A DNA stretch of 64,000 nucleotides, from positions 108,509 to 172,508 of the forward strand of contig NZ_CANSMR010000008.1 of NCBI RefSeq assembly GCF_947648125.1, given 5' to 3'. Under the pieces are notes generated by a model that had not been told where the DNA came from, searched no databases, and saw nothing but the letters and a program-made list of their open reading frames with translations. The position numbers and the translations under genes are program-made. This document shows positions 1 to 64,000 of the stretch, piece after piece; positions within the stretch are counted from its first letter, which is position 1, and every line of letters begins with the position of its first letter. This stretch comes from an uncultured Bradyrhizobium sp. (GTDB lineage Bacteria; Pseudomonadota; Alphaproteobacteria; Rhizobiales; Xanthobacteraceae).

Positions 1-111
1 GAGATCATGGGCGTGCCCGTGCACCTGTTCCTGTTCGTCAAGGTACGCGAGAACTGGGGCGACGATCCCGACCGTTACAAGGAAATGGGACTGGATTTCC
101 CCAAGGAATAG
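1..111 (+). CDS. era: GTPase Era, C-terminal end (partial)
   Basis: Only the last 36 codons are present, ending at TAG 109-111; the gene starts before the window. The tail contains VHLFLFVKVRENW and then GDDPDRYKEMGLDFPKE, the usual ending of Era, including the last strand of its KH RNA-binding domain. Era is a membrane-associated GTPase that binds the 3' end of 16S rRNA during 30S subunit maturation. The neighbouring recO fits the common alphaproteobacterial order rnc-era-recO. The identification rests on a short tail plus context, but both agree. Confidence 0.88.
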   Translation, partial: EIMGVPVHLFLFVKVRENWGDDPDRYKEMGLDFPKE

Positions 112-120
112 AGCCGGCGC

Positions 121-537
121 TTGAACGTGCCCAGAGCAATGAGCGTGCCCAAAGCAATGAACGTGCCCAGGAATGTGCTGTGGTTTGAGGTGCTGCTCTA
201 TCTGTCGCTGACGCTCGACGCGTTGTCGGTGGCGTTCCAGGACCGCACGTCGACCGACGTGAGGACCGATCAGATGATCACCGGCGAGACGCTGACCGCC
301 GGCTGCATGATCCTGCTGCTGGTGTATTTCGTCCGGCTGGCCGCGCAGCACCGCAAGAACTGGCCGCGCTGGGCGCTGGCCGCGATGCTGGTGCTGTCGG
401 TGATCTCGCTGGTGCAGGTGATCGGCGAAAAAGGCCTGGAGCTCGACAGCGCCATCGAGGTGGTGTCCTGCATCCTGACCGCGGCCGGGCTGTATTACTC
501 CTTCACCGGCGACGCGCAGGGCTGGTTCAACGCGTAG
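121..537 (+). CDS. Small four-helix membrane protein of unknown function
   Basis: I do not recognise this family. The product of up to 138 residues has four hydrophobic segments, roughly at residues 20-40, 60-77, 82-100 and 112-130, so it is probably an inner-membrane protein. The start is uncertain: TTG 121 is the first possible start, but ATG 139 and ATG 157 are in frame and lie inside a short tandem repeat, and none has a good Shine-Dalgarno sequence. It begins 9 bp after era and precedes recO, so it may be co-transcribed with era. GC content and codon use match the neighbours. Confidence 0.6.
   Translation: MNVPRAMSVPKAMNVPRNVLWFEVLLYLSLTLDALSVAFQDRTSTDVRTDQMITGETLTAGCMILLLVYFVRLAAQHRKNWPRWALAAMLVLSVISLVQVIGEKGLELDSAIEVVSCILTAAGLYYSFTGDAQGWFNA
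124..171 (+). repeat. 18-bp tandem repeat at the gene start
   Basis: About 2.7 copies of an 18-bp unit read AACGTGCCCAGAGCAATG, AGCGTGCCCAAAGCAATG and AACGTGCCCAGG. In frame it encodes NVPRAM, SVPKAM, NVPR. Each full unit ends in ATG, so copy-number change would add or remove alternative start codons without breaking the frame. Confidence 0.85.
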
Positions 538-546
538 GATTTGTCG

Positions 547-657
547 GGTGGGTTAGCCCAACGGGTCCGCGCCAGCGCGGCCCGATGACAGGCTCCGGCG
601 TAACCCACCGCTGTAACTTCCTGGCGATATCGGCGGATTACGCTACGCTAATCCGCC
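547..657. repeat. Two palindromic repeats between the membrane gene and recO
   Basis: The first inverted repeat pairs GGTGGGTTA (547-555) with TAACCCACC (601-609). The second pairs GGCGGATTA (632-640) with TAATCCGCC (649-657) around an 8-bp loop. Both belong to short palindrome types found many times in Bradyrhizobium intergenic DNA; a related one lies after parC at 3765-3793. There is no T-tract, so an intrinsic terminator role is doubtful. Confidence 0.75.
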
Positions 658-678
658 CTACATGATACTTTTGCAACC

Positions 679-1428
679 ATGGAATGGACCGACGAAGGCA
701 TCGTGCTGGGCGTGCGGCGGCATGGCGAATCCTCCGCCATTGTCGAGCTCTTGACGCGCGAGCATGGCCGTCATCTCGGCCTGGTGCGCGGCGGCGCCAG
801 TTCGCGGATGCGGCCGCTGCTGCAGCCCGGCAACAGCGTCACTGCGGTGTGGCGGGCGCGGCTCGACGAGCATCTCGGCATGTACGCGCTGGAAGGCACG
901 CGGCTGCGGGCGGCGACGCTGCTCGCCGCGTCGCACGCGGTCTATGGCGTGACGCATCTGGCGGCGCTGGCGCGGCTATTGCCGGAGCGCGATCCGCATC
1001 AAGACATCTACGAGATGCTGCAGGGAACGCTCGACGATTTCGAGGACAGGGGCGTTGCCGCGGTGCACGTGATCCGGTTTGAGCTCGCCATGCTGACCGA
1101 GCTCGGCTTCGGGCTCGACCTCGACAACTGCGCGGCCAGCGGAGAGACCACCGACCTGATCTACGTGTCGCCGAAATCCGGCGGTGCCGTGTCCCGCGCC
1201 GCCGGCGAGCCGTGGCGCGACCGCCTGTTGCCGCTGCCGGCGTTCCTGCGCGAAGGCGAGAGCGGCGCCAACAGCTGGTCGGAGCAGGACCTGCGCGACG
1301 GTTTCCAGATCACCGGCCTGTTCCTGCTCCGCCACGTGCTGGAGCCCCGTGGCCAGGGCCATTCCGACGCCCGCGACGGGTTTATCAACGCCGTGACCAG
1401 GCCGCGGAGCCGAACAGCGGTTCCGTAA
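679..1428 (+). CDS. recO: DNA repair protein RecO
   Basis: RecO (249 residues, normal length) anneals single strands and helps RecR load RecA in the RecF repair pathway. The N-terminal OB fold is visible as [19 protein letters not shown] followed by [15 protein letters not shown]. The central helical region carries [25 protein letters not shown], the usual RecO zone; only one Cys of the bacterial zinc-finger pattern is obvious, as is common in alphaproteobacteria. ATG 679 gives the canonical N-terminus, though its ribosome binding site is weak. The gene lies between palindromic repeats and parC. Confidence 0.95.
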
Positions 1429-1500
1429 GGCCGATTCGGGCCCTAAATTCCCGGTGATTCGCGGCTTGCCCGATTCACTGCCAAGGTTTAACGCCTCCCC

Positions 1501-3756
1501 ATGGGAAAACGACAGACCCCGCCGGAAAAGCCGGCCGAAATTCACGAGGTGCCGCTGCGTGATGCGCTCGAGGAGCGCTATCTCGCCTACGCGCTCTCGA
1601 CCATCATGCATCGTGCGCTGCCGGATGCCCGCGACGGGCTGAAGCCGGTGCACCGCCGCATCCTCTACGGCATGGATTTGCTTGGGCTCGACCCGCGCGC
1701 GGCATTCAAGAAGTCCGCCAAGATCGTCGGCGACGTGATGGGCTCGTTCCATCCGCACGGCGACCAGGCGATCTATGACGCCATGGTGCGCCTCGCGCAG
1801 GATTTCTCCTCGCGCTACCCGCTGGTCGACGGCCAGGGCAACTTCGGCAATATCGACGGCGATAACGCGGCCGCCTACCGCTACACCGAAGCGCGCATGA
1901 CCGAAGTCGCGCGGCTCCTGCTCGACGGCATCGACGAGGACGGCGTCGAGTTCCGCCTCAATTACGACGGCCAGTCGAAGGAGCCGGTGGTGCTGCCGGG
2001 CGGGTTCCCGAACCTGCTCGCCAACGGCGCGCAAGGCATCGCAGTCGGCATGGCGACGTCGATCCCGCCGCACAACGCCGCCGAACTCTGCGATGCCGCG
2101 CTGCATCTGATCGAGAAGCCCGACGCCAAGTCGAAGGCGTTGCTGAAGTGGGTCAAGGGCCCGGATTTCCCAACCGGCGGCATTGTCGTCGATTCCAAGG
2201 AAGCGATCATCGAGGCCTACACCACGGGGCGCGGCTCGTTCCGCACCCGCGCGCGCTGGACCCAGGAGGAGGGCGCACGGGGCACCTGGGTGATCGTCGT
2301 CACCGAGATTCCGTGGCTGGTGCAGAAGTCGCGGATCGTCGAGAAGATCGCCGAACTCATCAACGAGAAGAAGCTGCCGCTGGTTGCCGACGTCCGCGAC
2401 GAGTCGGCCGAGGACGTTCGCCTCGTGATCGAGCCGAAGTCCCGCACCGTCGATCCGGCGCTGATGATGGAATCGCTGTTCCGGCTGACCGAGCTGGAAA
2501 GCAAGATCTCGCTGAACCTGAACGTGCTGATCAAGGGCCGCATCCCGAAGGTAGTCGGCCTTGCCGAGTGCCTGCGCGAATGGCTCGACCATCTGCGCGA
2601 CGTGCTGGTCCGCCGTTCCAACTTCCGCAAGACGCAGATCGAGCACCGCCTGGAAGTGCTGGGCGGTCACCTCGTCGCCTATCTGAACCTCGACAAGGTG
2701 ATCAAGATCATCCGCACCGAGGACGAGCCGAAGCCGGTCTTGATGAAGACCTTCAACCTCACCGACGTCCAGGCCGATGCCATCCTCAACATGCGCCTGC
2801 GCAATTTGCGCCGCCTGGAGGAGATGGAGATCCGCACCGAGGACAAGGATCTGCGCAAGGAGCTGAAGGGCATCGAGGGCCTGCTCGGCTCCGAGACCGA
2901 GCAATGGGCCAAGGTCAGTGATCAGGTCCGCAAGGTCCGCGATATCTTCGGGCCGAAGACGCCGCTCGGCAAGCGCCGCACCACCTTCGCCGATGCGCCC
3001 GAGCATGACCTCGCCGCGATCGAGGAAGCGCTGGTCGAGCGCGAGCCCTGCACCGTCGTGATCTCCGAGAAGGGCTGGGTGCGGACGCTGAAGGGCCACG
3101 TCGAGGATCTCTCGGGGCTTGCCTTCAAGACCGACGACAAGCTCGAGCACTCGTTCTTTGCCGAGACCACCTCGAAGCTGTTGCTGTTCGCCACCAACGG
3201 CAAGTTCTACTCGCTCGACGTCGCCAAGCTGCCGGGCGGCCGCGGCCATGGCGAGCCGATCCGCATGTTCATCGACCTCGAGCAGGACGCTGCGATCATC
3301 TCGCTGTTCGTCAACAAGGGCGAGCGCAAGTTCCTGATCGCGAGCAGCGAGGGACAAGGCTTCGTCGTCAAGGAAGAGGACTGCGTCGGCAACACCCGCA
3401 AGGGCAAGCAGGTGCTCAACGTCGAGATGCCGAACGAGGCCCGTGCCATCACGACCGTGAACGGCGACACCGTTGCGGTGATCGGCACCAACCACAAGAT
3501 GGTGCTGTTCGGTCTCGACCAGGTGCCGGAGATGGCGCGCGGCCGCGGCGTTCGGCTGCAGAAATACAGCAGCTCGGAGCTGTCCGATGTTGCGGTGTTC
3601 GACTCCAAGGCCGGCCTGACCTGGAAGGATTCCGCCGGCCGTGAGCACAGCATGACCTTGAAGGAACTGGCCGACTGGCGCGGCAACCGCGCCGATGCCG
3701 GCCGGCTCGCCCATGGCCTGCCGAAGTCGAACAAGTTCAATCGCGGCGTGGAGTAG
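1501..3756 (+). CDS. parC: DNA topoisomerase IV subunit A
   Basis: ParC (751 residues) is the DNA-breaking subunit of topoisomerase IV, which unlinks replicated chromosomes together with ParE. The breakage-reunion domain begins at about residue 20 ([20 protein letters not shown]). It contains [19 protein letters not shown] and the catalytic tyrosine in [12 protein letters not shown]. The C-terminal part holds degenerate beta-pinwheel blades and lacks a GyrA box, which favours ParC over GyrA. ATG 1501 gives the expected short N-terminus. It follows recO by 72 bp on the same strand. Long open frames on the other strand (to 3825) are GC3-driven shadows. Confidence 0.95.
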
Positions 3757-3764
3757 TTGCGCAG

Positions 3765-3793
3765 GGCGGGTTAGGCGCAAGCCGTAACCCGCC
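3765..3793. repeat. Palindrome after parC
   Basis: A perfect 9-bp inverted repeat, GGCGGGTTA (3765-3773) and TAACCCGCC (3785-3793), surrounds an 11-bp loop just after the parC stop. It resembles the palindrome at 547-609. No T-tract follows, so it may cap the transcript end but is not a typical intrinsic terminator. Confidence 0.7.
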
Positions 3794-3871
3794 GTTCGAC
3801 AGCCGCGGTGTGATAGTATCCACATTTCACCGCGCTATAACCGTCGCCGACGATATCGGGCGACGGTTGCC

Positions 3872-4849
3872 ATGGCGCACAATCACGACCACGACCATGA
3901 CCACAGCGGTCATTCTCACGGACATTCCCATGCCGGGCACGCGCACGCCGGGCATTCCCATGCCGGGCACAGCCACGCGCCCGACAGTTTCGGCACGGCG
4001 TTTGCGGTCGGCGCCTCGCTGAACACCGCCTTCGTCATCGCCGAGCTGATCTTCGGCTACTCCGCCAACTCGCTGGCGCTGGTCTCCGACGCCGTTCACA
4101 ATCTCTCCGATGTCATCGCGCTGCTGCTAGCCTGGGGCGGGGCGTGGCTCGCCGGCAGGCGCCCGACCGACACCCACACCTATGGCTACCGCCGTGCCTC
4201 GATCCTGGCGGCGCTGTTCAATGCCGGGCTGCTGTTGATCGCGGTCGGCGGCATCGCGGTCGAGGCGATCAACCGCTTCCGCGAGCCGGCCGAGGTCGCA
4301 AGCTGGACCGTGGTCTGGGTCGCGGCGCTCGGCATCCTGATCAATGGCGGCACGGCGCTGCTGTTCATGCGCGGCCGCGACAGCGACCTCAATGTGCGCG
4401 GCGCCTATCTGCACATGGCGGCGGACGCCGGCGTCTCGTTCGGCGTCGTGATCGCCGCGCTGCTGATCATGGCGACCGGTTGGCACTGGCTCGATCCGGC
4501 AATCAGCCTCGTCATTGCCGTGGTGGTGCTGCTGAGCGGCTGGGAGCTTGCTCGCGACAGCGTCAACCTCGCGCTCGACGCGGTGCCGAGGGGGATCGAC
4601 CTCAAGCAGGTGAGGGATTATCTCGGCGCGCTCGAGGGCGTTACCGAGGTGCACGACCTGCACATCTGGGCGATGAGCACCAGCGAGACGGCGTTGACCG
4701 CGCATCTGGTGCGGCCCGGCGGACATGACGATGTCTTCCTGCATCGCGTCTGCGCCGAGCTGTCGGAGCGGTTCAGCATCCACCACGCGACCCTGCAGGT
4801 CGAGATCAGCAGCGAGACCTGCCGGCTGGCGCCGGCGGAAATGGTTTAG
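3872..4849 (+). CDS. Cation diffusion facilitator, zinc/divalent metal exporter
   Basis: A CDF-family inner-membrane exporter of 325 residues that should exchange Zn2+ (or Co/Cd) for protons. Residues 1-37 form a His-rich cytosolic tail built of HDHDHDH and repeated GHSHAGH units, a likely metal buffer. Six membrane segments follow. The metal-site pattern is seen as SDAVHNLSD in helix 2 and LHMAADAGVS in helix 5. The C-terminal ferredoxin-like domain (from about residue 235) contains EVHDLHIWAMS, as in CzcD/ZitB proteins. It stands alone between parC and a divergently functioning lactonase gene. The exact metal cannot be read from sequence. Confidence 0.9.
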   Translation: MAHNHDHDHDHSGHSHGHSHAGHAHAGHSHAGHSHAPDSFGTAFAVGASLNTAFVIAELIFGYSANSLALVSDAVHNLSDVIALLLAWGGAWLAGRRPTDTHTYGYRRASILAALFNAGLLLIAVGGIAVEAINRFREPAEVASWTVVWVAALGILINGGTALLFMRGRDSDLNVRGAYLHMAADAGVSFGVVIAALLIMATGWHWLDPAISLVIAVVVLLSGWELARDSVNLALDAVPRGIDLKQVRDYLGALEGVTEVHDLHIWAMSTSETALTAHLVRPGGHDDVFLHRVCAELSERFSIHHATLQVEISSETCRLAPAEMV

Positions 4850-4976
4850 CCGTCGGCGGCGAGATTCACTCGCGTTCAATTGATCGACCGACCGATGTCC
4901 GTGTCTTCCACGGCCGCCAATGAGACGGCACATTGCGGCCGCGCGCGTCGAGCGGGCGCGATCAATGGAGGGCAAC

Positions 4977-5804
4977 GTGAAGAAGGCTATCGGTCTTGCA
5001 ATGTTGCTCTGGGTCGTGGGCGCGACACCGTACGCAGACGCCCAGCCAGCGAAATCAGGCGTCGAGCGGCTCTACATCCTCAACTGTGGCGAAGGCGTCG
5101 CGGGCGACATTTCGCGCTGGTCGCCCGGCGTCAATGAAGGCAAGTCGATGGACTTTGTCGACAATTGCTACCTGATCAAGCATGCGCAGGGCTGGTTCCT
5201 GTGGGACACCGGCATTCCCGACGCGGTGGCGGCGATGCCGAACGGCCTTGCGCCTGCCGATCCCAAGGCCATCACCTGGCGGCGGCCGAAGACCTTGGCC
5301 GCGCAGCTCGACCAGCTCGGAGTGAAGCCGTCGGACATCAAGGCGATCGCCGTCTCGCATACCCATCCCGATCACATCGGCAATGTCGAGCTGTTCCCGG
5401 CCGCGATGCTGTATGTGCAAAAGGCCGAGTATGACTGGCCTGGCACCAACAACGCGCCGCGCTTCAAGGCGGAGCATCCGGTGACAAAACTCGAGGGTGA
5501 TCGCGACGTGTTCGGCGACGGCAGCGTCACCATCCTGTCGACGCCGGGCCACACGCCCGGCCACCAGTCGCTGCTGGTGAAGTTGCCGAAGACCGGCGCG
5601 GTCGTGCTGACCGGCGATGCCGTCCACTTCAGGGACAATTGGGACAATCGGCGCGTGCCGAGCCTGAACGCCAGCAAGGAGCAGACGCTGGCCTCGATGC
5701 AGAGGATCGCCGACATGCTGACCAGGGAGAAGGCGCAGCTCTGGATCAACCACGACAAGGCCCAGCGCGACGGGCTGAAGCTGTCACCGGACTTCTATGA
5801 CTGA
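4977..5804 (+). CDS. Exported metallo-beta-lactamase-fold hydrolase, AHL-lactonase-like
   Basis: The product (275 residues) has the zinc motif HTHPDH at about residue 125, a downstream GHTPGHQS and a GDAVHF aspartate, the pattern of the N-acyl homoserine lactonase group of the metallo-beta-lactamase superfamily. I chose GTG 4977 because GGAGGG (4967-4972) sits just upstream and the resulting start KKAIGLAMLLWVVGATPYADA is a signal peptide; ATG 4920 would bury it. The enzyme is probably periplasmic, so a quorum-signal role is only one option; other lactones or esters are possible. The 3' end overlaps the convergent XRE gene by 10 bp. Confidence 0.8.
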   Translation: MKKAIGLAMLLWVVGATPYADAQPAKSGVERLYILNCGEGVAGDISRWSPGVNEGKSMDFVDNCYLIKHAQGWFLWDTGIPDAVAAMPNGLAPADPKAITWRRPKTLAAQLDQLGVKPSDIKAIAVSHTHPDHIGNVELFPAAMLYVQKAEYDWPGTNNAPRFKAEHPVTKLEGDRDVFGDGSVTILSTPGHTPGHQSLLVKLPKTGAVVLTGDAVHFRDNWDNRRVPSLNASKEQTLASMQRIADMLTREKAQLWINHDKAQRDGLKLSPDFYD

Positions 5805-6616
5805 ACCGCTTCGCGACCGCGCGTTTTCGACCAGTCTCGAAAAATCTGCGCCGTCGCATCGTCCATTGGAAAGAAGCTCTCGATGCGCAGCTCCTGCAAG
5901 GTGACGTCCTGCGGCGTTCCCAGTGTCGCGATGGTGGTGAACAGCTGCAGGCCGACGTCGCCCTTGCGAAACAGCATCGGCAGCACCGGTCCGGACGCGG
6001 GCCCCGCAGGCGGCGCGGCCAACGCAGCCTCGACGCCGTCATAGGCCAAGAGGCGCTTGAGCAAGTCGGCCGTCGCGCTGGTGCCGTCCGCTGCGGCATC
6101 GGCCTCGACGCTGCGGATGAAGTAGCCTGCAACCTCGGTCCAGTTGGTGAGATAGGGCCGCAGCACGCCGGGCGCGACCAGCGCGTCGGCGAGATTGACC
6201 GCGGTACCGGGCGCCAGCGGCCCGACCAGAAATTCCACCAGCTGCCCGGCGCCTGTATTGGCAAGCAGCAGATTCCAGTGTCGGTCGACCACGACCGCAG
6301 GGAAGGGCTCCTGCTGCGCCAATATGAAATCGAGCGCGTGACGGATCTGCGCGAGTTCAGGCGCGGCAAGATCGGTTTGCCGCCACACCGGCGCGAAGCC
6401 GGCCGCGACCAGCAGCGCGTTCTGCTGGCGCAACGGCACGTCGAGCGCCGCAGCGAGCCGGATCACCATGTCGCGGCTCGGTGCGGCGCGGCCGAGCTCG
6501 AGGAAGCTCAGATGGCGCTGCGAGATATCCGCGCGCCCGGCGAGCTCAAGTTGCGAATGGCCCTTGCGTTGCCGCCACCAGCGCAGGCTGGCTGCAAAAT
6601 CGCGCTGCTGCGACAT
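5795..6616 (-). CDS. XRE-family regulator with MmyB-like ligand-binding domain
   Basis: A 273-residue regulator. The helix-turn-helix occupies about residues 10-65 (LRWWRQRKGHSQLELAGRAD, then ISQRHLSFLELGRAAPSRDM). The rest matches the PAS-like MmyB ligand-binding domain, with FPAVVVDRHWNLLLANTGAG as its hallmark. Such proteins usually repress a neighbouring gene and respond to small hydrophobic ligands. The gene is divergent from an EamA transporter, and a short palindrome lies 6 bp upstream of the start codon, which suggests autoregulation. The stop overlaps the lactonase gene. Confidence 0.88.
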   Translation of the reverse strand: MSQQRDFAASLRWWRQRKGHSQLELAGRADISQRHLSFLELGRAAPSRDMVIRLAAALDVPLRQQNALLVAAGFAPVWRQTDLAAPELAQIRHALDFILAQQEPFPAVVVDRHWNLLLANTGAGQLVEFLVGPLAPGTAVNLADALVAPGVLRPYLTNWTEVAGYFIRSVEADAAADGTSATADLLKRLLAYDGVEAALAAPPAGPASGPVLPMLFRKGDVGLQLFTTIATLGTPQDVTLQELRIESFFPMDDATAQIFRDWSKTRGREAVQS

Positions 6617-6622
6617 GAATAC

Positions 6623-6633
6623 CTACCAGGTAG
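6623..6633. promoter_or_regulatory. Candidate operator of the XRE regulator
   Basis: The 11-bp palindrome CTACCAGGTAG (arms CTACC and GGTAG around one base) sits in the divergent interval between the XRE regulator start (6616) and the EamA transporter start (6696). Its position right at the regulator's start suits an autorepressor site. Binding is inferred from location and symmetry only. Confidence 0.5.
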
Positions 6634-6695
6634 TTGCCGGAATGATCTGGCCGGGCAAGATGCCACAAGCGAGCACGAAACGCATGGGGACCGGG

Positions 6696-7574
6696 ATGGG
6701 CGAGTGGATCGGCGTTGCGATTGCACTGGTCTCGAGCTGCCTCGGCGGCACGGCGGCGGCGATCACGCGTTACCTGGCAGGCAATGCCGACCCGATCACG
6801 CTTGCGATCCTGCGCTGGGCGATCGGCTTTCTCTGCGTGCTTCCCGCCGCGGTCCTGCTTCGCGCGAAGTGGCCGCGGCGCGAGGATTTGCTTGCGGTCG
6901 CGGGGCTCGGGATCGCCTTCTTCGGCGTGTTCTTCGTGCTCTACAACATCGCGATGTCGTACACGACGGCAGCGCGCGCCAGCCTTGCGCTGGCGACGTT
7001 GCCGCTCTCCACCATGGTGGTCGGTGCCTTGCTCGGCATCGAACCGCTGACGATGCGCAAATCGGCCGGGGTTTCGATTGCGGTGCTCGGCGTGGCCGCC
7101 GCGCTCGCATCCGGGCTGTCGGCGGCGCCGGCGGGTGCCTGGCGCGGCGAATTGATCATGGCCGCCGCGGTGCTCTGCATGGCGTTCTACAACGTGCTGT
7201 CGCGACCGTTCATCCGCCGCTCCAGTGCGCTCGGTTTCCTCACCGTGGGCATGGGCGCGGGCGCGGCGGCGCTCGTGGCGGTCGGGATGTTCACCGGCAG
7301 CCTGGCGACGCTGCGCGAATTCGGCCCATCGCAGTGGATCGCGGGGCTCTATCTCGGGATGGCCGGCGGCGCGATGGCCTTCATCCTGTGGGTGCTGGCG
7401 CTCGAGCGCGCCTCGCCGACCCGCGTCGCCAACACCATGACGGTCAATCCGATCGCCGCCGGGCTGCTGGCGAAGCAGCTGGTCGGCGAGCCGATCACGG
7501 CCAATCTGGTGGTCGGTCTGATCGCGGTCTTCGCCGGAATCTGGATCGCGACGTCGGAGACCAAGCCGGCCTGA
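6696..7574 (+). CDS. EamA/DMT-family transporter
   Basis: A 292-residue membrane protein with ten hydrophobic segments arranged as two five-helix EamA repeats, for example GVAIALVSSCLGGTAAAITR near the start and LERASPTRVANTMTVNPIAA in the second half. Members of the drug/metabolite transporter superfamily export amino acids, nucleotides or other metabolites; the substrate cannot be told from sequence. ATG 6696 places the first helix at the N-terminus. Upstream in-frame starts (6684, 6468) exist, but the last would run through the divergent regulator gene. It may be controlled by the adjacent XRE/MmyB regulator. Confidence 0.85.
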   Translation: MGEWIGVAIALVSSCLGGTAAAITRYLAGNADPITLAILRWAIGFLCVLPAAVLLRAKWPRREDLLAVAGLGIAFFGVFFVLYNIAMSYTTAARASLALATLPLSTMVVGALLGIEPLTMRKSAGVSIAVLGVAAALASGLSAAPAGAWRGELIMAAAVLCMAFYNVLSRPFIRRSSALGFLTVGMGAGAAALVAVGMFTGSLATLREFGPSQWIAGLYLGMAGGAMAFILWVLALERASPTRVANTMTVNPIAAGLLAKQLVGEPITANLVVGLIAVFAGIWIATSETKPA

Positions 7575-7766
7575 TCAACTATGCGGGGCGGACGGCGCGG
7601 CGACAGGCGGGGCCGGCGTGTGCTTCGGCTTCATTGTGCCGGCGTAGAACGACAGGGCGTAGACCAGGATGATGCCGGCCAGATAGACCCCATAGGATTG
7701 CGGCGGGGTGATCGCCCATCGCATGAGGCGTCGGATCGGGCTCGGCTGGCCGTCATCGTTGTCCAT
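7575..7766 (-). CDS. Small single-helix membrane protein
   Basis: A 63-residue product starting MDNDDGQPSPIRRLMRWAIT, with one membrane helix (about residues 24-43, YGVYLAGIILVYALSFYAG) and a Pro/Ala-rich tail. The longer open frame upstream reads through the cyclase promoter region and is less plausible. The family is unknown to me. It is convergent with the EamA gene, stopping 1 bp after its end, and divergent from the cyclase gene. Confidence 0.65.
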   Translation of the reverse strand: MDNDDGQPSPIRRLMRWAITPPQSYGVYLAGIILVYALSFYAGTMKPKHTPAPPVAAPSAPHS

Positions 7767-7941
7767 GCGCTCTTGTGCGCGAAGGCTGGGGCAAAGGGAA
7801 GCGGAATCGCCGCCATTCGGCGGCGTCGTTCCGCCCGAAAATGATGCGGCGGGACGGCTTGCAATGCCGGACGAGCGTCCGCATCTGTCACGCGACGACC
7901 AGCCCTTCCTCCCGCACCAATTGCCCGGCATAATCCCACGT

Positions 7942-9195
7942 ATGGAACTGACGCCCCGTTTGCGCCTCATGAGTTGGCTGGTCCGCCAGGGTCTGACTGG
8001 CCTGCCGGAAAACGACCTGCTTCGCGGCTTCTGCGAGCGCTGCCGGGCCGCCGGCATGCCGCTGTCGCGGGCGATCGTTTTCATCGACACCCTGCACCCG
8101 ATCTTCGAGGGCCGCGGCTTCCGCTGGAACGACGGCGAGAGCAACGAGGCCGACATCTTCGAATATGGCTCGACCAGCAGCGGCGAGGCCAGCCAGAACT
8201 GGCGGCGGTCGGCGTTCCATCACATGCTCGAAAACGGCCATGACGAGATGGTGATCGATCTCACCGGCTCGCACGATTTTTCGATGATCGGCGACCTCGC
8301 CGAGAAGGGCCACAAGCATTTCGCCGCCTTCGTGCACCGCTTCGGCGAGGCCGGCACGATCGGCGAGATGGATTGCTTCTACTCCTACTACACCACCCGC
8401 CGTTCGGACGGCTTCGACGAGAACCATATGTCGGCGCTGCGCGACCTCGTGCCGGTGCTCGGGCTCGCGATCAAATCGGCCGCCCAGGTCGAGATCGCCC
8501 GCACGCTCGGGCGGGTCTATCTCGGCCGCGAGACGGCGGAGCAGGTGCTGCGCGGGCGCATGCAGCGCGGCATCACCGAGAAGATCAAGGCCGTGCTGTG
8601 GTACTCCGACGTGCGCGGCTCGACCGCGATCAGCGAGCGCATCGGCCCGGACGAGATCATTCCGTTCCTCAACGACTACGCGCAGGCCTCGATCGACGCG
8701 ATCCATGATGCCGGCGGTGAAGTATTGAAACTGATCGGCGACGGCGTGCTGGCGATGTTCACCGGTGAGAACATGGCAAACTCCAGGCGCGCGGCGCTGC
8801 GCGCCGAGCACAGATTCCGCCATAACATGCGCGTGCTGAACGATCGCCGCGAGAACGAGAACCGGCCGACCACCACGGCCTATGTCGGCCTCCATGTCGG
8901 TGAGGTCTTCTACGGCAATATCGGCAGCGAGGACCGACTGGATTTCACCGTGGTCGGGCCCGCCGTCAACGAAGTCAGCCGGATCGCCTCGATGTGCGCC
9001 TCGGTCGACCGCGAATTGCTGACCTCGACCGATTTCCGCACCGGGCTCGACGCCGCCGGCCGCAACTATCTGGTCTCCACCGGCCGCTTTGTCCTGCGCG
9101 GCATCAGCCATGCTCAGGATCTCTACACGCTGGATCCAGCCGTTACCGCCGACGAGGTCATCGGCGGCAAGTACGAGCGGTACCTGGCGGGCTGA
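7942..9195 (+). CDS. Class III adenylate/guanylate cyclase
   Basis: A soluble protein of 417 residues from ATG 7942. The N-terminal half (about 1-205) is a sensor-like region without a recognised motif. The cyclase domain begins at about residue 210 with VLWYSDVRGSTAISERIGPD; the two metal-binding aspartates are in YSDVRGS and KLIGDGVLAMF. It ends with VGLHVGEVFYGNIGSEDRLD and FTVVGPAVNEVSRI. It should convert ATP (or GTP) to a cyclic nucleotide. Rhizobia encode many such cyclases. In-frame upstream starts (7864, 7708) are possible, but 7942 begins at a conserved-looking MELTPRLRLMSWLV. Substrate specificity is not established. Confidence 0.88.
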   Translation: MELTPRLRLMSWLVRQGLTGLPENDLLRGFCERCRAAGMPLSRAIVFIDTLHPIFEGRGFRWNDGESNEADIFEYGSTSSGEASQNWRRSAFHHMLENGHDEMVIDLTGSHDFSMIGDLAEKGHKHFAAFVHRFGEAGTIGEMDCFYSYYTTRRSDGFDENHMSALRDLVPVLGLAIKSAAQVEIARTLGRVYLGRETAEQVLRGRMQRGITEKIKAVLWYSDVRGSTAISERIGPDEIIPFLNDYAQASIDAIHDAGGEVLKLIGDGVLAMFTGENMANSRRAALRAEHRFRHNMRVLNDRRENENRPTTTAYVGLHVGEVFYGNIGSEDRLDFTVVGPAVNEVSRIASMCASVDRELLTSTDFRTGLDAAGRNYLVSTGRFVLRGISHAQDLYTLDPAVTADEVIGGKYERYLAG

Positions 9196-9206
9196 CCTCT
9201 CTCACC

Positions 9207-9293
9207 GTCGTTGCGAGGAGCACAGTGACGAAGCAATCCATGTCCCCACAAGCGAGGGGAATGGATTGCTTCGCTTCGCTCGCAATGACGTTG
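9207..9293. repeat. Long palindromic intergenic repeat
   Basis: An imperfect inverted repeat with ends CGTCGTTGCGAG and CTCGCAATGACG and internal complementary parts AAGCAATCCAT and ATGGATTGCTT. The same family recurs at 44002-44088. It lies between convergent genes (cyclase and MFS exporter). Confidence 0.85.
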
Positions 9294-9303
9294 AGGGGCG
9301 AGG

Positions 9304-10545
9304 TTAGCAGCGCGCCGGTTCGCCGACCATCTCGGGCTGCCGCCTGAGCGACACGGCCGGCGACATCAGTATCACCAGCGCCTGGGCGGCGAAGATCGCG
9401 GCTGCCAGGTAGAGGCAGGCTTCGGCGCCGTAGAGGCCACCGACGACGGCGCCGAGTGCGGAGCCGAGCGGGCGGGCGCCGTAGCTCATGATGTTGATCG
9501 CGGAGACGCGGCCGAGCAGCGAGGGCGGCGTCACCGACTGCCGCAGCGTGGTGGTCGAGATCACCCACAGGATCGGACCGACGCCGAGCAGGAAGAAGCC
9601 GAGGCCCGCGAGCAGCGGCGTCGCAATCCAGGTCGTCAGTGCCATCACGAGCGAGGCGACGAGGCCGGTGACCGGGCCGAGCCCGATCACGGTGCCGAAC
9701 GCCAGCCGCTTCATCACGCGGGTTGCGAACAGCGCGCCGACCACCATGCCGACGCCGTACATCGCGAGCGTCGTACCGACACCGGTGGCGCTGAGCCCGA
9801 GATGGCGCACCGCATAGGGCACGAACACGGCGAGCAGCAGGAAGGACGCGGTGTTAAAGATGAACTGGGTGACGAACACCGGCCGCAGCAAGGCGTGATG
9901 CATCACGAAGGCTGCGCCTTCCTTGATGTCCTGCAACGGATGACGCCGCGGGGCGGGCTGGCGCGCCGGCTCGTAGATGCCGGCGAGCAGCACAACCGCG
10001 ATCGCCGACAGCGCCGCGGCAAACCCGAATGCGGGCGCGGCACCGACCCAGCCGACCAGCACGCCGCCGAGCGCGGGGCCGCTGGCGAAAGCGACCGTGC
10101 GGGCAAGTTCGATGCGGGCATTCGCGGCCGGCAATTGCTGCGAGGTCACCAGCGAGGGGACCAGCGCAGGAGCTGCGACGCTATAGGCAACCGTGCCGCA
10201 GACCGCGATGAAGCCGAGCAAGGCGAGCAGCGGCAAGGTCATCGCGCCGAACCACAGCAACAGCAGGATCGCGGCAAGGGCCGCCGCGCGCAGCGCCTCG
10301 GAGCCCGCCATCACCCAGCGCCGCGACACGCGGTCGGCCAGCAAGCCGGCGGGAATCGCAAACAGGATGAAGGGCAGCGTCAGCGCGGTCTGCAACAGGC
10401 CGGTCTGGCCTTCGCCGACGCCGAGCACCAGCACGGCAACGATAGGCGCGGCAGCAAGCGCAATCTGCTCGGCCGATTGCGCGGCGAGGTTGGACCAGGC
10501 CAGGCGATTGAAGGTGGCGGGCAGGCGCGGCGTATCGGCGGACAT
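9304..10545 (-). CDS. MFS exporter, EntS-like (MFS_3 type)
   Basis: A 413-residue transporter with about twelve membrane segments. The loop after helix 2 carries LLADRVSRRWVMAGSEALRA, the DRxxRR-type signature of major facilitators. The overall pattern, with N-terminal FNRLAWSNLAAQSAEQIALA, matches the MFS_3/EntS branch, which includes exporters of siderophores and drugs. ATG 10545 is preferred over the longer frame because the protein starts MSADTPRLPATFNRLAWSN as in relatives. The substrate is unknown. Confidence 0.85.
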   Translation of the reverse strand: MSADTPRLPATFNRLAWSNLAAQSAEQIALAAAPIVAVLVLGVGEGQTGLLQTALTLPFILFAIPAGLLADRVSRRWVMAGSEALRAAALAAILLLLWFGAMTLPLLALLGFIAVCGTVAYSVAAPALVPSLVTSQQLPAANARIELARTVAFASGPALGGVLVGWVGAAPAFGFAAALSAIAVVLLAGIYEPARQPAPRRHPLQDIKEGAAFVMHHALLRPVFVTQFIFNTASFLLLAVFVPYAVRHLGLSATGVGTTLAMYGVGMVVGALFATRVMKRLAFGTVIGLGPVTGLVASLVMALTTWIATPLLAGLGFFLLGVGPILWVISTTTLRQSVTPPSLLGRVSAINIMSYGARPLGSALGAVVGGLYGAEACLYLAAAIFAAQALVILMSPAVSLRRQPEMVGEPARC

Positions 10546-10625
10546 GGCAGAATCCTTCAGGGATATTCGATCTGGCCATAGTGTGTGGTTGGAAGACGCC
10601 CGATCCCACCCGTTTCCCGACAACG

Positions 10626-10657
10626 CCAAAAACAAAGCCCGCCGTGAGAGGCGGGCC
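10626..10657 (-). terminator. Rho-independent terminator of the flotillin operon
   Basis: Read on the minus strand, a 7-bp GC stem (GCCCGCC with GGCGGGC, loop TCTCAC) is followed by TTTGTTTTT. It lies about 30 bp beyond the flotillin stop codon (10689), so it closes the three-gene operon. Confidence 0.88.
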
Positions 10658-10688
10658 TTGTCACTGATCGCGGAGCGCGGTCACACCA

Positions 10689-12440
10689 TCACGGTGTGGG
10701 TCCCGTAGCGAGCTGGCCGGTGATGGTGCCGACCAATGTGGCCGGTCGGTTGTCGTCGCCGGTTGCAGGCGCCGCGGAGACCTCCGTCTTGCGCTGCGCC
10801 AGCGCGCTGGTCAGGCTGGTGAGCGCGTCGGGGCCGGCCGGGAAGCCTGCCTCCGAAAGGATCTTGTCGATCATCGGCTTGAACGCCGAGACCGACAGCA
10901 ACTGCGCGGCGAGGCCGTCGCCGAGCCCAAGACCGCCATTGCCGTTAGCGTGGCCGTTGGCGCCGCCGCGGCCGAGCATGCTGCCGGTGTCGAAGATCCG
11001 GATGTCGGAGATCTTCTCGATCGGCTTCACCGCCTCGGCGAGCGCGCTCGGGATCACGTTGATCCGCGCGAGGTTGAGATCGTAGGCGATCATGTCGGCG
11101 CTCAGCTTGTTGCGCGCCTCCGCCTTCAACGTCGCGACTTCCGCTTCGGCCTGGCCGAGCGCCTTGACGCCGGCGGCGCGGGTGGTGGCTGCGTTGGCGT
11201 CGGCTTTCGCCAGCACGTTGGTGGCCTCGGCCTTGTTGGCCGCAGCCTGCTTCTCGGCCTCCGCCATCACGGTGATCGGCATCGCATTGGTCTCGGCAAC
11301 CTTGCGTGCCGCGATCACATTGATGATCTTGTCGCGCTCGGCGACCTCCGTGGCGCGGGCGGTGGTGACCTTTTCCTCCGCTGCGATCGCGAGTGCGCGT
11401 GCGGTCTCGGCGATGGTCTGGGCTTCCGACTGCTCCTTGCTCTTGGTCGCAACCGCGATCGCAGCCTCCTGCGCCACGATCTGCAGCTCGCGGTCGGTTT
11501 CAGTGGTGCGGCGCTTCACGGCGAGATCGGCCTCGATCTTGCGGGTGTCGCGGGCCTGGTTGGCCTCGGTCTGCTTGTTGGCGACCGCAAGCTCCTGCTG
11601 GATGCGATACTCGGCCTCGTTCTGCAACGCGGTCTGTTCGACCTGCGCGGTCTGCGCGCGCATCGCGGCGGTCTTGTTGGCGATGTCGCGCTGCTGTGCC
11701 AGCTCGGCCTCGCGCTTGGTGCTTTCGATCGTCAGCGTGGTCTGCCGCGCCACCAGATCCTGCTGGGCGATATTGACCTCGGTGGTGCGGACGATCTGGT
11801 TGCGCTCCTGTTCGCGCTCCTTGGTGATCTTGGTCAGCGTGGTGAGGCCGTGCGCGTCGAAGAAGTTGCTCGGGTTGAAGTGCTTGATGTCGCTCTGGTC
11901 GAGCCGGGTCAGCGACACTGATTCAAGCTCGAGGCCGTTGTTCTGGATGTCGGCGCCGACCGCGTCCTGCACCGCCTTGACGAAGGTCGCGCGCTGCTCC
12001 TGCAACTCCTCGAGGTTCATGGTCGCGGCGACCGAGCGCAGGCCGTCGACGAACTTGGCCTCGACCAGCTCGCGGAGCTCGGCGGCGTCATTGGTGCGGT
12101 TGCCGAGCGTCTGCGCCGCCAGCGCAATCGACGAAGAGTCGGGTTTGACGCGCAGATAGAACTCGGCGCCGATGTCGACGCGCATGCGGTCCTTGGTGAT
12201 CAGCGAGTCGGGGCCGCCGCGCGCGACCTCGAGCCGCAGCGTCTTCAGGTTCACCGCGGCGGTGGAGTGGAAGATCGGCAGCACGAGCGAGCCGCCGTCG
12301 AGCACCACCTTCTGGCCGCCGAGGCCGGTGCGGACATAGGCCTCGTCGCGCGTCGAGCGCTTGTAGAGTTTTGCGAAAAGCAGGCCAATGACGAGGATAG
12401 CGAGGACGCCAATGGCGACCGGTATAGCAAGTTCCCACAT
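10689..12440 (-). CDS. Flotillin-family membrane scaffold protein, YqiK-like
   Basis: A 583-residue flotillin. An N-terminal membrane helix (about residues 4-25, IPVAIGVLAILVIGLLFAKL) is followed by the SPFH domain (about 45-210; VVLDGGSLVLPIFHSTAAVN) and a long Ala/Glu/Lys-rich coiled coil (about 215-470) typical of flotillins. The tail is Gly/Asn-rich and variable. Flotillins mark ordered membrane domains and organise membrane proteins. It is the last gene of an operon starting with the PspA fusion, 3 bp after the YqiJ-like gene. The yqiJ-yqiK pairing is known from enterobacteria; the added PspA gene points to envelope stress. A clear terminator follows. Confidence 0.92.
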   Translation of the reverse strand: MWELAIPVAIGVLAILVIGLLFAKLYKRSTRDEAYVRTGLGGQKVVLDGGSLVLPIFHSTAAVNLKTLRLEVARGGPDSLITKDRMRVDIGAEFYLRVKPDSSSIALAAQTLGNRTNDAAELRELVEAKFVDGLRSVAATMNLEELQEQRATFVKAVQDAVGADIQNNGLELESVSLTRLDQSDIKHFNPSNFFDAHGLTTLTKITKEREQERNQIVRTTEVNIAQQDLVARQTTLTIESTKREAELAQQRDIANKTAAMRAQTAQVEQTALQNEAEYRIQQELAVANKQTEANQARDTRKIEADLAVKRRTTETDRELQIVAQEAAIAVATKSKEQSEAQTIAETARALAIAAEEKVTTARATEVAERDKIINVIAARKVAETNAMPITVMAEAEKQAAANKAEATNVLAKADANAATTRAAGVKALGQAEAEVATLKAEARNKLSADMIAYDLNLARINVIPSALAEAVKPIEKISDIRIFDTGSMLGRGGANGHANGNGGLGLGDGLAAQLLSVSAFKPMIDKILSEAGFPAGPDALTSLTSALAQRKTEVSAAPATGDDNRPATLVGTITGQLATGPTP

Positions 12441-12443
12441 ATG

Positions 12444-13106
12444 TTATGCCCTGTTGGAAGACTGTTGCTGTTCAATGAGGTCGGCGGGAGCGGCGATCGC
12501 GATGAAGCTCTTGGCGTCGCGGTCGACCAGCAACACGCTGGCGCCGACCGGCAACGCCTCGGACTCCGCGCTGGCACGCGCCGACACGGTGTGCCAGTTG
12601 CCGAAGACATCCTTGAGACGGACCCTGCCGGGCAGGCCCTGATCGAGCGGGCCGACCGACACGGTTGCGACCTTGCCGACAAAGTCACTGTCGTCGACCG
12701 CATAGCTCTCGTCGCGGGGAATGATGCGGGCGAGGCCGCGGCTCGCATTTCTGATCACGGGGACGCTGCCGGCGGCAGCAACCACCGCGGCAATCGAGAC
12801 CGGAATGGCGGTGCCTGCGGCATGCGCCAGTCCTTGAAGCAGGAAGCCTCCGATCGAGAATATGCCAAGTCTCAGGATGATCAGGATCAGGAGGGGAAGC
12901 CGCCCGGCGTTGATCCAGAGAAACAGGCCACTGAGAGCATTGTGGCTCTCGGCCTCGACCGCGAAATCCTTGCCGACGAGTTCGCTGATCGAAAGTCCGA
13001 CCATGGTGGTCAGCAGCTCGATACCGCCAAGTGCCACCATGATCGCAGCCGCGACCGCGAAGGGCCGCACGTCCGGGGCGAGCAGAATGTCGCCAACTGC
13101 ACTCAT
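12444..13106 (-). CDS. YqiJ-like inner-membrane protein with OB-fold (NfeD-like partner of flotillin)
   Basis: A 220-residue protein with four hydrophobic segments (about residues 15-45, 64-90, 90-115) and a C-terminal soluble OB-fold-like domain (about 145-205; DFVGKVATVSVGPLDQGLPG, ASVLLVDRDAKSFIAIA). This arrangement matches YqiJ/NfeD-type partners that accompany flotillins. The start codon overlaps the stop of the upstream PspA fusion gene (ATGA at 13103-13106), and the flotillin begins 3 bp downstream, so translational coupling is likely. Its molecular role is not established. Confidence 0.82.
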   Translation of the reverse strand: MSAVGDILLAPDVRPFAVAAAIMVALGGIELLTTMVGLSISELVGKDFAVEAESHNALSGLFLWINAGRLPLLILIILRLGIFSIGGFLLQGLAHAAGTAIPVSIAAVVAAAGSVPVIRNASRGLARIIPRDESYAVDDSDFVGKVATVSVGPLDQGLPGRVRLKDVFGNWHTVSARASAESEALPVGASVLLVDRDAKSFIAIAAPADLIEQQQSSNRA

Positions 13107-14233
13107 TTTTCTGACTTGATCCTTTCAAGCCGCGCCGCGATTTCCTTTTCACGGTGCAGGCGATCGAGTTCGTCAAGCTCCTTGTCGCCGAGCACGCTTG
13201 CAGCGGGAACACCGGTGACCCGGGCGATCGCCGCCATGGCGCGTTCGGCACTCAATGTATTGGTCGTCGATGGGGCCCGGCTGGTTTCGTCCTTGGCCTC
13301 GCGGATCAGACTTTGTTCGAGATCGGCCAATCGCGTCTCCGCTTCGCGGCGCGCGCCGAGCATGGCTTGCAGCGCCTTGGTCTGCTCGTCGATTTCGAGC
13401 TCGATGAAATCCATCGCGCGTTCCAGCGCGATCACCTGCGACTCCAGGTCAATTTGCCGTGCGACACCGGCGCGCGCGAGATCCTCGCGATTTTCCGCAA
13501 GTGCGAGACGGATCTTCTCGTTCAGAGCAGTCGTCTCGGTATCCAGTTCTTCGCGCCGCCTCTTCAAGCGGAATTCCTCGGCGCGAGACTTGCCGAGCGC
13601 ATAGCGCGCTTCGTCGGCGCCGGCGTCGATCTCGCGGATCGCCTGCTTGACCAGCGCGACCTTGTTGTTGCTCTCGACGTTGTCGATGGTCTGGCTCGCG
13701 ATGGCGGCAAGAAGCCGGCCCATGCGCGCAAGGATGCCTTCGTGAAGCATGGTCTTCTCCTCCGGTTGTGCTGATTTCGATTTGACGGCGATGTGGATTT
13801 CGTAGCCGCGTCCATCCGAGATCAAATGTGCCGGGAAGGGGCTTTCCCAGCCCGAGACATATCCCGGCACGTCGAACGGCACCAAGACGCGTCCGCCGAC
13901 AGTGCTAATGGTCAGTGAAGTTGGACCCTTGATCGCAAACAACTTGTCGTCGAGCGGTATCCGGCGGACGGCGGCGCCTGCGATGTAGTTGGCGCGGTCG
14001 CGCAGGCCGAGCGTCACCAGCCGCGCGGGCAGGCCGGTCTCCTTGCGGATCTTCTCGTAAGCCTGGGCATGCAGCGAGACGAGGTTGGCGCCGACGGGGG
14101 CGACCTCGGCGAGGATCGCCATCATCCGGTCATAGGCCGCAAAGGTCGCCTCGATCGCCTCGATGCCCGACGGGTCGGGGGCGAGGGCGTAGCGCAGCGT
14201 TGCGGTTGGCGTCTCGACGGGCAGCTTGATCAT
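13103..14233 (-). CDS. TnpB-like N-terminal domain fused to PspA/IM30 protein
   Basis: The 376-residue product (ATG 14233; GTG 14251 also possible) has two parts. Residues 1-155 resemble the wedge/REC region of IS605-family TnpB: LHAQAYEKIRKETGLPARLV, then DDKLFAIKG, STVGGRVLVPFDVPGYVSGW and GRGYEIHIAVKSK, which match TnpB motifs in order. In TnpB the RuvC nuclease starts right after this point; here it is absent. Residues 162-376 form a PspA/IM30 coiled coil (MLHEGILARMGRLLAAIASQ, ALAENREDLARAGVARQIDL). PspA proteins bind stressed membranes. An internal Shine-Dalgarno before Met162 may give PspA alone. The gene heads an operon with YqiJ-like and flotillin genes. The TnpB relation is from remembered motifs, not an alignment. 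Confidence 0.78.
   Translation of the reverse strand: MIKLPVETPTATLRYALAPDPSGIEAIEATFAAYDRMMAILAEVAPVGANLVSLHAQAYEKIRKETGLPARLVTLGLRDRANYIAGAAVRRIPLDDKLFAIKGPTSLTISTVGGRVLVPFDVPGYVSGWESPFPAHLISDGRGYEIHIAVKSKSAQPEEKTMLHEGILARMGRLLAAIASQTIDNVESNNKVALVKQAIREIDAGADEARYALGKSRAEEFRLKRRREELDTETTALNEKIRLALAENREDLARAGVARQIDLESQVIALERAMDFIELEIDEQTKALQAMLGARREAETRLADLEQSLIREAKDETSRAPSTTNTLSAERAMAAIARVTGVPAASVLGDKELDELDRLHREKEIAARLERIKSEK
13748..13763 (-). promoter_or_regulatory. Internal ribosome binding site and start for PspA alone
   Basis: On the minus strand GGAGGAGAAG (13763-13754) precedes ATG 13750-13748, a near-perfect Shine-Dalgarno sequence. Initiation here would yield a 215-residue protein that begins exactly where PspA proteins normally begin (MLHEGILARMGRLL). 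It is much stronger than the sites before the full-length starts. Confidence 0.7.
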
Positions 14234-14242
14234 GCCTCTAAC

Positions 14243-14267
14243 GTAAAGCACTTCCTCAGTACTTTAC
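14243..14267 (-). promoter_or_regulatory. Leader hairpin at the start of the TnpB-PspA gene
   Basis: In the minus-strand transcript, GUAAAGUAC and GUGCUUUAC form a 9-bp stem with one G-U pair around a 7-nt loop, UGAGGAA. The loop presents a GAGGA Shine-Dalgarno-like sequence, and the GTG start (14251) lies in the 3' arm; ATG 14233 follows 9 nt later. As DNA it is an inverted repeat with one mismatch. It could be a translational control hairpin or a DNA operator; which one is unknown. Confidence 0.6.
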
Positions 14268-14302
14268 AAGGTGGGTGGCCGGTATCATTTTCGTGAACCT
14301 AG

Positions 14303-14328
14303 ATGCAGTTGCAAATGAGTTGCAATAA
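14303..14328 (+). promoter_or_regulatory. Candidate Mur/Fur-type manganese operator of mntH
   Basis: Three imperfect direct repeats (TGCAGT, TGCAAA, TGCAAT) form a block reading TGCAAATGAGTTGCAA in its centre, about 27 bp before the mntH start. In rhizobia the Fur-family regulator Mur represses mntH under manganese sufficiency by binding such TGCAAAT-type hexads. It lies in the divergent interval shared with the TnpB-PspA operon. Confidence 0.65.
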
Positions 14329-14354
14329 CGGGAGAGATCGGCCATCCTTCGGGG

Positions 14355-15728
14355 ATGGACGCTCGTACCCCTGAAATGTCTCCCGTTTCCGTTGCCGACA
14401 CCGTGCCAGGTGGCTGGCGGGGCGATGCCGGCCATACGCGCAGCCTGCCCGAGGTGAACGCGACTGTTGCGGTGCCGAGCGCAGGCGTGTGGTGGCGGCG
14501 CCTGCTGGCCTTCGCCGGGCCGGGCTACCTAGTCTCGGTCGGCTATATGGACCCCGGCAATTGGGCGACCGATCTCGCGGGTGGATCGAAGTTTGGCTAC
14601 ACGCTGCTGTCGGTCATCCTGCTCTCCAACCTGATGGCGATCCTGCTGCAGGCGCTTTCGGCCCGGCTTGGCATCGCGACCGACCGCGACCTGGCGCAGG
14701 CCTGCCGCGCGATCTATTCGCGGCCGGTGAATTTGCTGTTGTGGCTCGCCTGCGAGGCCGCGATCATCGCCTGCGACCTCGCCGAAGTGATCGGCACCGC
14801 GATCGCGCTGAAGCTGCTGTTCGGCATTCCCTTGATCGGCGGCGCGCTGCTGGCGGCGCTCGATGCGTTCCTGCTGCTGCTCCTGATGAACCGCGGCTTC
14901 CGCTTCCTCGAGGCCTTCGTGATTGCGCTGCTGATCGTCATCGCGGTCTGCTTTGTGGTCCAGATCACCGCCGCCGCGCCGCCGATTGCCGGCGTGATCG
15001 GCGGCTTCATGCCCTCGCGCGAGATCGTCACCAATCCGGAGATGCTCTACATCGCGATCGGCATCATCGGCGCCACCGTGATGCCGCATAACCTCTATCT
15101 GCACTCATCGATCGTGCAGACCCGCGCCTATCCGCGCACCGAGGAAGGGCGGCGCGATGCGATCAAATGGGCGACCACCGACTCCACTATCGCGCTGATG
15201 CTGGCGCTGTTCGTCAACGCCGCGATCCTGGTGCTGGCGGCTGCGACCTTCCACAAGAGCGGCCACTCTGATGTCGCCGAGATCGACCAGGCCTTCGAGC
15301 TGCTGTCGCCGCTGCTCGGCCTTGGCATCGCCTCGACGCTGTTTGCCGTGGCGCTGCTGGCGTCCGGCCTCAACTCGACGGTGACGGCGACGCTGGCCGG
15401 CCAGATCGTGATGCAGGGCTTTCTCGACCTCAAGCTACCCGACTGGCTGCAGCGGCTGGTAACCCGCGGCATCGCGATCGTTCCGGTCATCGTGGTGGCG
15501 GCGCTCTATGGCGAGAGCGGCACCGCGCAGCTGCTCGTGTTCAGCCAGGTCGTGCTGTCGATGCAGCTGCCGTTCGCGGTGATCCCGCTGGTGCGCTTCG
15601 TGTCCGACAAGCGCAAGATGGGCGCGTTCGCGATCTCGCGCCCCGTTGCGATAGCGGCGTGGATCGTGGCCGGCCTGATCGTGATCCTGAACGTGAAGCT
15701 GCTGATCGATACGATCTTCGGTACCTAA
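14355..15728 (+). CDS. mntH: Nramp-family manganese importer MntH
   Basis: A 457-residue proton-coupled Mn2+ importer with eleven membrane helices. The metal-site motif DPGN is in [15 protein letters not shown] (helix 1) and [15 protein letters not shown] in helix 6, both diagnostic of Nramp. The N-terminal 45 residues are hydrophilic; ATG 14355 or ATG 14385 could be the start. A Mur-type operator lies just upstream. In Bradyrhizobium MntH is the main Mn2+ uptake route and is controlled by Mur. The stop codon overlaps the convergent bpt gene by 4 bp. Confidence 0.93.
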
Positions 15729-16501
15729 TCCTGCGGCTCGGCCAGCGCCTCACCTGACGCGTCGACGCGCAGCCAGCCCGATGGCGCGAGCCGCTGCTGC
15801 GGCAGGAAGCGGCCCTTGTAGTCCATCTTCTTGGAGCCCTCGATCCAATAGCCGAGATAGACGTAGGGCAGGCCCTGTCGGCGGGCGCGGGCGATATGAT
15901 CGAGGATCATGAAGGTGCCGAGCGAGCGGGCCTCAAGCCCCGGCTCGAAGAAGGAATAGACCATCGACAGCCCGTCGCTGAGCACGTCGGTCAGCGCCAC
16001 CGCCATCAGCTCGTCGCCGCGGCCGGTGATGGCGCTGTCGGCATTGCGCTTGCGGTACTCGATGATCCGGGTCTCGACATGGCTGTCCTCGACCATCATC
16101 GCATAGTCGAGCACGGTCATGTCGGCCATGCCGCCGTTGCGGTGGCGGCGGTCGAGATAGGCGCGGAAGACCGAGTATTGCTCGGAGGTCGGCACCGCCG
16201 TGCGCTGCTCGCCGATGATGTCGGCGTTGCGGGCCAGCACCTTGCGGAAATTGCGGGAGGGGCGGAATTCGTTGGCGACCACCCGGACCGAGACGCAGGC
16301 CCGGCAGGCGTCGCAGGCCGGGCGGTAGGCTATCGACTGGCTGCGGCGGAAGCCGCCATGGGTCAGCAAGTCGTTGAGATCGCCCGCTTTGTCGCCGACC
16401 AGGTGCGTGAAAACCTTCCGCTCATGCCGGCCCGGCAGATACGGGCAGGGGGAGGGCGCCGTCAGATAGAACTGGGGGGTATCACGCGAGTGTTGGGTCA
16501 C
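15725..16501 (-). CDS. bpt: Aspartate/glutamate leucyltransferase (Bpt)
   Basis: A 258-residue transferase that adds leucine from Leu-tRNA to proteins with N-terminal Asp or Glu, marking them for ClpAP (N-degron pathway). The N-terminal ATE domain shows [19 protein letters not shown] and the cysteine cluster [12 protein letters not shown]. The C-terminal acyltransferase-like domain has [20 protein letters not shown] and [20 protein letters not shown]. Length is as expected. Older annotations call this family arginyl-tRNA-protein transferase; the bacterial enzymes use leucine. Confidence 0.93.
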
Positions 16502-16587
16502 GTCTGATCGTCGGGCTCCACATACAATACAGGCAGCCGAGTTAGCATCGCCCCCCGGAGGCTAACGGTCAATTGGTTTAGGCGGGC

Positions 16588-17145
16588 CTAATAAGAGGCC
16601 CGCACGGCCGGGGTGACCTGGGTCCGGACCGAGCTGTTGATCATGACGGTTCCGAGGATGATGTCGTGCAGCAGCCGGCGGCGGCCGTTGAGCAGCCCGA
16701 CCAGGAGTACCAGCGGCGACAGGAACGAGATCGTCACCCAGAACAGCACCGCGTGGGTGGCGCCGAGCACGAAATAGCCGCGTGCGCCGTACCAGGTGCG
16801 CAGTTCCAGATCCATCATGCGCATGCCAATGGTGGCCGAATGCTGCCCGCCGATCGAGGCGCCGTAGTAGACGATGGCCCAGACGATCGAAGCCGGCGAC
16901 ACCAGCCAGAACAATGCCCAGCCGAGGCCGAGCGTGACGATGCCGAAGATCGCGATGAAGATCACCGCCAGGATCACCGGCACCGACAGCACGAAGAGGT
17001 CGATCAGGAACGCAAAGACACGCCGCGTTAGCACGCCGCGGAACAGTTCCGGCTGCATCAGCGGATCGAACGCATGCGGGGGAACGCCGCCGTCGTTGCG
17101 CCTGGCCTCATTGCGCCAGGTGCCGCCGTCATTGCCGTAGGACAT
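16588..17145 (-). CDS. RDD-family inner-membrane protein
   Basis: A 185-residue protein. The RDD domain (about residues 38-170) shows RRVFAFLIDLFVLSVPVILA, then a long loop with GGQHSATIGMRMMDLELRTW and the typical ending NGRRRLLHDIILGTVMI. It has three to four membrane segments. The role of RDD proteins is unclear; some are ion or proton antiporters. ATG 17145 is chosen because GGAGG lies 8 bp upstream; the longer frame starting at 17217 lacks such a site. It follows bpt in a minus-strand pair. Confidence 0.85.
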   Translation of the reverse strand: MSYGNDGGTWRNEARRNDGGVPPHAFDPLMQPELFRGVLTRRVFAFLIDLFVLSVPVILAVIFIAIFGIVTLGLGWALFWLVSPASIVWAIVYYGASIGGQHSATIGMRMMDLELRTWYGARGYFVLGATHAVLFWVTISFLSPLVLLVGLLNGRRRLLHDIILGTVMINSSVRTQVTPAVRASY

Positions 17146-17302
17146 GACCAACCTCCGATGAAACTCCCGCGCAGGACATGGGAGCACGAGGCTCGCCTGC
17201 CAAGTCCGCGCGAACATTAACTAGCCGAAATATTCCGGCGATTCGGCGGCCATCGGCGGTCGCGGAACGTGTATGTTGCGTCCGGCAAGCCGAGAGGAAC
17301 CC

Positions 17303-19695
<2,393 letters not shown>

Positions 19696-20350
19696 CCCCG
19701 CATGGCTCGCGCACTGTTGCCTGGCTGCGACAGCTCGGCGAGGAGCTGACGGGTGACGGCCAATATTTGGCGGTCGTGCGCGCAACGAGAAGACAGCATC
19801 GCTGGTTCTGCTAGGTGGATGCCTCAGATCGCACCCCTTCGAGACGCACCATTTGCGGCGCGTCTCTGCGGGACCTGCCGTCGGGACCCATTTCACCGGA
19901 TCTCGGCGCGTGTGCCGGCCGGCTTTGCGCGGGCCGACGGCGGAACCGATCTGGCCGCGGCGACGAATGAGGGCCTCTTGCGCGCACCACGCGCGTCCCG
20001 CTCCGATGCACTCCCATAAAATTTTCGAAGAATTTTCCGGTAACCAATCGGTCACTGTAAAGGGTTCCCTCATACCCGTTACGGCACCGTTTCGAATTCA
20101 GACGCTGCTGTTTCCGAATGTGACAGGTGAGGCACACGAAGCGTGAACAAGGGCCTGCCACCGTCAATGAAGAGTTGCGAAAAGTCCTTGATCCATGGGC
20201 TTAATCCACGATTCACTGTCTTAAATTCATGATCTCTTTATTCTCTTATTTAAGCGGATATTCAAACGGCCCCCTTACGTTGGACCTATCAGGCGGGACA
20301 CAAGTTTCGTCGAAATAAAGTCGATAAAAACGACAAACAGGGGAAGTGTC
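19696..20350. other. 655-bp interval upstream of ldtR
   Basis: No convincing gene: open frames on both strands here have codon use unlike the neighbours and no start signals. The last 150 bp are AT-rich and probably hold the ldtR promoter. Just before the ldtR ribosome site there are repeated short elements, GTCGAAATAAAGTCGATAAA and AACGAC (about 20308-20335), with outer GTCG/CGAC symmetry, a possible autoregulatory site. Confidence 0.5.
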
Positions 20351-20869
20351 ATGATGAAAGCCGTTGCGACAACGGCGGCGGATGCCGCTGATCGCGCTAC
20401 CGGTCAAGCTCCGGTGCAGCCGCTCTATCTCGAAGCCCTGACTTTGGTGGAGCGGCTGCATCGCCGGCTCCTCGACGTCATCAAGGACGAATTCGATCGT
20501 CGTGGCCGCGCCGACATCAACTCGGTGCAGGCGCTGCTCCTGTACAATATCGGTGACAAGGAACTGACCGCCGGCGAGCTGCGCACCCGCGGCTACTATC
20601 TCGGCTCCAACGTCTCCTACAATCTGAAGAAGCTCGTTGAGCTCGGCTTCCTCGATCATCAGCGCTCGCGCGTCGATCGCCGCTCGGTCCGCATCCGTCT
20701 GACCCCGCAGGGCCAGGAAGTCCGCAAGATCGTCGATGCGCTCTATCAGAAGCACGTCAAGACGGTCGAGCAGGTCGGTGGCATTTCGAACGAGGAGTTC
20801 GCGAGCCTCAACAAATCGCTGCACCGCCTCGAGCGCTTCTGGACCGACCAGATCCTGTATCGCCTCTGA
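20351..20869 (+). CDS. ldtR: MarR-family regulator LdtR
   Basis: A 172-residue winged-helix protein. The DNA-binding part contains LTAGELRTRGYYLGSNVSYN, then LKKLVELGFLDHQRSRVDRR and SVRIRLTPQGQEVRKIVDAL. This is the LdtR type conserved in Rhizobiales, which in Liberibacter and Sinorhizobium controls an L,D-transpeptidase gene and stress genes. Two adjacent ATGs (20351 and 20354) follow AGGGGAAG. A terminator at 20936-20969 makes it monocistronic. No L,D-transpeptidase gene lies in this window. Confidence 0.88.
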   Translation: MMKAVATTAADAADRATGQAPVQPLYLEALTLVERLHRRLLDVIKDEFDRRGRADINSVQALLLYNIGDKELTAGELRTRGYYLGSNVSYNLKKLVELGFLDHQRSRVDRRSVRIRLTPQGQEVRKIVDALYQKHVKTVEQVGGISNEEFASLNKSLHRLERFWTDQILYRL

Positions 20870-20935
20870 GCTTTCCTGTTTTCGCCTGATGGGCCAAGCC
20901 GGCCGCTTGAGAAGACCGGCAGCCTGCCTCCAGTC

Positions 20936-20969
20936 AACGCATCGGTCATGCCCGGCCGATGCGTTTTTC
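20936..20969 (+). terminator. Rho-independent terminator after ldtR
   Basis: CGCATCGG (20938-20945) pairs with CCGATGCG (20956-20963), followed by TTTTT, about 67 bp after the ldtR stop. Confidence 0.88.
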
Positions 20970-21058
20970 ATGCTGCACCTGCGAAAATAAATAGGTCCCG
21001 GCGAGGAACCAAGCCGTTTCCTGCGCTTTATCCCGTCTCCCAACGGAGAGGCAGGGAT

Positions 21059-21289
21059 ATGCTGGTCGAGCGCGGGATTGAGGTGCTGAACGTCGAGGTC
21101 GTCGGTGACGCCTACGCGATCGCCTCGAATTATCTGCGCAAATCCGGCACCATTCCCGACACTTTCGCCACCAATGAGCGCCTGCTCGGCATCATCGTGA
21201 AGCTGTTCCAGCGTGGTGAGCTGAACCGACTCCGCCTCGCCAACAAGGCGATCGCGAAGTTCGAGGCCGAGACGCTGGTGGTCGCCTGA
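21059..21289 (+). CDS. Conserved-looking small protein (76 aa), unknown function
   Basis: The product has no membrane segment and reads as a small alpha/beta protein: VERGIEVLNVEVVGDAYAIA, then ASNYLRKSGTIPDTFATNER and a basic helix (LFQRGELNRLRLANKAIAKF). ATG 21059 has GGAGAGGCAGGG just upstream. It forms a pair with the next small gene 20 bp downstream. I do not recognise the family; codon use matches the genome, so it is probably real. Confidence 0.65.
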   Translation: MLVERGIEVLNVEVVGDAYAIASNYLRKSGTIPDTFATNERLLGIIVKLFQRGELNRLRLANKAIAKFEAETLVVA

Positions 21290-21309
21290 GCGTCAACCCG
21301 GAGACTTCA

Positions 21310-21531
21310 ATGGAAGCCGCGATCGATCGGATCATGCAGACGTATGATCTGCTGCTCAACCGCACGTCCGCTGCAAGCGACGAAGCACGGGCGAAGGTGA
21401 CAGAGTACGTGCAGACGCTGTTCGAGGCGGGTGAGCGCGATACGCATCGATTGACCGTGTGCGGGCTGACCTATCTGCGCCAGCTAGACGGCAGCACCGA
21501 CCATGTGAAGGCCGGGTACACCGGGCTGTAG
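21310..21531 (+). CDS. Small protein (73 aa), unknown function
   Basis: A soluble, mostly helical 73-residue product (MEAAIDRIMQTYDLLLNRTS, then ARAKVTEYVQTLFEAGERDT). GGAG lies 9 bp before ATG 21310. It begins 20 bp after the preceding small gene, so the two are likely co-transcribed. The gene ends just before a pair of long palindromic repeats. No family recognised. Confidence 0.6.
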   Translation: MEAAIDRIMQTYDLLLNRTSAASDEARAKVTEYVQTLFEAGERDTHRLTVCGLTYLRQLDGSTDHVKAGYTGL

Positions 21532-21544
21532 GCGCACTTGTCTG

Positions 21545-21729
21545 TCGTCCCTGCCTGGTGCGCAATTGCGCACGGGAGCAGGGACCCATAACCACTGGGT
21601 TGTGTTGTTGAGGCAGGCTGGGGCCCCAGCGTCGCGCAACGATCGCCGTCGGTGGTTATGGGTACCGGGCCGAGCTTCCGCCTTCGCTCGTTGAGCTACG
21701 GCGGACAAGTCGCTCGCCCGGGACGACGC
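21545..21729. repeat. Long palindromic repeat, first copy of a tandem pair
   Basis: Outer ends GTCGTCCC and GGGACGAC and inner arms GGGACCCATAACCAC and GTGGTTATGGGTACC form a long hairpin-like element. The centre contains CCCCAGCGTCGCGCAAC, which is also present in the second copy at 21795-21918. The right arm of this copy carries about 50 bp of unrelated sequence. Confidence 0.82.
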
Positions 21730-21794
21730 GGTTAGATTCAATTGTCAGACAGCTACTCGGTGTCATCGCCCGCGTGAACGCCCTTATCCACGAT

Positions 21795-21918
21795 CGTCGT
21801 CCCTGCGAAAGCATGGACCCATAACCACAGGGGCGTGTTGTTGAAGAGGGCTGCAGCCCCAGCGTCGCGCAACAACTTGCATTTGTGGTTATGGGTCCCG
21901 GGTCAAGCCCGGGACGAC
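21795..21918. repeat. Long palindromic repeat, second copy
   Basis: Same family and orientation as the copy at 21545-21729: CGTCGTCCCTGC at the left, ACCCATAACCACAGG inside, then GTGGTTATGGGTCCCGGG and CCCGGGACGAC at the right. The two copies are separated by about 65 bp. Confidence 0.85.
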
Positions 21919-22145
21919 ACCGAATGTGTTGCACTAATTGCGTGTCATACGTTGGCATTCTCGCGACATGAGTTGCAGCTCAGTTTGTAGGACAACGCCC
22001 GCCCGCCTGGTTCCGTCTGAACACCGTACTGATCCGGATTTCATCGCAAGCCAGGATGGTCGTAATACAACTGTGCCGGCACGACCTTTATTTACCCGAG
22101 CATTTTTTAACTTTTGAGTTTTTACCGATCTATTCCAACTGGCAG

Positions 22146-22175
22146 AAAAGGACCGCCCGTGTGACGGTCCTTTTC
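22146..22175 (-). terminator. Terminator of the 36-residue peptide gene (possibly bidirectional)
   Basis: GGACCG and CGGTCC pair around a 9-nt loop, flanked by AAAA and TTTT, so it could work on both strands. It lies 12 bp beyond the stop of the minus-strand small gene 22187-22297. No gene on the plus strand ends here, so the minus-strand role is the more likely one. Confidence 0.75.
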
Positions 22176-22186
22176 GATTCGATCGC

Positions 22187-22297
22187 TCACCGCAGCAGAA
22201 GCCACGCCACGCTGGCGATCAGGGCCATAAGCGACACCGCCGCAGCGCAGACAAAGGCAACCTCCACGCCGTCGATGTGGTGGTGGTTCGCCTGCAT
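22187..22297 (-). CDS. 36-residue single-helix membrane peptide
   Basis: The product starts MQANHHHIDGVEVAFVCAAA and continues as one hydrophobic helix to the C-terminus (VSLMALIASVAWLLLR). GGAGGAG lies 6 bp before ATG 22297, and an intrinsic terminator follows the stop by 12 bp, so this looks like a complete one-gene transcription unit. A His triplet precedes the helix. The family is unknown to me; it is shorter than usual gene-calling limits. Confidence 0.6.
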   Translation of the reverse strand: MQANHHHIDGVEVAFVCAAAVSLMALIASVAWLLLR

Positions 22298-23055
22298 CGT
22301 CGCTCCTCCTGGATGGGCCGCTATCGGCGCGCTACGATGACGAGCGCGGTCGGCGTGCACTGCCACATCCTTCGCGATGCGAGCGCGAATGAATGAAGCG
22401 GCCTGGCTTTTCGAACTGAAATTTGCCGGGACGGAATTTTCTCCGAACTCCCGGGCTATGACGAGATAACTCCGTGCTTGCCGTTCTGGTTCCTGGCAAA
22501 GCGACGGTTGATACGATCGCATTGATATCGGCAGGCTTCGCGGGTGCCTCTTGCCTGAAAGACGATGCGCTGCCCTTTCCTGGCGGAAGGAGCGAGCGCG
22601 CAATTGGCATTCCGCTGGAACGAACTGGAACCGCAGGAGTAGACCTTCAGCTCCCGGCCTTTGCCCCCAAGCCCTCCGGGAGTAGCGATCCCTGGTGCTG
22701 CGAAACCTCCGGTGCCGGGGGTCGTTGGTTGGGCCCGGTATCCGGGGCTGTGCTCGTCCTGCCGTTTCGATCCATGCAGGACGAAGACCGCATTAAACCG
22801 CGTGCGCCGGCGAGCCACTCAGATCATCTCAAGCGAAAAGCAATCAGCGCGGTGCGGCGATTTGCAGCACGGTGTAGCTGCGCCGCGGGCTTGCCGAAGG
22901 CTGTGGCGAATGGTCGCTAAGGATGCGCAGACGCGAGCTCGGCGCGCGATTCCATAACCCGATGGGACTCGCGCGTTTCGATTGGCGATGCGACCACGCG
23001 ACTGGACGCAGCCGGCGATCGGCGGGCCGCGTCTGAAAATCCAGGAGGAAGCCCC
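22298..23055. other. 758-bp interval before tctC
   Basis: Several overlapping frames are open here, for example 22456-22818 on the minus strand, but none has a ribosome binding site with family-like content. The right end (22960-23055) probably holds the tct promoter, and the left part the promoter of the 36-residue peptide gene. I see no RNA gene or repeat. Confidence 0.45.
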
Positions 23056-24024
23056 ATGATCTCGTCCCACATGCGCCTGTTCGGCGCGGTCGTAGCGCTG
23101 TTGCTTGGGGCGAGCGGTCCGGCGCCCGCGCAGCAACTCGAGCTCAAGCTGATGGCGCCGGCGGCGCCTGGCGGTGGCTGGGATCAGACCGCGCGTTCGA
23201 TGCAGCAGGCGCTGGTCGCCGCCGGTGTCGCGCGCAGCGTCCAGGTCACCAACGTGCCTGGCGCCGGCGGCAGCGTCGGCATCGCGCAGTTCGTCAATGG
23301 CGCCAAGGGCGACGGCAGCCAGATGATGGTGAACGGCTTCGTCATGGTGGGTGCGCTCGCCATGAACAAGTCGCCGGTGACGCTGGATCAGGTGACGCCG
23401 ATCGCGCGCCTGACCGAGGAGACCCAGGTCATCGTGGTGCCGGCGAGTTCGTCGATCAAGACGGCGCAGGATCTAGCTGCCGCGCTCAAGGCCGATATCG
23501 CCAAGGTGACCTTTGCCGGCGGCTCGGCCGGCGGCGTCGACCATGTGATGGCGGCGCTGTTCGCAGGCACGGTCGGCGCCGACGCGAAGAAGATCAACTA
23601 CATTCCGTTCTCGGGCGGCGGCGAGTCGCTCGCCGCCATTCTCGGCGGCAAGGTCACGGCCGGCATTTCCGGCCTCAGTGAGTACGAAGGCCAGATCAAG
23701 GCCGGCAAGCTGCGCGCGCTCGGCGTGACCTCGGCGCAGCGTCTGCCCGGCGTCGATATCCCGACCTTCAAGGAGCAGGGGATCGAGCTGGTGCTGGCCA
23801 ACTGGCGCTCGGTGGTGGCTCCGCCCGGCATCACGCCGGAGCAGCGCAAGGTGCTGAGCGAAGCCGTCGAGAAGATGGTGAAGTCCGACGCCTGGAAGGA
23901 CATCCTGAAGCAGAAGGGCTGGGATAACGCCTATCTCGGCGGCGATGCATTCGCGGATTTCCTGAAGAAAGAGATCACGCGCGTGACTGAGGTGCTGAAG
24001 TCCGTCGGTCTCGTGAAATCATGA
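23056..24024 (+). CDS. tctC: Tripartite tricarboxylate transporter binding protein TctC
   Basis: A 322-residue periplasmic solute receptor of the Bug/TctC family. The signal peptide covers residues 1-24 ([20 protein letters not shown]). The family start [20 protein letters not shown] follows, then [20 protein letters not shown] and [20 protein letters not shown]. It delivers citrate-like or other carboxylates to the TctAB permease encoded next. AGGAGG precedes ATG 23056. The stop overlaps the tctB start (ATGA). The substrate is not predictable from sequence. Confidence 0.93.
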
Positions 24025-24521
24025 CGCCGGATACGGCCTCCGAAAACCTGCCGCGCGCGCCGGCGCGGCGCGTCGATCGCGCCGGCGTCGCCATCGCGGC
24101 CGCGCTCGCTGTACTCGCCACGGTGCTGGTGTGGGACGCCAGCAAGCTGCCGGCCACCACGATGTACGGGATGGGGCCGGAGGCGATGCCGATCGTCATC
24201 GCGATCGGCCTCGTCATCCTCGCGGTCGGCAATCTGATCGACGCGCTGCGTGGCAACCTGCCGCCGCGCGAGAGCATGGATCCGAAACCGGTGTGGCTGA
24301 TCATCGGCGGCCTTGCGCTGCTGATCGCCATCATCGGCCTCGGCGCCGGCTTCATCCTTGCCACCTCGGCGCTGTTCGTCACCACGTCTGCGGCCTTCGG
24401 CCGGCGTGCCGTCGCGGCCGACACCGCCCTCGCGCTCGCGATCACGACCCTCATCTACCTCGCGTTCGACAAACTGTTAACGCTGAGCCTGCCTGCCGGC
24501 CCGCTGGAGCGACTGCTGTGA
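24021..24521 (+). CDS. tctB: Tripartite tricarboxylate transporter small permease TctB
   Basis: A 166-residue small membrane subunit with four to five hydrophobic helices (for example [20 protein letters not shown] and [20 protein letters not shown]). Position and topology identify it; TctB proteins are poorly conserved in sequence. It overlaps tctC by 4 bp at its start and tctA by 1 bp at its end (TGATG), so the three genes are translationally coupled. Confidence 0.88.
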
Positions 24522-26020
24522 TGGACACTTTCGCCGCGCTGGCGCACGGCATGGCGGTCGCCATGCAGCCGATGAACCTGCTCTACGCCCTGATCGGCGT
24601 GTTCCTCGGCACCGCGGTCGGCGTGTTGCCGGGCATCGGTCCGGCGCTGACGGTCGCGCTGCTGCTGCCGGTGACCTACAAGCTCGATCCCGGCGGCTCG
24701 CTGATCATGTTCGCCGGCATCTACTATGGCGGCATGTATGGCGGCTCGACCACCGCGATCCTGATCAACACGCCGGGCGAGAGTGCGTCGATGGCGACCG
24801 CGCTCGAGGGAAACAAGATGGCCAAGGCCGGCCGCGGCGGCCCGGCGCTGGCGACCTCGGCGATCGGTTCGTTCGTGGCCGGCACCATCGCCACCATCGG
24901 CCTCGCATTCCTCGCGCCATGGCTGGTCGACTTCGCGGTCCGGTTCGGGCCGGAGGATTACTTCGCACTGATGTGCGTCGCCTTCGTCACGGTGTCGGCG
25001 ACCTTCGGTGACTCGCCGGTTCGCGGCCTCACCAGCCTGTTCATCGGCCTGACGCTCGGGCTGGTCGGCATCGACAAGCTCACCGGCCAGGCGCGGCTTG
25101 CGTTCGGCATCCCCGAGTTGCTCGATGGCGTCGAGGTGACGACGCTCGCGGTCGGCCTGTTCGCGGTGGGCGAGGCGCTCTATGTCGCCTCGCGCCGTCA
25201 TCATGCCGAGGAGAAGCTCGAGCCGGTGCGCGGCTCGTTGTGGATGACGCGGGAGGACTGGCGGCGCTCGTGGAAGCCGTGGCTGCGCGGCACGCTGTTC
25301 GGCTTTCCGATCGGCGCGCTGCCGGCCGGCGGGGCTGAGATCCCGACCTTCCTGTCCTATTCAACCGAGCGGCGGCTGACCAAACATCCGGAGGAGTTCG
25401 GCAAGGGCGCGATCGAGGGCGTCGCCGGACCCGAAGCCGCCAACAACGCCTCCGCCGCCGGCACGCTGGTGCCGCTGTTGACGCTTGGGCTGCCGACCTC
25501 GGCCACCGCGGCGATGATGCTGGCGGGCTTCCAGCAATACGGCCTCAACCCCGGGCCGCTGTTGTTCGCGGAACGGCCCGACCTGGTGTGGGGCCTGATC
25601 GCGAGCCTGTTCATCGCCAACGGCATGCTGCTGGTGCTCAATCTGCCGCTGGTCGGGCTGTGGGTGCGGCTGCTCGCGATCCCGCAGCCCTGGCTCTATG
25701 CCGGCATCCTGGTGTTCGCGACCATGGGCACGATCGCGGCAAAGCCGTCGGTCGTCGAGCTGTCGATGCTGGCGGCGTTCGGCGTGATGGGCTTTTTGAT
25801 GCGGCGGTTCGATTTCCCGATCGCGCCTGTCGTGATCGGATTGATCCTCGGGCCGATCGCCGAAAGCCAGTTGCGCCGTGCGCTGGCGATCAGCCTCGGC
25901 GATCCCATGGTGCTGCTGCAAAGCCCGATGTCGGCAACGCTGCTCGGCGTTGCACTGATCGCACTGCTGGCGCCGTTCGTGCTGAGGGGACTCGGGCGGT
26001 TCAAGGCCAATGAGGACTAG
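24521..26020 (+). CDS. tctA: Tripartite tricarboxylate transporter large permease TctA
   Basis: A 499-residue permease with about twelve membrane helices. Signature stretches are [20 protein letters not shown] near residue 28, [20 protein letters not shown] at about 70 and [20 protein letters not shown] at about 266, where the PG(I/A)G loops form the substrate path. ATG 24521 directly overlaps the tctB stop, so earlier in-frame starts are not used. The gene stops 10 bp before the convergent copD stop. Confidence 0.95.
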
Positions 26021-26030
26021 GTAAGTTGCT

Positions 26031-27005
26031 TCAATGTTGCCTGGTCAGCAAGAGGTTGGAAACGTCCTGCAGGTGAATGGCGGGATGCAGGGTTCCGAGC
26101 AGCCCAACAATGACGATGATGCCCAGTCCGAGTATTGTCTCGATCGCACTGTTACGGATCAGATGGCGAAGGGCGACAGACGAATGTTCGCTTTCGATGG
26201 CGGCGAACTGCGGCGTCAAGCGGAAGCGGTTGATCGCCGCGAAGACGAGCATCGTGACGAAGATCGCTATCTTGAGCATGAGCAGGCGCCCGTATTCGGT
26301 GGCGACGAGCCCATGCAGCGAGCCGACCAGAATGGCGGCGTTGACAACGCCACTGAGCAGAATGGTTGCCACGCTGACAATGCCGAGTATCGAAAACCGT
26401 TCGGTGGCATCGCGGACCAGCGACATGCTCTCACGGACCTTGGGAGTGGCCAAGAAGGTGATCAGTGACACCAGACCACCGATCCAGGCTGCCGCAGCGA
26501 CGGTGTGCAACGCATCCGCTGCGAGATGCAGATAGCCGATCGGACCAACGGTTGAGGCGGCGTGGCCGGTCCAGGCAAGACTGCCGGCAAGCCCGATCGC
26601 CGCAGCGAGCCCTAGCCATTGTGCGGCCACCGCGCGGTCCGAGATGAGGCAGGCCGCCAGCCAGATCGCAAGACCTGCGCGGATGATCGTCATCTCACCG
26701 AACTGGGTTTCGTTGATGACGGTCGATAGGATGTCTGCGGTCAAAGCGTCGATGAGCGGCATTCCGCTCATCGACGCCGCCTGCAGCAGAAGCCAAATCG
26801 CGCCCGAGATCACCACGAGGGTAAGACTGGCCCAGATATGCCGCCGCGTCCGGCTCCGAAACGCAATCGTCGCCGCGGTGTGGTCGAGCAAGACCGGCAC
26901 GGCGATCAGGCGGCCGAAAATAACGCTTCCGACCGCTAACGCCGTTGCCGCGAAATGCACGGCGCGCGTCGCGATCAACGGCGCTCCTGCTGCGGACCAA
27001 TCCAT
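26031..27005 (-). CDS. copD: Copper resistance/uptake membrane protein CopD
   Basis: A 324-residue inner-membrane protein with eight helices. The CopD domain is visible at about residues 185-300 (HTVAAAAWIGGLVSLITFLA and FSILGIVSVATILLSGVVNA). CopD is thought to bring copper from periplasmic CopC across the inner membrane. ATG 27005 is preferred over TTG 27014. It is the last gene of a minus-strand set: DUF2946, outer-membrane protein, copC, copD. No copper oxidase (CopA) is present, which favours copper acquisition over detoxification; that is inference. Confidence 0.9.
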   Translation of the reverse strand: MDWSAAGAPLIATRAVHFAATALAVGSVIFGRLIAVPVLLDHTAATIAFRSRTRRHIWASLTLVVISGAIWLLLQAASMSGMPLIDALTADILSTVINETQFGEMTIIRAGLAIWLAACLISDRAVAAQWLGLAAAIGLAGSLAWTGHAASTVGPIGYLHLAADALHTVAAAAWIGGLVSLITFLATPKVRESMSLVRDATERFSILGIVSVATILLSGVVNAAILVGSLHGLVATEYGRLLMLKIAIFVTMLVFAAINRFRLTPQFAAIESEHSSVALRHLIRNSAIETILGLGIIVIVGLLGTLHPAIHLQDVSNLLLTRQH

Positions 27006-27017
27006 TGCGACCAAGCT

Positions 27018-27368
27018 CTACTGGCCAACCTGGAAGGTGTAGTTCCCCTCGGTTGTGTGGGTGTCTACCGAAAGCACGTGCCAATTGACGTAATAGGTCC
27101 CAGCACCGCCCCCCTTCAGTGAGACCGACATCTGGTTGCCGTTCACGCGCGCCTTTCCGGCATCGACCCGCTGCCCGGAAGGACCGGTGACTGTTACCGA
27201 ACTGAATGCGGCTTCCAGCTTCTGGGTGAAGGTGAGCGTCACCTCGCGCGGCGGGCTCGCTACCTGGTTGCCGACGCGTGGCTCGGCATGATCAAGAAAG
27301 GCGTGGGCGTGTGCCTTATCGGCTGCCAGCGACAGCAAAAGCGTGATGATCAGGGTTGAGCGTCGCAT
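27018..27368 (-). CDS. copC: Periplasmic copper-binding protein CopC
   Basis: A 116-residue protein with a signal peptide (residues 1-22, LIITLLLSLAADKAHAHA). The mature form begins HAFLDHAEPRVG, giving the N-terminal histidine brace for Cu(II), and ends with WHVLSVDTHTTEGNYTFQVG, the conserved Asp/His of CopC. No Met-rich Cu(I) site is seen, so it is the Cu(II)-only type. It lies 2 bp after the outer-membrane protein gene and 12 bp before copD. Confidence 0.93.
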   Translation of the reverse strand: MRRSTLIITLLLSLAADKAHAHAFLDHAEPRVGNQVASPPREVTLTFTQKLEAAFSSVTVTGPSGQRVDAGKARVNGNQMSVSLKGGGAGTYYVNWHVLSVDTHTTEGNYTFQVGQ

Positions 27369-27370
27369 GA

Positions 27371-28375
27371 TCAATTCCTCGCAAACGGACTGGCGGGCTG
27401 GACCGGGCCGCCAAAGAGCGGCCTGCCGATGCCCCGGGGATCGATATCGTCGAGATAAAGATGGAGTTGCCCAATCACGCCGACGCGAGTGCCGCTCTGC
27501 CGATTGATCGGAATCAGCGCCTCGACGCCGAGCTGATAGGTGTTTCCGACCCACAGAACGCCAGGGTTGATGGTCCCGGTCGTCATCGTGCCCGACGTCA
27601 GCGTGTTCGCGATCGGGGTCTGCAGCGTCGCTTCCACAAGCGGGATCATGCGATTGACGAAATCCGGCAGGCCGAGATCGACGACCGCGGATTTCAGATA
27701 GGGCATGCTGTACTGGATCGTGGCGCCCCAATTCAGCACGTTGGGATGAAATTGGGTATCGGAGGTCATCTCGCCGGAGTCGGGATCGACCCCGAAGGTC
27801 GTGGTGGAACGCCTCCCGGGAATGGCATAGCCGACCTGTCCGGTGACCGCGACGGGGCGCAGCCATGACAACGTGTCGGGCAGGTCGCCAAAACCTTTGC
27901 CGAAATAGACGGTCGGTGTGTAGGTGTTGAACGGATCAGCTCCGACGCTGTCGGCGCCGGTGCCGCCCCATTCGACGCTCAGCCCGACCGACATAACGAA
28001 TTCATGCTCGGCGTCCTTGAAGACGCGATACTTGAAGGTGGTGTCGACGTTCTGGAAGCCATGGGCGCCGGTTCCGGTCGGTCCACCAGGTGGATGGAGA
28101 AAGCTGTACGTTGATCCAATGGAGATCGCGAAAGCCTCGGTGATCCGCTTGGAAAACTCGCCGGAGAAGTCACGCTGCCGAAACGACGGATCATCGCCGG
28201 TGTGGAAGCTGGAGACCGTCGGCAGCGAGAGCTCGTCATTGACGCCGGGGTCATCGATGCCGAGCGTGGCCGGAAAGAAGCGGTTGCCGACGATTTCGTG
28301 GGCGGTACTGACAGAAAATGGAATGAGCGCGACGGCGAGGCCCGGTAAGGCTGCGCGCGCATGACGGATGAACAT
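27371..28375 (-). CDS. Probable outer-membrane beta-barrel protein of the copper operon
   Basis: A 334-residue protein with a signal peptide (MFIRHARAALPGLAVALIPF). The rest alternates polar and hydrophobic residues in short strands, as in SIGSTYSFLHPPGG and VMSVGLSVEWGG, and ends in strand-rich GVIGQLHLYLDDID; this suggests a beta-barrel of the porin-like transporter type. I do not know its substrate. Its place between DUF2946 and copC suggests copper or another metal. The stop is 2 bp before copC. Confidence 0.65.
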   Translation of the reverse strand: MFIRHARAALPGLAVALIPFSVSTAHEIVGNRFFPATLGIDDPGVNDELSLPTVSSFHTGDDPSFRQRDFSGEFSKRITEAFAISIGSTYSFLHPPGGPTGTGAHGFQNVDTTFKYRVFKDAEHEFVMSVGLSVEWGGTGADSVGADPFNTYTPTVYFGKGFGDLPDTLSWLRPVAVTGQVGYAIPGRRSTTTFGVDPDSGEMTSDTQFHPNVLNWGATIQYSMPYLKSAVVDLGLPDFVNRMIPLVEATLQTPIANTLTSGTMTTGTINPGVLWVGNTYQLGVEALIPINRQSGTRVGVIGQLHLYLDDIDPRGIGRPLFGGPVQPASPFARN

Positions 28376-28432
28376 GGGAATCTCCGCAGGCGTTGATGTG
28401 TAAAGGTGTCAGCGGCCAGTGGCCGCGCGGCT

Positions 28433-28810
28433 TTACGACAGAAACGGCGGGGCGCGCGCCTGGGCCTCGGAATCGGCGCCTGGACCGAACAGACGCGGCG
28501 CAAAATCCTGCCAGGCGACCTCACTCATCACGCGATCGATCACGATCGCGGCTGACATCTTCGGGGCAGCGATCGGCGCGCCGGTCTGCAGCACGCTGCA
28601 GGCGGTGCAGCAGCCCTCGTGCGCGCGGTGGCCGGTCTGATCGTTCTGGTCGGCCGCTTGTTGTGCCGCCCCGCCGTGGCACATGACCGCGCCTGCAAGC
28701 GGATCCGAGGCCGCTAGACTCGCCGCCCAACAGGCGCCGATCGGTGCAAAGATCTGCACCAGCAGGGCAACCAGAACTAGAGGTAGAAATCTCTTCAGCT
28801 GTCGGCGCAT
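28433..28810 (-). CDS. DUF2946-family secreted cysteine protein
   Basis: A 125-residue protein with a signal peptide (residues 1-30, LPLVLVALLVQIFAPIGACW). The mature part carries CHGG at about residue 44 and GHRAHEGCCTACSVL at about 60, a His/Cys-rich patch typical of DUF2946, which is often linked to copper genes. It leads the operon to the outer-membrane protein, copC and copD. A weak palindrome (28820-28836, TGCGACAATCTACCGCA) precedes it and could be an operator. Function unknown; metal binding is inferred from Cys/His. Confidence 0.78.
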   Translation of the reverse strand: MRRQLKRFLPLVLVALLVQIFAPIGACWAASLAASDPLAGAVMCHGGAAQQAADQNDQTGHRAHEGCCTACSVLQTGAPIAAPKMSAAIVIDRVMSEVAWQDFAPRLFGPGADSEAQARAPPFLS

Positions 28811-28961
28811 CGGTCCACCTGCGACAATCTACCGCAAGCGAGGGCCGCCGTCGAGCCAAGTGACAATGGAGCGAGGAGGGGTGACGATTTAATGGAGTGT
28901 GTTGTGCGTCGGCAACGCCGTGCATACGCGCTGCGGTACGGCCTGAGGCGGGATCAGTCTG

Positions 28962-29122
28962 ATGAGCCGACTTGTTTTTAGGCGACAGAGGTAGGTCGGC
29001 TGGCCGCATTCATTGCGGCCTATGCGCTTGTCCTCAATGTCGTGCTGTTAGGCGTCCTGGTCGCCAGCGTATCGCCTGTGGCGGCGGGAGCCAGCTTGCC
29101 AGAATCCGACCTGCGGGGATAG
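28962..29122 (+). pseudogene. Decayed copy of the DUF2946 gene at 29728
   Basis: The start MSRLVFRRQR is followed by a stop in frame, and the match continues in another frame as VGRLAAFIAAYALVLNVVLL and GVLVASVSPVAAGASLPE up to a stop at 29120. Both parts align with MRRFVFRQRVGRAAAFVAAY and ALVLNVILSSLLVASISPAA of the intact gene. It is thus a duplicated 5' fragment with a frameshift and lacks the Cys region. The duplication lies about 770 bp from the parent. Confidence 0.82.
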
Positions 29123-29279
29123 CGCCCCGGTTCTGCGGCGCGATGCCTGCCTGGTCGAGACAGGTAGCAACACGGCCAACATTTGTGTGATCGGGAAATA
29201 TCCGGACTCCGATCCCGGTCTTCCTTTCAGCAACGCACATGCCTCGCTTGCGCGAGGCGCAAATCAAGGCGGCCGAACG

Positions 29280-29561
29280 ATGAAGATCATCTATCTTTTG
29301 GCGGCGCTCATGCTGGCGCCATCTCTCGCGACCCAAGCCATTGCTGATGCGCGAACCGGCAATGGCAGCGACCGGGCGCATGTCGGCGCACGATCGACAA
29401 TTGGCAGCGGATTGCAGGGATACGGGATCGTAGGTCGTCAGATCGCGGCTCCGCCGTGGAGCTCCGCCTGCATGAACGACACAGGCCCACAGCAATGCGA
29501 CGAGCCCATGTGGGTCTATGGGAGCCCCGACTATGTCGCTCAGTTCAGGAGTGCATTCTGA
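29280..29561 (+). CDS. Small secreted protein of unknown function
   Basis: A 93-residue product with a signal peptide (residues 1-22, MKIIYLLAALMLAPSLATQA). The mature part is Gly/Ser-rich and contains two cysteines in SSACMNDTGPQQCDEPMWVY, which may form a disulphide. It sits between the decayed and the intact DUF2946 copies and so could be part of the metal region, but its role is unknown. The ribosome site is weak (AAGGCGG). Confidence 0.55.
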   Translation: MKIIYLLAALMLAPSLATQAIADARTGNGSDRAHVGARSTIGSGLQGYGIVGRQIAAPPWSSACMNDTGPQQCDEPMWVYGSPDYVAQFRSAF

Positions 29562-29727
29562 CGTCGGCCCGCGGGCTCTTGAAGCCGCGCTGCTGGCCGG
29601 CTGAAGGCGCGGCTAGGACAATTCGTCATATGGCCCGCCTGCAACACCGCCGCGCGATCGGTTGAATCTGCGGCCGCTGTGTTTTGACTCGCTCTTGCGC
29701 TGTGATAGGCGTGAGGCGGGGTATGAG

Positions 29728-30111
29728 ATGAGGCGGTTCGTTTTCAGGCAGCGTGTGGGCAGGGCGGCGGCGTTTGTCGCAGCGTACGCGCTTGTCCTCA
29801 ACGTCATCCTGTCGAGCCTCCTGGTCGCCAGCATATCGCCTGCGGCCGCGGCAGCCGGCCAGATCCTCTGCATCAACAGCGCCGATGCCGATGCGGCCCA
29901 CGACGATGCCGGCAAGAGCGGGCGGGGCGGCGCGATCCACTGTCCGCTGTGCATCGGTCATCACGTCACCGGCGCGTTGCCGCCGCCGGAGCTCGCGCTC
30001 GGCGCACGGCTGCCGGTCGCGGTCACCACGATCCGTGCGTTCGAGGCGCGGTTCGTTGCGCGTTTCCGATCCTACGATCATCAATCCCGCGGACCTCCGG
30101 CACTGACCTGA
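29728..30111 (+). CDS. DUF2946-family protein
   Basis: A 127-residue protein. A hydrophobic segment at about residues 12-42 (VGRAAAFVAAYALVLNVILS, LLVASISPAA) acts as signal or anchor. The motif HCPLCIGHH at about residue 72 gives a Cys/His metal-binding patch as in DUF2946. ATG 29728 or ATG 29723 in another frame follow GAGGCGGGG. It lies 52 bp before a TonB-dependent receptor gene and is likely co-transcribed with it. The same pairing (DUF2946 plus TonB receptor) is common near copper genes. Confidence 0.75.
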   Translation: MRRFVFRQRVGRAAAFVAAYALVLNVILSSLLVASISPAAAAAGQILCINSADADAAHDDAGKSGRGGAIHCPLCIGHHVTGALPPPELALGARLPVAVTTIRAFEARFVARFRSYDHQSRGPPALT

Positions 30112-30163
30112 CCACCGGCGCTTCGGCGCCCTTCGTTCGTCAGATCACATCCGGAGTCCTGTC

Positions 30164-32377
30164 ATGTCATCCGCCATCGCGCGGCTGCGAGCCTGTTCGC
30201 TCGCCGGCACCGCCGTAGCATTCATCTTGCCTGCAAACGCTCAATCCACATCGCAATCGACACTGCCATCAGTCACGGTCGACGCACCGCAGCCGCGGCG
30301 GGACGCATCGGAGCGTCCGCAGCGGCGCGCTGCGCGCAGCGCCTCGGCGCGCGCCGCGCGTGTTCCCGCCGCGGCGGTGCAAGCGGCCAATGGCGAGGGC
30401 GGCGGCACCCGTGCCGCGTTGGCCGTGCTGTCGGCGCAGCAGGCGCTCACGGAAATCAACAACACGCCGGGTGGCGTCGCGCTGGTCCCGGCCGCGGCCT
30501 ACCGCAACTCGACCGTTGCCAACACGATCAAGGACATTCTCGACTATGTCCCCGGCGTCTTCGCGCAGCCGAAATGGGGGGACGATACGCGGCTGTCGAT
30601 CCGCGGCTCCGGCCTGTCGCGCGATTTCCATTTGCGCGGCATCCAGCTCACCATGGACGGCATTCCGATCAACACCTCGGACGGCTACGGCGATTTCCAG
30701 GAGGTCGACCCGACCGCCTACAAATATGTCGAGGTCTACAAGGGCGGCAACGCGCTGCAGTTCGGCGCCAATTCGCTCGGCGGCGCGATCAACTTCGTCA
30801 CCCCGACCGGACGCGATCCGAACCCGAACGGCGCATCGTTCGACTTCGGTGCCTTCAACACCCGTCGGCTGCAGGTCAATGCCGGTGGCGTGAATGGGCC
30901 GTGGGACGGCTTCGTCACCGCGTCCACGCAAGCCTCGGACGGCTTCCGCGATCACAGTTTCGGCTCGAGCAACAAGCTCAGCGCCAATGTCGGCTACCAG
31001 ATCTCGCCCGACGTCGAGACCCGGTTCTACCTGAACGCCAACGAGGTACGCCAGCGCATCCCGGGCAGCGTCGACCGGACCACGGCGTTGACGTCGCCGA
31101 CCACGGCTGCACCCGTCAATGTCGCCAATGACTGGCAGCGCAACATCGACACGGTGCGGATCGCCAACAAGACGACCATCCGCTTCGACGACACGCAACT
31201 CGAATTCGGCGCGTTCGGTGTCGACCGGCACCTGATGCATCCGATCTTCCAGTGGCTCGACTATCGCTACAAGGATTATGGCGGCTTCGCGAAGCTGACC
31301 GACGACCGCATCATCGGCGGTTTCCGCAACCGCTTCGTCGCCGGAGTCAACATCCTCAACGGCAGCATCGATGCCCAGCAATTCGTCAATGTCGGCGGCT
31401 TCAAGGGCGCGCAGACGTCGTCGTTGCGGCAGACCCCGGAGAACTATTCGGCGTTCGCGGAGAATTCGTTCTACTTCCTGCCCAACGTCGCCGTCATCGC
31501 CGGCACGCAATATCTGTTCGCGGTGCGCGACCAGCACGTCAACTTCTCGACCAATGGCGATCTCAACGGCCGCAGCAGCTTCAGCCTGTGGAGCCCCAAG
31601 ACCGGCCTGCTGTGGCAGGTCGATCCGAGCTGGCAGGTGTTCGGCAATGTCTCGCGCAGTGCCGAGGTGCCGAGCTTCGGCGAGAGCGTCAGCCCGAACT
31701 TCCTCAACCCGACCCTGCCGAACATTCCGTTCTTTTCGATCAAGCCGCAGACCGCGACGACCTATGAGATCGGCACCCGCACGAAGCGGCCGGACTACGC
31801 CTGGGAGGTCACGCTCTATCGATCGGAGATCGACAACGAGTTGCTGTGCCTCTACAGCGCGTTCGGCAATTGCAACGTCACCAACGCCAACAAGACGGTT
31901 CACCAGGGGATCGAGGCCGGGGCGGGCGCGGCGGTCTTTCGCGACATCTTCGTGGGCGGACCAGCGCCAGACAAGATCTGGCTCAACATCGCCTACACGC
32001 TGAACAATTTCCGGTTCGACAATGATCCGGTGTTCGGCAACAACCAGCTGCCGGGTGCGCCGCGCCACTTCGTGCGGGCGGAGCTGCTCTACAAGCATCC
32101 GACCGGGCTCTATTTCGGCCCCAATCTGGAATGGGTGCCGCAGGCCTACTTCGTCGATAGCGCCAACACGCTGATAACGTCCGCCTATGCGATCTGGGGC
32201 CTCAAGGCCGGCTTCGACAATGGCGGTCCGGTGTCCGGTTATATCGAGGCGCGCAATATCGCCAACAAGGCGTATATCGCGAGCGCCAGCATCATCGATC
32301 GCGCCAATGCGGCATCACCGCTGTTCGAGCCCGGAACGGGCAGGGCGATCTATGCGGGGCTACGCTATCGATGGTGA
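30164..32377 (+). CDS. TonB-dependent outer-membrane receptor, FecA-like
   Basis: A 737-residue receptor. The signal peptide covers residues 1-26. A TonB box-like LPSVTVDAP follows at about 34, then an Arg/Ala-rich linker (about 45-75) before the plug (about 95-215: VANTIKDILDYVPGVFAQPK, LSIRGSGLSRDFHLRGIQLT). The barrel ends in ...LRYRW with a C-terminal aromatic residue. It imports a metal or siderophore with TonB energy. Its neighbour DUF2946 gene and the nearby copCD set suggest copper or another metal complex rather than a proven siderophore. It is convergent with a second receptor gene. Confidence 0.92.
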   Translation: MSSAIARLRACSLAGTAVAFILPANAQSTSQSTLPSVTVDAPQPRRDASERPQRRAARSASARAARVPAAAVQAANGEGGGTRAALAVLSAQQALTEINNTPGGVALVPAAAYRNSTVANTIKDILDYVPGVFAQPKWGDDTRLSIRGSGLSRDFHLRGIQLTMDGIPINTSDGYGDFQEVDPTAYKYVEVYKGGNALQFGANSLGGAINFVTPTGRDPNPNGASFDFGAFNTRRLQVNAGGVNGPWDGFVTASTQASDGFRDHSFGSSNKLSANVGYQISPDVETRFYLNANEVRQRIPGSVDRTTALTSPTTAAPVNVANDWQRNIDTVRIANKTTIRFDDTQLEFGAFGVDRHLMHPIFQWLDYRYKDYGGFAKLTDDRIIGGFRNRFVAGVNILNGSIDAQQFVNVGGFKGAQTSSLRQTPENYSAFAENSFYFLPNVAVIAGTQYLFAVRDQHVNFSTNGDLNGRSSFSLWSPKTGLLWQVDPSWQVFGNVSRSAEVPSFGESVSPNFLNPTLPNIPFFSIKPQTATTYEIGTRTKRPDYAWEVTLYRSEIDNELLCLYSAFGNCNVTNANKTVHQGIEAGAGAAVFRDIFVGGPAPDKIWLNIAYTLNNFRFDNDPVFGNNQLPGAPRHFVRAELLYKHPTGLYFGPNLEWVPQAYFVDSANTLITSAYAIWGLKAGFDNGGPVSGYIEARNIANKAYIASASIIDRANAASPLFEPGTGRAIYAGLRYRW

Positions 32378-32445
32378 GCGGGATTTGAACGGACCGGCGC
32401 GGTGGCGCGGGACCCGTTGGCAATGTGCGAGAAATCCTCGCCATG

Positions 32446-32484
32446 TAAAAGGCCCGCTCCGGGGCTCGCAATTCGGAGCGGGCC
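32446..32484 (-). terminator. Strong hairpin between the two receptor genes
   Basis: GGCCCGCTCCG (32451-32461) pairs perfectly with CGGAGCGGGCC (32474-32484) around a 12-nt loop. On the minus strand TTTTAC follows. It lies 74 bp after the plus-strand receptor stop and could also stop that transcript as a rho-assisted structure. Confidence 0.6.
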
Positions 32485-32553
32485 AGTCTGGGCGCGGCAA
32501 ATCTCGCCGCGGCGCGAACCTAGCGCGACATGCTGACACCACCCTGACGACGT

Positions 32554-32588
32554 CAAAAAAATGGAGAGGCAGCTGAACGCCGCCTCTC
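32554..32588 (-). terminator. Rho-independent terminator of the second TonB receptor gene
   Basis: On the minus strand GAGAGGC and GCCTCTC form the stem, followed by CATTTTTTT. It begins about 45 bp after the stop codon of the receptor at 32632. Confidence 0.85.
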
Positions 32589-32631
32589 TGTTTCGATGAT
32601 GGATTTGTGAACGGAATGTTGTGCGGCGTGC

Positions 32632-34908
32632 TCACCATTTGTAGGCGAGGCTTGCCGTGATGCGCCGGCGATCGCCGTAGTAGCAGGAGCTGATCGTTGC
32701 GCAGCTCGCGACGTAGATATTGTCTGTGACGTTCACCACATTGAGCGCCGCGCGCCAGTTGTTGTCCCACTCGTAGTGCAAGGCGAGATCGCCGAGCACG
32801 ACCCCCGGGACGCGCGCAGTGTTCGCGGTGTCGGCAAAGGACGAGCCGACATAGCGCACGCCGCCGCCGAAGCCGAAGCCGTTCAGCGGGCCGTCGCGGA
32901 AGGTGTAGTCGGTCCAGATCGAGGCGAGCTGCCGCGGCGTGTTGGTCGGCACGGTGCCGATCAGCGCGGGATTGAGGTCCTTGCTGACGAACAGCTCGTA
33001 ATTTGTGTAGCTCGCCACCAGCTTGAAATCCCGCGTGATGTTCGCCACCGCCTCGAGCTCGACGCCGCGAGAGGTGACCTCGCCATTCTGGGTCTGGAAC
33101 AGCGTGTTGTTCGGATCTGTCGTCAGCGCGTTCTTGCGCTTGAGATCGAACAGCGCGACGCCGAACCGCGCGTTGAGCCCGACCGGCTCGTACTTGACGC
33201 CGACCTCGGTCTGCTCGGAGGTCTCCGGCAGCAGCATTTGGCCGGCGGCATTGGTGCCGATCACCGGATTGTAGCCGGTCATATAGGACACGTAGGGCGC
33301 AACACCGCTGTCGAAATTGTAGATCGCGCCGACCCGGCCGGAGAACTTGCTGTCCTGGCGGCTCTGATCGGCACCGATCCGGTTGTTTTTGCTGAGGTCG
33401 ACCCAGTCCTGCCGCCCCGACAGCACGACCGTCAGGCGGTCGAGCTTGACCTGGTCCTGCAGATAGAGCCCGGCCATGCCCTGGGTCAGATAGGCGTTCT
33501 GATACAGCGGCCCGCTATACGGCAGGTTGTTGCCGTAGACCGGATTGAGCACGTTGAGATTCGTGCCCATGCCGAAACCCTGGCGATCGTCGATGCCGTA
33601 ATATTTCAGATCGACGCCGACGAGCGCAGTGTGCTGCAGCGCGCCGGTTGAGAAACGATATTCGAGCTGATTATCGAGGTTGAGCTGCGTGGCGATGCCG
33701 CGGGTGTAGAAATTGCCGCGCATGATGTCGGCGGCCGCCGGCGTCGTCGCGTAGCCGAGCCCGTAGAGGCCGGCGTAGTAGACGTCGGCATGCGCCATGC
33801 GCGCGTTCTGACGGAAATCGACGTTGTCAGTGACGCTCTTCTGGAACTGATAGCCGACCATCTCCTGGTCGCGGCGGAACTGGTCGACGCTGGGATCGCC
33901 GGCGAACAGGCTGGTCGGAATGCGGCCGAACGGCGCGTTGGTGACGGTGCCGACATAGGGCAGGAAGTTCAGCGCGCGGGTGTTGCTGTGCGAGGCCATG
34001 CCGAACACAGTAAGGCTTGTGTCGGCATCGGGCCGCCAGGTCACCGACGGGGCGAAGAAGAAATTGTTGTCGTAGACATAGTCGGTCTGGGTGCCGCCGC
34101 CCTGGGCCTGGCCGACCAGGCGATACTGCACTTGGCCGCCGCCGGGCTGCGCCGTCGCGCCGCCAATGTCGAACTGGGTGTAGGCGTTGCCGAAATTGTT
34201 GACGCCGGTTTCAATGTAGCGGATGGGCTCGGCGGACGGCAGCTTGCTCACCGCGTTGACGAGGCCGCCCGGCGCCGAGCCGCCATACAGGATGCCGGAC
34301 GGACCGCGCAGCACCTCGACGCGCTCGAGGTTGAAGGGCTGCAGCTTCCAGCTCGCATAGGAGGTGTAGAACAGCTGCAGGCCGTCGAGGAACAGCGACT
34401 CGTTCTGCGCGGGGAAGCCGCGGATCATGAACCAGTCGTTGCGGAAGTCGGCGCCATAGGTGCCGCCGATGACACCCGGCGTGTAGCGCAGCACTTCGTC
34501 GAACTTGCTGACGATCTTCTGGTCGCGGATCTGCTCGGCGCTGATCACCGTCACCGATTGCGGCGTCTGGATGATCGGCGTGCTGGTCTTGGTGCCGCTG
34601 GCGCTCTGCCGCGCCAGATAGCCGGTGACCGGGCCATTGGCGCGCTCGTGTCCGCCGCCTCCGCCCGCAGCCTGCTGTGCCGCCTGTGGCTGCGTGCCCA
34701 CTGGGGCGACTGGCGCGCGGCGCGCGGCGCTGCGCGCGCGCATGCTCCGTTGCGAAGGCTGCTGCGATCGTGCCGATTGCCGGTGCGGCGCATCGACTGT
34801 CACGGGCGGCAATTGCGCCTGCGCGAAGACTTCGTCCGCACCAGCAACCGAAAGCATCACCAGAGCCGAAGCAGCAAACCGCTGCGGCCGAATCCATCCG
34901 TCCGTCAT
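32632..34908 (-). CDS. TonB-dependent siderophore receptor
   Basis: A 758-residue receptor. A signal peptide (to VFAQ, about residue 30) is followed by the TonB box-like LPPVTVDAP, then an Arg/Ser/Ala-rich linker and a Gly-rich stretch. The plug shows TPIIQTPQSVTVISAEQIRD and VLRYTPGVIGGTYGADFRND, FMIRGFPAQNESLFLDGLQL, typical of the siderophore (FhuA/FoxA-type) branch. The barrel ends ITASLAYKW. It likely imports a ferric hydroxamate-type siderophore or similar chelate. Two short DNA-level features follow it: a terminator and a second hairpin. Its N-terminal linker resembles that of the convergent receptor. Confidence 0.93.
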   Translation of the reverse strand: MTDGWIRPQRFAASALVMLSVAGADEVFAQAQLPPVTVDAPHRQSARSQQPSQRSMRARSAARRAPVAPVGTQPQAAQQAAGGGGGHERANGPVTGYLARQSASGTKTSTPIIQTPQSVTVISAEQIRDQKIVSKFDEVLRYTPGVIGGTYGADFRNDWFMIRGFPAQNESLFLDGLQLFYTSYASWKLQPFNLERVEVLRGPSGILYGGSAPGGLVNAVSKLPSAEPIRYIETGVNNFGNAYTQFDIGGATAQPGGGQVQYRLVGQAQGGGTQTDYVYDNNFFFAPSVTWRPDADTSLTVFGMASHSNTRALNFLPYVGTVTNAPFGRIPTSLFAGDPSVDQFRRDQEMVGYQFQKSVTDNVDFRQNARMAHADVYYAGLYGLGYATTPAAADIMRGNFYTRGIATQLNLDNQLEYRFSTGALQHTALVGVDLKYYGIDDRQGFGMGTNLNVLNPVYGNNLPYSGPLYQNAYLTQGMAGLYLQDQVKLDRLTVVLSGRQDWVDLSKNNRIGADQSRQDSKFSGRVGAIYNFDSGVAPYVSYMTGYNPVIGTNAAGQMLLPETSEQTEVGVKYEPVGLNARFGVALFDLKRKNALTTDPNNTLFQTQNGEVTSRGVELEAVANITRDFKLVASYTNYELFVSKDLNPALIGTVPTNTPRQLASIWTDYTFRDGPLNGFGFGGGVRYVGSSFADTANTARVPGVVLGDLALHYEWDNNWRAALNVVNVTDNIYVASCATISSCYYGDRRRITASLAYKW

Positions 34909-35528
34909 TCAACGCCCCCAAAGAGAATTGTCTTCGGCGTCGTTATCACGGTGATTTTCGCGAACAGCCCGCGCGCGGTTAGAAGCTATCGAAGCTGTGC
35001 GCAAAGCCGGCGTGTGTGACTGAGGGACAACGGAGTACGACGCACAATTGCACGCATCGCGTGAGAGGCTTGAATCGGTCCAGTGTTGAACGATTCAAAA
35101 ATCGAACGATTCAAAATCATCTCGTGACTCGATGCATCATGATCGCGCGTGTGATGATCGAGGGAGCCGGACGCCGCGTGATGGGGTGAAGCGTGATTGG
35201 GGGATCGGCATTGGTGACGCTCGAGGGCGCGGCTCGCCTTGAGGCGTCAGCCTCGGCTCGTCGCGCGATCGGGAAGGGGGCGTCCTGTCCGCCCCCGCCG
35301 GCTCCCGCAGCCATGTTCTGCGGGGCTGGAACCGGGACGGCGAGGGGGCGGCCCTGCCGGCTGGCAATCCCCGGCATCCCCACCATATCTGGCATAATTG
35401 GCCGCGGGGGACCGCAACCGCTTGGCCATTTTGGGGTGATGTGATAACCCTCTGAAACCAGCTTCGACCGCCACTCGTGACCGTCCGCATCCCGTGTAAA
35501 GGCTTGCGGCGGTGGAGATATTTCGCCG
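34909..35528. other. 620-bp interval between TonB receptor and glyA
   Basis: The left part should hold the receptor promoter; near 34975-35000 TTAGAAGCTATCGAAGC is only a weak resemblance to an Irr-type iron box. At 35088-35117 the sequence CGATTCAAAA occurs twice. The region 35200-35420 is very GC-rich and open in several frames, among them a minus-strand frame containing [15 protein letters not shown] without a usable start and a plus-strand frame at 35193-35444. I cannot decide whether any is a gene. The glyA promoter must lie near the right end. Confidence 0.45.
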
Positions 35529-36830
<1,302 letters not shown>

Positions 36831-36856
36831 TCGTTCGCCGCTAGAGGTCCTGTCGG

Positions 36857-37339
36857 ATGCGCTGCCCGAGCTGCAACTCACTTGATACGCAGGTCAAGGA
36901 CTCGCGTCCGACCGAGGACTCCGCGGTTATCCGCAGGCGGCGCGTGTGCATGGCCTGCAACTTCCGCTTCACGACCTTCGAGCGGGTGCAGCTGCGCGAG
37001 CTGACCGTGATCAAGCGCAACGGCCGCCGCGTGCCGTTCGACCGCGACAAGCTGGTGCGCTCGCTGCAGATCTCGTTGCGGAAGCGCCCGGTGGAATCGG
37101 AGCGGGTGGAGAAGATGGTGTCCACCATCGTGCGCGAGCTCGAAAGCGGCGGCGAGGCGGAGGTCTCCTCGGAGGCGATCGGCGAGATCGTGATGGAGCA
37201 TCTGCGCCAGCTCGACGACGTCGCCTATGTGCGCTTCGCCTCGGTCTATCGTAATTTCCGCGAGGCCAAAGACTTTGAGGCCGTGCTCGACGAGCTGACC
37301 GGCGAAGACGACCCGCGGATCGCGACGTTGCGAAAATGA
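36857..37339 (+). CDS. nrdR: Transcriptional repressor NrdR
   Basis: NrdR (160 residues) represses ribonucleotide reductase genes in response to dATP/ATP. The zinc ribbon is [19 protein letters not shown] to [13 protein letters not shown] (four Cys at residues 3, 6, 31, 34), followed by the ATP-cone domain starting [20 protein letters not shown]. Length and order are canonical. Its stop overlaps the ribD start (ATGA at 37336). Confidence 0.97.
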
Positions 37340-38496
37340 TCTTCCGTATTCTGGAAGAGCAGCTCGGGCAGAAAGCCAAAGAGGCCAGGGAAGCAGCCAA
37401 GGCCGCCGATCTGCGCTTCATGCAGCTCGCGCTCGCGCTCGGTCACCGCGGGCTCGGGCGTACCTGGCCCAATCCGGCAGTCGGCGCCGTCATCGTCAAG
37501 GACGGGGTGATCGTCGGGCGCGGCTGGACCCAACCCGGCGGCCGCCCGCATGCCGAGGTCGAGGCGCTGAGACGGGCAGGTAGCGCCGCGCGCGGCGCCA
37601 CGCTCTATGTCACGCTCGAACCCTGCTCGCATTTCGGCCGCTCGCCGCCTTGCGCGGATGCCGTCGTCGCGGCCGGGCTTGCCCGCGTGGTCTCGGCGAT
37701 CGAGGACCCCAATCCGGACGTCGGCGGCAAGGGGCACGCCAAGCTGCGTGCCGCCGGCATCGCCGTCGATGTCGGACTGTGCGCGGCCGAGGCTGCGCGC
37801 GACCATGCTGGGCATTTCCGCCGCATCACGGACCAGCGCCCGCATGTCGTCCTCAAGCTCGCGGTGTCCGCCGACGACAAGATCGCAGCCAGCGGCCACA
37901 AACCAGTTGCGATCACCGGCGAGGCCGCGCAGAGGCGCGTGCATCTGTTGCGCGCGCAGAGCGATGCGATCCTGGTCGGGATCGGCACGGTCAGGGCCGA
38001 CGATCCGCTCTTGACCTGCCGGCTGCCCGGCATGGCGGCGCGCTCGCCGGTGCGGGTGGTGCTGGATCGCGCGCTGCGGATCTCGGGCGACAGCCGCCTG
38101 GTGCATTCGGCGCGCGAGACGCCGCTCTGGGTGATGACATCGGATCTTGCCGAGGCGCCGGCCGCGATGAAGCTCGGTGCTGCCGGGGCAGAGGTGATCC
38201 GCGTTGCCTCCGGCGCGCAGCCGGGGCTCGATCTGCCGGCGGTGTTGCACGCGCTGGCGGAGAAGGGCATCACGCGGCTGATGGTCGAGGGCGGCGCACG
38301 CGTGGCGAATTCTTTCGTGGCGGCAGGCCTGGTCGATGAAATCTGGCTGTTGCGCGGGCCCGAACGGATCGGCGCCGATGGCGTTCCCGCGCTGGACGCA
38401 ATGCCGCTCGCCGCAATCACGCAGTCGCCCGCCTTCCGCCTTCGTGCTAGCGAAACCCTCGGCAAAGATGTTTTGACTGTTTACGATCGGTCCTAG
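37336..38496 (+). CDS. ribD: Bifunctional riboflavin deaminase/reductase RibD
   Basis: RibD (386 residues) carries out the second and third steps of riboflavin synthesis. The N-terminal deaminase domain has the zinc motif HAEVEAL and [15 protein letters not shown]. The C-terminal reductase domain starts at about residue 165 ([20 protein letters not shown]) and contains [23 protein letters not shown] 37336 overlaps the nrdR stop, giving a 25-residue leader; a later in-frame ATG (37420, MQLALALG) would give the classical length. A palindromic repeat separates it from ribE. Confidence 0.95.
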
Positions 38497-38498
38497 GT

Positions 38499-38583
38499 CG
38501 TCAGGGCTTGACCCGGGCATCCACGTCTTGGTCGCCAGTAGTGAAGTAAGTCGTGGATGGCCGGGTCAAGCCCGGCCATGACG
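38499..38583. repeat. Palindromic repeat between ribD and ribE
   Basis: Left arm CGTCAGGGCTTGACCCGGGC and right arm GCCGGGTCAAGCCCGGCCAT with internal ATCCACG and CGTGGAT make a long imperfect hairpin. It fills nearly the whole gap between ribD (stop 38496) and ribE (start 38602). Confidence 0.85.
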
Positions 38584-38601
38584 AAGAGTAAGAGATTTGT
38601 C

Positions 38602-39210
38602 ATGTTTACCGGAATTGTCACCGATATCGGCGAGATCACCAGCCTGAAGCCAGTGGCGCAGGGTCAGCTGCACCGGATGCGGATTGCCTGCGACTACGAC
38701 CAGACCACGATCGCCGACGGCGCCTCGATCGCCTGCAACGGTGTCTGTCTCACCGTGGTCGCCTCCGGCACCGCTGACGGCAAGACCTGGTTCGACGTCG
38801 ACGCCGCGGCCGAGACGCTCGGCATGACCACCGCCAAGCATTGGGCGCAGGGTGGCCGGCTCAACCTCGAACGCGCGCTCAAGATCGGCGACGAGCTCGG
38901 CGGTCATATCGTGGCCGGGCATGCCGACGGCATCGCGACCATCGTCAAGCGCGACGATCTGCCGGACATGGCGCGGTTCGAGCTGCGAACCAGCCGCGAA
39001 CTGGCGCGTTTCATCGCGGCGAAAGGATCCATCACGCTGGACGGCGTGTCGCTGACCGTGAATACGGTCGACGACGTCTCCTTTTCGGTGCTGATCATCC
39101 CGCACACGCTGTCCGTCACGACCCTGAGCGGCTGGAAGGCCGGCAGCGAGGTCAATATCGAGGTCGATCTGATGGCCCGCTATGCGGCGCGGCTGTCCGA
39201 GATGAAATAG
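38602..39210 (+). CDS. ribE: Riboflavin synthase alpha chain
   Basis: A 202-residue enzyme that dismutates two lumazine molecules into riboflavin. The classical start MFTGIVTDIGEI is present. Two lumazine-binding repeats follow; the first contains SIACNGVCLTVV, the second GSITLDGVSLTVNTVDDVSF, separated by GHIVAGHADGIATI. ATG 38602 is used; the longer frame beginning in the repeat (38557) is an artefact of the inserted palindrome. Gene order ribD-ribE-ribH-nusB is the usual alphaproteobacterial one. Confidence 0.96.
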   Translation: MFTGIVTDIGEITSLKPVAQGQLHRMRIACDYDQTTIADGASIACNGVCLTVVASGTADGKTWFDVDAAAETLGMTTAKHWAQGGRLNLERALKIGDELGGHIVAGHADGIATIVKRDDLPDMARFELRTSRELARFIAAKGSITLDGVSLTVNTVDDVSFSVLIIPHTLSVTTLSGWKAGSEVNIEVDLMARYAARLSEMK

Positions 39211-39423
39211 CCTCGGCCTCGGCATTGCGGCCAAGACCGACGTCCTTATCTGCCAGTTCACCTCGGGCGGCGTCCAGCCGGATGGCCTATGCATTGCGGG
39301 CGAAGCCGACCTGAAAAATCAGGCCGATCGCGGTGACATCCGGGCCAGTATTGCCCTTGGCTTTACCGCCTGCTGCGCCTAAAACGCAGCACAACTCCTC
39401 CCCAAGTTCCGATTGGTATTGCA

Positions 39424-39915
39424 ATGGCTGACGCGCGGCGCGCACCCCTGAAGGACCAGACCGACATCGCAGGCGCACGCGTGCTGATCGTCGAGGCCCG
39501 GTTTTATGACGACATCCAGGATGCGCTGCTGGAAGGCGCGCTCGCCGAGCTGAAGTCGGCCGGCGCCAGTCACGACGTGATCACGGTGCCGGGCGCGCTG
39601 GAGATTCCGGCCGCGATCGCGATTGCGATCGATGCCGCAGCGGCGAACGGCAAACCTTATGACGCGGCGATCGCGCTCGGCTGCGTGGTGCGCGGCGACA
39701 CTATCCATTTCGAGATCGTTTCGCAGGAATCCTCGCGCGGATTGATGGATCTGGCCGTGAGCCGGAAATTCCCGCTCGGCAACGGCATCCTCACCGTCAA
39801 CACCGAGGCGCAGGCCTGGGCGCGGGCGCGTGCCAGCGAGTTAAACAAGGGCGGCGACGCCGCGCGCGCGGCGATCGCGATGCTGCGGATCAAACGCCGC
39901 CTGGCAAAGGCCTGA
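39424..39915 (+). CDS. ribH: 6,7-dimethyl-8-ribityllumazine synthase
   Basis: RibH (163 residues) makes lumazine from the RibD product and dihydroxybutanone phosphate. Signatures are [56 protein letters not shown] and [19 protein letters not shown]. Length is typical of the alphaproteobacterial decameric or icosahedral type. A 213-bp gap without visible features separates it from ribE; nusB starts 2 bp after its stop. Confidence 0.97.
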
Positions 39916-39917
39916 CC

Positions 39918-40412
39918 ATGGCTGACAACAAGAAGCCCGCGAAAGCCCCCGACAGGAAAGCCAACCGGCGCGGCGCGGCACGGCTCGCGGCCGTGCAGGC
40001 GCTATACCAGATGGACATTGGCGGCGCGGGCATCAACGACATCTTCGCCGAGTTCGAGAGCCACTGGCTCGGTAACGAGGTTGAGGGCGAGAAGTACCTG
40101 CCGGCGGAAGCCGCGTTCTTCCGCGACGTCGTCTCCGGCGTGGTGCGCGATCAGGCCAAGCTCGATCCGCTGATCGACGAGGCGCTGTCGAAGGGCTGGC
40201 CGCTGAAGCGGATCGACGCGATCCTGCGCGCGGTGCTGCGGGCAGGGTCCTACGAGCTCGAGCACCGCCGGGACGTGCCGGGCCGCGTCGTGGTTTCCGA
40301 ATATGTCGACGTCGCGCACGCCTTTGTCGAGAAGGACGAGACCGGCATGGTCAACGCCGTGCTCGACCAGATCGCACGCCAGTTCCGCGGCGACGAGTTT
40401 GTTCGGGGCTAA
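39918..40412 (+). CDS. nusB: Transcription antitermination factor NusB
   Basis: NusB (164 residues) binds boxA RNA with NusE/S10 in rRNA antitermination. Visible motifs are RRGAARLAAVQALYQMDIGG at the N-terminus and KRIDAILRAVLRAGSYELEH, then VVVSEYVDVAHAFVEKDE and MVNAVLDQIAR at the C-terminus. It begins 2 bp after ribH, so the genes are coupled. A palindromic repeat follows. Confidence 0.96.
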   Translation: MADNKKPAKAPDRKANRRGAARLAAVQALYQMDIGGAGINDIFAEFESHWLGNEVEGEKYLPAEAAFFRDVVSGVVRDQAKLDPLIDEALSKGWPLKRIDAILRAVLRAGSYELEHRRDVPGRVVVSEYVDVAHAFVEKDETGMVNAVLDQIARQFRGDEFVRG

Positions 40413-40439
40413 GTTTTAGGCGACGGTTGCAGCCGTAGC

Positions 40440-40557
40440 CGTCATCCTGAGGTGCCGTAGCGAAGCGGAGGCCTCGAAGGGTGGCGGCTTAGCTCGGTGG
40501 CGGAGCCGGGGCCGTGCATCCTTCGAGGCTCGCTCCGCTCGCACCTCAGGATGACGG
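40440..40557. repeat. Palindromic repeat between nusB and thiL
   Basis: Ends CGTCATCCTGAGGTGC and GCACCTCAGGATGACG are perfectly complementary; inner parts GAGGCCTCGAAGG and CCTTCGAGGCTCG add to the hairpin. The right end stops 5 bp before the thiL start codon, so it has replaced the normal ribosome binding region. Confidence 0.88.
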
Positions 40558-40561
40558 GTTG

Positions 40562-41563
40562 ATGACCGAAGCAAGCAAACCGACCTCCGGCGAAGACTCC
40601 CTCATCGCGCGCTATTTCAAGCCGCTTGCGACGGACCCGGGCGCGTTCGGGCTCGACGACGACGCTGCCGCGCTGAGGGCGGCCGGCGAGGACATCGTCG
40701 TCACCACGGATGCGATCGTCGAGGGCGTGCATTTCCTTACCGATGATCCGCCCGATACGCTGGCGCGCAAGGCGCTGCGGGTGAACCTCTCCGACGTCGC
40801 GGCCAAGGGGGCTGTGCCGGCCGGCTTCGTGCTGACGCTGGCGCTGCGCCGCGCCGAGGAGGCCTGGCTCAAGCCGTTTGCCCGGGCGCTCGGCGAGGAT
40901 GCAGCCCATTTCGGCTGCCCGCTGCTCGGCGGCGACACGGTGTCGACGCCGGGCCCGCTGATGATCTCGATCACCGCATTCGGGCGACTGCCTCAGGGCA
41001 AGATGGTCCACCGCGCGGGGGCGAAGGCCGGCGACCGCGTGTTCGTGACCGGCACCATCGGCGATGCCGCGCTCGGTCTCGATGTGCTGCGGGGCGGTCC
41101 GGTCGCGGCGGCTCTGGCGGACGATACCGCCGGCCGGGATTTTCTTGCCGCCCGGTACCGTGTGCCGCAGCCGCGCAACGCACTTGCCAAGGCTGTCCGC
41201 AGCTACGCCAGCGCGGCGATGGACGTGTCCGACGGTCTCGCCGGCGATCTGGCCAAGCTTTGCGCAGCCAGTGGCGTGACGGCCGTGATCAACGTGCCGA
41301 GCATCCCTTTGTCGCCTGCCGCTGCGGGGCTGCTCGCACGCAAGGCGATCGGCATCGAGACCCTGGTCGCCGGCGGCGATGACTATGAGCTCTTGTGCGC
41401 GGTGCCGGGCGATCGCGCGGACGCCTTTCTGCGAGACGCACGGCAGGCCAAGGTCGCGGTCACCGCGATCGGTGGCCTCATTGCAGGCTTGTCACCGCCA
41501 AGCTTTCTCGACGGACAGGGCAGGGAACTGGCGCTGAAGCGCCTGTCCTACAGCCATTTCTAG
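40562..41563 (+). CDS. thiL: Thiamine-monophosphate kinase
   Basis: ThiL (333 residues) phosphorylates thiamine monophosphate to the active diphosphate. The N-terminal region shows ALIARYF-type SLIARYFKPLATDPGAFGL and DDAAALRAAGEDIVVTTDAI, VEGVHFLTDDPPD, the Mg-ATP site. Then LGGDTVSTPGPLMISITAFG and MDVSDGLAGDLAKLCAASG follow. ATG 40562 lies 5 bp from the end of a palindromic repeat and has no Shine-Dalgarno; translation may depend on coupling or on the repeat. Confidence 0.94.
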   Translation: MTEASKPTSGEDSLIARYFKPLATDPGAFGLDDDAAALRAAGEDIVVTTDAIVEGVHFLTDDPPDTLARKALRVNLSDVAAKGAVPAGFVLTLALRRAEEAWLKPFARALGEDAAHFGCPLLGGDTVSTPGPLMISITAFGRLPQGKMVHRAGAKAGDRVFVTGTIGDAALGLDVLRGGPVAAALADDTAGRDFLAARYRVPQPRNALAKAVRSYASAAMDVSDGLAGDLAKLCAASGVTAVINVPSIPLSPAAAGLLARKAIGIETLVAGGDDYELLCAVPGDRADAFLRDARQAKVAVTAIGGLIAGLSPPSFLDGQGRELALKRLSYSHF

Positions 41564-41786
41564 AACGTCCGGCCGAAACGCGCCGACTTTCCTTCTAAAT
41601 TGCTGCCGATATCGGCGTTTTCGGCCGTAGGTGGCGTTGCACAGCGGTAACGATTTTGGCAAGGTCGCGCCCGATTTGAGGCAATCCGTTTTTGGGGAGG
41701 ATTGTCCTCGCAAAATAAGCGCCTGCCGCCCCCTAGCGGCACAATGAAGGCGCGGGGGTTACATCAAGGATCTGAGGCAACATTCA

Positions 41787-43907
<2,121 letters not shown>

Positions 43908-43945
43908 GTTCTTGGCGCACTGAGCCGCGCGAAACGAACGAATGC

Positions 43946-43980
43946 AAAACCCCGCGGTGCGAGCCGCGGGGTTTTTGTTT
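43946..43980 (+). terminator. Rho-independent terminator of hppA
   Basis: ACCCCGCGG and CCGCGGGGT form a strong stem with loop TGCGAG, followed by TTTTTGTTT, about 40 bp after the hppA stop. Confidence 0.93.
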
Positions 43981-44001
43981 CAGGGGCGCGAAACATCGCG
44001 C

Positions 44002-44088
44002 CGTCATTGCGAGCGGAGCGAAGCAATCCATCGCTTCACAAGTGGGGAAATGGATCGCTTCGTCGCTGTCGCTCCTCGCGATGACGGT
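44002..44088. repeat. Palindromic repeat, same family as 9207-9293
   Basis: Ends CGTCATTGCGAG and CTCGCGATGACG, with inner AAGCAATCCAT and ATGGATCGCTT. It lies between the hppA terminator and a small gene. Confidence 0.86.
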
Positions 44089-44145
44089 GTATTCCGCCAA
44101 GGATACCCGCCAACAACCACACCCGAACAAAACGGAGATCAATCG

Positions 44146-44301
44146 ATGTCGCTCTCATCCGCCCGGAACTACGCGCTCCGCGCCTCCAAGTCGCAGGATC
44201 AGAAGGAGGCCATCGAGCTGCTGTCGCAGGCGATCATGGAGCTGGCGATGTCGATGGAAGCAACCGACGCCAAGATCAAGAAGATCAACAAGTCGTCGTA
44301 G
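44146..44301 (+). CDS. Small helical protein (51 aa)
   Basis: The product MSLSSARNYALRASKSQDQK, then EAIELLSQAIMELAMSMEAT and a basic C-terminus (KIKKINKSS), is a single amphipathic helical protein. CGGAG lies 8 bp before ATG 44146. I recall similar short proteins in Bradyrhizobium but know no function. Codon usage fits the genome. Confidence 0.65.
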   Translation: MSLSSARNYALRASKSQDQKEAIELLSQAIMELAMSMEATDAKIKKINKSS

Positions 44302-44321
44302 GAAGACTGTGACAGCGGCCG

Positions 44322-45329
44322 TCACTTGACCTCCATCTGGAGCCCTTCCTTCTCGATGATGGCGGCAAACTTCTTCGTCTCAGCGTCGACAAAATCCGAA
44401 AATTGTTGCGGCGTGCCGTAGTCGGCGCGGGCGCCCATGCCGGCGATGTTCTTCTTGACGTCGTCGCGCGCCAGCATCGCCTTGATCTGACGGTTCAGCT
44501 CGTCGACCACGGGCGCGGGCGCGGTCTTCGGAAGGAACACGCCGAACCACGAGGCGACATCGAATTTGGCGAGCTCCGGCGCGCCCTCGCGCATGACAGG
44601 CAGATTGGGCGCGGAGTCGCTGCGCTCGGCCGTGGTAACGCAGAGCCCGTTCAGCTTGCCGTCCTGCACCTGCGGCAGCGACGGATAGAGATTGTCGAAC
44701 AGGATCTGGATGTCGCCGGCGAGCCCGGCCTGCAGCGCGGGGCCCGCGCCGCGGAACGGCACATGCGTCATCTTCAGACCGGTGAGTTGCAGGAACCAGG
44801 CGCCGGTGAGGTGAGGGCTCTGTCCGGTGCCGGACGAGCCGTAGGTCAGCTTGTCGGGGTTCTTCTTCAGATAGGCGATCAGTTCGGGGATCGACTTGAT
44901 GCCGGTCGACGGATGTGCCGAGACGATGTTCGGAATCCGGATCATGTTGGAGACCGCCTGCAGCTGGTCAGCCTTGTAGGTCAGGTTCCTGAAGATGCTG
45001 AAGGCGATCGCGTTGGGGCCGGGATTGCCGATCAGGATGGTGTGGCCGTCGCCCTTGCTGCGCGCGACTTCTGATGTCCCGATGGTGCCGCCGGCGCCGG
45101 AGCGATTCTCCACCACGACCGACTGGCCCCAGAGCGGCTGCAAATGCGCCGCCAGCAGTCGCCCCATCACGTCGGTCGAGCCGCCAGCTGCCGCCGGCAC
45201 GATGATCCGAACCGTCTCGGTCGGTCGCCAGTCGCCGGCGCCGAGACTGGCACGCGGCAGGATCGACGCGGCCGCCAATGCGGCCGTGCCCGACAATACC
45301 GTACGACGGGAAAATCTCTTCGCTCTCAC
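44322..45329 (-). CDS. Bug/TctC-family periplasmic binding protein, Tat-type signal
   Basis: A 335-residue solute receptor. The N-terminus RAKRFSRRTVLSGTAALAAA has a twin-arginine-like motif (SRRTVL) and a hydrophobic core, so it may use Tat rather than Sec. The Bug fold is shown by VRIIVPAAAGGSTDVMGRLL, VVVENRSGAGGTIGTSEVAR and YGSSGTGQSPHLTGAWFLQL. It binds a small carboxylate or related compound. No TctAB permease genes adjoin it; the tctCBA set at 23-26 kb has its own receptor. It is thus an orphan receptor that might share a permease. Confidence 0.88.
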   Translation of the reverse strand: MRAKRFSRRTVLSGTAALAAASILPRASLGAGDWRPTETVRIIVPAAAGGSTDVMGRLLAAHLQPLWGQSVVVENRSGAGGTIGTSEVARSKGDGHTILIGNPGPNAIAFSIFRNLTYKADQLQAVSNMIRIPNIVSAHPSTGIKSIPELIAYLKKNPDKLTYGSSGTGQSPHLTGAWFLQLTGLKMTHVPFRGAGPALQAGLAGDIQILFDNLYPSLPQVQDGKLNGLCVTTAERSDSAPNLPVMREGAPELAKFDVASWFGVFLPKTAPAPVVDELNRQIKAMLARDDVKKNIAGMGARADYGTPQQFSDFVDAETKKFAAIIEKEGLQMEVK

Positions 45330-45423
45330 GCGCTTACCCCCTGCTCAGGCTTCTTGTTTACGAGCAAGCCTAGGGGACCGCTTGCCCGTGGGACAAGCGA
45401 CAAACTGGCGCAGTGCTTAAGCT

Positions 45424-45903
45424 CTAGTTGAAGCTCAGCAGCTTGAAGAGCGGTGTCAGGTAAGACATTTCCTGGCCCGACGTCGGCGTGGTCCGGCTGA
45501 CGAAGTCGAAGATCTTGCCGTCCTTCAGGCCGTAATTGGCGAGCCGGCGCACCTGGCGGTTCTTGTCGAAATAGACCGCGATGACGCGCTGGTCGACCAC
45601 GCGCTGGTTCATGAAGGCGACCGGCCGCGAGGTCCGCTGTGAGATGTAATAGAACACCTCGCCGTCGAGCGTTGCGACCGTCGAGGGCGTGCCGAGCACG
45701 ATCAGGACCTGATCCTGGCTCGCGCCGATCGGAATCTGCTCGAGCGCTCCGTCGGGCAGGATGTAGCCCTTCTGGAATTGCTCGCCGGCGCAGCCGCCGA
45801 GCGCGGCGGCGCAGAACAGACCAACGACCGCAATGGCGCGGAAGCGCGTGAAGAACCCGCGCGCGGAAGCCGTGCGAGACTGTCTTGGAAGAGTGTGGTT
45901 CAT
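45424..45903 (-). CDS. bamE: Outer-membrane assembly lipoprotein BamE
   Basis: A 159-residue lipoprotein with signal and lipobox AALGGCAGE (Cys about residue 38). The SmpA/OmlA/BamE domain covers residues 45-120: KGYILPDGALEQIPIGASQD, QVLIVLGTPSTVATLDGEVF and YYISQRT. It is an accessory subunit of the BAM complex that inserts beta-barrels. ATG 45903 (MNHTLPRQSR) is preferred over upstream starts since it gives a normal signal peptide. It is divergent from the cytochrome bc1 chaperone gene, an arrangement common in Rhizobiales. Confidence 0.9.
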   Translation of the reverse strand: MNHTLPRQSRTASARGFFTRFRAIAVVGLFCAAALGGCAGEQFQKGYILPDGALEQIPIGASQDQVLIVLGTPSTVATLDGEVFYYISQRTSRPVAFMNQRVVDQRVIAVYFDKNRQVRRLANYGLKDGKIFDFVSRTTPTSGQEMSYLTPLFKLLSFN

Positions 45904-46040
45904 CGGCGGAACTGATCCGTCCCCTTGCATCGGCCGGAGCATTGACGTACCGGGCAGCTCAATGGATTGCAATCATGCCGAGCTCCAATGGGCGAACCCT
46001 CAACAGGCGTCCTTTGGGGGGCCGGCAGCCGGAACCCGTC

Positions 46041-46592
46041 ATGCTTTGGCCGTTCAATCACTTCAGAAGACCCCGGATGCCCGCGCGCAGCACCATTGAG
46101 ACCATCTATGGCATGATCGTGACGCAGGCGCGAGAACCGTTATTTTACCGTGACTTGGGCGTTCCGGACACGGTTAATGGCCGTTTCGACCTGCTTCTGA
46201 TGCATCTGTGGCTGGTGCTGCGGCGACTCAAATCCGCGGAAGGCGGCGTCGGGCTGGCGCAGGCCCTGTTCGATCATTTCTGCATCGACATGGACGACAA
46301 CCTCCGGGAAATGGGCGTCGGCGACCTGACGGTGCCGAAGCGGATGCAGGCGTTCGGCGAGGCCTTCTACGGCCGTACCGCGGCCTATGATCTGGCGCTG
46401 ACCGACAGCGACGAGGCCCTGGCCCAGTCGTTCTGCAAGAACATCCTCAATGGTCAGAACATCGACAAGGCCCGCGAACTGGCCGTCTATGCCCGCGAGG
46501 CGATCGCCGAGTTGGCGCGCGCCGACCTCGCGGCACTGACCCAGGGGGCATGGCGCTTCCCGGCGCCGCAGGCTGCGGGGACCACGGCATGA
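46041..46592 (+). CDS. Ubiquinol-cytochrome c chaperone (CBP3-like)
   Basis: A 183-residue protein of the CBP3/UQCC1 family, which aids assembly of cytochrome bc1. The conserved core is IYGMIVTQAREPLFYRDLGV, PDTVNGRFDLLLMHLWLVLR and LAQALFDHFCIDMDDNLREM, GVGDLTVPKRMQ. ATG 46041 (MLWPFNHF) is the likely start. Its stop overlaps the start of the DUF177 gene, so both are co-translated. The pair is conserved next to bamE and plsX in alphaproteobacteria. Confidence 0.9.
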   Translation: MLWPFNHFRRPRMPARSTIETIYGMIVTQAREPLFYRDLGVPDTVNGRFDLLLMHLWLVLRRLKSAEGGVGLAQALFDHFCIDMDDNLREMGVGDLTVPKRMQAFGEAFYGRTAAYDLALTDSDEALAQSFCKNILNGQNIDKARELAVYAREAIAELARADLAALTQGAWRFPAPQAAGTTA

Positions 46593-47176
46593 GCGGCGGC
46601 AACACAGGGCGGCCAGATGCCGCGCGGGACCCTTGGCGCGTTCTCGTTAACGTCGCGCAGATCCCGGATACCGGGCTGCATCGCGAGATCGTGGCCGACG
46701 AGGCGACGCGCAAGGCGATCGCCGAGGTCGGCGAGTTGCGCGAGGTTCTCTCCGCGCATGCCGAGTTCGATCTGCAGCCCAAGCGCGACGGCAGCTACCA
46801 TGTCACCGGCCGGGTTTCGGCGAGAGTTGGGCAGACCTGCGTGGTGACGCTCGATCCGATCGAGAACGAGATCATTGAGCCGATCGACGTGGTGTTCGCG
46901 CCGCCCGAGCAGATCCCGGAGATGGCCGACCTCGTCGACGACGCCGAGGAAGGCGACGAGGAGACCCCGGACCCGCCGGAGCCGATCGTCGGCGGCTTCA
47001 TCGACATCGGCCGGCTCGCCACCGATGCGCTGTTTCTCGGCATCGACCCCTATCCTCGCAAGCCGGATGCGGTCTTTGAACAAGAGGTTGAAGCGCCTGA
47101 TCCGGAAAATCATCCCTTCGCTGCGCTGAAGGCGCTGAAGGAAAAGGCCGACGGCAAGAAGCCCAAGGGAAGTTGA
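46589..47176 (+). CDS. DUF177 (YceD-like) protein
   Basis: A 195-residue protein with the DUF177 core at about residues 60-150 (YHVTGRVSARVGQTCVVTLD, PIENEIIEPIDVVFAPPEQI) and an acidic stretch (DDAEEGDEETPDPPEPIVGG). The cysteine in QTCVVTL is the remaining one of the usual CxxC region. YceD proteins are linked to 23S rRNA or rpmF expression in several bacteria, but here no rpmF follows; plsX comes 321 bp later. ATG 46589 overlaps the preceding stop by 4 bp. Confidence 0.87.
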   Translation: MSGGNTGRPDAARDPWRVLVNVAQIPDTGLHREIVADEATRKAIAEVGELREVLSAHAEFDLQPKRDGSYHVTGRVSARVGQTCVVTLDPIENEIIEPIDVVFAPPEQIPEMADLVDDAEEGDEETPDPPEPIVGGFIDIGRLATDALFLGIDPYPRKPDAVFEQEVEAPDPENHPFAALKALKEKADGKKPKGS

Positions 47177-47497
47177 GGGAAGTTGAGGGCAGCCAGCGCC
47201 AACATTTGAGGGGATGGCTTGCCTGCAGGCCTGCGCGAGGGGTATTTCCGGTTACTTCAAGTATGTGTCATAATAGTTTGAAATATCATGTATTTCAGGT
47301 ATGTCTTGATGTGTTGCGTGACGGTTCGGCACCTCGGTTGTTTGTGGTCAAGAGGTTGTGTCGGACCGCGGACACGCTATTGTCGCGGCCCGGCCGGGGC
47401 GCGAGTTCGCGTTTCGCCGCGCGCCGTTGACGGCGGTGACTTCAAGCTCGCGGTCTTCGTCTGAAGGGCTGTGGGAGAGCAGGCTTCCGGGACGTTC
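47177..47497. other. 321-bp interval before plsX with an AT-rich island
   Basis: No gene is evident. Positions 47250-47325 are unusually AT-rich for this genome and contain a repeated element, TTCAAGTATGT (about 47256) and TTCAGGTATGT (about 47294), about 37 bp apart. It probably holds the plsX-fabH-ihfA promoter; the rest has no visible structure. Confidence 0.5.
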
Positions 47498-48559
47498 ATG
47501 CCTCATAAGGTTCGAATCGCGCTTGACGCCATGGGGGGCGATGTCGGCGCATCGGTGGTCATTCCCGGCGCCGCGATCTCGTTGAGCCGTCATCCCGACA
47601 GCGAATTCCTGCTGGTCGGAGACCGGGCCCAGATCGAGCCGGAGCTTGCGAAACATCCTGCGCTGAAGGCGGTATCGAAGGTGATCCATACCGACGTCGC
47701 GGTGAAGAATGACGAGAAGCCGAGCCAGGCGCTGCGGCGGACCCGCAGGGCGTCGTCGATGTGGCTGGCGATCGATGCGGTGAAGCACGGCGAGGCCGAC
47801 GTTGCGGTCTCCGCCGGCAACTCCGGCGCGCTGATGGCGATGGGCAGTATCAATCTGCGGACGTTGCCGGGCGTCGACCGCCCGGCGCTCGCTGCGGCGT
47901 GGCCGACGCTCCGAGGCGATTCGGTGGTGCTCGATCTCGGAGCCTCGATCGGCGGCGACGCCCGCCATCTGGCGACGCTCGCGGTGATGGGCAGCGCCAT
48001 GGCGAGCGTGCTGTTCAACCTCGAACGGCCGACCGTCGGCCTGCTCAATATCGGGTCCGAGGAGATCAAGGGGCACGGGGAAATCCGCGAGGCCGCCGAG
48101 ATGCTGCGCGCGATGAACGCGCCCCAGTTCAACTATATCGGCTTCGTCGAGGGCGATGCGATCGGCAAGGGGCTCGCCGACGTGATCGTGTCGGAAGGTT
48201 TCAGCGGCAATATCGCGCTCAAGGCCGCCGAGGGAACCGCGCGCCAGATGTTCACGCTATTGCGCGAGGCGATGTCGTCGAGCTGGCTGGCGCGGATCGG
48301 CTATCTGTTTGCCCGCGGCGCGTTCCAGAAGCTGCGCGACAAGCTCGATCCCAACAAGTCGAACGGCGGCCTGCTGCTCGGCCTGAACGGCGTGGTGGTC
48401 AAGAGCCATGGCGGCATCAACGCGGAAGGCTTTGCCTATGCGGTGGATGTTGGCTATGAGATGGCCCACTACGATCTCCTCACCAAGATCAATCAGATGC
48501 TCAACCGTGACGGCGGCGCCCTGGTAAAGGCGCAGACCGCGCAGGAGGCTGTCTCGTGA
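47498..48559 (+). CDS. plsX: Phosphate acyltransferase PlsX
   Basis: PlsX (353 residues) makes acyl-phosphate from acyl-ACP for phospholipid synthesis. Motifs are [20 protein letters not shown] at the N-terminus, [20 protein letters not shown] and [41 protein letters not shown] 47498 gives the canonical start ([15 protein letters not shown]). Its stop overlaps the fabH GTG start. The order plsX-fabH-ihfA-merR is widely conserved in alphaproteobacteria. Confidence 0.97.
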
Positions 48560-49533
48560 CTGCGATACGTTCGGTAGTGCTCGGCTGCGGCTCATATTTG
48601 CCGGAGCGGGTTTTGACCAACGCCGAACTGGCTCAGCGAATCGACACGTCGGATGACTGGATCGTGCAGCGCACCGGCATCAGCGAGCGGCACATCGCCG
48701 CCGATGACGAGTTCACTTCGCATCTCGCCATCAATGCCGCGCGCGCCGCGCTCGCCGATGCCAAGATCGACGCCCAGTCGATCGACCTCATCGTGCTGGC
48801 GACCTCGACGCCCGACAACACGTTTCCGGCGACCGCAGTCGCGGTCCAGCACGCGCTCGGCATCAACCACGGCGTCGCGTTTGATCTGCAGGCGGTGTGC
48901 TCCGGGTTCGTCTTTGCGCTGACCACCGCCGACAATTTCCTGCGCGCCGGCACCCACAAGCGGGCGCTGGTGATCGGCGCCGAAACCTTCTCGCGCATCC
49001 TCGACTGGAACGACCGCGGCACCTGTGTGCTGTTCGGCGATGGCGCCGGCGCGGTCGTGCTGGAAGCGCAGCAGCATTCCGGCACGACGGACGATCCCGG
49101 CGTGCTGACGACGCATCTGCGCTCGGACGGACGCCACAAGTCGAAGCTGTTCGTCGACGGGGGTCCCGGCTCGACCAAGACGGTCGGCCATCTCCGGATG
49201 GAAGGCCGCGAGGTATTCAAGCACGCCGTCGGCATGATCACCGATGTGATCGTCGATGCGTTCAACGCCACCGGCTTCACCGCCGACGACATCACCTGGT
49301 TCATTCCGCATCAGGCCAACAAGCGAATCATCGATGCCTCGGCCCACAAGCTGCATATTGCGCCGCAGAAGGTGGTCTTGACAGTCGACAAGCACGGCAA
49401 CACCTCGGCGGCCTCGATCCCGCTCGCGCTGTCGGTCGCCGTGAAGGACGGACGCGTCAAGAAGGGCGATCTGGTGCTGTTCGAGGCGATGGGCGGCGGC
49501 TTCACCTGGGGCTCGGCGCTCGTGCGCTGGTAG
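48556..49533 (+). CDS. fabH: Beta-ketoacyl-ACP synthase III
   Basis: FabH (325 residues) starts fatty acid synthesis by condensing acetyl-CoA with malonyl-ACP. The catalytic triad is visible: Cys in [16 protein letters not shown], His in [14 protein letters not shown] and Asn in [14 protein letters not shown]. The N-terminus [18 protein letters not shown] is typical. GTG 48556 is used with AGGAGG upstream, overlapping plsX by 4 bp. Length and residues are normal. Confidence 0.97.
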
Positions 49534-49663
49534 CGCATCGCCAAAGAGTATCGGCAGGTTGCCGGCATCTTTCCAGCGACCGGATGCTGGTCGCTGTTGA
49601 CCATTGCGCGCTAAGCTTTTAATTTCAGTCAAGAAATTGTTCGCCGAGAGTGCGGGGCAGGCG

Positions 49664-49999
49664 ATGACCACGGGAACCGGAAAAACAGTGACGCGCGTCG
49701 ATTTGTGCGAGGCGGTCTACCAAAAGGTAGGTCTGTCGCGCACGGAATCGTCGGCGTTTGTCGAGTTGGTGCTGAAGGAGATCACCGATTGCCTGGAGAA
49801 GGGCGAGACGGTGAAGCTGTCCTCATTCGGCTCCTTCATGGTGCGCAAGAAAGGCCAGCGTATCGGGCGCAATCCAAAGACCGGCACCGAGGTGCCGATC
49901 TCGCCGCGGCGTGTGATGGTGTTCAAGCCGTCGGCGATCCTGAAGCAGCGGATCAATGGCCACGTCGTCAGCAATGGCGACGGCAGCAAGGCCGACTAG
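49664..49999 (+). CDS. ihfA: Integration host factor subunit alpha
   Basis: IhfA (111 residues) pairs with IhfB to bend DNA. The protein shows [20 protein letters not shown], then [20 protein letters not shown] and the beta-arm region [20 protein letters not shown] with the intercalating Pro in RNPKTG. ATG 49664 follows GGGGCAGGC. The C-terminal NGDGSKAD tail is longer than in enterics. A palindromic repeat element begins at its stop codon, before the MerR gene. Confidence 0.95.
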
Positions 50000-50101
50000 A
50001 GCGTTTTCAAGCGAAGTGGATACCCGGTTCGCGTGAAGAAGACGCGCCGAAACCAGAAACCGGAGCCCCATTCCGATTCAATCGGAACGGAAGGGGCTCC
50101 A
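49998..50101. repeat. Bradyrhizobium-type dispersed repeat with terminal hairpin
   Basis: The element begins AGAGCGTTTTCAAGCGAAGT, continues with GGTTCGCGTGAAGAAGACGC and ends in a large hairpin where GGAGCCCC (50062-50069) pairs with GGGGCTCC (50093-50100), with TTCCGATT/AATCGGAA inside. I recall this type as highly repeated in rhizobial genomes. Its left end reuses the ihfA stop codon. Confidence 0.82.
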
Positions 50102-50127
50102 GGCATTGAAGCCAGAGGAGCGGGCAT

Positions 50128-50724
50128 TTGGACAAGGCGCCGGATGCGTTCCGTACCATCAGCGAAGTCGCAGATGAGCTCGATATTCCCCAGCATGTGC
50201 TGAGATTCTGGGAAACGCGCTTCGCGCAGATCAAGCCGATGAAGCGCAGCGGCGGACGCCGCTATTATCGCCCCGACGACGTCGACCTGCTCAAGGGCAT
50301 CCGCCGGTTGCTCTACGGCGAGGGCTACACCATCCGCGGCGTGCAGCGGATCCTGAAAGAGCACGGCATCAAGTCGGTGCAGGGCATCGCCGACCAGACC
50401 GCGGCCGTGTCGTTCGGCGCGGTCGAGGAGGCGGTCGGCAACAGTATGGCCGAGCCCGACGATCTCGAGAGCAATGACGGCCTCGATTTCGACGGCGAGG
50501 AGGGCGACGGCGACGAGGGGGGAATCGACTACCGATTCGTCGATCCCGACGAGGACCCGATCCTGTCGACCTACAAGAAGGCGCACGCTCACCCGGGCAA
50601 GGCGTCCGCTGCGCCGCCGGTGCGGCCCTCCGTTCCACCAGCGGATCGGGAGCGGCTCGAACGCGCGCTGCAGGAGCTGGTCGCCTGCCGCCAGATGATC
50701 GACGCGGCGATGAAGGACGGCTAG
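50128..50724 (+). CDS. MerR-family transcriptional regulator
   Basis: A 198-residue protein with an N-terminal MerR winged helix (about residues 8-75): [40 protein letters not shown] and [20 protein letters not shown]. The remaining part is acidic ([19 protein letters not shown]) and Pro-rich, with a short helical end, and lacks a metal- or drug-binding domain. It occurs after ihfA in many alphaproteobacteria. The start is TTG 50128 with GAGGAG 7 bp upstream. A tRNA-Pro gene follows 85 bp downstream. Targets are unknown. Confidence 0.88.
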
Positions 50725-50808
50725 CCGCGGGAACCGGGGCCGGATTGCAGCCCTAAAGGGCCTGCTCCGCCTTGCGCGAACGCAGGATCGCAGCTAATGG
50801 AACGGCAT

Positions 50809-50886
50809 CGGAGCGTGGCGCAGCCCGGTTAGCGCACTAGTCTGGGAGACTAGGGGTCGGAGGTTCAAATCCTCTCGCTCCGACCA
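50809..50886 (+). tRNA. tRNA-Pro (anticodon GGG)
   Basis: A 78-nt cloverleaf. The acceptor stem pairs CGGAGCG (50809-50815) with CGCTCCG (50876-50882), followed by the discriminator A and an encoded CCA. The anticodon arm is CTAGT-CTGGGAG-ACTAG, giving anticodon GGG for CCC/CCU proline codons. The T arm GGAGGTTCAAATCCTCT has the TTCAAAT loop. Confidence 0.96.
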
Positions 50887-50949
50887 TTTTTCAAAGCATG
50901 CGATGTTTGAGGGCATTCGGGCGTCGTTTACGACCCGATGCGGCAATCG

Positions 50950-51462
50950 TCAGCTCTCGAAATCCATCGCGGCGATCAGGCAGGCCTTTTCCAGGCGGTT
51001 GTTGAGCATCGCAAGCTTGGCCGTGAACTCGGCCAGTTCGGCCTCGTTGAATTCCTCGAATACGGTCTTCTTGAACGCCTTGTGCTGGTCGGCGAGGCCC
51101 GCCAGATGCTTTCGGGTCTTGTCGGTCAACGACAGGCGGACCACGCGCGCATCGGCCGGAGAGGGCGCGCGACGCAGCAGTTCCTTCTGCTCGAGCAGCT
51201 TGGACTGCGTGGTCACGAACGACGGATCGACATGCAGCAGCTTCGACACCACGTTGATCGGTACGCCGTCATCCTTGTCGAGATCCGAGATTGCGATCAG
51301 GATCATCCATTGCGGACCGCTGACGCCGAGCGCCTTGCCCCAGAGCTGGCGGACCCGTTCGAGATGCGAGTTGATCGATGAGATCTCGAGCGTAAAGCGC
51401 TTGATGATGTCGAGATGCTCGATGGCGCGCAGGCGCGCCGGATCCTTCCTGGTCACTGACAC
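50950..51462 (-). CDS. MarR-family transcriptional regulator
   Basis: A 170-residue winged-helix protein. The DNA-binding region holds VSGPQWMILIAISDLDKDDG, INVVSKLLHVDPSFVTTQSK and LLEQKELLRRAPSPADARVV, the last being the wing. The start is GTG 51462 with GGGGAAG upstream. It ends 63 bp from the tRNA gene and reads away from the porin gene, so the 450-bp interval between may be a shared control region. Regulon unknown. Confidence 0.88.
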   Translation of the reverse strand: MSVTRKDPARLRAIEHLDIIKRFTLEISSINSHLERVRQLWGKALGVSGPQWMILIAISDLDKDDGVPINVVSKLLHVDPSFVTTQSKLLEQKELLRRAPSPADARVVRLSLTDKTRKHLAGLADQHKAFKKTVFEEFNEAELAEFTAKLAMLNNRLEKACLIAAMDFES

Positions 51463-51914
51463 AGCTTCCCCTTCCCTAGGTGCCGACTCAGCTTTGTGCT
51501 GATTTATTTCTTGTTTCCCGCGTCGACAGGACGTTTTTTCTAGTAAGTCGCTCAGGAAGGCAAGTGAACGTAAAGCAATTATGATGCGTGTGTGACGGTT
51601 CGGCTATTTGGGGTGCGACAAATTTGCCCATGCACGTAAGGGGCTTACGTCGAGCGTTGCTGGCGAGACACAGTGTGGCCGCATTCGCATTCCTGACTTT
51701 ATAAACTATTTTGTTTGGCGAACTCGCCCATGCATATTGAACCCGGCGGTAGGGGAATCTCGATCGTCCCGTTGCGGTGATCGTTCAAGTCCGTCGCACT
51801 CACAGATTGATCTGAGGGTGCGAGGTTTGGGGAAAACGGTCTTGGACAATGCGGGAGGATCACGGGGCGCTCGCGACCCGGACTCTACGCATATGAGCAA
51901 CTTGGAGGTTTAAT
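51463..51914. other. 452-bp control region between MarR and porin genes
   Basis: No gene visible. It includes AT-rich stretches (for example TTTATAAACTATTTTG near 51698) that could hold the promoter of the porin gene, and ends in GGAGG before the porin start. A long leader transcript is possible. A repeated GCCCATGCA occurs at 51627 and 51727, about 100 bp apart. Confidence 0.5.
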
Positions 51915-53450
51915 ATGAAATTGGCGAAGAGCCTTATTCTGGGCTCGGCCGCCGCGCTGGTCGCGGTCGGCGGGGCACAGGCGGCCGATCTTCCCGTTAA
52001 GGCCAAAGCGGTCGAATACGTGAAGGTTTGCTCGCTTTATGGTCCGGGCTTCTACTACATCCCCGGCACCGACACCTGCATCAAGCTGGGCGGCTACGTT
52101 CGTGCTGACGTCGTGGTGAACGGCAACAGCGTCTACGGCCCGAACACCAACGGTGCCAGCGGCGCCAACAACCGTTTCACCAACGGATACACTTGGCGTT
52201 CGCGTGAAGACTTCAACATCGATACGCGCACCGCGACCGAGTACGGCGTGGTCCGCACCTATTTCGATGCGGTGTTCACCTGGACCTCGGACACCTACAC
52301 CGGCCAGGGCAACGGCTCGAGCGTCTACTCGGCGATCGGTTCGTCTGCTGCGCCGAACAACGCTGGTTCGGGCAACGTCGCTGCCGGTGCGGTCGGCGTC
52401 TACTACGCCTTCATCCAGTTCGCTGGCTTCACCATGGGCAAGGCGGTCTCGCAGTTCGCCGCTCCCTGGAATGGTTATCCGGGCAACAACTACGACGCTC
52501 TCGTCGGTGGCGTGAGCACGACCAACGGCATCAACCAGTTCACCTACACCGCGCAGTTCGGCAACGGCGTGTCGCTGGCTCTGTCGGCGCAGGACCAGGT
52601 TGCCTACATGCAGGCTGGCGTGAACAACCTCGGCGTCGGCGGTGCTTACGGTTCGAGCGACTACGCCGGCACGATCGCGCCGGACTTCGTCGCCGCACTC
52701 AAGGTCGACCAGGCCTGGGGCATCTTCCAGGCGTCGATCGCCGCGCATGACAACCATGCTGCCTACTACGGTGGCACCGAGTTGACCGGTCATCCCGACG
52801 ACAAGTGGGGTTGGGCTGGTGCACTGGCCCTGTCGATCAAGAACATCCCGACCGGACCCGGCGACACCATCAACATCCAGGGCGTCTACACTGACGGTGC
52901 CACCCGTTACAACATCCAGGAACTGGCCAGCGGCCTCGGCTCGATCGCCATCTACGGCGGCTCGAACCTGCCCGGCGTCTATCAGAGCGTTGGCTTCGGC
53001 ACCGCGCCTGACACGGTGTTCGGCCCCGGCGGTCAGCAGCAGTCCATCAAGACCTGGGGCTTCCGTGGTGCGTACACCCATAACTGGGATCCCTACTGGA
53101 ACACCAGCTTGTACGGTGCTTATGCTGCGGTCATGTACAACGACACGGCCAAGTCGCTCATCTGCGGCGTTGGCGGCGTCGGTGGCACGTTCCGCACTGC
53201 CTTCGGTGGCGGCGCTGGCGTGACCAACTGCAACCCTGACTACAACATCGGTCAGATCGGCCTGATCACCCGTTGGACCCCGGTCAAGAACCTGACCTTC
53301 TCGGCAGACGTGACCTACGTCCATCTCGATCAGAAGTATGCCGGCACGATCACCACTTCGTCGGCTGGTATCGGCAAGCCGGTCGCGACCTACGAGCTGA
53401 AGGATCAGGACACTGTCCAGATGCTCTTCCGCGCTCAGCGCAACTGGTAA
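51915..53450 (+). CDS. Major outer-membrane porin (Porin_2 family)
   Basis: A 511-residue porin with a signal peptide (LAKSLILGSAAALVAVGGAQ to AADLPVKAK). The family start AADLPVKAKAVEYVKVCSLY, GPGFYYIPGTDTCIKLGGYV is diagnostic of the Porin_2/Omp2 group, including the two conserved cysteines. Short Gly/aromatic strands make a trimeric barrel with loops rich in Asn/Gly. The strong ribosome site (GGAGG) and the softer codon choice (many GCT/GGT) fit high expression. A terminator follows the stop by 30 bp. Bradyrhizobium carries several paralogues. Confidence 0.94.
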   Translation: MKLAKSLILGSAAALVAVGGAQAADLPVKAKAVEYVKVCSLYGPGFYYIPGTDTCIKLGGYVRADVVVNGNSVYGPNTNGASGANNRFTNGYTWRSREDFNIDTRTATEYGVVRTYFDAVFTWTSDTYTGQGNGSSVYSAIGSSAAPNNAGSGNVAAGAVGVYYAFIQFAGFTMGKAVSQFAAPWNGYPGNNYDALVGGVSTTNGINQFTYTAQFGNGVSLALSAQDQVAYMQAGVNNLGVGGAYGSSDYAGTIAPDFVAALKVDQAWGIFQASIAAHDNHAAYYGGTELTGHPDDKWGWAGALALSIKNIPTGPGDTINIQGVYTDGATRYNIQELASGLGSIAIYGGSNLPGVYQSVGFGTAPDTVFGPGGQQQSIKTWGFRGAYTHNWDPYWNTSLYGAYAAVMYNDTAKSLICGVGGVGGTFRTAFGGGAGVTNCNPDYNIGQIGLITRWTPVKNLTFSADVTYVHLDQKYAGTITTSSAGIGKPVATYELKDQDTVQMLFRAQRNW

Positions 53451-53480
53451 TACCGGTTAATCTGATCACGATCTGACAGA

Positions 53481-53510
53481 ACCCCGGCAGGCAACTGCCG
53501 GGGTTTTTTC
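53481..53510 (+). terminator. Rho-independent terminator of the porin gene
   Basis: CCCCGGCAG and CTGCCGGGG form the stem (loop GCAA), followed by TTTTTT. Confidence 0.93.
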
Positions 53511-53604
53511 TTCGACTGGAATAGGTAGCGGAAGATTGGCTGCGTCATTTCGGTCCAGGCGAACAACGAAGACGTGCCATGCGATTCATTCGCGGCAAAT
53601 TTAT

Positions 53605-53632
53605 TTACTTACCTGATCTACTAAACTATATA
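53605..53632 (+). promoter_or_regulatory. Candidate promoter of the small RNA
   Basis: TTACTT (53605-53610) and TATATA (53627-53632) are separated by 16 bp, a fair sigma-70-like promoter in an AT-rich patch between two terminators. It has no gene behind it except the hairpin unit ending at 53716. Confidence 0.5.
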
Positions 53633-53637
53633 CGTGG

Positions 53638-53716
53638 TGGCCAACACATTGAATGATGGCTCTTAGCTCATGCTAAGCCTCCCAAACCTCCGGCAATGCC
53701 CTGCCGGAGGTTTTTG
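53638..53716 (+). ncRNA. Candidate small RNA with its own terminator
   Basis: Downstream of a promoter-like pair lies a hairpin (GGCTCTTAGC, TCAT, GCTAAGCC at 53658-53679) and then a strong intrinsic terminator: ACCTCCGGCA (53686-53695) pairs with TGCCGGAGGT (53702-53711), followed by TTTT. The porin terminator is already 175 bp upstream, so this second terminator belongs to something else. No open frame of useful size is present. A transcript of about 75 nt is predicted; the start near 53638-53640 is inferred. Confidence 0.55.
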
Positions 53717-53858
53717 ATTCAAGGCGCAGGCTGCCTCCGACGATCGTGACGCGCGCGGCCATCGCAAACAGCTGCTCGCAGGCAGGGCCGACACCGTCTC
53801 GCCGATTCGACGTCGTCAAGATTTGACGGAATCGATCCGCAGTGCATTCTCGTCATTC

Positions 53859-54071
53859 ATGGGACGCTTCAAGAACAGCCGCCTGGCTCGGATGAGCAGC
53901 GGCCAATACTGCTTGATCCGGGATCTCGGGCTGGTGAAGGGCGGCAAGGGATTGCGGCACCATGAGGTGGTCATCGACTTCTCGTGGCGCGGCCTGCTCA
54001 AGCTTGTCTTGAGCGTTGCCACCGGCGTTCTGCGGCGGCGCGCGCCGGTGCGGATCGAGACGGCCGAATAG
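53859..54071 (+). CDS. Hypothetical small basic protein
   Basis: A 70-residue product from ATG 53859 (82 from TTG 53823): MGRFKNSRLARMSSGQYCLI, then RDLGLVKGGKGLRHHEVVID and a hydrophobic segment (WRGLLKLVLSVATGVLRRR). No good ribosome site. Reasonable codon bias suggests a real gene, but the family is unknown and it may be spurious. Confidence 0.38.
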   Translation: MGRFKNSRLARMSSGQYCLIRDLGLVKGGKGLRHHEVVIDFSWRGLLKLVLSVATGVLRRRAPVRIETAE

Positions 54072-54215
54072 CGCGGAGCGGTCCCGCGCTCCGACTTGGC
54101 GTTCACGGGGGCGCGGACGAGCGTTCGAGATCGAGCGACATCATCTCGGCATGTGAGAGCGCGCATGCGATGACGATGTGTTGTGCCGCGCCGCTTCTGC
54201 GCTTGTCTGATCTGA

Positions 54216-54344
54216 TCAGCGTGAGCTGTCGGCACAGGCGCCGTCGCGCGGCTTCGGCGGTGTGACCTCGGCGGCAGCGGAAATGCCGGCCGCGATCGCC
54301 ATCAGCGTCGTTGCGACCAATCTGTTCAGGATCTGCACGATCAT
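54216..54344 (-). CDS. Possible 42-residue exported peptide
   Basis: The peptide MIVQILNRLVATTLMAIAAG, ISAAAEVTPPKPRDGACADS, SR has a clear signal-peptide look (hydrophobic core, then AAAEV) and a short polar mature part with one Cys. GGAG lies 4 bp before ATG 54344. It is too short for usual gene callers. Its neighbours give no clue. Real but low-confidence until expression is shown. Confidence 0.42.
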   Translation of the reverse strand: MIVQILNRLVATTLMAIAAGISAAAEVTPPKPRDGACADSSR

Positions 54345-54577
54345 CGTCTCCGCTTGTCGATATCGGATTGTTCGCTGCGCGGAATGATTTCGTTACAGCG
54401 CCGGCAGCCTCGATCTACCGCTGGCGGCACACTTGCGCGTGAGGGGTGAGCGTCGTTGCTGCGCGACAATTCGGTGATGTAGAGTGCCGCAGCCAAGCGG
54501 CCGGGATTGCGATCCGCGCTCCAGCCGAAACCAAGAACAAGCAGGGCAAGAAGAATCAAGGAAGGAACGGATCTCAC

Positions 54578-55540
54578 ATGAAGGACTTTGCCGGAAAGAT
54601 TGCCGTCATCACCGGTGGCGGCACGGGCATGGGGCGCGAACTGGCGCGGCAGCTTGTTGTTGAAGGATGCAATGTCGCGATGTGCGACGTCTCGATGGAA
54701 GCGATGGCCGAGACCAAACGGCTGTGCGAGGTCGAGAAGCTGCCGCAGGGCCTGCGCATCACCACCCATGTCGCCGACGTCTCGATCGAGGATCACTACA
54801 AGCGTTTTCGCGATGAGCTGATCGAGCAGCAGGCGACCGACAAGATCCATTTGCTGTTCAACAACGCCGGCATCGGCGGTGGCGGCAGCCTGTTCACCAA
54901 CACGCGCGAGCAGCGGGAGCGCACCTTCAATATCTGCTGGGGTGGCGTCTATCTCGGCGTCCGCACCTTCCTGCCGCTGCTGGTGAAGGCCGACGAGGCG
55001 CACATCGTCAACACCTCGAGCGTCAACGGCTTCTGGGCCTCGGTCGGCATGGGCGTATCGCACACCGCCTACAGCGCGGCGAAGTTCGCGGTGAAGGGAT
55101 TCACGGAGGCGATGATCAACGATCTCCGGCTCAACGCGCCGCATGTCAAATGCTCGGTCGTGATGCCCGGCCACATCGGCACCTCGATCGTATCGAACTC
55201 GCGCAAGGTGCAGAACGGCGCCGACCAGCTCAATCCCGACGAGCTCAGGCAGGCCCGCCAGCGTCTGCAAGGGCAGGGCATCGACGTCGCCAAGATGTCG
55301 GATGCCGACATTCAGCAGCTCGCGCTCGACCGTGCCCGCATCTTCCATGACGAGGCACCGACCACGGCGGCTGCCGCAGCCAGGATCATCCTCGACGGCG
55401 TGAAAGCCGATCGCTGGCGCATCCTGGTCGGCGACGACGCGCATCTGCTCGACGAGCGCGTGCGCAAGACCCCGGAGCAGGCCTACACGCCGGAGTTCTA
55501 CCAAGGCATCGTGGCGGCGACCGGCTGGAAGGTCGGGTGA
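54578..55540 (+). CDS. Short-chain dehydrogenase/reductase
   Basis: A 320-residue SDR oxidoreductase. The cofactor-binding start is AVITGGGTGMGRELARQLVV, with NNAGIGGGG at about residue 95. The catalytic serine lies in VNTSSVNGFWAS and the Tyr/Lys in YSAAKFAVKGFTEA. The length exceeds the classic 250 residues because of an extended C-terminal part (KADRWRILVGDDAHLLDERV). AGGAAGGA precedes ATG 54578. Substrate unknown; similar proteins act on hydroxy-lipids or steroids. Confidence 0.9.
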   Translation: MKDFAGKIAVITGGGTGMGRELARQLVVEGCNVAMCDVSMEAMAETKRLCEVEKLPQGLRITTHVADVSIEDHYKRFRDELIEQQATDKIHLLFNNAGIGGGGSLFTNTREQRERTFNICWGGVYLGVRTFLPLLVKADEAHIVNTSSVNGFWASVGMGVSHTAYSAAKFAVKGFTEAMINDLRLNAPHVKCSVVMPGHIGTSIVSNSRKVQNGADQLNPDELRQARQRLQGQGIDVAKMSDADIQQLALDRARIFHDEAPTTAAAAARIILDGVKADRWRILVGDDAHLLDERVRKTPEQAYTPEFYQGIVAATGWKVG

Positions 55541-55613
55541 TCAGTGCGCCGGTTCTGATGGATCAGAACCGGACCTGCTTCTCGTTTTGACGCGGCGCGC
55601 GTCGCGCGAAACG

Positions 55614-56081
55614 CTACCCGCGCATCGCGCGCTGGCGTGATCCCGCCTGATAGGCGAGGCGGTAATGCCCTGAGCAATAGGGCATGCCGCCGAGCGGTGT
55701 GTTGCCACAAAAGCAGAAATCATCGGCGCCCGGCGTGCTGATCGGCCAGCGGCAACGTTGCTCGCTCAGCTCGAACAGCGAGCAGTTGTTGGTGCTGACG
55801 ATCGGCGCATCGTCGGGCTCTTGTTCGTAGACTTCCTGAAGCAACCGGAGCTGCTGCTTCGCGGTCGCCCGTTGCGCGGTGTGCGCGGTGGATTTCTTCC
55901 GCCGAGCCCGGCGTTCGTCCGGCGTCGTGCGCGTGAGGTTCAGCCGCGACAGCTTGCCGATCACCGCATTGCGGCTGACGCCGATATTGACGGCGATGTC
56001 GCGGCAGGAGAGGCCGGCTTCAAAGTAGATCTTGAGTTGGTCGACGCGCTCCGGCGTCCAGGTCGGCTCGATGGTAATCAT
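55614..56081 (-). CDS. GcrA-family cell-cycle-type regulator (paralogue)
   Basis: A 155-residue protein. The N-terminal helix-turn-helix reads WTPERVDQLKIYFEAGLSCR, DIAVNIGVSRNAVIGKLSRL, the GcrA signature. The C-terminal part has CRWPISTPGADDFCFCGNTP and PYCSGHYRLAYQA, the conserved Cys/His cluster for the sigma-70 interaction domain. GcrA stimulates transcription at methylated GANTC promoters in Caulobacter. Here the start is ATG 56081, with a weak ribosome site. Many Rhizobiales have more than one copy; this one lies next to a small ribbon-helix-helix-like gene and may be a paralogue. Confidence 0.85.
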   Translation of the reverse strand: MITIEPTWTPERVDQLKIYFEAGLSCRDIAVNIGVSRNAVIGKLSRLNLTRTTPDERRARRKKSTAHTAQRATAKQQLRLLQEVYEQEPDDAPIVSTNNCSLFELSEQRCRWPISTPGADDFCFCGNTPLGGMPYCSGHYRLAYQAGSRQRAMRG

Positions 56082-56129
56082 TTTGACGGTTCCACGTTCT
56101 GTTGAACCGCCGCGCCGACGCACACGCCG

Positions 56130-56330
56130 TCAAGGCGTGCGTCCGTTGTCGCGGATTGCAAGCAACCCGTCCTTGATGGCGAGCCGAATGCCTTCCTCGA
56201 TCAATGTCCGTGCGACGCCCGGGACGCTCGTGCCGTGGGTGCCCTGTCTCACCAGCTTCTCGAGGTAACCAATGGTCGAGAGCGCCAGCGTGACCGGGAC
56301 GCGGTCGGTTTCGGCCTTTTCTGTAGCCAT
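56130..56330 (-). CDS. Small ribbon-helix-helix-like protein
   Basis: A 66-residue protein: VPVTLALSTIGYLEKLVRQG, THGTSVPGVARTLIEEGIRL, AIKDGLLAI. The short beta strand followed by two helices looks like a ribbon-helix-helix (CopG/Arc) DNA-binding fold. No toxin gene adjoins it, so an antitoxin role is not supported. It lies 48 bp upstream of the GcrA-type gene on the same strand and may be co-transcribed. Confidence 0.6.
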   Translation of the reverse strand: MATEKAETDRVPVTLALSTIGYLEKLVRQGTHGTSVPGVARTLIEEGIRLAIKDGLLAIRDNGRTP

Positions 56331-56503
56331 GAGAAAACGCTTAACCCTGAACGCTTGTACTGAAAAGTATCTATTTAGAGTCTATTTAGGAGTATGGCAG
56401 TCCGTCAAGCCATGAGCTGCGAAACTGGACGAGCACGTTCGCGCGCGCCGGAAGCTGGTTCCGACGCGGCGCTGCGGTCAAATTAGCTAGACGAATGAGG
56501 ATG

Positions 56504-58327
56504 TTAGGATCGCAACTCGACCTTGACCGGGAACTTCTTGAGAAGCCGCTCAGCCGTTTCGGCTTTGTCCGCAGGCGCGCTCACACTCAGGTACAGCCCG
56601 CGGGATGGGTCGGTGATGGCCTCGACACTGACGCCGGACAGGCCTTCCCGCGCCAGCAGCTCGCGCGCGGCCTCGCCGGCGGCGATCTCGCGCAGCTTCG
56701 GCTTGAAGATCTTGCCGACCGGCGTGACCGGCATCTCCGGAATCACTGACACCACGCGCGGCCGCGCCGGCGGCTCCAGGATGTTGTCCTGCACGAAGGC
56801 GGCGAGCGCGTTCGGATCGATATGGGCGCCGGGCTGCGCCGAGACGAACAGCATCGGCACTTCACCAGCATAGCTGTCGGGACGCCCGACGGCCGCGGCC
56901 AGCGCCACGCCCGGAAACCCTAGTGCGGCATCCTCGATCGCGCGCGGGTCGATGTTGTGGCCGCCGCGGATGATGACGTCCTTGGCACGGCCCAGGATGT
57001 AGACGAAGCCGTCGGCGTCGATCCGGCAGATGTCACCGGTGCGCAGCCAGCCGTCGCGGAACGCCTCCTCTGTCTGCTTCTTGTCGACGTAACCGGCGAA
57101 CACCTGCGGACCCCTGGTCAGGAGCTCGCCGACCGGCGAGGGCCACGGCCCGGTGTGCAGCTTGCCGCCGTCAAGGATCGCGAGCTCGACCAGCGGATTG
57201 CGGGTGCCGACGCTCTCGGCGCGCGGCTTCACGCCGTGCACGTCGTGTGTGATGGCGCCGGCGAGCTCGGTCATGCCGTAGAGCTGCTGGATGCAGGCGC
57301 CGCCCCAGGTCGCAAGATAACGCCGTTCGATCTCCGGCGGGCAGATCGAGGCGCCGGTGGCGGTGACGCGCAGGGTCGAGATGTCGCTATCCGCGACCGG
57401 GATGTCGGCCAGCGCTCCGAGCGTGGTCGGCACGTTGCCGGAGATATTGACGCGGTATTTCTCGACGATCTTCCAGAAATGCGTGATCAGCGACGGATCG
57501 CGGGCACCGGCCGGGCCGGGGATGAAGATGGTCGTGCCGGCGGAAAGGCAATTGGCCGTCGTGCAGAACAGGCCTCCGACATGGAACAGCGGCATCGTGA
57601 TCATCGCGCGCTCGCCGCGATGGAAGTCGAGCGCCATGCGCGAGGACACGGTGGAGGCGACCATCGCGCGGTTGGTGAGCCGCGCTACCTTGGGATGACC
57701 TGTGGTGCCGCCGGTCGGCAGCATCACCGCGACCCGGTCGGCCTCGCTCATGTCCTTCGACTTGCCGTAGTCGTCGCGCCACGCAGGATCGGGCCGCAGC
57801 AGCTCGCCGTCGAACGCAATGCTGCCGTCGAGCGGCACGATCACGATGCGCCGGAGCGACGGCACCTCGCGCTGCAAGCCTTCGACCCGCTCATAGAGGC
57901 CGCCCGGCATGCCCGGCGGCGGCGCCAGCAACAGTTTTGCCTTGATGGCGTTGAGCTGCGCGACAATCGCTTCGCGCGTGAACAGCAAATTGAGCGGCTC
58001 GGCGACACCGCAGGCAGCTGCGCCGAAGATCGCGACCACGGTCGCCGGGCACGCCGGCACCAGGACGGCGACCGCGTCGTCCTTGCCGATGCCCTGGCCG
58101 CGGAAATAGTTCTCGGCCGCCTTGATGCAGCCCATCAGATGATCGTTCGAGATCACGACCGGATTGGGATCGAGCGGCGAACGCAGGTAGATCGCGGCTT
58201 CGGCGTCGGGCGCGCCCTGCGGGCCGCGGGCAATGAGATCGAGGATGCGCGGGCAGGCGGCGAGCGTCTCCTGCATCTCCTCGTCGCGCACAGCCTCGTC
58301 GGCCGGCGAAAGCCTGTCCTTCAGCAT
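56504..58327 (-). CDS. AMP-forming acyl-CoA synthetase
   Basis: A 607-residue ANL-superfamily ligase that activates a carboxylic acid to acyl-CoA through an acyl-AMP. Motifs are VMLPTGGTTGHPKVARLTNR (phosphate loop), LYGMTELAG, DGWLRTGDICRIDADGFVYI and the C-terminal lysine in TPVGKIFKPKLREIA. A C-terminal extension of about 60 residues (VEAITDPSRGLYLSVSAPAD) is unusual. ATG 58327 is used; the frame extends upstream without support. It is followed on the same strand by no gene; the amidase gene lies upstream. Substrate unknown. Confidence 0.92.
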   Translation of the reverse strand: MLKDRLSPADEAVRDEEMQETLAACPRILDLIARGPQGAPDAEAAIYLRSPLDPNPVVISNDHLMGCIKAAENYFRGQGIGKDDAVAVLVPACPATVVAIFGAAACGVAEPLNLLFTREAIVAQLNAIKAKLLLAPPPGMPGGLYERVEGLQREVPSLRRIVIVPLDGSIAFDGELLRPDPAWRDDYGKSKDMSEADRVAVMLPTGGTTGHPKVARLTNRAMVASTVSSRMALDFHRGERAMITMPLFHVGGLFCTTANCLSAGTTIFIPGPAGARDPSLITHFWKIVEKYRVNISGNVPTTLGALADIPVADSDISTLRVTATGASICPPEIERRYLATWGGACIQQLYGMTELAGAITHDVHGVKPRAESVGTRNPLVELAILDGGKLHTGPWPSPVGELLTRGPQVFAGYVDKKQTEEAFRDGWLRTGDICRIDADGFVYILGRAKDVIIRGGHNIDPRAIEDAALGFPGVALAAAVGRPDSYAGEVPMLFVSAQPGAHIDPNALAAFVQDNILEPPARPRVVSVIPEMPVTPVGKIFKPKLREIAAGEAARELLAREGLSGVSVEAITDPSRGLYLSVSAPADKAETAERLLKKFPVKVELRS

Positions 58328-58414
58328 ATCCGTCCCCGTCCATTTTTGTTCGTTGGGACAGGGATTGTATCGAGCCGCACTTGCGGAACACAAGTGCGGC
58401 TTATCGACCGGCCG

Positions 58415-59356
58415 TCAGCCGTGAACCACCGATTTGGCGATCATGCAGTGAATGCCCTTGGAGCCGTTGACGGTCTGCGTCACGCGCAGGTCGGCGGCCA
58501 GGCTGCACAGCGTATAGGCGTCCTCGCGCGACAGATTGCGCTTCTCGCCGAGCAGCACGATCATGTCGCGCAGTGCCCGCACCACGCACTGGTCGAGATC
58601 GGGATCCATCGCCATGGTCATGTAATGGTCAGCGGTTTCGGCGCGCGGATAGGCGAGCTTGAGGTCCTTGCGCAGGGTCAGGCGGAAGCGGCCGGTGAGC
58701 GCGGTCTCGATCGCGGTGACGCAGACCTCGCCGTCGCCCTGCACGCCATGGCCGTCGCCGCACGAGAACAGCGCCCCCGGCACGAACACCGGCAGATAAA
58801 GCTTGGCGCCGGCGCCGAGCTCCTTGTTGTCGAGATTGCCGCCCATCGCGCGCGGGATCAGCGAGGAGATGCGGCCCCAGGCCGGCGGCGGCGACACGCC
58901 CATCACGCCGAAGAACGGCTTCAGCGGCAGGTCGAGCCCCCAAGGCATGCGGCCGACCATGCGCGCGCGATCGAGCGGGATGTTGAGGATGCGGGTCTCG
59001 TGGAAATCGTCGGGCAGGGTGCCGGACAGCGGCTTGATCAGATTGTAACCCCAGTCCTGCCGGAGCTGGACGTCGAGAATATCGACCTCGAGCACATCGC
59101 CGGGCTCGGCACCGCTGACGGCGATCGGGCCGGTCAGGATGTGCCCGGGCACCATCCGCTCGCACTTCGCATGAATGTCGTCGAGCTCCGGAGGCACGAC
59201 AAACTTGCCGCGGTCGGGCACCACATCGGGGCCGCCGCTGACGGTCTCGATCGTCACCTCGTCGCCGCTCGCGACGGTCAGGACCGGTTTCAGCTTTGCT
59301 TCGAAGAAGCCCCAATGGCAGGTTTCGGGACTGGACTTCAGATGATGATGGGTCAT
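58415..59356 (-). CDS. Acetamidase/formamidase family protein
   Basis: A 313-residue enzyme of the FmdA_AmdA family, which hydrolyses formamide or short amides to acid and ammonia. Signatures are VSGAEPGDVLEVDILDVQLR, PFFGVMGVSPPPAWGRISSL and FSCGDGHGVQGDGEVCVTAI, the last containing the active-site region. It lies 87 bp upstream of the acyl-CoA synthetase gene on the same strand, so they may form an operon that turns amides to CoA thioesters; that link is inference. It is divergent from ydcF. Confidence 0.9.
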   Translation of the reverse strand: MTHHHLKSSPETCHWGFFEAKLKPVLTVASGDEVTIETVSGGPDVVPDRGKFVVPPELDDIHAKCERMVPGHILTGPIAVSGAEPGDVLEVDILDVQLRQDWGYNLIKPLSGTLPDDFHETRILNIPLDRARMVGRMPWGLDLPLKPFFGVMGVSPPPAWGRISSLIPRAMGGNLDNKELGAGAKLYLPVFVPGALFSCGDGHGVQGDGEVCVTAIETALTGRFRLTLRKDLKLAYPRAETADHYMTMAMDPDLDQCVVRALRDMIVLLGEKRNLSREDAYTLCSLAADLRVTQTVNGSKGIHCMIAKSVVHG

Positions 59357-59422
59357 GTGACTTCTTTTTATTGCATTCCCGGCAGCATATGACGCTGTAG
59401 CAGAACTTCGCAGAGGCTTCCC

Positions 59423-60217
59423 TTGTTTTTTGTGCTCTCCAAGACGCTCGGCATCATGCTGCTGCCGATCAATTTCCTGATCGGTATCGGCGTGATCGGC
59501 GCCGTTCTGCTGCTGACGCGGTTTGCCCGGCTCGGCCGCAGGTTGATGATTGGCTCGCTGCTGCTGCTCGCGATCTGCGGCTTCTCGCCGCTCGGCAATG
59601 TCCTGATCTCCACCCTGGAGCAGCGCTTTCCACCATGGGACGCTTCGCGCGGCGCGCCCGACGGCATCATCGTGCTCGGCGGCTCGATCGATGCCGATCT
59701 GTCAGTTGCGCATGGCACCCCGGTGGTGCGCACTGCGGCGGATCGCGTGATCGCGGCGGCGGCGCTTGCGCGCAGATATCCGAACGCGCGCCTCGTGTTC
59801 ACCGGCGGCAGCGCGAACCTGATCTCGAACGACGCGCGCGAAGCCGACTACGCCGCCGAGGTGTTCGAGAGCCTCGGCATTGCCAAATCGCGATTGATCA
59901 TCGAGCGCCGCTCGCGCAACACAGTGGAGAATGCCGAATTCTCCAAGGCGCTGGTCGATCCCAAGCCGGGTGAGCGCTGGTTGCTTGTGACGTCGGCCTA
60001 TCATATGCCGAGGTCGGTCGGGCTGTTCCGCAAGGCGGGATTTAACGTCGAGGCTTATCCGGTCGACTGGCGCGTCGGCAATGTCATGGGTTTCGCGACG
60101 CTGGCGGTCGAGGGCCTGTCGCGCACCGATCTCGGCACGCGGGAGTGGATCGGGCTCATGGCCTATCATCTGGCGGGCAAGACCGACGATTTGCTGCCGG
60201 GACCGGCTGCACGTTGA
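59423..60217 (+). CDS. YdcF/DUF218-family membrane protein
   Basis: A 264-residue protein with two N-terminal membrane helices (about residues 5-30 and 38-58) and a DUF218 domain from about residue 80: PDGIIVLGGSIDADL, YPNARLVFTGGSANL, ERRSRNTVENAEFSKALVD and LLVTSAYHMPRSVGLFRKAG. This family includes ElyC/SanA, linked to envelope integrity and lipid-carrier use. The start is TTG 59423 with AGAGG 6 bp upstream; GTG 59432 is an alternative. It is divergent from the amidase gene. Confidence 0.87.
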   Translation: MFFVLSKTLGIMLLPINFLIGIGVIGAVLLLTRFARLGRRLMIGSLLLLAICGFSPLGNVLISTLEQRFPPWDASRGAPDGIIVLGGSIDADLSVAHGTPVVRTAADRVIAAAALARRYPNARLVFTGGSANLISNDAREADYAAEVFESLGIAKSRLIIERRSRNTVENAEFSKALVDPKPGERWLLVTSAYHMPRSVGLFRKAGFNVEAYPVDWRVGNVMGFATLAVEGLSRTDLGTREWIGLMAYHLAGKTDDLLPGPAAR

Positions 60218-60309
60218 GGTCAGCCACGACCTTGTCGCTTCCCTCCGCCAATCCGGCTAACATCAAATCAACAGGCGGCGCCAAGCCGCCGATCACGGGA
60301 GTTTTCGCC

Positions 60310-61092
60310 ATGCAACAGCAGACACCGCCGGAACAGTTCGACCTCTCTGCAATCGTGGCCGACCTGAACAACCTGCTGCGGCTGAAGACCACGGTCATCG
60401 GCATCAAGATGTTCGCACGCGTCGAGGAGATGGAGGCGATCCCTAAGATCCGCCGCCCATCGGCGGTTCACACCACGGACCAGATCGTCAGCATGGCCTC
60501 GCGGCTCGGCTGGACCGTCGGCATCACCGGGGATGATCTGGTCGGCGCGCAATGCCGTGCGGTGATCGGGCTCGCGCCGCAGGACGAGAAGTGGCTTGCC
60601 GGCGAGAATTATGTCGGCGTCTGGCACGGCACGGCAGAAGACGCGCGCAAGCGCCAGGAGGCGCTCGACGTGGTGCCTTACGGTCAGTACCAGGCGATGG
60701 CGGTGAGCCCGCTGACCAGCGGACGTCTCAATCCGCCCGACATCTGCCTCGTCTACGCGACGCCGGGGCAGATGATCATCCTGATCAACGGGCTGCAGTA
60801 CACCGGCTACAAGAAGTTCGAGTGGGGCGTGGTCGGCGAAACCGCGTGCGCGGATTCGTGGGGCCGGGCGCTGAAGACCGGCGAGCCGAGCCTGTCGCTG
60901 CCGTGCTTCGCCGAGCGCCGCTATGGCGGCGTGCCCGACGAGGAGATGCTGATGGCGCTGCCGCCGGCCTATCTGGTGAAGGCGATCGCGGGGATGAAGC
61001 AACTCGCCAAGAACGGCCTGCGCTACCCGATCGCACCCTATGGGATCCAGGCCGACGTGCGCGCCGGCATGGGCGTGTCCTATAAGAAATAG
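60310..61092 (+). CDS. DUF169 protein
   Basis: A 260-residue soluble protein of the DUF169 family (LRLKTTVIGIKMFARVEEME, VGAQCRAVIGLAPQDEKWLA, and YGQYQAMAVSPLTSGRLNPP). ATG 60310 begins MQQQTPPEQFDLSAIVADLN. DUF169 proteins carry conserved cysteines (CRAVIG and ACADSW) and may bind metals or cofactors; no activity is established. The stop codon lies in a 13-bp tandem repeat. Confidence 0.82.
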   Translation: MQQQTPPEQFDLSAIVADLNNLLRLKTTVIGIKMFARVEEMEAIPKIRRPSAVHTTDQIVSMASRLGWTVGITGDDLVGAQCRAVIGLAPQDEKWLAGENYVGVWHGTAEDARKRQEALDVVPYGQYQAMAVSPLTSGRLNPPDICLVYATPGQMIILINGLQYTGYKKFEWGVVGETACADSWGRALKTGEPSLSLPCFAERRYGGVPDEEMLMALPPAYLVKAIAGMKQLAKNGLRYPIAPYGIQADVRAGMGVSYKK

Positions 61093-61121
61093 CGGCAGGA
61101 AATAGCGGCAAGAAATAGCTG
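61086..61121. repeat. 13-bp tandem repeat over a stop codon
   Basis: GAAATAGCGGCAG, GAAATAGCGGCAA and GAAATAGCTG stand in tandem. The first copy holds the DUF169 stop codon TAG, so the duplications lie in the 3' untranslated part, likely by slippage. Confidence 0.85.
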
Positions 61122-61185
61122 ATTGCGTCGCCGCGCCCGCGATGACAAAAGGGGCGCCCATTTTGCTGCGCAGGGAGCCTGATCC

Positions 61186-62361
61186 ATGTCCTCGTCGAAA
61201 CTCGACATCGTCGTCTATGGCGCGACCGGCTTCACCGGCCAGCTCGTCGCCGAATATCTCGCGGCGCATTATCGCGACGGCAGCCTGAAATGGGCGATGG
61301 CCGGGCGCAGCAAGGACAAGCTCACCTCGGTTCGTGATGCGATCGGTGCGCCCGCCGACACGCCGCTGATCGTCGCCGACGCCAGCGATGCCATGTCGCT
61401 GAAGGCGATGCTGGCGCAGACCAAGTCGGTCATCTCGACGGTCGGTCCGTATCAGCTCTATGGCAATGAGCTGATCGTGGCCTGCGTGGACAGCGGCACC
61501 GACTATTTCGATCTCTGCGGCGAGCCGGTCTGGATGCGGCAGATGATCGACAAGCACGAGGCCGCCGCAAAGGCCAGCGGCGCGCGGATCGTGTTCTCCT
61601 GCGGCTTCGATTCCGTGCCGTTCGAACTCGGCGCCTTCTTTGTCCAGGAGGAAGCCAAGCGGGTGTTCGGTGCGCCGGCGCAGCGCGTCAAGGGCCGGGT
61701 GCGCGACATGCGCGGCACGCTGTCCGGCGGCACCGCCGCGAGCGCCAAGGCAACCTTCGATGCGGTCGCCAAGGATTTGAGCCTGGTTGCGATCCTCAAC
61801 AATCCGTTTGCATTGACGCCGGGCTTCGAGGGCGTGAGGCAGCCGCGCGGCAGCAAGCCGGCCTATGAGGACGACCTGCACTCATGGACCGCGCCGTTCA
61901 TGATGGCGCTGATCAACACACGCAACGTGCATCGCTCCAACATGCTGATGGGCTTCCCCTACGGCAAGGAGTTCGTCTACGACGAGATGGTCCTGACCGG
62001 TCCCGGCGAGAAGGGCGAGGCCAATGCAAAACGCGTGATGGCGCTGAATTCGGAGAAGACCGGTCCGAGCGCGCCGAAGCCGGGCGAGGGGCCGTCGAAG
62101 GAAGAGCGCGAGAACGGCCGCTACGATTTGCTCTATCTCGCGGTCGCGCCCGACGGCCGCATGGTGCGCGCCGGCATCAAGGGCGATCGTGATCCCGGCT
62201 ACGGTTCGACCTCGAAGATGATCTCGGAATGCGCGATCTGCCTGTTGCGCGACGCGCCAGATGTGTCGGCAGGCTTCTGGACGCCGGGAGCGGCGATGCA
62301 GCACAAGCTTATCAAACGCCTGGTCGATCACGCCGGGCTGACGTTCGAGGTCGAGAAGTAA
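61186..62361 (+). CDS. Saccharopine dehydrogenase-like NADP-binding reductase
   Basis: A 391-residue protein with an N-terminal Rossmann fold (SKLDIVVYGATGFTGQLVAE) and the family core SVISTVGPYQLYGNELIVAC, GTDYFDLCGEPVWMRQMIDK and GARIVFSCGFDSVPFELGAF. This group includes mycobacterial trans-acting enoyl reductase; here it may reduce an acyl or lipid intermediate. ATG 61186 gives the canonical start. It sits beside DUF169 on the same strand, 93 bp downstream. Substrate unknown. Confidence 0.88.
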   Translation: MSSSKLDIVVYGATGFTGQLVAEYLAAHYRDGSLKWAMAGRSKDKLTSVRDAIGAPADTPLIVADASDAMSLKAMLAQTKSVISTVGPYQLYGNELIVACVDSGTDYFDLCGEPVWMRQMIDKHEAAAKASGARIVFSCGFDSVPFELGAFFVQEEAKRVFGAPAQRVKGRVRDMRGTLSGGTAASAKATFDAVAKDLSLVAILNNPFALTPGFEGVRQPRGSKPAYEDDLHSWTAPFMMALINTRNVHRSNMLMGFPYGKEFVYDEMVLTGPGEKGEANAKRVMALNSEKTGPSAPKPGEGPSKEERENGRYDLLYLAVAPDGRMVRAGIKGDRDPGYGSTSKMISECAICLLRDAPDVSAGFWTPGAAMQHKLIKRLVDHAGLTFEVEK

Positions 62362-62381
62362 CTTCGCGTCCCCTTGTTCCG

Positions 62382-62484
62382 TGTCATCGCCCGGCTCGAC
62401 CGGGCGATCCAGTACGCCGCAGCCTCTCGGCTCAAGCACTGCTGTCTCTGGAATATTGGATCACCCGCATGCGCGGGTGATGAC
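62382..62484. repeat. Palindromic repeat between convergent genes
   Basis: GTCATCGCCCGG at the left end and GCGGGTGATGAC at the right end are largely complementary, and two smaller hairpins (GCCCGGCTCGACCGGGC, and TCACCCGCATGCGCGGGTGA) lie inside. Dispersed-repeat type of this genome. Confidence 0.78.
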
Positions 62485-62492
62485 AGCCGAGG

Positions 62493-63689
62493 CTACGCCG
62501 CGCGCGGATTGTACGCGTACATGAAGTCCATGCCCTTGGACGACACCGGCAGCAGCAGCTTCAGCAAGTGATCGCGCAGCCAGGCGCCGGTCGGGCCGAA
62601 CTCGCGCTTGCTGTTGCCGTTGCGGCGGGCGATTGCCACGATCTTCTCGGCGCGCGGGCGCCGCTCGTGCTCGAAGGCCTGGAACGTCAGGCCGAGCTCC
62701 TGGCCGTCGCGCATCAGGATGCCGAGCCGCAGCGCGTCCTCCAGCGCGAGCGACGCGCCCTGGCCGGCATGCGGGCTGGTGGCGTGCGCGGCATCGCCGA
62801 TCAGGAGCGTGCGCTTGCGCGACCAGGTCGGCAGCGTCGCGACGTCGAGCGTATCGGTCACCACGATGTTCTCGGCGGCCTCGATGATATCGGGGATCGG
62901 CGCGTGCCAGCCGGCGTGGAAATCGCGCAGATGCTGCCTGATCGCATCCTGGCTCTGCAGCCGGTAGGCCGCCGCGGTCATGCCGTGCGACGGCTGCGTG
63001 CTCCACCACATCCCACCCGTGTCGGGATCGGGGCTGCACAGGCCGTAGCCGAAGAAGCCGCTTTGCCCGAACGTCGTCTCCACCTTCTGACCGATCGGCA
63101 ACCGCTCGAACATGGCCCGTGGCACGAAGCCGCCGAAGCCGATCAGCCCGGTGTCGAACGGCGTCGGGCCATCGGGGATCACGTGCCGCCGCACCGCCGA
63201 ATGCACGCCGTCGGCGCCGATCACGAAATCGCCTTCGGCGGTGGTGCCGTCGTTGAAATAGGCGATGACCGGCTGGTCGCCGCGATCCTCGATCTTCACC
63301 AGCTTCTTCTCGAAGAACACCGAGACGTTGGAGCCCCAGGCCTTGTCGATCAGCGTCTCGTTCAGCGTCGCGCGGCACATGTTGACCGCGGGCTGGCCGA
63401 AGCGCTGCTGCATGTTCTGATTGAGCGAGCCGAGCTTCTTGCCGGCCTGCGAATAGAAATCGAACGACTCCGCGATCGAGCCGCTGCGGATCAGTTCGTC
63501 GGCGAGGCCGAGCTCCGCCAGCACATGCATGCCGTTCGGTGCGATCTGCAAGCCGCCGCCGATTCCGGTGGAGTAGGGCCATGCTTCATAGAGCTCGGCC
63601 TCGATGCCGGCGCGGGTCAGGAACATCGCGGTCACCGGACCTGCGATGCCGGCGCCGATGATCAGAGCTTTACGGGGACGTGAGGTCAT
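62493..63689 (-). CDS. FAD-dependent monooxygenase (PHBH-like)
   Basis: A 398-residue flavoprotein hydroxylase. FAD-binding motifs are ALIIGAGIAGPVTAMFLTRA at the start, GDFVIGADGVHSAVRRHV (DG motif, about residue 155) and LLIGDAAHATSPHAGQGASL (GD motif, about residue 290). Such enzymes hydroxylate aromatic or similar substrates with NAD(P)H and O2. ATG 63689 with GGAGCAAGG upstream is preferred over ATG 63701. It is divergent from a MarR-type regulator with palindromic sites between them, so its substrate may be the regulator's ligand. Confidence 0.9.
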   Translation of the reverse strand: MTSRPRKALIIGAGIAGPVTAMFLTRAGIEAELYEAWPYSTGIGGGLQIAPNGMHVLAELGLADELIRSGSIAESFDFYSQAGKKLGSLNQNMQQRFGQPAVNMCRATLNETLIDKAWGSNVSVFFEKKLVKIEDRGDQPVIAYFNDGTTAEGDFVIGADGVHSAVRRHVIPDGPTPFDTGLIGFGGFVPRAMFERLPIGQKVETTFGQSGFFGYGLCSPDPDTGGMWWSTQPSHGMTAAAYRLQSQDAIRQHLRDFHAGWHAPIPDIIEAAENIVVTDTLDVATLPTWSRKRTLLIGDAAHATSPHAGQGASLALEDALRLGILMRDGQELGLTFQAFEHERRPRAEKIVAIARRNGNSKREFGPTGAWLRDHLLKLLLPVSSKGMDFMYAYNPRAA

Positions 63690-63740
63690 GCCTTGCTCCA
63701 TGCATCCGTGTGGGATACCTACGAAAGGTCATTTGCTAAT

Positions 63741-63776
63741 TATCTTAGTATATAAGATATTAGGCGAGTAAGATAT
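63741..63776. promoter_or_regulatory. MarR-type operator region
   Basis: TATCTTA (63741-63747) and TAAGATA (63753-63759) form a perfect 7-bp inverted repeat around GTATA. A further TAAGATAT at 63769-63776 repeats the half site 16 bp downstream. The block lies between the divergent monooxygenase and MarR genes, where an autorepressor would bind. Confidence 0.65.
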
Positions 63777-63786
63777 AGGAGCAGCT

Positions 63787-64000
63787 TTGTCAAGTGCGAA
63801 GTCGCGCGAAGCGCTGATGCAGGAACTCGAGGAGGCGATGCGCCGGTCATCCGCGCAGGGCGTGATGTATGGCCAAGCCGTTGCAAACATGGCCGGAATT
63901 TCCAATTCCGATATGGAATGCATGGACATCCTCCACCTTGAGGGGCGCGTGACCGCGGGGCGTCTTGCCGAAGTCACCGGGCTGACCACCGGCGCGATCA
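63787..64000 (+). CDS. MarR-family regulator, N-terminal part (cut by window end)
   Basis: The first 71 codons read LSSAKSREALMQELEEAMRR, SSAQGVMYGQAVANMAGISN and SDMECMDILHLEGRVTAGRL, AEVTGLTTGAI, the start of a MarR winged helix (helix 1, then the LAEVTGLTTGAI recognition segment). TTG 63787 is used with AGGAG (63777-63781) upstream. It is divergent from the FAD monooxygenase and is likely its repressor. The rest lies beyond the window. Confidence 0.78.
   Translation, partial: MSSAKSREALMQELEEAMRRSSAQGVMYGQAVANMAGISNSDMECMDILHLEGRVTAGRLAEVTGLTTGAI

Follow-up and report, generated by a model that had tools for sequence, protein, structure and literature searches.

Gene and domain organization

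The locus examined here raises the question of what the N-terminal half of a TnpB nuclease does in front of a PspA membrane-stress protein, and whether it would act there on RNA, on DNA, on other proteins or not at all. The window, a 64,000-nucleotide stretch of an uncultured Bradyrhizobium sp. genome (contig NZ_CANSMR010000008.1), had previously been interpreted without database searches. That sequence-only reading described a single open reading frame in which TnpB-like motifs (residues 1-155) pass into PspA at the point where TnpB would begin its RuvC nuclease, and suggested an exapted RNA-binding domain. The frame is real, encoding 376 amino acids on the minus strand (14233 to 13103) with no internal stop. 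The automated ORF listing starts six codons upstream, at a GTG, but the ATG at 14233 is the likely true start since promoter geometry favours it.

A Pfam search of the full protein placed PspA_IM30 at residues 166-293 (E 1.2e-10) and found no family for residues 1-161. The PF04012 score of 41.9 bits exceeded the gathering score of 33.9, while TIGR02977, the model of the proteobacterial PspA orthologue, stayed at 25.8 bits against a cut-off of 243. An AlphaFold model contained the coiled-coil hairpin of the ESCRT-III-like fold (helices H188-246 and H250-315), and Foldseek matches of the PspA part included 7o3w (E 2.2e-5) and 4whe (TMt 0.81). The full-protein model had a pLDDT of 72 and a pTM of 0.40, and does not fix the mutual arrangement of the TnpB and PspA halves. 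PF04012 was matched in all 32 members of one alignment (A7; E <= 0.001) and in six of six distant members; in loci outside these two groups PspA identity was assigned by frame length and alignment. Ten of eleven plasmid records annotate the whole fusion as 'PspA/IM30 family protein'.

Genes for a YqiJ-like protein and a flotillin lie immediately downstream, both in the window and in five annotated plasmid regions, and are the sole neighbours common to all five of the latter. A LysR regulator gene and an SDR gene were each found near the fusion in two of the five. In the window, an Nramp-family transporter gene (14355-15725, plus strand) is divergent from the PspA-YqiJ-flotillin operon. Further along, frames on both strands at 9200-9480 (MDCFASLAMT and KQSIPLACGDMDCF) are presumably typical of a dispersed rhizobial repeat.

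Table 1. Features of the fusion gene, its promoter and its downstream neighbours (window coordinates).
Feature	Position	Strand	Evidence
-35-like box TTGTAA (relatives CTTGAA/TTGAAA)	14264..14269	-	by eye, aligned upstream regions
Operator-like palindrome AAAGTACT-N5-AGTGCTTT, between -35 and -10 boxes	14245..14265	.	single match in window; conserved in relatives
-10-like box TACGTT (relatives TATGAT, TATATT), 6 nt before ATG1	14240..14245	-	by eye, aligned upstream regions
RuvC-less TnpB half, residues 1-161 (beta1, three REC helices, six WED strands)	13751..14233	-	hhalign, AlphaFold, Foldseek/VIA-align
Internal Shine-Dalgarno GGAGGAG	13757..13763	-	sequence
Internal ATG, codon 162, probable start of short PspA	13748..13750	-	Shine-Dalgarno and start codon kept in 163/163 fused loci
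PspA/IM30 part, residues 162-376; stop codon 13103-13105	13106..13750	-	Pfam PF04012, E 3.3e-11 (part alone); Foldseek to Vipp1 and E. coli PspA
YqiJ-like inner-membrane OB-fold protein; overlaps pspA end	12444..13106	-	PF21001 and PF07290
Flotillin (YqiK-like)	10689..12440	-	PF15975 and PF01145

TnpB origin of the N-terminal half

Homology of the N-terminal part to TnpB is visible only with profiles, in the tails of tblastn searches and in structure. Sequence-only searches against Pfam, PHROGs and the PDB found no TnpB, nor did PDB-profile searches on their own. NCBIfam yielded a single weak match of TnpB type, in one of 18 family members (TIGR01765, E 0.19), and the tblastn tails reached TnpB at E 0.09-9. 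The NCBIfam matches of the window's N part to ABC_BMP_B6 (E 0.0039) and sulfite_DH covered fragments and were rejected as chance. With hhalign, a profile of 18 family members aligned collinearly with three annotated TnpBs (98.4%, E 4.5e-15, 146 columns), and the motifs quoted in the sequence-only reading are present and belong to this domain. Among the controls, the reversed profile gave E 0.43 and the best of 20 column-shuffled profiles E 0.086. When the TnpB-half profile was shuffled 40 times, the score was at most 22.2, compared with 111.1 for the real one; the RuvC half gave E 0.51, and the PspA half against TnpB E 0.5. In a search of 398 Pseudomonadota genomes not aimed at TnpB, the strongest hit of the family profile outside the fusions was a full TnpB (E 8.3e-11) that carries PF01385 and PF07282 and directly adjoins a Y1_Tnp transposase (PF01797). 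By hhalign and profile search, sequence homology to the TnpB/Cas12 superfamily is above chance. Weak profile-search matches (L131-L136, E 9e-4 and above) were not counted as relatives; L131-L134 were inspected.

Fold searches (Foldseek, VIA-align) agreed with the TnpB identity of the N-terminal half, with homology over about 145 residues, and solely TnpB/Cas12/Fanzor/TranC-type chains appeared among the 50 VIA-align matches listed. The half shows the arrangement of the N-terminal lobe of TnpB/Cas12, a WED beta barrel whose first two strands, beta1 and beta2, flank the inserted REC helices. The structural comparison proposed in the sequence-only reading thus returned the TnpB fold. As a lone sequence ISDra2 TnpB is not recognised by the family profile (E 0.25), and adding it to the TnpB profile gave E 6.5e-17; its residue alignment is unsure, MAFFT placing the ISDra2 TAM helix on a different family helix than helix order does. 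Taken at the level of sequence and predicted fold, derivation of the N-terminal half from TnpB is near certain. A quick tree of 55 representatives and only five TnpB-type sequences, with long branches, put the fusion family on one side of a branch (SH-aLRT 99) and does not place the donor lineage.

The RuvC nuclease (D-E-D) and the zinc-finger TNB domain are absent, and Pfam and Foldseek agree with the earlier description of a WED/REC half joined in frame to PspA/IM30 at the RuvC position. As in the earlier observation, no transposon was recognised within what was covered: TnpA was not found among the six classified genes neighbouring the fusion, and an Rfam scan of 10500-15900 gave no family at the gathering score, the scan covering Rfam families and not omega-RNAs as a class. 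The guided_TnpB model had no match elsewhere in the window's own genome. Net charge of the N-terminal half ranged from -6 to +5 in 18 members, compared with +8 to +18 in four TnpB halves, one of them a stand-alone protein (L113, below).

Conservation and distribution of the fusion

An uninterrupted frame of 367-384 codons was found in all 80 loci read from genome contigs, and the fused frame was intact in 163 of 165 loci of a larger set (142 distinct proteins, related by descent). The two loci without a PspA part are L145, a natural loss, and L164, cut by a contig end. Fifteen loci had been left out of this set by hand as PspA-only, TnpB or chance matches (L024, L025, L111-L115, L121 and L130-L136). 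Because the frame is uninterrupted in these 80/80 and 163/165 loci, chance or assembly error is excluded as the source of the fusion; a split-gene or frameshift explanation was rejected on the same continuity. The fusion occurs in Bradyrhizobium and beyond, in several alphaproteobacterial families. Neither outcome named as refuting in the sequence-only reading was observed: the N-terminal part does match TnpB in structure, and relatives do not always carry the two parts as separate genes with intervening stop codons. PspA-only relatives also exist (L024, L025).

With dN/dS values of 0.07-0.17 (27 pairs), similar to the C-terminal part, the N-terminal part is under selection, and 61 columns were invariant among 20 aligned sequences. 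In some fused relatives this part is just 31-36% identical to that of the window. A copy in an assembly titled Frankia sp. RB7 (L094, JAUEPE010000003.1) is of Bradyrhizobium type, 59% identical to the window and like a second Bradyrhizobium clade; this assembly is probably mislabelled or contaminated.

Promoter architecture and a dedicated palindrome

Upstream regions of the relatives align as CTTGaA-AAGYACY-N5-RGTRCTTT-At, the palindrome filling the gap between the -35-like and -10-like boxes (Table 1). The assignment of these boxes rests on the alignment of relatives, a strict sigma-70 consensus scan having found no promoter in 14150-14400. The palindrome is the sole match in the window at up to two mismatches (0.04 expected) and has one site in the whole genome. 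Across gene-bearing Bradyrhizobium genomes, the exact-pattern site was present exactly once in 20 of 21 (6/6 and 14/15), the exception (G033) having a gene copy cut by a contig end, and it was present in none of 15 Bradyrhizobium genomes without the gene. G058 and G096 lack the exact pattern and carry differing sites of their own. Assignment of the palindrome to the divergent Nramp gene was considered and dropped, as five plasmid regions without an annotated Nramp gene still have it (four by exact pattern, L116 one base off).

Palindrome types differ by TnpB-domain clade at the same promoter position (GTGCTTT/GTACTTT; GTGTTTT; NTCCTTT/NTACTTT; GTCACTT). Where residue 71 is Arg, operator base 5 is C in at least one half-site in 142 of 146 loci; where it is Gln, in 0 of 19. 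This coupling is suggestive only and cannot reach significance, since residue 71 need have changed only twice on the tree. In a divergent subclade (L179-L181) the promoter is laid out differently: its palindromes, judged by eye, are of AATCAC/GTGATT type and apparently number two per promoter, and ATG1 is preceded by an SD-like stretch containing GGAG.

An in-frame start codon lacking a Shine-Dalgarno sequence (SD; -4.0 to +1.9) is found 10-12 nt past the palindrome in 160 of 165 loci. The picker of palindrome-type sites favoured palindromes preceded by a TTG and followed by a start codon at 9-13 nt; the exact-pattern counts are free of such bias. Among 128 exact-pattern loci the first in-frame start is at 10-12 nt in 69, and an earlier GTG or ATG occurs at 0-2 nt in 59, where it is unlikely to be transcribed because the -10 box sits there. 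ATG1, at which no SD was found, would then be the real start of the long form. With its start 10-12 nt after the palindrome and no SD, the long form is probably translated from a leaderless or nearly leaderless mRNA. Such a class is documented in B. japonicum, where 320 gene starts fall 0-10 nt ahead of the start codon (PMC4842269, in excerpt).

An internal start at the domain junction

The junction start codon and its SD are kept in all 163 fused loci, as ATG in 162 and as GTG in one (L167, preceded by GGAGGAG). Predicted SD energy before the ATG was -6.6 to -12 kcal/mol in 162 of 163 loci, the best of the candidate Met codons being taken per locus in two passes (149 + 13 loci). Other in-frame ATGs had a median of -2.8 and a strongest value of -9.3 (n=429, 83 of 84 loci); L093 was left out of this comparison for a motif mismatch and does have an SD-ATG at the junction. 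The median strength at the junction was reached by 1.2% of all codon positions. Glutamate codons at the junction were GAG in 323 cases and GAA in 13, compared with 3100 and 2045 elsewhere. Since SD and start codon persist in all fused loci, among them relatives with N-terminal parts only 31-36% identical to that of the window, a short PspA is very probably also made besides the fusion.

An operon that has lost PspA

In genome G801 (L145, reverse strand) a stop codon closes the TnpB domain and PspA is missing. The TnpB half has a perfect palindrome in front of it and, behind it, genes for YqiJ and an SPFH/flotillin-type protein, the latter cut by the locus end. Retention of operator, TnpB half and membrane genes as a set is what would be expected in this one genome if the TnpB half is a regulator, and the arrangement shows that PspA is not essential to the operator-TnpB half-YqiJ-flotillin module. 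The sequence-only reading held none of the following: the junction start, the promoter palindrome and this PspA-less operon.

Proposed function and alternative explanations

Taken together, it is rather probable that the gene's RuvC-less TnpB half has been domesticated to bind DNA as protein alone and so to regulate its own envelope-stress operon; the DNA-binding role of the half, predicted from sequence patterns, carries a similar, better-than-even weight. DNA rather than RNA is the preferred target because the gene's promoter holds a dedicated palindrome that accompanies the TnpB domain, varies by clade and persists without PspA. The near-zero net charge of the N-terminal half, unlike that of TnpB halves, and the unsure residue equivalences with ISDra2 TnpB count against DNA binding. 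Also set against the autoregulator explanation are the earlier in-frame starts after the palindrome, the deviating promoters of L179-L181, the PspA-less operon of L145, and the LysR and SDR genes near some plasmid copies. Two products would be made: ATG1, which lacks an SD and appears leaderless, would give a long TnpB-PspA, and the internal start a short PspA. These may co-assemble, leaving a TnpB half on some of the PspA subunits only. In ISDra2 TnpB the TAM duplex sits in the WED-REC cleft (PMC10097598, in excerpt); here the corresponding cleft would read a half-site without RNA, and two copies of the TnpB half could bind the palindrome as a dimer, block RNA polymerase and repress their own operon. 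Upon envelope damage, PspA would assemble on the membrane and draw the attached repressor off the operator, inducing the operon, with the short PspA doing most of the membrane work. Sensor and repressor would thus be united in one chain. The full generalization, in which the TAM-reading half of TnpB became an RNA-free, sequence-specific DNA-binding domain whose operator co-evolved in alphaproteobacteria, and in which the PspA fusion is a one-chain membrane-stress switch (the long form represses, the short form repairs, membrane recruitment lifts repression), is evenly balanced in our judgement.

OB folds can bind many partners, and the TnpB half might serve PspA as an adaptor to other proteins or as an oligomerisation cap, with the palindrome left to a dedicated repressor encoded elsewhere, which could likewise give one site per genome. 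Near-neutral charge and the OB fold of WED (PMC10097598, in excerpt) would suit this role, and DNA binding by the TnpB half is itself a prediction. This explanation is nonetheless considered unlikely, if deserving of serious weight: across the 36 Bradyrhizobium genomes tested the operator was confined to genomes with this gene, at one site each, it varies between TnpB-domain clades, it remains with the TnpB domain after loss of the supposed partner (L145), and the only genes adjoining the fusion in every one of the five plasmid regions are those for YqiJ and flotillin.

RNA-guided or RNA-sensing control of envelope stress, close to the exaptation first suggested, would draw on the part that WED takes in omega-RNA binding (PMC10097598, in excerpt) and on the precedent of TldR, TnpB-derived RNA-guided repressors (PMC13418256, in excerpt). 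The suggestion found no support here and is improbable: the positive charge is lost, as is the RuvC lobe, which in TnpB holds much of the omega-RNA (PMC10097598, in excerpt), the scan around the operon brought no Rfam family to its gathering score, and a guide would be superfluous for a symmetric palindrome in the promoter of the gene itself. Lastly, the strong SD-ATG at the junction and the PspA-only relatives would be compatible with the TnpB half being the fossil of an insertion before pspA, translated but functionless, with the short PspA as the real gene. This is very improbable and largely contradicted by the low dN/dS of the N-terminal part, which resembles that of the C-terminal part, by the invariant columns, by the frame being kept in all but two loci (one of them contig-cut) and by survival of the TnpB domain alone in L145.

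Comparison with known systems

The fusion resembles TnpB of IS200/IS605 elements (ISDra2; 8bf8, 8exa, 8h1j) in its WED and REC half, with beta1, REC helices and further WED strands in that order. It differs in having no RuvC, TNB or C-terminal part and no recognised transposon or omega-RNA, in its neutralised charge, in three REC helices in the model compared with four in TnpB, and in being joined to PspA. To our knowledge, the known domesticated TnpB/Cas12 proteins keep a nuclease lobe, active or dead, and an RNA, and we know of no transcription factor consisting of an RNA-free, DNA-binding TnpB half. TldR is likewise a domesticated TnpB relative with a role in transcription control, a role that is probable for the fusion, but TldR has a mutationally inactivated RuvC and an RNA guide (PMC13418256, in excerpt), whereas in the fusion the nuclease lobe is wholly absent rather than mutated, and the protein probably targets the palindrome upstream of its gene, within the promoter.

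In E. coli, PspA likewise ties transcription of its operon to the state of the membrane, as is proposed for the fusion. The sigma-54 activator that it holds there, PspF, is a separate protein, whereas in the fusion the DNA-binding domain would be in the PspA chain itself and act as a repressor. Operons of the CesT/Tir-PspA type also bring together PspA, a YqiJ/YuaF-like protein and flotillin; in these a CesT/Tir-like gene is paired with PspA, whereas here a TnpB half is fused to it (PMC11237479, in excerpt). The PspA forms named in the excerpted part of that survey are tandem repeats and fusions with NlpC/P60 and PspAA, none with TnpB, and excerpts of a second Psp survey (PMC9239133) make no mention of a TnpB-PspA fusion. 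Title searches of open-licence PMC articles for TnpB with PspA found no such protein, and among the matches listed for domesticated or RuvC-less TnpB, and among those listed for YqiJ, flotillin and PspA, no title named the fusion.

The family offers a two-domain TAM reader without nuclease lobe or recognised RNA, found in cellular genes and once as a stand-alone protein. If the palindrome is bound, TAM/PAM reading would be separable from RNA guidance, the palindrome types and matched protein clades would form a natural evolution series for TAM/PAM reading by TnpB/Cas12, and PspA stress control in rhizobia and their kin would have a new wiring. If true, this would be a new use for TnpB, the ancestor of CRISPR-Cas12.

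Two further TnpB N-terminal halves were observed on plasmids of other bacteria. On pTHECO01 of Thermobacillus composti (L113, 2519-3049) a stand-alone half of 176 amino acids, annotated as hypothetical, overlaps the start of an S-layer-homology protein gene by 4 bases; it is possibly a second, independent exaptation, or else a remnant. On pRMAR01 of Rhodothermus marinus (L121, about 2501-2896) an unannotated frame corresponds to the N-terminal half of TnpB without an intact RuvC part and is probably a decaying TnpB copy.
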